This document shows positions 1-35,683 of a stretch of 35,683 bases of DNA, piece by piece. The DNA is from Methanobacteriota archaeon (GTDB taxonomy: Archaea; Thermoplasmatota; Poseidoniia; Poseidoniales; Thalassarchaeaceae): contig PSPW01000012.1 in assembly GCA_004195615.1 (NCBI GenBank), forward strand, positions 1 to 35,683. Reading direction: 5' to 3'. Below the pieces are notes generated by a model. The model had not been told where the DNA came from. It did no database searches and saw only the letters and a list, made by a program, of their open reading frames with translations. The position numbers and the translations under genes were made by a program. Numbering within the stretch: the stretch's first letter is position 1; every line of letters begins with the position of its first letter.

Positions 1-306
1 GGGCAGCCCCCAATAGGGAAGAAGAGGGGCGGCCGCATCAGGATCAAACTCGGTCTGAGAGCAAAGAAGATGTCAGAGGAGACCGACACATACACCGACC
101 AGATAGGATGGACAACATCTGGATCAGAGATCGTCCTAAGCGATCTGCCGGACGTCGAGGAAACGGAGAAGAAGGAGCCAGAGACCCACACCCACCACTG
201 TTCCATGTGTGGTAGCAGGATGGAGATCCCGAGACCAAAGAGGGAGAGGTACAAGGTCATCTGCGCACATCCAGAATGCGGCCACGAAGATCAGATAGGC
301 TTCTGA
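1..306 (+). CDS. C-terminal part of a zinc-ribbon protein (5' partial)
   Basis: The frame is open from the first base of the window to the TGA at 304-306, so this is probably the tail of a longer gene. A start at ATG 70 would give a 78-residue protein. The codons before it (1-69) read as a plausible basic linker rich in Lys, Arg and Gly, and no good ribosome binding site precedes ATG 70, so I favour the longer gene. The C-terminal 40 residues hold CSMCG and, about 20 residues later, CAHPECG. This is a treble-clef or ribbon-like zinc site with a C-x2-C and C-x4-C layout, preceded by an acidic linker. Such ribbons bind nucleic acid or protein, but the sequence does not say which. Function unknown. 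It converges on the MFS gene 57 bp away. Confidence 0.6.
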   Translation, partial: GQPPIGKKRGGRIRIKLGLRAKKMSEETDTYTDQIGWTTSGSEIVLSDLPDVEETEKKEPETHTHHCSMCGSRMEIPRPKRERYKVICAHPECGHEDQIGF

Positions 307-363
307 TTGAGGGTCAGCCAATTGTAGGATATGGCAACAAATCTGTCGTACTTCTTACTGCCA

Positions 364-1893
364 TCACGCATCGCCCTCTGCCTTCGAGACAGATCTCTTT
401 GGCATGTACAACTTTACCAGTACTGCATTGACTATGGCTACTAGGGCAGAGATTGCTGCAGCACCAGTCATCCCCTCAACGAAAGCGAGTTGCGCATTGT
501 CGATCAACTCCATGCCAAGCATGTTTCCCTGGGCGACTAATTCATTCCCAATTCGAATTGCAGCTGGGAAAGACTCGGAGACCACTCCTGAATACGACTC
601 CAGACCATTGGGGACCACCATCTCTCTCTGGTATATCTCATTCACAGCACTTCCCACAATTGCGATACCGAAGGCACCACCAACCTCTCTACTTGCATCG
701 TTCGTCGCGCTCCCAACCCCTGCTTTGTCATGGGGTATTGAATCCATCACCATGGTGGTTGAGGGAGCCATAGTCAACCCCATCCCCACTCCAATCAGGA
801 AGAATATGAGAGCAAGTGTCTCATACGCTGTACCAATATCCACAGTTGTGAAGATCAGCATAGCCGTGCCAATAATCGCAAGTCCGACTGAAACAACGTT
901 GTTGCTTCCAAATCTCTCGCATAACTTGTCGCTATTCGCTGCACTAGGCATTAGTCCTAGGGGGAGAGGAAGGAAACGCAACGCCGCCTCGAAAGCACTC
1001 TTCTCTCGAACCAACTGGAAGTGAAGCATTTGGGTGAACATGAACGAGAACATCACGAAGAAGGCTAGACTAATGGCTATGAGGCCAAGAGAGAAACCCC
1101 TGTTTTGGAAGAATTCCATTGGCAGCATGGGGTACTCCGTCCGACTCTCCCATCTCACGAAAACAAACACTAGGATTATTCCTATGGCTCCCAATCCTAA
1201 GATCTCGGGGCTGGTCCAGCCCAAGCTAGGACCCTCGATTATCGCATAGAGTACAGAACCTAGTGCCCCTACCGATAGAACTGCTCCAATGGGGTCCATG
1301 GGTCTCTCTCTCTCATCCCTCGAGTTGGGTACTAGTAGGATGTTGAGAATCATCGCCAGTGCGATAATGGGCGGATTGATCCAGAAGACAGCCCTCCAAT
1401 CAAAGCTCTCCACTGCCCATCCCCCCACCAGGAGTCCGAGAGGGGCCCCAACCCCTGCCATCCCTACCCAGATGCCGACTGCCTTCCCTCTCTCTTCTGG
1501 AGGGAAAACCACGACTATGACGGATAGAGTGGCTGGCATGACTAGAGCCGCACCCAAACCCATCATGGCTCTAGCACCGATGACTTGCTCCGAGGTACTC
1601 GCATACTGGGCCGTAAGCGCTGAAACCAAGCCGACGATTGCAAGCCCTGCCAGCAACGCATGTCTCCTCCCGAACCTGTCACCAAAGGCACCCATCACAA
1701 GGAGCAAACCACCGAACACCACTACGTATGCATCCATTATCCATTGTAATTCGGTGTTGTCAGCACTCAATTCCTTGGAAAGCTCCGGCAAGGCGACGTT
1801 AACAGTGACGTTATTGAGAAGCGTAATTACTAGGCTCAAACTCATTATTCCGAGAATTATCCAGCGTCTCCGATGGATGGTTTCCGGATCCAT
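364..1893 (-). CDS. MFS multidrug-type exporter, DHA2 (EmrB/QacA) family
   Basis: This is a drug/proton antiporter-like membrane protein of about 509 residues, the usual length for the 14-helix DHA2 family. Near the N-terminus, after a basic RRR stretch, the first helix is followed by NVALPEL and WIMDAYVV, typical of helices 1 and 2 of EmrB/QacA proteins. The motif A loop GDRFGRRHALL follows helix 2, and a motif C-like GVGAPLGLLVGG lies in helix 5. Repeated hydrophobic segments run to the C-terminus, which ends in a short charged tail. I chose ATG 1893; a TTG at 1911 would add six residues. The gene is divergent from the Asp-box lipoprotein across about 67 bp, so their promoters lie together. 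The substrate cannot be inferred; such proteins export hydrophobic drugs, dyes or metabolites. Confidence 0.88.
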   Translation of the reverse strand: MDPETIHRRRWIILGIMSLSLVITLLNNVTVNVALPELSKELSADNTELQWIMDAYVVVFGGLLLVMGAFGDRFGRRHALLAGLAIVGLVSALTAQYASTSEQVIGARAMMGLGAALVMPATLSVIVVVFPPEERGKAVGIWVGMAGVGAPLGLLVGGWAVESFDWRAVFWINPPIIALAMILNILLVPNSRDERERPMDPIGAVLSVGALGSVLYAIIEGPSLGWTSPEILGLGAIGIILVFVFVRWESRTEYPMLPMEFFQNRGFSLGLIAISLAFFVMFSFMFTQMLHFQLVREKSAFEAALRFLPLPLGLMPSAANSDKLCERFGSNNVVSVGLAIIGTAMLIFTTVDIGTAYETLALIFFLIGVGMGLTMAPSTTMVMDSIPHDKAGVGSATNDASREVGGAFGIAIVGSAVNEIYQREMVVPNGLESYSGVVSESFPAAIRIGNELVAQGNMLGMELIDNAQLAFVEGMTGAAAISALVAIVNAVLVKLYMPKRSVSKAEGDA

Positions 1894-1960
1894 GAATCGT
1901 CCAATGGACAAGGGCTAATAATCAGCAGGTTTCAAGCCGTCTACCTTTCGAGAGGGGTCT
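1894..1960. promoter_or_regulatory. Divergent promoter region of the MFS exporter and Asp-box lipoprotein genes
   Basis: This short spacer separates two divergent genes and must carry both promoters. It contains the AT-rich stretch GGGCTAATAATCAGC near 1912-1926, a possible TATA element for either side. No operator-like inverted repeat stands out. The call rests on gene geometry and is not an experimentally known site. Confidence 0.3.
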
Positions 1961-3442
1961 ATGAAACGCCCTAGAGTGGCACTGGCTACCGTGCTGATGC
2001 TGATGCTGATGCCATTCTCTGGATGCCTGCAGGGCGATGCTCCGGCGAATGAAGTCAAGGAAGAAAAACCGCTTTCGGGGGTATTCGTCACAGGACCAGA
2101 TGGCGAACCAGTCGACGAAATCCCTCTGCCACTCATATTCAACTTCAGTGATGTAGGTGAGGACGGAGCCGAACCCAGCATAGGCGTGACATCCAGCGGC
2201 TGCATCTTCTTCATTGCCTTCGAGAAGGTCATGCGCTCATGCGATCACGGAGACTCATGGGAGGACGTAGCTGGTCCGTTGTGTGCATTCCAGACCAATG
2301 ACCCATATGGGTGGGTGGACCCAGTGACCGATCGAATATTCAACGTGCAGATGCAAGGCCTAGAGACCTCTTGGATTTGCTGGAGCGACGACGATGGCGA
2401 CACATGGGTCGGCAATGCACATGACTCCGGAACAACCCCGATTAATGACCACATCAAACTTGCATCAGGTCCATGGACCAGTAGTGGGTATGGCATTGGA
2501 GGGCTGGTATCCCAGACCTTCTACGATCAAGCCGTGTACTATTGCTACAACAAACTAGCCGGTATCTTCTGCTTCACTAGCTTCGACGGTGGGGCAACGT
2601 TCGAGGCTGGGGGGCAACTCATCGGACTAGCAACTACCAATGGTGGCCTCCACGGGGCCATCACTTCTGCACCCGATGGCACGGTTTTCGTCACACCTAG
2701 GGTCGAGACTCCCACTGTCATCGTTTCTAAGGACAACGGATTGACGTGGTTCGAACGGACAATGGGTGAGGATATGGGCACCCCATACCCAAGGAAGAAC
2801 TCGGAGGTAGCTACCGACACACAGTCGAATGCATATCACATCTGGACTGGTGCCGACGAGGGCGTATACATGGCCATTAGTACCGACTCCGGCGAATCAT
2901 GGAGCCAGACCAGCATACGAATCAGTCCAAGTCAAGTGATCTCGACTGCCTTCCCGCAAGTCGATGCCGGCGACCCGGGGCGTATCGCGATAACATATCT
3001 GGGAAGCGAGAATGGTAGCGAGTTGAATCAATCAAACATCGATGGAGATCCGTGGGACGGCAACGCGCACTATGCCAACGCCAACATCAGCTACTACCTG
3101 TATGTCACATACAGCCTCAACGCACTTGATCCGAACCCCGTGTTCCACACAGTTCGTGCTTCCGCTGACCCGGTTCAGATCGGGAGCATATGCCTGAACA
3201 GTGGGGATTGTCGAGACGTTGGGGGCTCCAATAGAAACCTCCTAGACTTCAACGACCTCCACATTGACAGAGAGGGCAGGGTGTACATCGCCTTCGCCGA
3301 TGGATGCACCGGCTCGTGCGCCACCGACAGCAACGCCACTCCGGAGGACTCCAGAAGCAGGCGTGGCGTTCTCTGCTACCTTGGCAGCGGTCCGAGCCTA
3401 CTAGAGGACTTCGAGGTTCTATCCGCCTTCGAATCCGAGTGA
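1961..3442 (+). CDS. Secreted lipoprotein with sialidase/BNR-type Asp-box repeats
   Basis: This predicted exported beta-propeller protein has 493 residues. The N-terminus is a lipoprotein signal: a basic start, a Met/Leu-rich core and the lipobox FSGC with Cys22 as the lipidation site. Five Asp-box motifs of the S-x-D-x-G-x-T-W type are visible: SCDHGDSW (about 93-100), SDDDGDTW (142-149), SFDGGATF (about 208), SKDNGLTW (about 264) and STDSGESW (about 313). They are spaced as in the blades of a sialidase-like six-bladed propeller. I did not find the arginine triad and Tyr/Glu pair needed to call a true sialidase, and many Asp-box proteins are not glycosidases. It probably acts at the outer face of the membrane in binding or processing extracellular polymers. 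Confidence 0.78.
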   Translation: MKRPRVALATVLMLMLMPFSGCLQGDAPANEVKEEKPLSGVFVTGPDGEPVDEIPLPLIFNFSDVGEDGAEPSIGVTSSGCIFFIAFEKVMRSCDHGDSWEDVAGPLCAFQTNDPYGWVDPVTDRIFNVQMQGLETSWICWSDDDGDTWVGNAHDSGTTPINDHIKLASGPWTSSGYGIGGLVSQTFYDQAVYYCYNKLAGIFCFTSFDGGATFEAGGQLIGLATTNGGLHGAITSAPDGTVFVTPRVETPTVIVSKDNGLTWFERTMGEDMGTPYPRKNSEVATDTQSNAYHIWTGADEGVYMAISTDSGESWSQTSIRISPSQVISTAFPQVDAGDPGRIAITYLGSENGSELNQSNIDGDPWDGNAHYANANISYYLYVTYSLNALDPNPVFHTVRASADPVQIGSICLNSGDCRDVGGSNRNLLDFNDLHIDREGRVYIAFADGCTGSCATDSNATPEDSRSRRGVLCYLGSGPSLLEDFEVLSAFESE

Positions 3443-3473
3443 CTCTCATAACCCGCTTCGAATAGCGTCCAAC

Positions 3474-3974
3474 ATGTCGCTTCCCAGAAGGGCCATGGAG
3501 CAGATGGGATTCTCGGTATGCTGTCTACTGTGTGATGCACCTGACGTAGCCGGCTCCAACAGGTGCAAGAAATGCATCAAGGGTCACACCAGAGCTAGGG
3601 ACAGACTAACTTCAGGGAAGGCTAGGACGAAGGCGCATAGGCTCGCGAGAGAGCTCGTCACAATGCTGACAGATCCCTTCAGTCACATCGATGACGACAT
3701 CCATGGGAAATGGATGCAAACCTACTCGGAAATGGTACGCGAGCATCAACACGATCCCGAGAAGGCTGGGGGCGAGAGACGTTTGAGAAGACAGCGCCTG
3801 TCTCGAAAGACCTCCTTGATTCGAGATGTGGCCAATAAGAACAAGTGGGCTGAGAACCCACCAGATGAAACGCAGATGGAGGAGATGCGAGAGATACTCC
3901 GGGATGGGGACACGAAACCACCAATGACATGGGACGATCTCATTGCCGAGATAGAGGACATGCTGGACGATTGA
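3474..3974 (+). CDS. Small zinc-finger protein of unknown function
   Basis: This 166-residue soluble protein is of a type I do not recognise. Near the N-terminus, C17-x2-C20 and C31-x2-C34 (CLLC and CKKC) form a plausible zinc knuckle. A long, strongly charged helical region rich in Arg, Lys and Glu follows, and the protein ends in an acidic tail with DDLIAEIEDMLDD. The basic middle could contact nucleic acid, but no known DNA-binding fold is evident. It starts 31 bp after the Asp-box lipoprotein and ends 42 bp before the ATG of the membrane metalloprotease, so it may be cotranscribed with the latter. Confidence 0.7.
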   Translation: MSLPRRAMEQMGFSVCCLLCDAPDVAGSNRCKKCIKGHTRARDRLTSGKARTKAHRLARELVTMLTDPFSHIDDDIHGKWMQTYSEMVREHQHDPEKAGGERRLRRQRLSRKTSLIRDVANKNKWAENPPDETQMEEMREILRDGDTKPPMTWDDLIAEIEDMLDD

Positions 3975-4016
3975 ACCCGAATAGCATTGATATCATACGA
4001 TAGAGACCAGTATTCG

Positions 4017-4832
4017 ATGACAGCGGAGAGGGACCCCCGGGCATGGTGGGTTGACGACGACCCCCTAGAAGCCAGACAGAGGACAAGCAGCCACACATCT
4101 GCTAGAGACGACGGCACGTGGCGACAACCGAGAATCCGGGTGGTCCAAATGGACCAAGGAGGCAAAGGAAGCTCCAGCTTCTTCGGGGATCCCCGAGCTA
4201 TGGCCCCCATCCATCTACACAAGGGCTCAATTTGGCACTTCTCCAGAACAGAGATTCGCCACCTCGCTCTAGCGACAGGAGCCTTCACTCTGGCACTAGC
4301 ACTGATGTTCGAGGGAGGAGTCCTGAATATATCTTCGAGCTTCCCGTACTACTGCATTATTTCTTTGATATCCTTTACTCCTGCATTCCTCCTTCACGAG
4401 TTTGCCCATAAGTTCGTCGCCAAGTTCTACGGATGTTGGGCTGAGTTCAGAGCGGACCCAGCCGGTTTACGTTTTGGTCTAATTCTAGCCGCGATACTTG
4501 GAATCGTCTTCATGGCACCCGGGGCGGTCATGGTCGCAGGAAATGCAACTAGGAACCAGTTTGGCAAGATTGCCGTGGCTGGACCAGTCACAAACATGGC
4601 ACTCTGGGTATTGGGTTACGGAGCATGGATAGTTCTCGGAGAGGTTGGTGGGATAAACAACGTAATCAAGTTCTGGCTCTGGGGAAACTCGATTCTCTGT
4701 GCATTCAACATGCTTCCCTTCGGACCATTGGACGGTAAGAAGATCAGGACTTGGTCGGAACCGATATTCTACACCTGTCTCAGCATCGCATTGGCAATGG
4801 TATACGTTACGATAACTAGCGTCTCCGTCTAG
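4017..4832 (+). CDS. M50 / site-2-protease-like membrane metallopeptidase
   Basis: This is a predicted intramembrane zinc protease. From ATG 4017 (271 residues) the first 75 or so residues are hydrophilic and probably cytosolic. A hydrophobic segment follows, then the HEFAH zinc motif at about 127-131 at the start of a helix, then GKIAVAGPVTNMALW and NMLPFGPLDG at about 231-240. The latter is the N-x-x-P-x-x-x-x-D-G motif that supplies the third metal ligand in S2P enzymes. Family members cleave membrane-tethered substrates such as anti-sigma factors or signal peptides, though in archaea substrates are mostly unknown. A TTG at 3987 would add ten residues and is the alternative start. The gene ends exactly where the convergent M28 gene ends (4832/4833). 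The adjacent charged zinc-finger protein may be functionally linked; that is a guess. Confidence 0.87.
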   Translation: MTAERDPRAWWVDDDPLEARQRTSSHTSARDDGTWRQPRIRVVQMDQGGKGSSSFFGDPRAMAPIHLHKGSIWHFSRTEIRHLALATGAFTLALALMFEGGVLNISSSFPYYCIISLISFTPAFLLHEFAHKFVAKFYGCWAEFRADPAGLRFGLILAAILGIVFMAPGAVMVAGNATRNQFGKIAVAGPVTNMALWVLGYGAWIVLGEVGGINNVIKFWLWGNSILCAFNMLPFGPLDGKKIRTWSEPIFYTCLSIALAMVYVTITSVSV

Positions 4833-6533
4833 TCACTGAATCGCGTTCAGAACCGGCTTCTCGTCACAGTGGAAGAAGGTCATGAGCGCCCACCATGTGA
4901 TCATATCGAGGCTGTTGACGAGATTCGCTACTCCCGTATTCTCCTCGCCGTAGTCTTTGCCGGTGGTGTCCATCCACTGCTCCATCTCCTCGAGTGTGTC
5001 ACAGGTCTGGTGGTAGCACCAGTATCCATCAACCAGGCCACCGAAGCCCACGGTCACGGTACCGAGGTTGTCCTGGAAGCTGGCGTGGTCACTGCGAGCC
5101 GTGGTATCCTCGTAGACAATAATCTCTGGTCTGCCCATGTCCAGCCAGACATCCGTTTTCCAGGTATCGACTGAGAAGTTGGAACCCACCAAGGTACCCA
5201 TCTGCTCCTCGAGCCCTAGGGCGTCTGAGCCAATCCAGTTGGACAACCCGACCATCCCCGGCTGATCGAGACTGTCGTGGTTCGGACCGGGCCCGATGTA
5301 GACTCTCATCGGCCAAACCTCAGTGTCCTTCGGGTAACCACCCTCGTCGATCTGCGGGTCGGGATCACCATGGGGGGCCCCTCCTCCTCCCGGCCAATTC
5401 ACCCCAGCCATGTCGAGATTGATGTAGTTGGTAACTGTGACATCCGGGTTGTCCTCTTTGACGTAGTAGTCGGTCCAGTAGTCCGACCCTCTCTTTCCTC
5501 CCTCTTCCCCCGACCAGAGGCAGAAAACCATCGTACGGCGGCTCTCGAAGTCAGCTAGTGCTCGAGCGGTCTCTAGCACCATCGAGGTTCCTGCGGAATT
5601 GTCGTACGCTCCGACCCTGGTTCCATATGTCCTTGACCCAGTTACGTGCGGATCCAGCACGACCATGTTCGCTGGGGGAGCAATGTCAAAGTGGGCCCCG
5701 AAAACTAGCCATTCGTTCGTGAAGACACTACCCCACTTGTAGGCACATATGTTGTACGCTTCGGGATTCTGGATTCCGAAAATGTCAGTGAACTCGAACC
5801 GGTGCGTCATTACTTCGAGTCCGAAGGAGGATAGCTCGGATATCAGGTACTGGGCCGCGTCCTCGTATGCAGGGTTGCCCTGTCCGGCCCACCTATCCCA
5901 GTACCCCGCCTTGCCATCTACCGGATCCAGTGCGTTCGCAGGATCTGTAATCTCGTGCAGCCTCTCGTAGACTACCCTCCCATGCACTACTCCTGATGAG
6001 TGTGCCCCACCTTCGCCCTCAGCGACCGTCGAAACTCTTTCTGAAAACACGGTCTTAACCGAGACGGCACCCCCCGCGTCTTCACTACTGTTCAGAGTGT
6101 CAAGGGAGGAATTGGCACGGACTCTGCTCACTCCGAAGCCATCCTCGCCCGCTGCACCCCCTCTCTCAAACCACGAACCCCATGATTCGTTAGCGGCCCT
6201 GACAGGCCAATTATCCCGGCCCGACTCACCGACTAGCATAACGAGGAGGGAGACCCTAGGTGGAGAGAGTAAGTCGAGGGATATGGCCGCCCCCTTTACG
6301 ATGTCGACAACGGTTGAGTTCTGAACGAAACCGGTTATTGGGTCTCTAACTAGGTATGGCACGAAGACTGACATGCTCTGCCCCGCTTCTAGGGAAACCT
6401 CTTGGAAAACCCCCGAAATCAGAGTTCCCGGAGTAACCTCGAGATCGTTCGAATTAACCTCTCCCCGACTCTCACCGAAGCACCCACTTAGCGGGGCAGT
6501 CAAAATTATGAAAACCATCAGAAAGGCTCGCAT
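4833..6533 (-). CDS. M28-family zinc metallopeptidase lipoprotein
   Basis: This is an exported aminopeptidase-like enzyme of 566 residues. The signal peptide ends in the lipobox LSGC, with Cys18 lipidated, so it should sit on the outer face of the membrane. Residues 20-190 form an extra N-terminal region without a recognised fold. The peptidase domain begins near 200 and carries the full di-zinc set of M28 enzymes: H281 in GAHFD, D311 in AYDNSAG, the catalytic Glu pair in SGEEGG (343-344), D374 in NLDMAG and H483 in SDHASF. It is therefore probably active, releasing amino acids or short peptides from extracellular protein, in keeping with a heterotrophic lifestyle. It is the last gene of a minus-strand block, starting 10 bp after the 1048-residue surface protein. 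Confidence 0.92.
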   Translation of the reverse strand: MRAFLMVFIILTAPLSGCFGESRGEVNSNDLEVTPGTLISGVFQEVSLEAGQSMSVFVPYLVRDPITGFVQNSTVVDIVKGAAISLDLLSPPRVSLLVMLVGESGRDNWPVRAANESWGSWFERGGAAGEDGFGVSRVRANSSLDTLNSSEDAGGAVSVKTVFSERVSTVAEGEGGAHSSGVVHGRVVYERLHEITDPANALDPVDGKAGYWDRWAGQGNPAYEDAAQYLISELSSFGLEVMTHRFEFTDIFGIQNPEAYNICAYKWGSVFTNEWLVFGAHFDIAPPANMVVLDPHVTGSRTYGTRVGAYDNSAGTSMVLETARALADFESRRTMVFCLWSGEEGGKRGSDYWTDYYVKEDNPDVTVTNYINLDMAGVNWPGGGGAPHGDPDPQIDEGGYPKDTEVWPMRVYIGPGPNHDSLDQPGMVGLSNWIGSDALGLEEQMGTLVGSNFSVDTWKTDVWLDMGRPEIIVYEDTTARSDHASFQDNLGTVTVGFGGLVDGYWCYHQTCDTLEEMEQWMDTTGKDYGEENTGVANLVNSLDMITWWALMTFFHCDEKPVLNAIQ

Positions 6534-6543
6534 GGGACCCTCA

Positions 6544-9500
6544 CTATCCGGCTACCAGCCTTCTCTTGACCACTATGCCATTGTCTGATACCTGCAGAAC
6601 TTCGACCGTTGGTTGGGGTGGGATGTAACCCATCGGCGAAGCGACAGATTCCTCTAAGGCCTCTAGGGACGCAGCCCGCCTCTTTCGTTTCCTCTTCGTC
6701 ATCCTCCTTCTCGTTCTCCAAAGGGCAAAAAGAATCAGCCCAATTAGGTAATACTGAATCTGGGAGAGAACCCACATCGGAGTCAGGAGGACGTTGAACT
6801 CCAATTTGTCATCAGTCATGCCTGGTGCGATTTTGTAGGTGATGACTTGTCGCGAAGAGTTGTCCATTTCGGATGTCACCCTCCCCATCGAGGACGACAA
6901 ATCCTCTAGTTCGATGCCCAATGGCAATGTTAAGGTCACGAACCCGAAGAGGTCCAAACCCATCTCTTCGGGGCCTACGTTGGACAGCCTTGAGCTGGGG
7001 AAGTCGATTGAGATTGACTCGGGCGTTCTTAACCCATCAGCACTGACCATACTAGCAGAGAGGGCACCAGTCAATCCATTCATTGCGGCGACCATTGGAT
7101 TCAGGAAGGGGGCCAGAAGGGCACCTGCTGGATCAGTTGCCACTATTCCTATCTCCGGGGAGCCGGACCCGCTCTGAACCATCTTGATGAGTTCGAACCA
7201 TGAGTTGTCAATGCCAGTTGTAATCCTCACTCTTGGGATTTCTACGCTGAGCACTATCCCTCGCTCGTCCCCAACAACCCCATCGTTGTCGATGAGCATG
7301 TCGTATGGTAATTCGATATCTACCGAAAAAGCAGACATGTCTACGTTCCCTATGCCGTTGCTCTCATCCTCCATCAGTTCTGTAGAAGCATGACTAATTA
7401 GAGACTCGATATCCCCTTCAAGGCTGTTTGCGTAGGCCGGTAGACCCGTGCTGGTAAAGGGAATTTTCTGGTCACAGAAAGACCTCCCGTTGTCGCAAAG
7501 GGAGAACTCCACTTCGAGGGGGTCGCCCCTGGAGCCGATATCTAGCAAAGCCCGAAAAAGGTCAGCCGGCAGCACATCGAGGTTCAAAGTGGTCGAACCT
7601 GTGCTCAATGACTCGAACAGGGCGTCAGGAACGGCAATCCTGTGAATGGTGAGCTCCACCTTTAGAGCGAATTCCACCGTACCCCCCTTGGTGAGTGGTA
7701 GGCTGGCAAAGGACGCTTCTTCCAAATCCCAATCGACATCAATGTATCCACAGCTCTTCGAAGTGGACGGGCAAACCATGTCGGGAGTATTGTCAAAGCA
7801 ACCTTCGTTCGCTGTGTCTCTGCAAATCGAATGATCCCATGAGAAAGCCTCCGAGCCCGTTAGGCTGATGGCGCCATCATGGTTCCCAGAGGCTCGGTAA
7901 GACAAATCGATGGTGTTGCCACCCCCAATCGTCGAAGCCCACGTGGGTAGGACAATCGACATTGTTAGATCTGCATTGACGCCGCTAGGGAGGAGGTCCC
8001 CGATGAAGGACTCCATCGTAGAATCGCTAAGAACTGTTGTGAACTCCATCCCTGAATTCAGAAGTTTCCCAAGATCATCCCCAGAAACGGAGTTCATGAA
8101 GCCGGAGTCTCCGAGGTTGCCACCTAGAAGATCAGCGAGACTCAGGGGGAAAGTGTGACTGACAGACCTCATGTAGACGGGGTACGAGTCATCCATGGCC
8201 ACTGATCCCTCCATGCAGTAATACTGCCCCCTGATGCAACCAAAGCTGTGAGTGTAGTTCAGACCACCAGGGTCCTGCGGTGCTTGAGACACGTGAGTCC
8301 ATGTGAACTCGCCCATTGCGACGTTCAAACCCTCCTTGGAGCTAGCAAGGGCCTGTCCGATTCCCGAAATCGGGATGTTGCTAGACAGGTCGCTCAGATC
8401 CAACAGACCGGTGTGGTATGCCATCCTGATCCCGTCTGATGTGATTACTGGTATGGTGGCCTTGTCTGCGGGCATCAGCGGTGGGACGCCCCAACTATTC
8501 AAGGAGCTGGATTGGATTTGGTAAATCCCCACGATGACCTCGATGAATGAGTTTTCCTCATCGGAAAGATCCACCGAGACCCTCACATCCAGACTTCTGT
8601 CTAAGGGGCTTACATCCACCACTCCGGTGGTTTCACTCTGCCTGTAACCCATGCCCATATCCAGATCTGCTTGGAGAACTCCATTGGGATCGTTGCGATT
8701 GTCCACGGACCACAGCCCGGATTGGTAGGCGCCACCGGCTTCGGATATCTCCTCGCCGAAAGCCCATCCACCCGCATCTACAACCGTGGCATAAGATGGT
8801 GGTCGGATGGCATATACTCCTTTGTGTCCGGGCTGCACACGCACATCGAAATTCGTTGTGATTTGCGAACCCATCACCAGAAGCCCCTCTAGCGCTGTGT
8901 CGAGGTTGGAGGCACTCACCCCATTGAGTCCGTAGGTGCTGGAAACGGGGAGGGTGATGTTAACGTTAGTCGAAATGCAGATTGGGGGCTCGAAGGCGTT
9001 ACCGTCAGAGTCTAGCAAAGGGTCAAGCTCGCAGTCCACAGCTGATACGACCCCTAAGTCGTCGGGAACGAATATCTTGTCCGACCATGTTGTGTTGGGA
9101 GTGGAAGAACCACCCCAGTTTGACAGGAAACTGGAAATCGTGCCGTCTATCTCGGCTAGAAGCGACTCCTGAACCGTCGGCGAACCTGAGTCATTGGGAT
9201 CTGTATTCTCGTCGAAGGAAGACCTAAGGACATCGGCGGGCAGACCATCGTTTGACATGATGTTGTCCGACTGCAGGGCGGTTGTCATTGACACAGAGTT
9301 GAACAGACCCAAACCCCCCTTGTTCCACTCCCTGATTGCCCATGATGCTTGAAACTGGATTTCAGTGGGGCTTGTCATGTTGAAGTGAAACATCCCCTCG
9401 ACCCAGTCGGTGACGTCTGTGGTCCCATCGTCGGCATCGGTCCTGTCGTCGCAAACACCACCCAACGTAGAGGGGGAGTCTTGACAGATCGTCATTTCAT

Positions 9501-9690
9501 CAAACCCAACATCGGAAACTGCGGCCGGTGCAAATGCTTGGACCATGAAGAGGACGGACAGAATAATCGCTGACCTCCCCCACTCGTATTGTGAGTGAGT
9601 CTTAGCGTGCCGCTCAGCCATGTTGCAATGACTCTGAGAGTCATTGTTAATGGATTCGGTGGGGGGTATCAGAAACCGACGCAAACCCAT
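6544..9690 (-). CDS. Large single-pass surface protein of unknown function
   Basis: This is a 1048-residue protein of a family I do not recognise. A hydrophobic segment at about residues 40-58 (SAIILSVLFMVQAFAPAAV) looks like a signal peptide. An ectodomain of about 910 residues follows, rich in Ser, Asp, Gly and Leu, with paired cysteines (CIRGQYYC; CGYIDVD with nearby Cys; CDNGRSFC). One transmembrane helix lies at about 972-991 (YYLIGLILFALW), followed by a very basic stop-transfer stretch (RTRRRMTKRKRKRR) and a cytosolic tail of about 40 residues. This is type I topology. If translation starts at Met24 (base 9621), the signal peptide gains a conventional short N-region. With the longer start, the ATG abuts the stop of the upstream gene exactly (9690/9691). 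The gene lies between the 236-residue membrane protein and the M28 peptidase, which suggests a joint envelope function. Confidence 0.82.
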   Translation of the reverse strand: MGLRRFLIPPTESINNDSQSHCNMAERHAKTHSQYEWGRSAIILSVLFMVQAFAPAAVSDVGFDEMTICQDSPSTLGGVCDDRTDADDGTTDVTDWVEGMFHFNMTSPTEIQFQASWAIREWNKGGLGLFNSVSMTTALQSDNIMSNDGLPADVLRSSFDENTDPNDSGSPTVQESLLAEIDGTISSFLSNWGGSSTPNTTWSDKIFVPDDLGVVSAVDCELDPLLDSDGNAFEPPICISTNVNITLPVSSTYGLNGVSASNLDTALEGLLVMGSQITTNFDVRVQPGHKGVYAIRPPSYATVVDAGGWAFGEEISEAGGAYQSGLWSVDNRNDPNGVLQADLDMGMGYRQSETTGVVDVSPLDRSLDVRVSVDLSDEENSFIEVIVGIYQIQSSSLNSWGVPPLMPADKATIPVITSDGIRMAYHTGLLDLSDLSSNIPISGIGQALASSKEGLNVAMGEFTWTHVSQAPQDPGGLNYTHSFGCIRGQYYCMEGSVAMDDSYPVYMRSVSHTFPLSLADLLGGNLGDSGFMNSVSGDDLGKLLNSGMEFTTVLSDSTMESFIGDLLPSGVNADLTMSIVLPTWASTIGGGNTIDLSYRASGNHDGAISLTGSEAFSWDHSICRDTANEGCFDNTPDMVCPSTSKSCGYIDVDWDLEEASFASLPLTKGGTVEFALKVELTIHRIAVPDALFESLSTGSTTLNLDVLPADLFRALLDIGSRGDPLEVEFSLCDNGRSFCDQKIPFTSTGLPAYANSLEGDIESLISHASTELMEDESNGIGNVDMSAFSVDIELPYDMLIDNDGVVGDERGIVLSVEIPRVRITTGIDNSWFELIKMVQSGSGSPEIGIVATDPAGALLAPFLNPMVAAMNGLTGALSASMVSADGLRTPESISIDFPSSRLSNVGPEEMGLDLFGFVTLTLPLGIELEDLSSSMGRVTSEMDNSSRQVITYKIAPGMTDDKLEFNVLLTPMWVLSQIQYYLIGLILFALWRTRRRMTKRKRKRRAASLEALEESVASPMGYIPPQPTVEVLQVSDNGIVVKRRLVAG

Positions 9691-10401
9691 TCATTTCCCA
9701 GTCTGTTTGTACCACTCTTCAGTAGTGTTCGCAACCTCTTCCTCAGGGCCTCCAGATACTGGGGCCATTGGACTTGGCCCCTCCCCTCCTTGGTTCAGGA
9801 TTACCCGACCCTCCTGGTCGATCTGGTAAGTCGTGGGGGCTTCCTCCTTCATGGTCAGGGCCATAATCAATCCTAGAAACAGGATGACAACGCCGCAGCA
9901 GGCACATCCGCCTCCGCCGAATATTCCTAGGAATCCGCCTATTGCCTCGCCGATCTTTGCATCCAAAACCTTCTCGCTGATCAAGAAGACCTCGCTATTG
10001 GCCTCCAGTTGGTAGGACTCCCCCCTTTCCAGACCCCAGATCCTGCCATAGTGCCAATAATCCGAGGGATCGTCTCCATACCCCTCAGGTAACTCACCAT
10101 CGTCTGTGCAACGGTCGTGTGCGTACTTGTGCTCACCATCGGAATCGTCACCGTCCACTTTCGTGATATTGAGGCTGAAATCATCACAGTTGGGGGCATC
10201 GTCCTTTGGGACGAAAACGTACATGCTCTCGCCGTCGTTCATGTGGACGTAGGAGCCTTCCCTTCCGTTCCAATCGTTTTCCTCCTCTACCCAATCATCG
10301 TCCAGATTTTCAATTGAGGTTCCGGCAACAAATGTCAGCACTATCCCGATCAAAAGGACTACCCCCCCTGAAATCAGGGTAAACTTAGCCACGGAGTGCA
10401 T
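9691..10401 (-). CDS. Two-TM membrane protein with acidic extracellular domain
   Basis: This 236-residue protein is of unknown function. A transmembrane helix at residues 7-27 (FTLISGGVVLLIGIVLTFVAG) is followed by an extracellular domain of about 120 residues, very rich in Asp and Glu, with cysteines near CDDFSLN and DRCTDDGE. A Gly-rich stretch (GGFLGIFGGGGCACCG) then leads into a second helix (VVILFLGLIMAL), and the protein ends in a hydrophilic cytosolic tail with Pro and Gly. The extracellular part contains YVFVPKD. The M28 neighbour has a similar motif, MSVFVPY, in its N-terminal region, which may mark a shared beta-sandwich, though the similarity is weak. The gene abuts the 1048-residue surface protein with no spacer, which argues for cotranscription and translational coupling. 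Confidence 0.8.
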   Translation of the reverse strand: MHSVAKFTLISGGVVLLIGIVLTFVAGTSIENLDDDWVEEENDWNGREGSYVHMNDGESMYVFVPKDDAPNCDDFSLNITKVDGDDSDGEHKYAHDRCTDDGELPEGYGDDPSDYWHYGRIWGLERGESYQLEANSEVFLISEKVLDAKIGEAIGGFLGIFGGGGCACCGVVILFLGLIMALTMKEEAPTTYQIDQEGRVILNQGGEGPSPMAPVSGGPEEEVANTTEEWYKQTGK

Positions 10402-10430
10402 GTGCCTAGGAGGCAGGGTCTCTTAACAAA

Positions 10431-11249
10431 TCATCCGATGAACACGGAAAGGCAGGTCAGACTCGCATCCACCTCTCTGAACTCCGTCATGTCGATGGTC
10501 GTTATGGAGAAGCCCGCGTCCATCATCAACTGCCTGGACTTCTTGTATCCCCCAGCCATGATTATCCGGTCACCATAGGCAATCGTGTTGGCCGCATAGC
10601 CCTCCTCCTCTGGGATCCAGATCACCTCCTCGGCGAACGACAGGTCCTTCTCGGTGAGATGGCCCTCGGCGGCTACCATTGTGCCAGATCTCGGGCTCGA
10701 GCACACCGTGGTTAGGTGGAGTGTGCTCTCCGGGACGTCGAATAGCTGGACGTCCATGCCAACTTCGCTGGCGTGACCAGCTAGGAAATCAGCCCCATCC
10801 TTGTTTGTCCTGGTGGAGACCCCCACAAGGAACCGATCGTCGTAGAAGACGACGTCCCCCCCATCCAGAGTCGCCCCGGCGGGCATTCTGTGAATCTCGA
10901 AATCGTCAGCTAGGAAATCAGCAACCGAGGCCTGCTCCCCATCCCTGCTAGGATGTCCCAGATTGGGAATCACCACCGAGTCATCAAGTATCACAGCTGT
11001 ATCTTCGGTGAAGCTGCAGTCTGGGAATCCCTCTAGCGGGGGTAGCACGATGACCTCGGAGCCGTGGGCCCTGAGAGCCGCGAAATACGCCTCCTGTGAA
11101 TCCCTTGCCGCCTCGTAATCAGGCACTTTTGTGGTGAAGTACTTGGATACGGCATCAGCATACTTCGGTGAGACCTCTCGAGTCAAAGCACGCCCTCTGG
11201 CTCGGTCGAAGGTTCCTGGCACATCCACCGCCGGAGCATATCCGTTCAT
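10431..11249 (-). CDS. Dimethylarginine dimethylaminohydrolase (DDAH)-family enzyme
   Basis: This is a member of the guanidino-group-modifying (pentein) superfamily, 272 residues from ATG 11249, close to the usual DDAH length of 255-285. Recognisable signatures are FTEDTAVIL (acidic active-site residues), LDGGDVV (substrate-binding Asp), a conserved H-L-T-T in the C-terminal half (catalytic His region) and SLTCLS near the end, with Cys266 as the nucleophile. The enzyme should hydrolyse a guanidino compound: methylarginine to citrulline plus an amine, or a related substrate. Sequence alone does not separate DDAH from other small penteins. Longer starts at 11306 and 11357 exist, but the extra residues do not fit the family, whose homology begins at FDRARGRALTREV. 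It is the first gene of a minus-strand block with three envelope proteins. Confidence 0.87.
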   Translation of the reverse strand: MNGYAPAVDVPGTFDRARGRALTREVSPKYADAVSKYFTTKVPDYEAARDSQEAYFAALRAHGSEVIVLPPLEGFPDCSFTEDTAVILDDSVVIPNLGHPSRDGEQASVADFLADDFEIHRMPAGATLDGGDVVFYDDRFLVGVSTRTNKDGADFLAGHASEVGMDVQLFDVPESTLHLTTVCSSPRSGTMVAAEGHLTEKDLSFAEEVIWIPEEEGYAANTIAYGDRIIMAGGYKKSRQLMMDAGFSITTIDMTEFREVDASLTCLSVFIG

Positions 11250-11430
11250 AACGATTAGGAGAACGGAACCGGGTTTCCTGAATCCGGTAATCCCTGCCCC
11301 ATCCATTATGGGCAATCTGTAATGGGGCGATAATCGAAACCGGGGCCGACGATACAATCCAAGTTGAACTCCAGAAATTCCTCATGTTTCCGTAACAAAC
11401 CTTAATGCCAAAATTCACTCTTTGAGAAAT
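11250..11430. promoter_or_regulatory. Divergent spacer between the DDAH-family and DUF805 genes
   Basis: This spacer of about 180 bp separates two divergent genes. Its right half is AT-rich (around 11391-11430, with ACAAACCTTAATGCCAAAA), and a TATA-like element about 25-30 bp before ATG 11431 would fit a leaderless transcript of the DUF805 gene. Part of the left half could instead be coding if the DDAH gene uses one of its longer starts. No strong inverted repeat was seen. Confidence 0.3.
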
Positions 11431-11892
11431 ATGGAACACGAAGGACAACAATTTGCAACACCTGAACACAGCCCCCGACCAATGGAAATGATGGGCTTCA
11501 TGGATGCTCTTACCAGTGTCTTCAGGAATAATTACGCCACTTTCTCCGGAAGAGCATCACGGTCGGAATACTGGTGGAGTTACCTAGGAACCTCCATCTT
11601 CTCCATGATTGCCCAGATTGTGGCCTTTGCTGGTGCAGCAGCCCTGTTGGACGTCAACAAAAGCCTTGCAGGTGCAATCCTGATTGTCCTCGCCGTAGTC
11701 ATACTTGGAATCATAATCCCATTCCTTGCTGTCTCCGTGAGGCGAATGCATGACACCGGGAGGAGTGGCTGGATGATGCTTCTCTTCTTCATCCCCTGTA
11801 TTGGAATCATCCTAATGCTCGTATGGTTCTTGGATGCTGGTCAACCTCACGTTAACGCATATGGTAGCGTCCCCACCAACAAGTTGGAATAA
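11431..11892 (+). CDS. DUF805-family inner membrane protein
   Basis: This small integral membrane protein has about 153 residues. The family signature is clear: an N-terminal amphipathic segment with F-x-x-NYATFSGRASRSEYWW, hydrophobic helices, then VRRMHDTGRSGWMML and a C-terminal NAYG shortly after the last helix. Four hydrophobic segments are visible. DUF805 (YhaH/YhaI-like) proteins are widespread in bacteria, and their biochemical role is not established. I chose ATG 11431 over TTG 11422. The gene stands alone on the plus strand, with a weak hairpin and T-run downstream. Confidence 0.88.
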   Translation: MEHEGQQFATPEHSPRPMEMMGFMDALTSVFRNNYATFSGRASRSEYWWSYLGTSIFSMIAQIVAFAGAAALLDVNKSLAGAILIVLAVVILGIIIPFLAVSVRRMHDTGRSGWMMLLFFIPCIGIILMLVWFLDAGQPHVNAYGSVPTNKLE

Positions 11893-11916
11893 CCAGAACC
11901 CTGCAAGCATACCCTT

Positions 11917-11935
11917 TGCGGCTTTTTGCGCCGAA
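11917..11935 (+). terminator. Possible terminator after the DUF805 gene
   Basis: A short CGGC...GCCG stem (11919-11922 with 11930-11933) encloses a run of five T residues about 25 bp after the DUF805 stop. The T-run suits archaeal U-tract termination, while the stem is only four base pairs. Weak call. Confidence 0.25.
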
Positions 11936-11988
11936 TATCGAGCATTTGGCCTAGATTATGATATGGTTTTGCACCCACTGGCACTGCA

Positions 11989-11995
11989 AGGTGAA
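11989..11995 (+). promoter_or_regulatory. Shine-Dalgarno site of the acidic secreted protein gene
   Basis: AAGGTGA lies five bases before ATG 12001 and matches the archaeal 16S anti-SD (complement of the GGTGA core). It supports this start. Most genes in the window lack so clear a site. Confidence 0.5.
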
Positions 11996-12000
11996 CAGGA

Positions 12001-13032
12001 ATGGAGCCAAACAAGAGTGAGAGGAACGAGCAAAACAGGAAGAACGTCTCGATGGGTGTAATAGCACTCGCAGTGGTATCCCTGCTGGCCGGTGCATCGG
12101 TAGCAGCGACCCTCGAGGAGTACGCAGCACCGGTGTACGCAGAGGCCGACCCCTTCGAGGGTGCAGTCGATGATATGACTGGAGAGGACACCTGGGAGGC
12201 GAAGGACACCGACGAGAAGCCAATGGGCAAGCACATCAGGAAGGCAATGAAGAGCCGGATGAACGACAGGATGGAGGATCGGACCGAGCACCTGGAGAAG
12301 AGGACTGAGATCGACACCAACCTAATCACGGCCTTCCAATTCTGTCTTGACAGCGTTGAGTGCACGGCCGATACCGAATCACTCTCAGACATGATTGAGA
12401 AACTCACCTTGGCCGTGGATGGCATGCAGGCCAAAGTAGACGCGACCGACTTCGTGGACGACGAGGACAGCAGCCAGGCTGCCTGTGAGGAAGCAGGCGG
12501 TACATGGACAACCGATGATCGAAAGGGCGAGTACTGCGCTTCCTCTGAGGACTACAAGGACTGGGACGAGAGAAAGGACTGGGACGAGACCGAGAGGATG
12601 GAGTTCTCAGAGGAGAAGTCAACCCATCTCAGGGCCGCTCAGGAAGCAATTGCCTTCTGCATCGAGAGCGAGGATTGCTCGGCCGATTCAGAGACAATAG
12701 AAACCGCCCTAGGGCGCATGCTCTCGCGAGCAGAGCATCACAGAGAGTGCGCAGACGATCGAAGATGCGATCGCGACCATGACATGAGGAAGGGATTTCG
12801 AGGCAGAATGGGCGGCGCGCTCTGCAAGATGGTGGACAGATGTGAGGACCGTGAAAAGGACGACGGCCCCCCTTCCGTAGAGATCACCCAGGAGATGTGC
12901 GAGTCCAGGATGGGAGTCTGGACAGAGGCCGCAGACCGCGGTGATGGTGTATTCTACTGCGATTGGAGCGAACTGGATGAAGAGCCAGAAAGAGAGGACA
13001 ACTCCGATCAAGATGAGAGGGAAGAGGAGTAG
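12001..13032 (+). CDS. Secreted acidic Cys-paired protein with internal duplication
   Basis: This 343-residue protein is of unknown function. After a polar N-terminus of 17 residues comes a hydrophobic stretch (MGVIALAVVSLLAGASVA, about 18-35), a signal peptide probably cut near ASVA. The mature protein is extremely charged (Asp, Glu, Arg, Lys). It holds two related modules. Module 1 has C115-x5-C121 in AFQFCLDSVECTADTES and then C162/C179 around EEAGGTW. Module 2 has C220-x5-C226 in AIAFCIESEDCSADSET and then C300/C320 around ESRMGVW. The matching cysteine spacing suggests two disulfide-bonded copies of a helical hairpin plus a loop. A near-exact tandem DWDER/DWDET lies between them. The protein ends in a strongly acidic tail. 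It stands alone, with its own ribosome binding site. Confidence 0.8.
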   Translation: MEPNKSERNEQNRKNVSMGVIALAVVSLLAGASVAATLEEYAAPVYAEADPFEGAVDDMTGEDTWEAKDTDEKPMGKHIRKAMKSRMNDRMEDRTEHLEKRTEIDTNLITAFQFCLDSVECTADTESLSDMIEKLTLAVDGMQAKVDATDFVDDEDSSQAACEEAGGTWTTDDRKGEYCASSEDYKDWDERKDWDETERMEFSEEKSTHLRAAQEAIAFCIESEDCSADSETIETALGRMLSRAEHHRECADDRRCDRDHDMRKGFRGRMGGALCKMVDRCEDREKDDGPPSVEITQEMCESRMGVWTEAADRGDGVFYCDWSELDEEPEREDNSDQDEREEE

Positions 13033-13166
13033 AATCCCAGACAACCAAGAGGAATGCGAGGCAACTGGCGGAATATGATACGAGGACAGGCAAGAATACC
13101 ATACCGAGTAATGCCCGACAACGTTAGCCGCCCAACATTCACATCTTCACCAGTACCCGGGGAACC

Positions 13167-13640
13167 ATGGAAGGAACTTCGGGAGATGCTCCAGCAGGAG
13201 TCCCCATGGACAGGGTCGCTAGAATTACTCTGTCATTGGGGGGATTCATGCTGTTGCTTCTAATCGCCGTGCCATTCACCTTCGAATCCGGCTCGTCAGG
13301 ATACTTCGCTTCCTACGTAATCTACTCACTTTTCCTTACTAGCGTGGGCGTCATCATTGGTGTTTCACTGATGTGGCTAAACGACCCACGCAGACAGCAG
13401 ACAACCGCAAGACAGGAATCGGGGAAACCTACTCGAATGCTTTCGGGTGACCAGCAAACCGTGGTTGGAATCCTATCCAGGAGCAATGGGTCGATGTGGC
13501 AGGCCAAACTAGTTCGAGAGAGTGGATTCACCGACTCCAAGGCAAGCAGACTGCTGTCTCGCATGGAGGCAGAAGGCCACATTAGGAGGATTAGGGACGG
13601 AATGGGCAAGCGCATAGAGATAGTGGAGGATGGAAACTGA
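13167..13640 (+). CDS. Membrane-tethered winged-helix regulator
   Basis: This 157-residue protein has two transmembrane helices, about 17-39 (ITLSLGGFMLLLLIAVPFTF) and 46-71 (YVIYSLFLTSVGVIIGVSLM). A cytosolic linker and a winged helix-turn-helix at about 91-157 follow. The latter shows QQTVVGILSRSNGSMWQAKL, SDSKASRLL-like recognition-helix residues (TDSKASRLLSRMEAEG) and a wing (HIRRIRDGMGKRIEIV), as in MarR- or IclR-like and other archaeal HTH proteins. It is likely a transcription regulator that senses something at the membrane, but the target is unknown. Its TGA overlaps the ATG of the next gene (TGATG at 13638-13642), so the two should be cotranslated. Confidence 0.83.
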   Translation: MEGTSGDAPAGVPMDRVARITLSLGGFMLLLLIAVPFTFESGSSGYFASYVIYSLFLTSVGVIIGVSLMWLNDPRRQQTTARQESGKPTRMLSGDQQTVVGILSRSNGSMWQAKLVRESGFTDSKASRLLSRMEAEGHIRRIRDGMGKRIEIVEDGN

Positions 13641-14059
13641 TGTCACCAGATAATAATAGCAACAGACGGATGGCAATAATTGCCGCCTTGGCAGTAGTAA
13701 TCCTAGCAATTTCTCTGCGTGCCCTCATGTCCATGGAGACATCTCTAGAAGAGGGCAGAGGACCACAAGGGGGGATTCTGCTCGCAACTCTTCCGATGAT
13801 GGTGCTAATGGCAGTCCTGGTTCTCCTGATGTTGACGCAGATTCGAAGTGGGCCCATCGAACTCACGGCAGATCACTTTCGAATAGCCGCTCTGATGGCA
13901 GCTATGTTCGTCATTGGGATGCTGATAGAGCCTGCAGTGCCCAGACCTGAAGGCCCCCCGGGAGACGCCTTCGGAGCCATCTTCATACTGATCCCGATAT
14001 TGTTAATCGCTGCTATGTTGGTACCAATGATCCCTAACCGGTCGGACGAAGAGGAGTAG
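13640..14059 (+). CDS. Four-helix membrane protein
   Basis: This 139-residue integral membrane protein is of unknown function. Four hydrophobic helices are visible, starting at AIIAALAVVILAIS, GILLATLPMMVLMAVL, FRIAALMAAMFVIGM and GAIFILIPILLIAAM. The loops are short and the C-terminus is acidic (NRSDEEE). It overlaps the winged-helix gene by one base and is followed after one base by the phosphatase gene, so the three form a tight operon. It could be the membrane partner or sensor of the tethered regulator. Confidence 0.8.
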   Translation: MSPDNNSNRRMAIIAALAVVILAISLRALMSMETSLEEGRGPQGGILLATLPMMVLMAVLVLLMLTQIRSGPIELTADHFRIAALMAAMFVIGMLIEPAVPRPEGPPGDAFGAIFILIPILLIAAMLVPMIPNRSDEEE

Positions 14060-14060
14060 A

Positions 14061-14846
14061 ATGCATCCTCCGCACCGAGACACGAACTTGGAGGGGGCAC
14101 TCCAAGAAGCACTCGATAAAGGGTCCTCAGTTTGGGCCGTGGGGGACATCCATGGCCACAGGGAAGAGTTCGAGAATCTATTGGGAAGCCTTCGACTCGC
14201 CGAGGGGGACATGGTGATTTGCGTGGGGGACCTGATTGACAGGGGCCCGGATAGCCATGGGGTCCTCTCGATTGTTAGCGAGAGCGACCACGTCTATTCG
14301 ATAAAGGGAAACCACGAGCTACTGATGTCCGAGGCACTCGGAGAGGACAGTCACAGGGAGAAATTCTGGATCGGCAGAGTGGGAGGCAGGGCGACTCTCG
14401 ATTCTATGGGCGCCAACGAATCAGAGAAGAGGAAGCAAGCGAAAAGATGGCTAGATTTCACAGACAGCCTTCCCACCGAGGTAATCCTGGATCGCTTCCG
14501 ACTCGCTCACTCGGGGTACAGGGTAGACATACCTCTGGAGGAGCAATCGGACGAGGACCGACTCAAATCCCGGGAGATATTTCGAGCGACCTCCCCATTG
14601 GATCCGAAGAGGCAGATTATCGCCGGACACACTCCCGTCCAGATGCTCTCAAACTTCGATGTAGAACCACCTGAAGAGGGTGTTTGGAGGAGTCAGATTC
14701 TCATGGACGACGGCCGTCCATCCGCAGTCTTAATCGACACCGGGATCGTCCTCAAGGATCCGACCTATCGACCTAGAATATCTGCATATGACCTTCAGAC
14801 GGGTAAGGTCGAAGAGGTCCACAGGATTAATCAGATCCTGACCTGA
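14061..14846 (+). CDS. PPP-type metallophosphoesterase (Ser/Thr phosphatase or ApaH-like)
   Basis: This 261-residue calcineurin-like phosphoesterase has the signature motifs in order: GDIHG (28-32), GDLIDRGPDS (56-65), GNHE (83-86), a later LAHSG and IIAGHTP. These give the two-metal site of the PPP family. Members of this size act as protein phosphatases (PrpA/PrpE, lambda phosphatase-like) or as symmetrical diadenosine tetraphosphatases; the sequence does not separate them. It starts one base after the four-helix membrane gene, so it is probably coexpressed with the membrane-tethered winged-helix protein. This could be a signalling unit in which dephosphorylation and transcription control are linked. 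Confidence 0.9.
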   Translation: MHPPHRDTNLEGALQEALDKGSSVWAVGDIHGHREEFENLLGSLRLAEGDMVICVGDLIDRGPDSHGVLSIVSESDHVYSIKGNHELLMSEALGEDSHREKFWIGRVGGRATLDSMGANESEKRKQAKRWLDFTDSLPTEVILDRFRLAHSGYRVDIPLEEQSDEDRLKSREIFRATSPLDPKRQIIAGHTPVQMLSNFDVEPPEEGVWRSQILMDDGRPSAVLIDTGIVLKDPTYRPRISAYDLQTGKVEEVHRINQILT

Positions 14847-15001
14847 AGACAACTACGCCCTAGCCCTTGGAACGGACCCATTTGACCAGCCTCTGTCCGC
14901 TCTTCAAACCACCCAGCCAGAGAGAAATACAAACCAGAGCCACCGGGGCAACCTCTCTGAGAGTATGCCAGTGTGTGCTAGTAGTGTAAAATAGCTATTT
15001 C
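14847..15001. other. Intergenic spacer between convergent genes
   Basis: This is a gap of 155 bp between the convergent phosphatase gene and the 569-residue protein gene. No ORF or RNA gene was recognised. It holds a 12-bp perfect palindrome, AAATAGCTATTT (14989-15000), just beyond the stop of the minus-strand gene. Read on the minus strand, the palindrome ends in a short T-run that could serve as a U-tract terminator. Confidence 0.4.
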
Positions 15002-16711
15002 TTAGGGTAGAGGGCCTGCCCCGCTGACTTCCCTCAGCCAATCCATGGACGAACGGTAGTCAGTATCAGCCGATAGATCGTCTTCGAGCAGCAGCGTCTG
15101 GGCAGCATCCCATAGGGCCCTTAGTGCAGGGACCCAGTCACCACCCTTGTCACGACTCTCCTCGTCGAACCTCCACGCGTCCGACTCGGTCCTGTCATGC
15201 ACAACGAGCCAGGCCCAGCCCATAGCTGCCTCTAGGCCTCTTCCTTTCCTCGTCATAGAAACGGTGGAAGCAACCCCCTCGTCCGTTGCCTTTCTGACTA
15301 GCCTGTCAGCGAATGACAAGGGGTCTGGCAGGTCAACGCTCGCCCAAGGGAGCCTGTCCAGCCTCATTGCTGTGCTAAGTGTGTCGTTCAGCTCACGTAG
15401 GAAAGCCCCGAACCCCTGCTTCCTCTTTGTCTGGCGAGAGTGGACACTCTCCGCCTCGTCTCCGCTCAGGTTGTACATCGTCTCTAGGATAGCCATACCG
15501 TGTTCCTCCCATAGGGAAACGAGCACTGGGTGGCAAGAGGAGTCCTCGAACCTGATCACCTTGTCCTCGAGATTCAGGACTACTCCGTCCGACCTCACGT
15601 GTACTCCTCCCTCGATGGAGTCGAGGACGCAAGAAAGTGCTCTCCGCTCATTCTCGGTACCTCCCATGTGCTTTAGGAAACCGGTTCTGTCTTCCTCTGA
15701 GAACCAGTTGTTCCCGACTACGAATCCGTCGGAGATTGAGTTCAGTATGCTGACCCTGCATGCACGTGAAACCACACCGTCCTCGAGGGACATCTTGAGC
15801 CATGTGCTCAGGACCTCTTCCAACCTCTCCGTGCCCTCTTCTGGTAATGGCCTGTCCTCTGGCCATCCCTCTGGCTTCCACATCCAGGAAGCCTCGCAAA
15901 CCTCCCCCAGCTTGTTCGGTGGCATCATCGAGATTGCTATGCTGCGAGCCAGGGGCTCGTCGGTCTTCGCCAGAGCCGCTTGGGAGAGCCCGACCGTGGT
16001 TCCGTCCGAGAAGTCCAGTTTGAGCCACCCCTCAGTGGTGTTAGAACCGGAGTTGACGATGTCCTCACTCAGACCAGAAGACCACTTGCAAATCCCTCCC
16101 TCCAAATCCACGGATGTGTTGCCGAGCGTCCAACTCACCCATTCGGAGGGAGGGGCTGGATCGAAGCCGGTGAAGACGAACCCCCCATCCCATGAGAAGA
16201 AGTACTGGCCGGCCTTGGCATGGTCATCCCACACTAGTAGCCTAAGTCTGGGGTGATTGAAGTTCTGGATTCCGACTAGGTGTCCCGGTCGACCACTCCC
16301 TCTCTTCAGGTAGCTAGCGTTTCCGTAGACATCACTCTTGAACACGGATACGGTGTTCAGTTCCTCTTCAGACGCCGCCAATAGGCTTCCAGCCAGCGAA
16401 CGAGCGACATCCCCCCCGCTCCTCTTTCCCATCCTCTTCTTGAGCCATCTGACGTCATTCCTCTTCGAGGAGACGATTTCTAACTCTTTTAGAGTCAGGG
16501 CCATCGGGTCCTTCGAACCGAAGAGTGAGATCCTTCCTAACTCGCCCACTATCTCAGGAAGAAAACTTTCTGGGTTATCGATAAGTGACTCCAAACTCTT
16601 TTCCAGTCTTCTCTGGATTTCTTTCGATGCCTGTTTGATCCCCCTAACCCTCAACCTCTGCCTGCGGTTCTTGTCTCCGGGGAAACGGACTTCTGCAGGT
16701 GGCTTGGCCAT
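15002..16711 (-). CDS. 569-residue soluble protein of unknown function
   Basis: I do not recognise this protein. The N-terminal 120 residues are basic and helical (RQRLRVRGIKQASKEIQRRLEK). A middle part rich in Trp, Gly and aromatic residues (WDDHAKAGQYFFSWDGGFVF) looks like beta structure, and the C-terminal part is helical with several Trp-containing segments and an acidic end. There is no signal peptide, transmembrane helix or obvious catalytic motif. It lies 50 bp after dphB on the same strand and may be cotranscribed with it, which would hint at a role around translation, but that is only context. Confidence 0.72.
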   Translation of the reverse strand: MAKPPAEVRFPGDKNRRQRLRVRGIKQASKEIQRRLEKSLESLIDNPESFLPEIVGELGRISLFGSKDPMALTLKELEIVSSKRNDVRWLKKRMGKRSGGDVARSLAGSLLAASEEELNTVSVFKSDVYGNASYLKRGSGRPGHLVGIQNFNHPRLRLLVWDDHAKAGQYFFSWDGGFVFTGFDPAPPSEWVSWTLGNTSVDLEGGICKWSSGLSEDIVNSGSNTTEGWLKLDFSDGTTVGLSQAALAKTDEPLARSIAISMMPPNKLGEVCEASWMWKPEGWPEDRPLPEEGTERLEEVLSTWLKMSLEDGVVSRACRVSILNSISDGFVVGNNWFSEEDRTGFLKHMGGTENERRALSCVLDSIEGGVHVRSDGVVLNLEDKVIRFEDSSCHPVLVSLWEEHGMAILETMYNLSGDEAESVHSRQTKRKQGFGAFLRELNDTLSTAMRLDRLPWASVDLPDPLSFADRLVRKATDEGVASTVSMTRKGRGLEAAMGWAWLVVHDRTESDAWRFDEESRDKGGDWVPALRALWDAAQTLLLEDDLSADTDYRSSMDWLREVSGAGPLP

Positions 16712-16761
16712 GCTATCGACACTCCCGAAACGAGACTCAGACTTGAGTTCGTCGGGCCGTC

Positions 16762-17577
16762 CTATGACATGTTCCTTCGGCGGAAGGCGTCTTTCTCGTT
16801 GTCGCTCATATTTGATGGGATAATCAGAGTATGCACATAACCACCCTCGAGTTTAGAGACATCATTTAGACTTCCTGACGACACCCTCTGTCTGCTTGTG
16901 CCAACGTCGCTCAACAGTATCCCATCCCACTCTCTCACTGTAGTGGGGTTGGATATATCTCTCTCTTCGTTCACTCTTTCCGCCATCCTATCTAGGATAG
17001 ACACAGCTTGCTCCGGCCTCATTGGTGTAGGCAGATCGAAACCCATGCCCGTCGGATCTAGGTCTAGGAGAACGAGAGTATGCAAACCACTACTGCGATT
17101 CGTCTCAATCATTTCGAGGGGGGAGGTAGCCAGATATTCGCCATAGGGGTAAGGCAGTGTGACCTGCCTCCCGAACTTGTATGACTGCAGCCCTGACAGG
17201 GAGACTGCTAGTGCTGTGGCGGACATCCCTGGGACCACTTCGAAACCCACTCCCTCCTCCATGCACCTTGCCTCTAGATCGATGTGAGTGGTTGCCTGCA
17301 TCGGGTCCCCTACAACCAGAAGTGCCACGGCCTCTTCACGAGCCTCGTCCAACAAACTCTTCGGGCTCTCAACAGATGGCCTCATCAGCCTCTTCCAGGT
17401 TCCCACCACCTCCTCTAGCCGTTCTTCCTGGTCAGATGGGAGAACTGCAGTGTAACCCTCCAGGTACCTCTTGCTGCAGCCTCTTGCAATGCTCTTGGCC
17501 CTCTCCGTAATGTGATCTAGGTCACCTGGGCCAATTCCAATCAGCCATAGGCCGGGAGACACGTCCTTGGATGTCAT
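16762..17577 (-). CDS. dphB: Diphthine synthase (DphB/Dph5)
   Basis: This SAM-dependent methyltransferase of the tetrapyrrole-methylase fold adds methyl groups to the amino-carboxypropyl His of elongation factor 2 in diphthamide synthesis. It has 271 residues, the usual length. Family hallmarks are LIGIGPGDLDHIT at the N-terminus, YLEGYTA, VVGDPMQATTHIDL, VVPGMSATA and GLQSYKFGRQVTLPYPYG, then VLLDLDPTG. Archaea and eukaryotes have this enzyme and bacteria do not, so it is a strong domain marker for the window. The downstream same-strand neighbour is the 569-residue unknown protein; trm5 is divergent across about 147 bp. Confidence 0.95.
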   Translation of the reverse strand: MTSKDVSPGLWLIGIGPGDLDHITERAKSIARGCSKRYLEGYTAVLPSDQEERLEEVVGTWKRLMRPSVESPKSLLDEAREEAVALLVVGDPMQATTHIDLEARCMEEGVGFEVVPGMSATALAVSLSGLQSYKFGRQVTLPYPYGEYLATSPLEMIETNRSSGLHTLVLLDLDPTGMGFDLPTPMRPEQAVSILDRMAERVNEERDISNPTTVREWDGILLSDVGTSRQRVSSGSLNDVSKLEGGYVHTLIIPSNMSDNEKDAFRRRNMS

Positions 17578-17724
17578 CGTCCGTCTCTCGTACTCTAACG
17601 CACATCAATCTGATTGCGCGTAGAACTTCAAGTAACGTCTAATCGGGAAATCAGAACGCTCCTTATCGTTGCCCTCCTGCCTCCGTCATTGTGAAGCGAT
17701 GATGCCCACCGGCACTTCAACGTG
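17578..17724. promoter_or_regulatory. Divergent promoter region of dphB and trm5, with a tiny upstream ORF
   Basis: This spacer of 147 bp carries both promoters. A possible TATA element (CCTTATCGTT, 17661-17670) lies about 30-40 bp before a tiny ORF, ATG ATG CCC ACC GGC ACT TCA ACG TGA (17699-17725), whose stop overlaps the trm5 ATG by one base. The small ORF may be chance, or a translationally coupled leader. Confidence 0.3.
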
Positions 17725-18897
17725 ATGCGCCATCTGAGGGTCCCGAATCGCGCTGTCGAGGAGAATTTGATTCTGCTTAGGGACAGAGGCTGGCTAGCAC
17801 CAAGGATGAGGGTGCTCTCTCACGAAGATGGCGAGCACCGACTGGTTCCCCTAGACCCAGGTGCTCCGATTGAAATGCCCGCTCCATTCGATATACACGA
17901 AACAGTCCTTCACGAGGGATCGTTGGACAACAGGGTGGACCCTGATTGGTGGAACCACCTCGGTTTGCTGGTAGATAAGGAAGAGATAGCGGCATTCGGA
18001 GAGGATTGGCCTTCTTCCCACGAGTTCATTTCAGACATGATGGTTGTCAGAATCGAGGATAATCTGGAGAAATACACACCACAGATAGCTGAGGCGAAAC
18101 TCCGGGCCCATCCTCACATCAGACTTGTGCTCAATGACGAAGGTGTCCAAGGAGAACTAAGGATTCGCGAGCTCACACCCATAGGTGCTAGGGTGGGAGG
18201 CGAGATTGTCACAGACAATATCCCAGAATCGGTAAGCAGCACACGGGTACTTGTTAGGGAGTCTGGCAGGGCCATTGCCTGCGATCCAAACAAGGCTTAC
18301 TTCTCCACCAAGCTCCAGTCAGAGAGGTTAGAGACCCTATCACTGGCCAAGGAGTTACGTGAACTACTCGATCGACCCATCAGTGTCTGCGATCCATTTT
18401 GTGGAGTAGGGCCGGCTCTTGCTACCCTTCTCTCTGAGCCGGATCTAGTCGGGCACGCTCTGGCTTCTGACCTCAATCCCGAGGCAGTGAGGCTCCTCCT
18501 GGACAACCTTCGGAGGTGGGATCGTAGGGACTATCCATCAGAACCTTTCCCAATTTCTAGAATCTTTGAAGACAGAGTCATCGGAATTGCCGATGCTTCT
18601 CAACTCCATGAAGATCACTCACTGGTTGGGTGCTGGGATTTGGTCATAGTCAACCTCCCACACCGAACAATCGAACTTCTCCCATCCTTGGTGCCTCTCC
18701 TCGATCGGTCTAACCCTTCAATGGTCAGGGGGCGGGTGATAGTTTCTGAGAGCGAGATCGGAGATACCAATGAAGAGATTAAGCGTGCACTGCCAAACCT
18801 CCTTCAGGGACTCCCTGAACCTTCGCTCAGAATCAAGAGGGACTATAGCAGCACTCTCAGGTTATGCTCCTTCGAAGCTTGGATTTCTCCTGAATGA
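17725..18897 (+). CDS. trm5: Trm5/TYW2-type tRNA (guanine37-N1) methyltransferase
   Basis: This class I SAM-dependent enzyme modifies position 37 of tRNA, next to the anticodon, to prevent frameshifting. It has 390 residues. The N-terminal domain starts VPNRAVEENLILLRDRGWL, like the D1 domain of archaeal Trm5. A DPNKAYFSTKLQSERLETL stretch precedes the Rossmann part, as in Trm5. Next come motif I CDPFCGVGPALATLL (about 222-236), motif II ASDLNPEAVRLL and the catalytic-loop NLPHRTIELL. The family also holds the wybutosine enzyme Taw2/TYW2 and Trm5 paralogues. I call Trm5 with moderate certainty because the NLP loop matches either. A GTG at 17722 would add one residue. The tRNA-Asp gene lies just downstream on the other strand. 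Confidence 0.85.
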   Translation: MRHLRVPNRAVEENLILLRDRGWLAPRMRVLSHEDGEHRLVPLDPGAPIEMPAPFDIHETVLHEGSLDNRVDPDWWNHLGLLVDKEEIAAFGEDWPSSHEFISDMMVVRIEDNLEKYTPQIAEAKLRAHPHIRLVLNDEGVQGELRIRELTPIGARVGGEIVTDNIPESVSSTRVLVRESGRAIACDPNKAYFSTKLQSERLETLSLAKELRELLDRPISVCDPFCGVGPALATLLSEPDLVGHALASDLNPEAVRLLLDNLRRWDRRDYPSEPFPISRIFEDRVIGIADASQLHEDHSLVGCWDLVIVNLPHRTIELLPSLVPLLDRSNPSMVRGRVIVSESEIGDTNEEIKRALPNLLQGLPEPSLRIKRDYSSTLRLCSFEAWISPE

Positions 18898-18959
18898 TTT
18901 CCGTATCTTTCCCAGCATCAGAATAAGCGAGAAAAAGCTCCTCTAGATGGAGGACTGCG

Positions 18960-19035
18960 TGGCGCCCCGACCGGGATTTGAACCCGGGTCGCAGCCTCGA
19001 CAAGGCTGCATGATAGGCCACTACACTATCGGGGC
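18960..19035 (-). tRNA. tRNA-Asp (anticodon GTC)
   Basis: Read on the minus strand, the 76-base gene folds with acceptor GCCCCGA / TCGGGGC, anticodon stem GCAGCC / GGCTGC around loop TTGTCGA, T-arm CCGGG TTCAAAT CCCGG, discriminator G and an encoded CCA. The anticodon GTC reads Asp codons GAC and GAT, the most common codons of the giant protein to the right. There is no intron. A TATA-like CTTGAAAAAG lies about 25-33 bp upstream (plus-strand 19059-19068). Confidence 0.95.
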
Positions 19036-19113
19036 CGCCTCCTGTCGAGTTTGCCTCCCTTTTTCAAGGTTTGAGAGGGTATTATTGATGGCCCAGCCGC
19101 ACACAGGCTATGC
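19036..19113. promoter_or_regulatory. Divergent promoter region of tRNA-Asp and guaA subunit genes
   Basis: On the minus strand, an A/T-rich CTTGAAAAAG sits about 25-33 bp before the tRNA 5' end, the right place for an archaeal TATA box. On the plus strand, TATTATTG (19080-19087) lies about 27-34 bp before ATG 19114, which suggests a leaderless guaA transcript. Position-based inference. Confidence 0.4.
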
Positions 19114-19704
19114 ATGGGAGACCCTCGAGTCGTCATCGACGTCATCGATAATGGGGGTCAGTGGACTCATAGAGAGTGGAGGATGCTACGTTATCTGGGA
19201 GTGGATACACAGATTATTCCAAACAATACTCCAATCGAGGAACTCCGTGATCTCGATGGACTAATCCTGTCTGGGGGGGCGGCCCGTGTCGGTCTTACAG
19301 GGGAACTGGGAAATTGTGCTGAATACCTCTCCTTGGAGATACCGATTCTCGGGATATGCGCCGGTCACCAGTTCATGGCTCGGCACTACGGAGGAGGTGC
19401 GGGCGAGGCACCCAAGCCAGAATTCGGCGCTGCAACCATTTCCCTAGTGGGCGACGGGGGGCTGCTCTTCCAAGGAACTACTCCCGAGCAGAGCGTCTGG
19501 GAGAGTCACAACGACGAGGTTACTGTGACTCCACCGGGCTTCATCGTGGTGGCCAAAAGTGAGTCCTGCGAGGTTCAAGCAATGCAGAACGCGGTTCTGA
19601 ACAGATTTGGGCTTCAGTTCCATCCTGAGGTCAATGACACCGAATTTGGACAAAATATCTTTGAGAACTTCGTTAGGATATGCAAATCTTCCGAATCTGC
19701 ATAG
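19114..19704 (+). CDS. guaA: GMP synthase glutamine amidotransferase subunit
   Basis: This is the class I glutamine amidotransferase that feeds ammonia to the separate ATP pyrophosphatase subunit to turn XMP into GMP. It has 196 residues, the length of the archaeal stand-alone subunit (often called GuaAA). Motifs: DNGGQWTHRE at the N-terminus, LILSGG (about 50-55), the nucleophile Cys82 in GICAGHQ, and the His170/Glu172 pair in FHPEVNDTE. The two-subunit arrangement is typical of archaea. The synthetase subunit is not in the window. The Rpo12-like zinc-ribbon gene follows within about 40 bp. Confidence 0.94.
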   Translation: MGDPRVVIDVIDNGGQWTHREWRMLRYLGVDTQIIPNNTPIEELRDLDGLILSGGAARVGLTGELGNCAEYLSLEIPILGICAGHQFMARHYGGGAGEAPKPEFGAATISLVGDGGLLFQGTTPEQSVWESHNDEVTVTPPGFIVVAKSESCEVQAMQNAVLNRFGLQFHPEVNDTEFGQNIFENFVRICKSSESA

Positions 19705-19746
19705 GACAGGTTGAAGAAGGCCCGGCAGGTCGCCGGCTCGGTAGTA

Positions 19747-20010
19747 ATGAAGGGCGATCAGAACATTCTACACAAGTGCAGGAACTGCAACAGAACCGAT
19801 AAGAGGTCATACAACCCTACTTCGGATGAGCATTGCAGCCATTGCAATTCTCCAATGGACCCACTCGAAATTCGCTACAAATGCGTAAACTGCGGCCACA
19901 TGACTTGGGCTGAGGCCGGCTCAACAGGCAAGTCCTGCCATAAGTGCGGGTTTCGGATATTCGTCAAGCCCCGAAAGGATGGCATGGCCAAGGTTCTGAA
20001 GGCCGAGTGA
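19747..20010 (+). CDS. Rpo12 (RpoP)-like double zinc-ribbon protein
   Basis: From ATG 19747 this is an 87-residue protein with two zinc ribbons. The first is C11-x2-C14 and C30-x2-C33 (CRNC, CSHC). The second, C46-x2-C49 and C64-x2-C67, runs RYKCVNCGHMTW, CHKCGFRIFVKPR and ends KVLKAE. This second half matches the small archaeal RNA polymerase subunit Rpo12 in layout: YKC-x2-C, C-x2-CG-x-RI and a basic tail. Rpo12 is normally about 45-50 residues with one ribbon, so the N-terminal ribbon is an addition. A TTG start at 19711 would add 12 more residues. It may be a genuine polymerase subunit or a related transcription zinc protein. It lies between guaA and the RFC-like gene. Confidence 0.68.
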   Translation: MKGDQNILHKCRNCNRTDKRSYNPTSDEHCSHCNSPMDPLEIRYKCVNCGHMTWAEAGSTGKSCHKCGFRIFVKPRKDGMAKVLKAE

Positions 20011-20050
20011 CAATCGCGGAGTTCAAGTCCCTCCTCTCCCCCATCCATCT

Positions 20051-21187
20051 ATGGCGAGCTGGCTTGAGACAGAGGCACCCACTAGGTTCGAAGAACTGGC
20101 GGTGCCGGAGGCGATTCATCGGACCCTCCTATCCATCAGCACTTCTGCTGATCCACCACACCTGCTAATCACCGGTCCAGCCGGGGTCGGTAAGTCAGCA
20201 TGCTGGAAGTTGTTCGCGAGACAGATCCTCGGACCGGGATGGAAGTCCACCACGCACATCCTCCAGGCTCGTAACCTAGTTAGACAGAGGGGTGCCATGG
20301 CTACTTTCGAGGAGTTCCTCAGGCCAAGCGGCTCCGAAAAGGACACGCTTGCAGGGAGGACCAGCCTAGATGCCTTCGACAGAGGCATTTCAACCTCCCA
20401 CCCCAAAGAGGTAGCCCCAGCCGGCTCAGAAGTGGAAGTCAAGGCCGGCGACGTTCCGATTAGTCGTTTGATTGTCATAGAGGACGCCGATTACTTGGGG
20501 CACATTCGCCAGGCATACCTCAGAAGGATGATGGAAACCGTGGGCGTAGCCTCTAGGTTCGTACTGGTTGCCCGTGCCCCATCAAGAATCATCGATGCCC
20601 TCCGATCTCGTAGCCAGATGATCAGAATCCCCTCTACAGAAAGGGAAACCATCACTTCAACCCTATCTGATATTGCCAAGAGGAATAACTGCGAACCCGC
20701 CGATGGAGTCCTGGAAGACATCGCATACATCTCAGATGGAAATCTGAAGAAGGCCATCTTCACTCTCGAGTTACTTGACATCAGAGGACTTGTTTCGGAT
20801 AGGTCATCGGTCCACAAGATGGTTCAGGCATCAACTCTCCAAGCAGGTAGGAGACTGGTGGAGTTGGCCATCAGGGGCAAGGTTGTTGAATGGAAATGGG
20901 AAAACCACGGAGGCAGGAACAAGAAAGTCCTCTCAGGGGCAATGGCAGAGGTCGATGACCTCATGAACAACCATGGTCTTGATGCCACAGATCTCATCTC
21001 ACAAATTCATGGTGTGATAGTAGGTAGGAGAATGAGTATCCCACAAACACTCAGAGAGGAGATGCTCGATGCGTTATCGGAGTGCGATGTAGGCCTGCAA
21101 CGATCCACCTACCCTCGAATCCACTTTGAGAGGTTCCTGCATCGAACTGCAATCGCAGGCAAGCACCATGGCTTGGCAATGTCATGA
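20051..21187 (+). CDS. Divergent replication factor C small-subunit-like AAA+ ATPase
   Basis: This 378-residue clamp-loader-type AAA+ protein has Walker A GPAGVGKS at 42-49 and a Walker B-like LIVIEDAD at 140-147. The sensor 1 region is SRFVLVARAPSRIIDALRSRSQ, where SRS replaces the usual SRC but keeps the arginine-finger Arg. The C-terminal helical collar follows, with DISDGNLKK-like residues (ISDGNLKKAIFTLEL). The canonical ELNASDERG segment of RFC small subunits is absent, and the stretch between Walker A and B is longer and unlike the family. It is thus a paralogue, not the main RfcS. It may form part of an alternative loader. Its TGA at 21185-21187 abuts the encoded CCA of the convergent tRNA-Arg gene. 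Confidence 0.82.
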   Translation: MASWLETEAPTRFEELAVPEAIHRTLLSISTSADPPHLLITGPAGVGKSACWKLFARQILGPGWKSTTHILQARNLVRQRGAMATFEEFLRPSGSEKDTLAGRTSLDAFDRGISTSHPKEVAPAGSEVEVKAGDVPISRLIVIEDADYLGHIRQAYLRRMMETVGVASRFVLVARAPSRIIDALRSRSQMIRIPSTERETITSTLSDIAKRNNCEPADGVLEDIAYISDGNLKKAIFTLELLDIRGLVSDRSSVHKMVQASTLQAGRRLVELAIRGKVVEWKWENHGGRNKKVLSGAMAEVDDLMNNHGLDATDLISQIHGVIVGRRMSIPQTLREEMLDALSECDVGLQRSTYPRIHFERFLHRTAIAGKHHGLAMS

Positions 21188-21265
21188 TGGCGGGCGCGGC
21201 AGGATTCGAACCCGCGGTCCCCGGCTTAGGAGGCCGGTGCATTATCCAGGCTATGCTACACGCCC
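21188..21265 (-). tRNA. tRNA-Arg (anticodon CCT)
   Basis: On the minus strand, acceptor GGGCGTG pairs with CGCGCCC (one G-T pair), the anticodon stem CCGGC / GCCGG encloses CTCCTAA, and the T-arm GCGGG TTCGAAT CCTGC, discriminator G and an encoded CCA follow. Anticodon CCT reads the AGG codon, which is a common Arg codon in this window. The 3' CCA lies directly against the stop codon of the RFC-like gene. Confidence 0.95.
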
Positions 21266-21368
21266 GCTCTCGCGAGCACGCCCTCTTGAAGAAATGTGCC
21301 CCGAAAAAACACATCCCAATCGGCCTGTTATCCGATGCCATCAAGCGCAGAAAGCACCTCGAGAGAAC

Positions 21369-22835
21369 GTGGCGAGTAACACTTCGGACCTCCCCAATCC
21401 GTATGGCGAAGACGCTTCCTTTGGGCAGACAACCGAAACCGCCCTCACTCGAAGAGTCAGAATTCGAGATTCACAACGAGTTCTGTGGACTAGAATTACC
21501 GCCATAAGATGGAGTGGACGGACTAGGATAACAACCTCAGCAGCAGCAATACTCGCTACCGCTCTATTTGCCTCGGGGTGGGGTGAAGAATACCTCTTAG
21601 TGGGAGTCGCACTCTTCGCGATCCAAGCTACCCTTTTCTTCCCTGCTCTGTTGGCATCGTCCTTCGCTAAGATGTCTGCTAGGGACAGGCTTCAGTTGAA
21701 AATCGGTAACAACCGCTCAATGGAGGCGTATCCTGGTGTCGAACGTATCCTCAATACCCTTCATGAGAGGACCCTGAGGGAGAGGACAAGAATTCTATGC
21801 GCAGCTCTTGCCGCCGGGGTGCTCAATTCAGTTGACAACTTCGAGACTGGTACCGTTTTGGTATCGATACTTTACGGACTGGCCTTTTTCTTGGGCTCTA
21901 TTTCATTGATCAACACGCTTCAGTTGGAGCGCAGAATTCCAATGATTGACACGGACTTCCCCCTACTTTCCATGCATGCCCCCACACTCCATCAGAGCAC
22001 CTTGGATTGGGTACTATCCGATTTGGTTGTTGCTCATTTGGATCCAGAGACTGCTGGAGCATGGGATGATTGGGTAATGGGCTTGGAGAACAAGGTACGC
22101 TTCAACCAGACCCCAGAATCTGCAGTTGAACACCTACTGCGCGTTCTTCACCTCAACCATCTAGGTCTCTTGGATAATGAAAGGCTGATTTCCCAGACCA
22201 AGAGGGTGTTTCGAGTAGCTGCAATCGACGATCTGAATAATGAAGAGTCGAAGTTCTGCTACAGAACCCTTCGAAGGCTAATGGCGCACACAAGGACATG
22301 GCAACCTGGCCTTTTCAGGCTGATAGACCGACTTGAAGATGCAGCACTCAGAGGCCACTCATCACTAATTGAGAACTCATGGAGACTAGATCTCGATCTC
22401 CCTCCAAGATGCTCCCAAGGCCAGGGTGATTTGTTCGTAATGGTTCACAATCATTCGGGCAAGCCATCACAGGTTGAGGTCGACATTATCGCTGCCGATG
22501 GGGAACCCCATCATCAGACTCTCAGACTAAACCCACCGGTTTCTAAACAGCCCAAGAAACCCGCGAAGATAGGGGAGGAGGGGAATGATATTGTCGATGT
22601 TCTAGGTAGGCTAATCGACAACTGCTTGGTCTTGTGGATTGGTCTGGCATGGCCACAAGGGTCAACGGGTTCCAAACCAGTACAAGTCAACCTAAGAGAA
22701 TCAAATGGGGAGACTCTCGCATCTTTCGTGGTTCAGACCACCCTCTCCTCGGGATTCAACCCAGAAGGGGCAACTGAGAAGATGCTGGATGCCGCGGCAG
22801 CCGTTAGAAGGATTGCTATTTCGGTAGCGGAGTGA
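21369..22835 (+). CDS. Membrane protein with cytosolic helical and C-terminal beta domain, unknown function
   Basis: I do not recognise this protein. The reading frame stays open back to 21126, but that part overlaps the tRNA and the RFC-like gene, so the start must be later. GTG 21369 gives 488 residues and keeps the first helix; ATG 21294 is the alternative. Two transmembrane helices come early (SAAAILATALFASGW and YLLVGVALFAIQATLFFPAL). After a charged loop, a second hydrophobic pair follows (ILCAALAAGVLNSV and VSILYGLAFFLGSISLI). The middle is helical and soluble. The C-terminal third is probably beta-rich (DLFVMVHNHSGKPSQVEVDI) and ends in a helix with Ala repeats. No catalytic motif was seen. 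Confidence 0.72.
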   Translation: MASNTSDLPNPYGEDASFGQTTETALTRRVRIRDSQRVLWTRITAIRWSGRTRITTSAAAILATALFASGWGEEYLLVGVALFAIQATLFFPALLASSFAKMSARDRLQLKIGNNRSMEAYPGVERILNTLHERTLRERTRILCAALAAGVLNSVDNFETGTVLVSILYGLAFFLGSISLINTLQLERRIPMIDTDFPLLSMHAPTLHQSTLDWVLSDLVVAHLDPETAGAWDDWVMGLENKVRFNQTPESAVEHLLRVLHLNHLGLLDNERLISQTKRVFRVAAIDDLNNEESKFCYRTLRRLMAHTRTWQPGLFRLIDRLEDAALRGHSSLIENSWRLDLDLPPRCSQGQGDLFVMVHNHSGKPSQVEVDIIAADGEPHHQTLRLNPPVSKQPKKPAKIGEEGNDIVDVLGRLIDNCLVLWIGLAWPQGSTGSKPVQVNLRESNGETLASFVVQTTLSSGFNPEGATEKMLDAAAAVRRIAISVAE

Positions 22836-22900
22836 TAATCTGGAAGGACCTCCATAATCGTCACGTTCTTGTGATTGGGACCTCTGGCACATAGAGAAAG

Positions 22901-24340
22901 ATGGAGTCCAGAGAAGTAGTCATCATTGGTTCGGGCTCCTCGGCACTTCGCGCAGCGATAGCCTGCGCAGACGGGGGAGTTGTTCCCTTGATGATAGATG
23001 AACTAGGCATTGGCTCTGCCTCGGGTTCTCCACCAGTAGCTGGACTCGCAGCCTCAATTGATGAATTGAACTCGGAGGCTCACACGGAGGATACTCTCGC
23101 AGTGGGTGGAGAGTTATGCAACGAATCTACTGTTTCTAGGACTTGCAATGAGGGTGTTCCAACACTTGCTGAGTTGGAGAGGTGGGGACTGGCTCTTAGA
23201 CGTAGGGAGGGAGGTCTGCCTCATACCGCCCCTGCTCCTGGGCACCAGGTACCCCGGCTAACAGGTTGCGGAGACTCAACCGTCAGGGAAGTTACCAGAG
23301 TTCTAGAAGAGCAAACAATCAAGCGAGGGATCCAGAGGATTGCCGACTACTTGCCCCTCTCTATAGTATCAGACAACAATCAGGTTAGAGGCATAGTCAC
23401 TCTGAATATATCTACGGGACAAATCGAACCATTCCAGACAAAGGCTGTAATTCTGGCGACTGAGGGGCATCAAGGGCTGTGGTCAAGCCCAAGTGAGGGA
23501 TCGGGAACCGGCTCAGCACTTGCAATATCCGCCGGAATAGAACTGAGGGGGATGAAAAGCACTCCTAGGCACCCACTAACTATCAGGGACTGTGGAATCC
23601 ACATTCCCATGGATGTTCTCGGTTCGGGTGGCAGGATCAGGAGGGAAAACGGGGACGACGTCGGTCCAGAGGAGGCCCTCGAAGGAGAGCCCTGTGTGCT
23701 CGATTTGAGAGGTATTAATCCCGATGCAAAAACTTGGTTCTCCCAGACATCACAGCGGATTAGAGACAGATTAGGACTCGACATTTCAAGGGACGTAATC
23801 CCATTATCTCCGGGTGTAGCATATACTACAGGAGGAGCTCCCTGTGACCAAGAGGGAAGAGTCATTTTCGAGGAAAAAAACACAGCGGGCTCATCAACAG
23901 GGCTATGGCACACGGGGCTATATGCTGCTGGTAGGAGTGCCCATACCGGAATGCACGGCAACGCTCCACTCCCTGGAAACCTGCTACTGGATGACTTAGT
24001 TTCTGGAAAGGCCGCGGGTACCCACGCTGCTGGGTGGGTTCCAAGTGCCCAATTCGGGGGGTCTACTCAAATTGATCAAGCCGTTCAGGAAGCATCGAAC
24101 AGAATCTCTTCAATTAGAGAAGGAGAGGGCGTCACAGTTGGGAATTTCGCTTCCAAATTATCTTCTGCAATCTCGACCGGATCTTCCTCGAAGGAGGCAG
24201 CATTGGTTGAAATCAGAGGCATGAAAGATTCCGGTATCAGGCTCACCGACACCTCAGCAGTCATGAACACCGAGATGGTGGAGGCCCTCCGATTGCATGG
24301 TTTGGCCTCAGTTGCTGAGTCAATCCTAACCTCTGGGTGA
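22901..24340 (+). CDS. FAD-dependent oxidoreductase of the SdhA/FrdA/NadB class
   Basis: This is a flavoprotein of 479 residues. The N-terminus VVIIGSGSSALRAAIA is the dinucleotide-binding fold (GSGSSA at about 11-16). Like the succinate dehydrogenase / fumarate reductase / aspartate oxidase flavoproteins, it has a region with AHTEDTLAVGGELC and LERWGLALRRREGG, an FAD-contact ILATEGHQG, a TTGGAPCDQEGRV block, and GLYAAGRSAHTGMHGNAPLPGNLLLD near the C-terminus. It is shorter than full SdhA (about 580) and lacks most of the C-terminal helical domain. No iron-sulfur or membrane-anchor subunit lies next to it. It may therefore act on its own, for example as an aspartate oxidase-like or fumarate reductase-like enzyme; the substrate is open. 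Confidence 0.82.
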   Translation: MESREVVIIGSGSSALRAAIACADGGVVPLMIDELGIGSASGSPPVAGLAASIDELNSEAHTEDTLAVGGELCNESTVSRTCNEGVPTLAELERWGLALRRREGGLPHTAPAPGHQVPRLTGCGDSTVREVTRVLEEQTIKRGIQRIADYLPLSIVSDNNQVRGIVTLNISTGQIEPFQTKAVILATEGHQGLWSSPSEGSGTGSALAISAGIELRGMKSTPRHPLTIRDCGIHIPMDVLGSGGRIRRENGDDVGPEEALEGEPCVLDLRGINPDAKTWFSQTSQRIRDRLGLDISRDVIPLSPGVAYTTGGAPCDQEGRVIFEEKNTAGSSTGLWHTGLYAAGRSAHTGMHGNAPLPGNLLLDDLVSGKAAGTHAAGWVPSAQFGGSTQIDQAVQEASNRISSIREGEGVTVGNFASKLSSAISTGSSSKEAALVEIRGMKDSGIRLTDTSAVMNTEMVEALRLHGLASVAESILTSG

Positions 24341-24341
24341 T

Positions 24342-24767
24342 ATGATGGAAGAAGATTCCAGCATCTTCACGATGATAATCGAAGGAGAGATTCCTTGTCA
24401 CAAGATTTACGAGGACGACTTGGTTTTCGCATTTTTAGACATCAATCCATTCAGCCCGGGTCATACACTAGTTGTTCCCAAGGAAGCGACTAGTACACTG
24501 GACAAGTTGAGCGATGAATCGGCAGAGGCGTTGGGCAGGGTGCTCCCTAGAATTTCAAGGGCAATAATGAGAGCTACCGGAGCCGAAGAGTTCAACGTGA
24601 TTCAGAACAACGGCCCAAACGCATTCCAGAGCGTTTTCCACGTACACTTCCACATCATCCCCAAGATGGAGGATGGCAGAGGGCTTTCTTTCCCATTCAA
24701 GTCCACATCAATAGATCATGAGGAAGCAGCAATTATGGCCTCATCAATTAGAGAATTATTGAATTAA
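24342..24767 (+). CDS. HIT-family nucleotide hydrolase
   Basis: This is a histidine-triad protein of 141 residues. It shows SIFTMIIEGEIPCHKIYED at the N-terminus, FLDINPFSPGHTLVVPK, NVIQNNG and the triad H100-V-H102-F-H104 in HVHFHIIPK. These are the features of HIT (HINT/Fhit-type) hydrolases that cleave phosphoramidates or nucleoside phosphate esters. The order and spacing are standard, so the protein should be active. It begins two bases after the flavoprotein stop, with GGTGAT immediately before ATG 24342, so the two are probably coexpressed. Confidence 0.94.
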   Translation: MMEEDSSIFTMIIEGEIPCHKIYEDDLVFAFLDINPFSPGHTLVVPKEATSTLDKLSDESAEALGRVLPRISRAIMRATGAEEFNVIQNNGPNAFQSVFHVHFHIIPKMEDGRGLSFPFKSTSIDHEEAAIMASSIRELLN

Positions 24768-24817
24768 ACACTCTCAATAATCAAGACCTCAAACCTCTTC
24801 GGAACTCCGTGCCAGAT

Positions 24818-26296
24818 ATGCAGGGCGCGCCCAATATCGAACCAGAGCTGTCCAGCGGAGCAATGAAACTCAGAAGAAAAAAACTAGACCGACTCCCTTG
24901 GGATCACACCGGTAGACACCCCGGGAGCCCTTTCTTCTGGCAGATAATCCTCCTAATGATGGGCGTTGGCCTACGGTATATTTTCAGGAGAAGCCAGTAC
25001 GACAAGATTCCCGATTTTGAGGGTGGCAGGATCCTCTCAGCCATTCACCTAAATGGGCTGGTTGACCCCTCAACAATGGTCTATTCCCAGAATAGAAGAG
25101 TCATTTCCATGGGCAGACATGACTTGATGACTATGCCGCTGATTGGATGGTTATCTAGGAGAATGGGATCTCAGCCAGTAATCAGGAAGTCAGAGATTGA
25201 TAACGGGGTTTCGGATGAAGAGTACGCAAGAAAAATCAACGACAGGACCCTGTTGACCATGACGAACTGCATCGCATCTGGATACAATGCGCTAGTAATG
25301 CCGGAGGGAAAATCTCACCAGGACTCAAGACTCCACAGATTCAAGACAGGTCCAATGAGGTTCGCTCTAAATGCAGCCTCGATTGCACAATACAAGGGAC
25401 TCCCATCTCCAGCACTACAGCCCGTAGGCCTCCACTTCCGATGCCACTATTGGTTCAGGACAGACGTTTTCGTGGAGTTCCAAGAACCTATTCCAGTCGA
25501 GGCTCCAGAGGTTCCGGGCGCTCCAGAGAGATTGTCATCGGGGGCATGGGAGGAACCCCCATCAGAACAAGTCAACTCTCTACGTGACAGGCTATTCTCA
25601 TCTCTTTCAGAGATTACTCCAGATGCCCCGGATTGGGACACATACCGAGCTTGGCATCTGATAGGTCACGTCAGGGCAAACGTAGCCAACAAACCGCTCC
25701 AGTCATTCAAGGATGAAGTATTAGCAGCAAGAGATGTTCGAGACTCGCTTTCTGAGAGCGAGGTTCCGGAGAGATTGCTGACCCCTTCTATCGAGGCTGC
25801 CAAGATACTACACGCCCACGATCTGGACGGGCGCTCATTGGGAGGACGGAATCCGAAGACAAGCAGATTGTGGACTAAGGCTGTAATGGGGATTTTTTTG
25901 ATGACACTAGCCGCTCCAGTCACAATACCATCGACTGGAATCCAAGCCTTCTTGGCATGGTATATGGGGGATAGAACAGACGAGGGGGTAGATGCTAGGA
26001 CCACATATCACTTCCTAGTTGGGATGCTTTCTCCAGTTCTCTTTTGGCCACCTCTCGCTATTGTAGTGTCCCTTCTGCTTATTCCACCTTCTATTCATGC
26101 AATCCCATTCAACCTCTGGCTAGCATTGGTCATAATTTTCCTTATTCATGCTTCTAACGTAGTCTTCCTGTTTGGATATGATTGTTGGACCGACTTCTCA
26201 ACCTCTTCGAAGAGGACCAAATTAGAATCTTCTGAACAAGGAAAGAGGCTTGTTGAATTGATTAATGATGTGAGTATCAACCTTAACTTGCTCTAA
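24818..26296 (+). CDS. PlsC-like glycerol-phosphate acyltransferase with C-terminal membrane domain
   Basis: This enzyme of about 492 residues has an acyltransferase domain. An HLNGLVDP motif at about 77-84 matches motif I (H-x5-D with a conserved Asn) of GPAT/LPLAT enzymes. MPEGKSHQDSRLHRFKTGP at about 161-179 matches motif III, where PEG-T/K-S and a downstream RLH-FKTG contact the phosphate and acyl donor. The family transfers fatty acyl groups from acyl-CoA or ACP to glycerol-phosphate or lysophospholipid. The C-terminal 130 residues hold about three transmembrane helices (GIFLMTLAAPVTIPSTGIQA, PVLFWPPLAIVVSLLLIPP, LWLALVIIFLIHASNVVFLF). I chose ATG 24818; GTG 24809 adds three residues. 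An ester-lipid acyltransferase is not expected for a canonical ether-lipid archaeon. Confidence 0.83.
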   Translation: MQGAPNIEPELSSGAMKLRRKKLDRLPWDHTGRHPGSPFFWQIILLMMGVGLRYIFRRSQYDKIPDFEGGRILSAIHLNGLVDPSTMVYSQNRRVISMGRHDLMTMPLIGWLSRRMGSQPVIRKSEIDNGVSDEEYARKINDRTLLTMTNCIASGYNALVMPEGKSHQDSRLHRFKTGPMRFALNAASIAQYKGLPSPALQPVGLHFRCHYWFRTDVFVEFQEPIPVEAPEVPGAPERLSSGAWEEPPSEQVNSLRDRLFSSLSEITPDAPDWDTYRAWHLIGHVRANVANKPLQSFKDEVLAARDVRDSLSESEVPERLLTPSIEAAKILHAHDLDGRSLGGRNPKTSRLWTKAVMGIFLMTLAAPVTIPSTGIQAFLAWYMGDRTDEGVDARTTYHFLVGMLSPVLFWPPLAIVVSLLLIPPSIHAIPFNLWLALVIIFLIHASNVVFLFGYDCWTDFSTSSKRTKLESSEQGKRLVELINDVSINLNLL

Positions 26297-26320
26297 ATAG
26301 GTCGGCTTCTTGCAGTATCT

Positions 26321-26947
26321 GTGAACCATAGCGAGGCGGCCGACTCAATCAGATCATGGTTGAATGGGGAGAGACTAGAGGCTAGGGAGGTGAAAGACCC
26401 TCAGGCAGTCATCCACCTCCACGTCAGGTATCCTCCCACAAAGCATGGTCATTTATTCAATATTGTAATTCCAAAGAAGAGAAACCTCGTATTGGTGTAT
26501 TCGATTACAAGAGTTGACGAGGGGCAGCAGGAATCTATGCGAGAGATGGCCAAAGAGGTGTCCGAGGACTGGGAGGAGTGGCTCCACGAGACCAGAATCA
26601 GAATAACATCTTCAGATCTGGACTGGGTTCTCCATCTGGGGAGAAGCAAAGACGGAGTGGCCGGACCACTGCAGGCGTTCAATCTTTCAAGACCAGTTTG
26701 GCTAGATGGTCTAACACAGAATGAGTTTATGCAAAGTATGAGAAAGGTTTGGCTGACAAAACTCTCTTTGATTCATCAGATTAAGTATGGTTTCGGAAAC
26801 GGAAAGGGGAAGCCAGGGCCCGTTGATGATTGGGAAGAAAAGAAGTCTAGTGGAGCAACCAGTCAATCTCAAACGAGGCAATCCGAGATTGATACGGATG
26901 AGACTGGTGGTTTCGGCAAGGACTTTGATCCCTTGGAATGGGCCTAG
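26321..26947 (+). CDS. Small conserved-type protein, possibly DUF2299-like
   Basis: This 208-residue soluble protein starts with GTG 26321; the next in-frame Met is over 70 residues later, so the GTG is well supported. The N-terminal half has alternating strands and helices (AVIHLHVRYPP, FNIVIPKKRNLVLVYSIT) and resembles the small archaeal DUF2299 family, whose function is unknown; I hold this loosely. The C-terminal 50 residues are low-complexity, rich in Gly, Ser, Gln and Asp, and probably disordered, ending in FDPLEWA. It lies 24 bp after the acyltransferase on the same strand, so it may belong to the same transcript. Confidence 0.68.
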   Translation: MNHSEAADSIRSWLNGERLEAREVKDPQAVIHLHVRYPPTKHGHLFNIVIPKKRNLVLVYSITRVDEGQQESMREMAKEVSEDWEEWLHETRIRITSSDLDWVLHLGRSKDGVAGPLQAFNLSRPVWLDGLTQNEFMQSMRKVWLTKLSLIHQIKYGFGNGKGKPGPVDDWEEKKSSGATSQSQTRQSEIDTDETGGFGKDFDPLEWA

Positions 26948-26971
26948 CTAGATCTAGAGACCCAGTCATGG

Positions 26972-26987
26972 TGAATTTTTATTATTT
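26972..26987 (+). terminator. T-rich putative terminator after the 208-residue gene
   Basis: A T5 run within GAATTTTTATTATTTG lies about 25 bp beyond the stop at 26947, the pattern of archaeal U-tract termination. There is no strong stem, as expected for archaea. Confidence 0.4.
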
Positions 26988-27074
26988 GAGAAGATTCACA
27001 TGTCAAAAGATTGCAAAAAATCTCCACTTGAATCACTCCCCAATGATTGATAACTTCTACCTCACCAGTGATGT
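26988..27074 (+). promoter_or_regulatory. AT-rich upstream region of the giant protein gene
   Basis: This segment is clearly AT-richer than the genes around it. It precedes ATG 27075 and holds ATTGCAAAAAATC near 27010-27022, a candidate BRE/TATA area about 55-65 bp before the start codon, so it would give a short leader. No SD-like site lies directly before the ATG. The promoter assignment is positional. Confidence 0.35.
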
Positions 27075-30000
27075 ATGCTTCGATCGCGCGGTGCCTCAAA
27101 AATTGCAGAAGCCCTCTTCATGATTGTGCTAATGATTTCAACACCTGCATTGACTGTACAGACCGGAACGATATCCGGGGCACTTTCCGACGTAGACGAA
27201 CCGGTATACTTGACCGCTACCGGATCCAGCGCCGTCCCGGACTGTGATCTCGCTAACGTGACAATCACCGAAGTCTACTCCTACTCTTCTGATGAGTGGT
27301 TCGAGCTCTACAACGCCGGAAACCAGACTTGCGACCTTGGAGGGTGGCACATTAGGGACGGGGATACGTCCTCCGGCATGGTTATCGACAACGAGACCAA
27401 TATCTCCGCAGGCGATTTCATGGACTTTAGTAGCTCTGACGGGGACTTCTCCTTCGGCATTGAAGAGGACGATTCCATACTAATCTCGACAAGGAACGTC
27501 ACAACGGAGAACGCGACCACCATCACCACTCTGGACTACTATGGCAGAGACGGATCTCACTATTCGACGTCCCGTGACGGATCGTGGGAGCTGTGTGATG
27601 GAGAATGGGACTGGAATGAGCCCCAAGAGATGACGGCCGGTGAACCCAACATCTGTGCCGGTGACCCAATCGTCCTTTACGTTCAGGAAGATGACGGGTC
27701 GTGGACCCAGAACCCCGAGGTCATTCCCAACGGGAGCTCCAACTTGCTCTGGAACACGAGCAACCTAGAGATAGGGCAGTCCTACTACATGTACTACTCA
27801 TGGTCGACCCCCCTAGGGATCTCTTCGTCCCGGGCCCACTCTTTCACAGCAGATGGATCAGAAATCGAGTTCCAGATGCATTCAGATGAGTATTGGACAT
27901 GCGAAGTCAGTTTTTACTCCTACATCCGGAACGAGTCCTCAGGCGACATCATCGAGTACTACGACTGGGACCGGCAAGCAGATTGCACCATAGGGTACGG
28001 CCAGGGATACGACGGCAAGCAGGAATCGATCGAGCCCTTCAAGCTCTTCAAATCCTCGAGCATTCTCGTAGAAATCAAGGACGGCTTTGACTATGATGCG
28101 TATAACATGGGACTCAACAACATCCACATGTACAGGATCCCAGACCTAGTGTCCGATGTCACCTACGCCGTTGCAAGCAGAGTATACCTAGACGGGGTGC
28201 CCACAATGTTCGCTGTCGAGGAGTGCACCACCATCATCAGCGGCCACTGCGAGGTGAATATCCCGGTCTATCTCGAAAACCATGTCTGCGATGTCGACTT
28301 CTACTTCGATGTGTTCGTACTCTCACCGCACGGGTGGTTGAACATCGGCTCAGAGGTTATCGAAGCGATTGGCCATTGCAGCGGGGCGTCCGGAACGATG
28401 GACTCGGTGCTCAACCTGTATGGCAATGTGACCAATGCCGCGGGGGGGCAGTCATGGGTGGAGCTCGATGGGAGCTCTTGGGTAGGCAACGGGACAAATA
28501 GGATACAGAACTTCTACTGGGACATAGCCGACTCCGCTACGGACACAGAAGTGAGATTCTACACCTACTACGAAAACGAGAAGGTGATGGACGAGGACAA
28601 AATCTTCGACGGTCAGCACATCTACTGGAACGCAACCGTTTCCGATTTCGACTGCAGTCCCAACGTGTACGCTTACCTGTACATGATTATGCCTGACGGC
28701 GAGAACATCTACATCGATCACTGGTCGGGGACATTCGACACGGTCTGCGAGGACTGGGGGGACCTTAGCCTCCACGTTGACGACCTGACAAACGCCGACA
28801 ACGACCTCGTCGATGGGACCAACGACATGGTCTGGAACCTCTCTGATCTAGAGGTGGGTGAAGAGTACATGTTCGAGTGGTACACCCACAGGTCCAGCTC
28901 CTACACCGCGACTGATGAGGACACGATATACGGCGAGTTCTACGACTCGATCACCTTCACCCCCACTGTGGACTACACCCACCTGGAATGGGCCCTCGAG
29001 GCCCCCGGGGACTGGTGCGACGTGGACGTTTACGGGTACCTGTTCGCAGACGTAGATGATACGCAGGAGTGGTGGGACGCGGACGACGACACGAAGTGGA
29101 CCCAGGTCGCGCACAACACCTATGACATGGATCCCGTCTGCGATGGGTCGGACGTCGTACCATTTGATCCTGTTACACTGCAGTACAAGGAAGGATCAGA
29201 TTGGATTCCGGTCAACGACACAACAAACCTCTCAGTAGGCATGTATCAGATGAAATGGGTCGTAAGCGGCCTCAATGACAGCCAGGACTACGAGCTCAGA
29301 ACCAACTATGAGAAGCACCTAAACAGCAGTTGGCTTTACCAACGTCACTACTCAGACGGCAACTTTGGCTCAGTACTGGCTGCATCTGTAGTCGATGAGG
29401 TCAATGGGGATGGGAATGATTACGATGACTTCCATTCGGCATGTCCCACGATCCCCCATGACGGATTCGATACTGATGGCACGCCATATGGGGGAAGCGG
29501 AACAGGACTTACCCTAGATGTTACAGGATTCAACGGAGCAGCACTTTCTGTAACTATTGTAAACCCGGGAAGTGGATACGCCGTTGGGGATTATGTGATT
29601 CTAGATTGTGGAGGCAGCAATGCAGTGGTTTCCATAGATGAGGTGCTTCTCGGATTTGAGTCTGAGTGGACGCTGAGCATCTCGGAGTGGTCTTGCCACA
29701 TCGACTACGAGTACGATCTCTACCTCATCGGTGACAGGGGGTCCCTCCACCACCAGGACCACGAGATTGGCACCCCGGTCATCAACGGCCCATGCAACGA
29801 CCCGATTGATGTCGATGACGAAAACAAGCCTGAGTTTTCCTTGTCCGTGGTGTACTCCGACTACTCCGAGGATGACCTTGACGAGGTCGCCGCCCTCGAC
29901 GAGGGTATCAACATCATCAGATGGGAGATTGAGGACCCCATAGAGGGATACGAACACATGATCCACCTCTATGCGAACTACAACGGCAAGAGGCAAGAAG

Positions 30001-33000
30001 TCCACTTTGACAGCATCACGGGTGGTGCTAGTGACGAATCCGGCCTCTGGGAACTCACTCTGGAGGGTGATGTCTGTAACCTGTACGTCTACGGGGAATT
30101 ATATGTCAAGGAGTCGAACCACTGGCAACACGTCGAAAACCTCGGGGAAAACCTAGGATACAGTGGGAACCGGTCCGGCTGCGACTACTCTCCTACTTTC
30201 ACGGTATCCAAGGAGCTCTCTGACGGATCTTGGGACCAGAATCCAGAAGCCTTGGAATTCGGTGTGAACCAACTCAGATTTGATTTGAGCAACGTGGACC
30301 TTATGGACGACATGACTTACTACGTTAACGCGTATGTCCAGAGCGACGGAGGCTCCTCAGTGGGCTTCAGCACTTACTTCAATGTGGGAAACCCCTCAAA
30401 CCCTAGTTACTCATCGTACTCCGACTTCTTTGGCGAGGACATCTACCTTAACTTCACTGTGAACGATTGGACATGCACTGCATATGCTTACGGCAACGTC
30501 TACTACATCACTCCTAACGGGGGATGGCACAGCCTTGCCAATATGCAGTCGATTTACTTTGACACTCCTGCATGCGATTCAGCAGGCAACCTCTCCCTCT
30601 CGAAATACTCGTCGAGCCTGGGTTGGGACGACCTCGATGACGTCTGGGAAATAACCTCTGGAACAACGGATCTCTACTGGATCATGGACGATTTGGTCAT
30701 AGGGGAGTTGTATCAACTCTCCTTCTCTGTCTATTCGGACTCGGATCTTATCTACCAGAACGCCGGAGACGAATGGTTCGCGGATGCTAATAACAAATCC
30801 TGGTACTTCCCGATCACAATCGACGAGTCTGTTTGTAACCTGTACGGGCACGCATACCTGAGGTTATACGTTGACAACAGTTTCCAGGAAATCAGGAGGG
30901 TGAACATCAACACAGAAGAGCCATGCGTTCCATCCTTCGACATTCTCTTCGCGGACAACAGCGGCGCATCAGGGTGGTCCGACGCGATGTCCACAGCTCT
31001 ACCCGTGGGGGAAACGCAGATGCTGTTCGACATATCGGACTTTGGTCCCGGTGACTACGAGGTGGATTACTACTGGGGCTCCGAAAACGGTGGGAATGGT
31101 TGGTACAACGAAAATTCCTTCACAGTCAATGATACAAACGATGGCTTCTACTGGAACATCTCCCTCGATGAGGGAGACTGCTTCGCCTACGCCCACGTGA
31201 GAATCTACGAGATGATATTCGACGAAAGATACCAGGTGGCTTACTTCTCCAACATTAACCTAGTTGGGCCATGCTTACTGCCTGCCGTCCTGCTAACCGC
31301 TCAAAACAGCGGTGGACCGTACATAAGGGCAGGATCAGACACACTAGAGTTGGGAACTAACCACATGAGATGGGACCTCGATAACCTTCAGGTTGGTAGC
31401 GACTACGAAGTGGATTACTACTGGTACTCCACTACCCACGATATAGAATGGGCCACTCACGATTTCACCCATGATGGATCAGACATCGATTGGCTCCTGA
31501 ACACCACAGTTTGGGACTGTAGCGTATACGTGAGAGTCCACGTCTACGATAGCAACGGGGTCAGGTTCCACGAACGGGGCCAGTCATTCAACCCAGACGG
31601 ATGCACCGACGGCGGGGACGTCAGTCTGGAAGCAAACAGGACCTATGGATGGACCAACACAAACCAAAATCACAACGTAGACAATGGCTCGAACGAGCTT
31701 AGATGGGCCCTCTCCGACCTCGAGACCGACTTCAACTACACAATGGAGTGGTTGACCTACAGGAACGGAGACTTCACGCAGTATGACTCGTTCGAGTTCA
31801 CCGCAGACTCCTTGGAATCAAATCACGAGTTCACATTGGAAATAGAAGAGGCAATCACTTGTGAATTGAGCCTCCAGTATTACCTGAGCGTCGAAGTCGG
31901 TGGCAAAATTATTTCCGTGGAAAGCGGAAGCTTTTCCCTCAACCCATCATGCACTTTCCGGAAGGATTTCCTCGTCACCCCCATCCTTGTCCTAGACGAC
32001 AACGGTGTCGACTGGATAGAGACAGATTACATTGAGAACGGGAACCAGACCATCAGAATCGACCTATCCGGATTGGATGCCAACCAGAGTTACACCATGA
32101 ATGGGAATGTATGCACTACTACCGTTTGCGAGAGCTTCAATTGGGGTACTTTCTCACCAACGGATTGGTTGAATGCTTCCGAAGAAGATCACAAAGACTT
32201 CGACATCATCGTGGACGAGTGGTCATGTGAGGTTTCGGTCTACATCCACATGCACATGATTACCCTCAACGGGTCCAACAATCGTCACATTTTGGGGGAC
32301 TATACCTACCTCAGCTCTCCCTGCTTCAATCCAGGTGACGTCGAGCTAGAGATCGATGGCGACGAGGTCGGATACAGTATGGGCCTCGAGAACGGCACCA
32401 ACGACATGTCGTGGAACCTGACCGATCTCGCGGCAAACCAGACTTACACCTTCGACTGGAGGGTCCGCTTCAACGGCGACTACGTCATGTACGATTCCGA
32501 GACATGGTTCTCAGGATCTGACCTGACTACCCAGCTCAATTGGATGCTGGACTTCAATAGCACCTTCATTTGCAACGCCCAGATCTACTGGCGGACCTTC
32601 CTCGACTCCTCCAATTCGAGCACCCATAACTGGATTGAGATGGATAGCGGTGATTTCTACGAGAGCTTCCCCTGCGACGAGTACGTCTACCCCGATGATC
32701 ACTACGTCAACGTCTACGGACTGGTCAACGGTACATGGGAGCAAGAGCCCGGCTACTTGCCCACTGGCGACAACGACCTCGAGCTCAGGTTCGAGAACCT
32801 GACAGTAGGGGCCGACTACAGGATCTACTTCTACCATTCCGGGTCCGGTTTTGACTCGTACTCAGAGTACACGTACTTTACTTACGAGGGGGCCCCCTTG
32901 GAGATGCCCCTCCCCATCGCCCCATGGGCATGCGACATATCCTACAGTTGGGATATCTACCTGAATGACTTCAGGTACCCCGACAGCTACAACAGCTGGC

Positions 33001-35683
33001 ACCTCGGGTCCGATAGCGGATCCCTCGACGGCCCGTGTGAGAGCGTCAGCTACGACAACTCCCAGGAACCCGGATTCAACGCATCTTACGACGAGGACAG
33101 CGAGTTCGTAGCAGGAACCAACAGCATCACACTGGTGGCCTCGAACCTCCAGCTAGACTTCCCGTACTACATGGAGTCCAAGGTTTACTTCGATGGCTAC
33201 CTCAACGTCCTAGAGTACTCCACCTGGTTCGGGGTCAACGAGACCGACGAGACCCTCTCGTTCGACCTCGAGATCCCTGGGCACGTCTGCGACGTGAATG
33301 TGTACTCGAGAATGTACGTGAGGACCTCCAGCGGCAATACACAGATCGCAAGCAACGACACCTACGACATGGATGGGCCTTGCGACGACACCGACGGCGA
33401 TTCTAAGCGGGCATTTCCGCTCTACGCGCAGATCGACGGGTCTTGGACACTAGTCGACGACGACACCCTGATCGAGCCAGGCGAGACCCAGATGTACTGG
33501 AACCTGAGCTCGCTGGAGGACGACGAACGGGTATACTTCTACTTCAACGCACCAAGCTGGAGTTGGGGCGACTACGTGACGGCCGACGATGGCCTGATTG
33601 AGTGGACCCTGTCCCTTAGCGAGTTCGAGTGCAACCCTAGCATCTACAGCTACATCAATCTCTGGAGCCCGTGGACCGGGTCTCATAGCACCGGGGGCAC
33701 CCACACCTACCCCGCCACCGAGTGCATCGATGGGGGCAACATAACCCTCGAGGTTGTGGACGATGGCGGCGCAGCCATCGAGACATATCAATCCGGACAA
33801 GGAGGGGAATACCACCTGCTGCCGGGCACTACTCACTTCTCGTGGTCCTTGGATGGACTCGTCGACGGCTACCAGTACGAGCTCTACTGGTACCAGGACG
33901 GGAGCGACGGGAATCAACCTCACTTCGAGTACTTCACCGCAGACAACTCTGAATCGGCCTTCTTCTTCTTCGACCTGACGATCGACGAGTACGAGTGCAA
34001 TGTCTACTACTACGCCTACCTGAGGCCGATGTCGGAAGTCACCGGCAGCTACGAGCAGGTGGAGAGCTTCAGCTTCCACCCCGAGGAGCCATGCTACCCG
34101 CCGTTCGACGTGCTGGCCACCGACGCTTCGGGCGACTTCACGGTCGACGCCCTACACCCAGACTTCGCCTTGGCACCCGGCGAGAACCACCTGTTTTTCG
34201 ACTTCAGCAACCTGGACAACGGGTCCGAGTACAGGCTGGAGTGGTACTACGAGGATAGTGAAGGCTGGTTCGGCTGGTTCTACGATGGCGTCCCCGATGG
34301 CATCCAACTCAACATGACAATGGACTTCTGGGACTGCGATGCCTACTTCTACACGCAACTGTACAACATGAGCGAAGTCGACTCAGCAGGTAACGGAGAC
34401 TACATGGAAGGCAGGACCAGGTACCTGCAGGGACCATGCCTCGATCCGCTGGCCCTGCAAGTTAACGGCACCGAGAGCGACCAACACGGCATGCAACTGG
34501 ATTTGGGCGACAACGACATGACCTGGGCGTTCGACCACCTGACGACGGGAGTCGACTACCGCTTGCAGTGGTACTGGAGCAACGAGTCCAGCTGGAACGG
34601 TTGGTTCTACGACTACTTCACCTACAACGGCTCGAACGACCTGGACTGGAACCTCCACGTCAGCACCTTCGACTGCAACCCCTACGCGTACGCGAGCATC
34701 TACTACGACGACAACGGGACCTCGGTCGGTGACAACCAGTACTGGTACTTCCACGTGCCCGACTGCTCCGATCCATGGATGGAGATCATCGACTCCGAAG
34801 GAGACGAGGTGGACAGCGACGACATCGAGATAGATGACGAAATAGACCTCGTCTGGGTCATTCACGACCTGCCGGACTTAGGATACGAGTACACGCTCGA
34901 CATGAGGTTCTGGGAGAACGGGAACCTAGTCGACTATCGCTACGAGAGCTTCAACTTCTCCAGCGCCGACACGGAAGGAGACGTGCATATCGATCTCTGG
35001 TCGGGTATGGCGGACAACGACGTATGCGAACTCAGGATCGAGTCGACCCTCTACGTGCTCTCGGACGAGTCCTCCAACGACTGGAACAGCATCGAGGGAT
35101 ACAGCCGATACTTCTACCCCGACTGCGAGCCCCTGCCAGGCGAAGAGGACAACTTCGCCACTGGCGACGGGAACTACGTCAATTTCTACGGCCCTGACGC
35201 GGATGGCAACCTAGTGGAGCTGGACGATGACCCAGCGATGTCCAGCTACATCATGCCCGCGGGAGAGAACACCATCGAGATACAATTCGAGAACCTCACG
35301 GTCGGAGCGGACTACAGGCTGTACCTGTACCACTCAGGAACCGGATTCCCCGACGAGTCCAACTACCACTACTTCACTTACGACGGCAGTGGCTCGATGG
35401 ACTGGGACGTACTGGTCGCCCCATGGGCATGCGACGTCTACTTCAGCTGGAACATGTACCTGTACGACTTCAGGTACCCGGACAGTGGACACATCAGCTG
35501 GCACCTACGCTCCGACAGCACCAACTCAAACGGTCCCTGCGAGAGCGTAAGCTACGACAGCAGCCAGGAGACCGACTTCAACCTCTCGTACGACGAGAAC
35601 ACCCAGTTCGACACCGGCAACAACACGGTGACGATCTCCGCGGTCGACCTACAGGACATGTTCCCGTACGCAGCCGAGCTGGA
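27075..35683 (+). CDS. Giant secreted repeat protein, LTD plus at least 21 Cys-paired units (3' partial)
   Basis: One frame is open from ATG 27075 (the TGA just before it is at 27069) to the window end: 2869 complete codons with no stop. Residues 1 to about 30 are a signal peptide (MLRSRGASKIAEALFMIVLM). Residues about 57-194 resemble a lamin-tail domain (TITEVYSYSSDEWFELYNAG, GGWHIRDG). From about residue 196, units of about 125 residues repeat. Each has a G-x-N-x-M-x-W-x-L-S-x-L-x-x-G-x-x-Y block, an aromatic WYW-type strand, a W-x-C-x-V-x-Y-type cysteine and a second cysteine near P-C about 35-45 residues later. I count 21 units, with first cysteines from codon 27900 to codon 35430. N-x-S/T sequons are frequent. 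It is probably a glycosylated, disulfide-bonded surface fibre or adhesin. Anchor and total length lie outside the window. Confidence 0.88.
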   Translation, partial: MLRSRGASKIAEALFMIVLMISTPALTVQTGTISGALSDVDEPVYLTATGSSAVPDCDLANVTITEVYSYSSDEWFELYNAGNQTCDLGGWHIRDGDTSSGMVIDNETNISAGDFMDFSSSDGDFSFGIEEDDSILISTRNVTTENATTITTLDYYGRDGSHYSTSRDGSWELCDGEWDWNEPQEMTAGEPNICAGDPIVLYVQEDDGSWTQNPEVIPNGSSNLLWNTSNLEIGQSYYMYYSWSTPLGISSSRAHSFTADGSEIEFQMHSDEYWTCEVSFYSYIRNESSGDIIEYYDWDRQADCTIGYGQGYDGKQESIEPFKLFKSSSILVEIKDGFDYDAYNMGLNNIHMYRIPDLVSDVTYAVASRVYLDGVPTMFAVEECTTIISGHCEVNIPVYLENHVCDVDFYFDVFVLSPHGWLNIGSEVIEAIGHCSGASGTMDSVLNLYGNVTNAAGGQSWVELDGSSWVGNGTNRIQNFYWDIADSATDTEVRFYTYYENEKVMDEDKIFDGQHIYWNATVSDFDCSPNVYAYLYMIMPDGENIYIDHWSGTFDTVCEDWGDLSLHVDDLTNADNDLVDGTNDMVWNLSDLEVGEEYMFEWYTHRSSSYTATDEDTIYGEFYDSITFTPTVDYTHLEWALEAPGDWCDVDVYGYLFADVDDTQEWWDADDDTKWTQVAHNTYDMDPVCDGSDVVPFDPVTLQYKEGSDWIPVNDTTNLSVGMYQMKWVVSGLNDSQDYELRTNYEKHLNSSWLYQRHYSDGNFGSVLAASVVDEVNGDGNDYDDFHSACPTIPHDGFDTDGTPYGGSGTGLTLDVTGFNGAALSVTIVNPGSGYAVGDYVILDCGGSNAVVSIDEVLLGFESEWTLSISEWSCHIDYEYDLYLIGDRGSLHHQDHEIGTPVINGPCNDPIDVDDENKPEFSLSVVYSDYSEDDLDEVAALDEGINIIRWEIEDPIEGYEHMIHLYANYNGKRQEVHFDSITGGASDESGLWELTLEGDVCNLYVYGELYVKESNHWQHVENLGENLGYSGNRSGCDYSPTFTVSKELSDGSWDQNPEALEFGVNQLRFDLSNVDLMDDMTYYVNAYVQSDGGSSVGFSTYFNVGNPSNPSYSSYSDFFGEDIYLNFTVNDWTCTAYAYGNVYYITPNGGWHSLANMQSIYFDTPACDSAGNLSLSKYSSSLGWDDLDDVWEITSGTTDLYWIMDDLVIGELYQLSFSVYSDSDLIYQNAGDEWFADANNKSWYFPITIDESVCNLYGHAYLRLYVDNSFQEIRRVNINTEEPCVPSFDILFADNSGASGWSDAMSTALPVGETQMLFDISDFGPGDYEVDYYWGSENGGNGWYNENSFTVNDTNDGFYWNISLDEGDCFAYAHVRIYEMIFDERYQVAYFSNINLVGPCLLPAVLLTAQNSGGPYIRAGSDTLELGTNHMRWDLDNLQVGSDYEVDYYWYSTTHDIEWATHDFTHDGSDIDWLLNTTVWDCSVYVRVHVYDSNGVRFHERGQSFNPDGCTDGGDVSLEANRTYGWTNTNQNHNVDNGSNELRWALSDLETDFNYTMEWLTYRNGDFTQYDSFEFTADSLESNHEFTLEIEEAITCELSLQYYLSVEVGGKIISVESGSFSLNPSCTFRKDFLVTPILVLDDNGVDWIETDYIENGNQTIRIDLSGLDANQSYTMNGNVCTTTVCESFNWGTFSPTDWLNASEEDHKDFDIIVDEWSCEVSVYIHMHMITLNGSNNRHILGDYTYLSSPCFNPGDVELEIDGDEVGYSMGLENGTNDMSWNLTDLAANQTYTFDWRVRFNGDYVMYDSETWFSGSDLTTQLNWMLDFNSTFICNAQIYWRTFLDSSNSSTHNWIEMDSGDFYESFPCDEYVYPDDHYVNVYGLVNGTWEQEPGYLPTGDNDLELRFENLTVGADYRIYFYHSGSGFDSYSEYTYFTYEGAPLEMPLPIAPWACDISYSWDIYLNDFRYPDSYNSWHLGSDSGSLDGPCESVSYDNSQEPGFNASYDEDSEFVAGTNSITLVASNLQLDFPYYMESKVYFDGYLNVLEYSTWFGVNETDETLSFDLEIPGHVCDVNVYSRMYVRTSSGNTQIASNDTYDMDGPCDDTDGDSKRAFPLYAQIDGSWTLVDDDTLIEPGETQMYWNLSSLEDDERVYFYFNAPSWSWGDYVTADDGLIEWTLSLSEFECNPSIYSYINLWSPWTGSHSTGGTHTYPATECIDGGNITLEVVDDGGAAIETYQSGQGGEYHLLPGTTHFSWSLDGLVDGYQYELYWYQDGSDGNQPHFEYFTADNSESAFFFFDLTIDEYECNVYYYAYLRPMSEVTGSYEQVESFSFHPEEPCYPPFDVLATDASGDFTVDALHPDFALAPGENHLFFDFSNLDNGSEYRLEWYYEDSEGWFGWFYDGVPDGIQLNMTMDFWDCDAYFYTQLYNMSEVDSAGNGDYMEGRTRYLQGPCLDPLALQVNGTESDQHGMQLDLGDNDMTWAFDHLTTGVDYRLQWYWSNESSWNGWFYDYFTYNGSNDLDWNLHVSTFDCNPYAYASIYYDDNGTSVGDNQYWYFHVPDCSDPWMEIIDSEGDEVDSDDIEIDDEIDLVWVIHDLPDLGYEYTLDMRFWENGNLVDYRYESFNFSSADTEGDVHIDLWSGMADNDVCELRIESTLYVLSDESSNDWNSIEGYSRYFYPDCEPLPGEEDNFATGDGNYVNFYGPDADGNLVELDDDPAMSSYIMPAGENTIEIQFENLTVGADYRLYLYHSGTGFPDESNYHYFTYDGSGSMDWDVLVAPWACDVYFSWNMYLYDFRYPDSGHISWHLRSDSTNSNGPCESVSYDSSQETDFNLSYDENTQFDTGNNTVTISAVDLQDMFPYAAEL
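27243..27656 (+). other. Lamin-tail-like domain of the giant protein
   Basis: This encodes residues about 57-194. Features are an ITEVY strand, EWFELYNAG (the LTD signature of an Ile-x-Glu-Val start with E-W-F/V-E-L-Y-N), then CDLGGWHIRDG and SFGIEEDDSILIS. Four cysteines suggest extracellular disulfides. LTDs in prokaryotes are extracellular beta-sandwiches that often tether or bind. Confidence 0.7.
29385..29640 (+). other. Inserted GSGYxVGD-type segment in unit 5 of the giant protein
   Basis: Between the aromatic block and the first cysteine of unit 5, the repeat pattern breaks for about 85 residues. This stretch has an acidic Gly/Asn/Asp part (DEVNGDGNDYDDFHSAC), then GGSGTGLTLDVTGFNG and NPGSGYAVGDYVILDCGG. 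It also uses more A/T-ending codons (GAT, AAT, GGA) than the units around it. This looks like an inserted small beta domain. Confidence 0.6.
32700..33180 (+). repeat. Duplicated unit block, copy A
   Basis: This covers units 13/14 to 15 of the giant protein. It shares with copy B the strings FENLTVGADYR, APWACD, DFRYPDS, SWHL and GPCESVSYD in the same order and spacing, about 2.5 kb apart. The match is far closer than between other units and suggests a later duplication or gene conversion. Confidence 0.65.
35170..35683 (+). repeat. Duplicated unit block, copy B
   Basis: This is the second copy of the unit block (units 20/21 into 22), lying 2.47-2.50 kb to the right of copy A and cut by the window end. 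Synonymous third-position differences are common, so the duplication is not brand-new. Confidence 0.65.

Follow-up and report, generated by a model that had tools for sequence, protein, structure and literature searches.

Giant Ig-repeat surface adhesins are already known as a kind. The adhesin of Mobiluncus mulieris comprises 51 Ig-like domains in 7651 residues (PMC10619420) and, like the proteins with ester-bond repeats (CPE0147 and those of Gemella and Suipraoptans), forms a very long surface-exposed Ig-like chain in which each domain carries covalent intra-domain cross-links, mainly ester or isopeptide bonds. A thrombospondin-3 (TSP3) stem beside a C-terminal sorting tail, here MYXO-CTERM, characterizes the MtsC-type cell-cohesion proteins of myxobacteria (NF047638), and tandem β-sandwiches make up FN3 and macroglobulin (MG) arrays. 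Among planktonic archaea of the surface ocean, Marine Group II (Ca. Poseidoniales) is the most abundant group, and it lacks cultured members. How it attaches to particles has been inferred solely from genes for the archaellum, thrombospondin, and flotillin (Rinke et al., PMC6461757).

The window analyzed here, a stretch of 35,683 nucleotides that constitutes the entire contig C48 of genome G000, ends in a gene that resembles each of these systems in part. Its product is probably a giant membrane-anchored, glycosylated cell-surface stalk of Marine Group II, most likely an adhesin; the stalk anatomy is well supported, and we infer an adhesive role. It shares the very long Ig-like chain of the Mobiluncus and ester-bond adhesins, with a cysteine pair as the putative counterpart of their ester and isopeptide bonds, and differs from them in its archaeal host, its stem of calcium repeats, and its archaeosortase-type tail. 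Among solved structures the ester-bond repeats come closest to its unit in fold, yet the identity is 9–17% and the TM score about 0.5. As in MtsC, a TSP3 stem stands beside a C-terminal sorting tail, but the tail is PGF-type and only the TSP3 stretch matches NF047638 (51 bits against a cut-off of 350 for the stem of the ortholog P0002), with no Ig-like array matched. Unlike FN3 and MG arrays, the archaeal unit has an invariant C-terminal cysteine pair and no whole-domain significant sequence match. The stem could be among the thrombospondin genes counted in the same order by Rinke et al. and read there as adhesion functions; the thrombospondin portion of that account is without the Ig-like unit, the lamin-tail domain, the size, or the anchor (PMC6461757). 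What appears to be new is the sequence family of the unit and the combination of a lamin-tail domain, a putatively disulfide-paired Ig array, a calcium-repeat stem, and an archaeosortase-type tail; a search of the open literature, which covers few subscription journals and preprints, found neither described. Attachment in Marine Group II may now be tied to one specific surface protein of very large size, whose architecture can be tested.

The giant frame and its repeat units

The giant open reading frame (27075..35681; all window features lie on the + strand) runs stop-free for 2869 codons to the contig edge, where it is cut off without its 3′ end. The preliminary description had proposed a single frame of at least 2869 codons with a signal peptide, a lamin-tail-like domain, and at least 21 diverged units sharing a conserved cysteine pair, and all of these elements hold. 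The start, MLRSRGASKIAEALFMIVLMISTPALT, resembles a signal peptide as judged from its sequence (27075..27155; a basic start, then ALFMIVLMISTPALT), and the same pattern is found in the orthologs L023, L024, and L075. The lamin tail domain PF00932 (27252..27503, residues 60–143) scores 38.1 bits against a Pfam gathering cut-off of 34.3, and 39.6 bits in P0002, the protein of L023. The encoded protein contains 11.1% D, 7.5% Y, 3.3% W, and 0.8% K, with 515 D+E against 81 K+R and a computed pI of 4.05.

The end of the frame aligns to residue 3003 of the 4705-residue P0002, which puts the missing part at about 1700 residues, provided that the remainder is conserved; by this alignment the window frame is the first ~60% of a giant protein. 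A search of the other G000 contigs for the missing 3′ end or a second gene copy returned only calcium-repeat cross-hits to other proteins, and the stem and anchor are absent from the window and from the rest of the assembly (contigs searched). None of five upstream window genes recurs beside orthologs in the available flanks compared, and hence there is no operon argument.

Twenty-one complete Ig-like two-cysteine units, recognized by the unit profile and by their predicted fold, occupy residues 195–2822 (27657..35540), each with an i-E ≤ 5e-20. The start of a 22nd (35541..35681) is indicated by a weak profile fragment at residues 2833–2866 and by the alignment to L023 up to residue 3003. Because the profile contains the very units it scores, a leave-one-out control was run in which each held-out unit was compared with up to 500 shuffles with the cysteines kept fixed. 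All 21 beat every scored shuffle; the weakest, unit 2, reaches 17.1 bits against a shuffle maximum of 12.2, and the remainder score 31.8–79.2 bits. Across 85 units from several species, both cysteines are invariant, the glycine of the G-x-N block is 91% conserved, and the tyrosine following the L-x-x-G block is 86% conserved. An additional pair of cysteines is present in units 2 and 12. The 125-residue period first proposed is right as to repetition and too rigid as to length: full units mostly span 109–138 residues, and unit 5 reaches 218 owing to an insert of ~95 residues.

Sequence family and predicted fold of the unit

The unit has no significant match in Pfam, NCBIfam, PHROGs, or PDB sequences. 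Nothing in Pfam matches the unit region of the full window protein or P0002, and when the 85 units were searched against Pfam one by one, the best shared match was GBS104-like_Ig (4 members, E 0.072), with no family above noise. FN3 strands occur among the weak profile matches (best E 0.008 over 24 positions, titin), none with whole-domain significance, and a viral fold search returned generic sandwiches only. The preliminary description recognized no named family in the unit and had set a profile match to a known Ig/FN3-like family as the observation that would overturn this; none of the 85 units gave one above noise. Its reading stands for the sequence family and not for the fold, which in the predicted model is of a known kind.

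Unit 19 (34440..34766), modeled by AlphaFold2 with 85 aligned units, is predicted to consist of eight strands and no helix (mean pLDDT 93.6, pTM 0.85). The model has the two-sheet arrangement and a strand number within the 7–9 of Ig/FN3-like β-sandwiches, and Foldseek relates it to Ig-like folds with a probability of 1.00, TM scores of 0.47–0.60, and about 10% identity. Among solved structures, the model lies closest to ester-bond adhesin repeats, RhoGDI, a porphyran CBM, and macroglobulin-like domains, the best PDB neighbors including adhesin repeat domains from Gemella, Suipraoptans, and C. perfringens. With an Ig/FN3-like fold predicted, the novelty rests in the sequence family and the architecture. 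Three consecutive units are modeled as three tandem sandwiches (pLDDT 83.2, pTM 0.54) with unreliable relative orientation, and their nearest folds are tandem MG and FN3 arrays; at a pTM of only 0.54, any rod-like geometry is tentative. In unit 19, Cys79 immediately precedes strand 82–89 and Cys109 immediately follows strand 100–105, the two strands being neighbors in one hairpin. These positions on either side of the F–G hairpin fit a putative intra-unit disulfide.

Full-length architecture and surface machinery

In the complete ortholog P0002, a signal peptide and the lamin-tail domain precede some 30 units; these are followed by a sub-threshold LDL-receptor-A-like cysteine stretch, then by DxDGDG repeats that begin near residue 4300, and lastly by the C-terminal tail LPGFSAVAGLASMLGAAVLIAGRRKD. 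L075, also complete at 3382 residues, has the same domain order. Like that of P0002, the independent C-termini of L025, L030, L032, L075, L076, L078, and L080 all combine DxDGDG repeats with PGF[STG]...GRRK or SRRK. The number of units varies from about 30 in L023 and L024 to about 20 in L075 and at most 10 in L076 and L077; in these two shorter relatives the units directly follow the N-terminus, and the lamin-tail domain therefore looks optional. The calcium-repeat stem is evident by its DxDGDG-type pattern, with PF02412 (TSP_3) scoring 20.1 and 21.8 bits over 2–4 stretches, below the gathering cut-off of 25. Likewise, TIGR04126 (PGF-CTERM) reaches 9.6 bits on the P0002 tail against a cut-off of 24.5, and the tail is thus PGF-CTERM-type by its LPGF-hydrophobic-RRK pattern, conserved in orthologs, and not a member of that family. 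The anchor had been placed beyond the window, as the stem and tail of the relatives bear out; for the window protein itself, both would be as in these relatives, at about 40–60% identity.

The enzymes for such a protein are encoded in the same genome. An archaeosortase A (TIGR04125; G000:C19:41458-42297) scores 83 bits against a cut-off of 75, and an STT3 oligosaccharyltransferase scores 51 bits against 24.5; the latter further has a sub-threshold match to the "archaeosortase A system-associated" STT3 model. The window protein has 54 sequons against 28.5 ± 4.7 in shuffled sequences, about twice the expectation, with no enrichment of the reversed motif (28), and P0002 has 93 against 48.9 expected. 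This agrees with the earlier remark on sequons and is consistent with N-glycosylation.

Two other secreted calcium-repeat proteins of G000 end in similar tails. Secreted proteins with a like calcium-repeat stem are found at L089:2108-4303 and L091:3827-7216 (G000:C14 and G000:C15); of the two, the one on C14 resembles a secreted hydrolase and the one on C15 also ends in an LPGF-type tail. These archaea hence seem to use stem plus tail as a general module for surface display. The STT3/AglB-type oligosaccharyltransferase of G000 lies within a 3305-codon frame, far above the usual size (L090:1804-11721, G000:C43), with a very long extracellular-looking extension that includes a carboxypeptidase-regulatory-like domain and a DxDGDG stretch.

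Distribution, evolution, and possible function

Matches to the window protein occur in 16 of 98 genomes of the genus, family, and order (its own included), the strong ones mostly within the genus. Three same-genus genomes are identical, at the loci compared, to public records named "Marine group II euryarchaeote REDSEA-S30_B12", "Euryarchaeota archaeon UBA36", and "Euryarchaeota archaeon SP3092", in keeping with the archaeal origin first assigned and with a place in Marine Group II. The unit profile matches 71 of 293 genomes of the order, with repeated strong matches concentrated in the genus of the window and in genus g6 of the same family; most other matching genomes have one match each, mostly weak, and a phylum-scale search returned only weak, partial matches outside the order. 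On this sample, the family is thus essentially confined to Poseidoniales. In most assemblies that contain the gene, it is truncated at a contig end (L025–L030, L032–L035, L039, L040, L078–L080, and the window), and it has probably been missed or reported as fragments; with the unit in neither Pfam nor NCBIfam, the protein may have been overlooked. Its N-terminus is also present, at 47% identity, on L067 (NZKZ01000050.1) of the public MAG "Acidiferrobacter sp. isolate IN47", a contig that is probably contaminating or misnamed.

Most window units pair one-to-one with L023 units at about 40–60% identity, compared with about 27% between units of one protein. The divergence of the units thus predates the species split, with no later homogenization. 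L023 units nine apart share 41–78% identity over a mid-protein stretch, as at no other offset, which points to duplication of a block of about nine units. Accordingly, window unit 14 (32676..33038) is a paralog of unit 21 (35127..35540), which lies in the second block shortly before the assembly stops; the two share 84% DNA identity over 70 nt. Two L023 units are absent between window units 20 and 21, which may reflect a deletion or an assembly collapse.

In the proposed mechanism, the signal peptide would direct export of the giant protein, whose chain would fold into about 28–30 Ig/FN3-like β-sandwiches, each closed by one disulfide from the start of strand F to the end of strand G and many bearing N-glycans. 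The C-terminus, as in orthologs, would provide a thrombospondin-3-like calcium-binding stem and a PGF-CTERM-type tail that archaeosortase A would cleave off, putting a membrane lipid in its place. The chain would then extend off the cell with the lamin-tail domain and variable units far from the membrane, where they could contact particles, polymers, or other cells for adhesion or capture. Thrombospondin-linked adhesion has been inferred for Poseidoniales (PMC6461757).

The preliminary description had left a fiber, an adhesin, and a sheath side by side; a stalk-type adhesin is the reading favored here. A structural envelope protein, that is, a sheath or S-layer-like coat subunit and not a ligand-binding stalk, is unlikely. 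The protein is secreted, very acidic, sequon-rich, and furnished with an archaeosortase-type tail, its giant multi-domain size could span a coat, and archaeosortase substrates elsewhere include the S-layer glycoproteins of Haloferax. However, a unit number that varies among orthologs and paralogs is awkward for a fixed lattice, the units of orthologs are only about 40–60% identical, and detection is patchy, with no match in the same-genus genomes G003, G014, and G021 (53–79% complete). A somewhat less doubtful alternative, though still a minority reading, is that the protein serves extracellular digestion as a scaffold or capture arm, with units that bind carbohydrate or protein and hold polymers near secreted hydrolases. 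The 12 best structural neighbors of the unit include the porphyran-binding CBM (8wae), an apparent secreted hydrolase occurs among the other G000 proteins with similar calcium-repeat and/or PGF-like tails, and the preservation of unit identities between species could reflect distinct ligands; against this, the complete homolog P0002 has no Pfam catalytic domain, and no CBM family matches the unit sequence above noise.

An assembly or open-frame artefact is a highly improbable source of the long frame. The contig does break within the gene, and the two missing units could be a collapsed repeat, but stop-free frames of 4705, 4455, and 3755 codons in three independent assemblies, together with the 3382-codon relative and the unit-by-unit orthology to L023, lead us to reject an artefact for the whole gene. 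A further and tentative possibility is that the protein is an extended arm, lengthened by the nine-unit duplication, on which some 30 units of this Poseidoniales-specific Ig-like family, each keeping its identity since before the species split, offer many distinct binding sites, with the arm setting which particles or cells get attached.

The insert of unit 5 (29370..29654) is a ~95-residue GxGYxxGD-type module in the D–E loop. Among the genomes compared it is found in G000 alone, the orthologs L023, L024, L027, L029, and L079 being without it. A similar module (35–47% identity) occurs in an archaellum-cluster protein of four same-genus genomes (L031:2298-2510, L036:3182-3319, L037:2871-2990, and L038:3070-3210), which adjoins a flagellin-domain protein and an apparent FlaI-like ATPase. 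The module also has weak PHROG matches to phage tail and virion proteins and may be a mobile surface-exposed domain.
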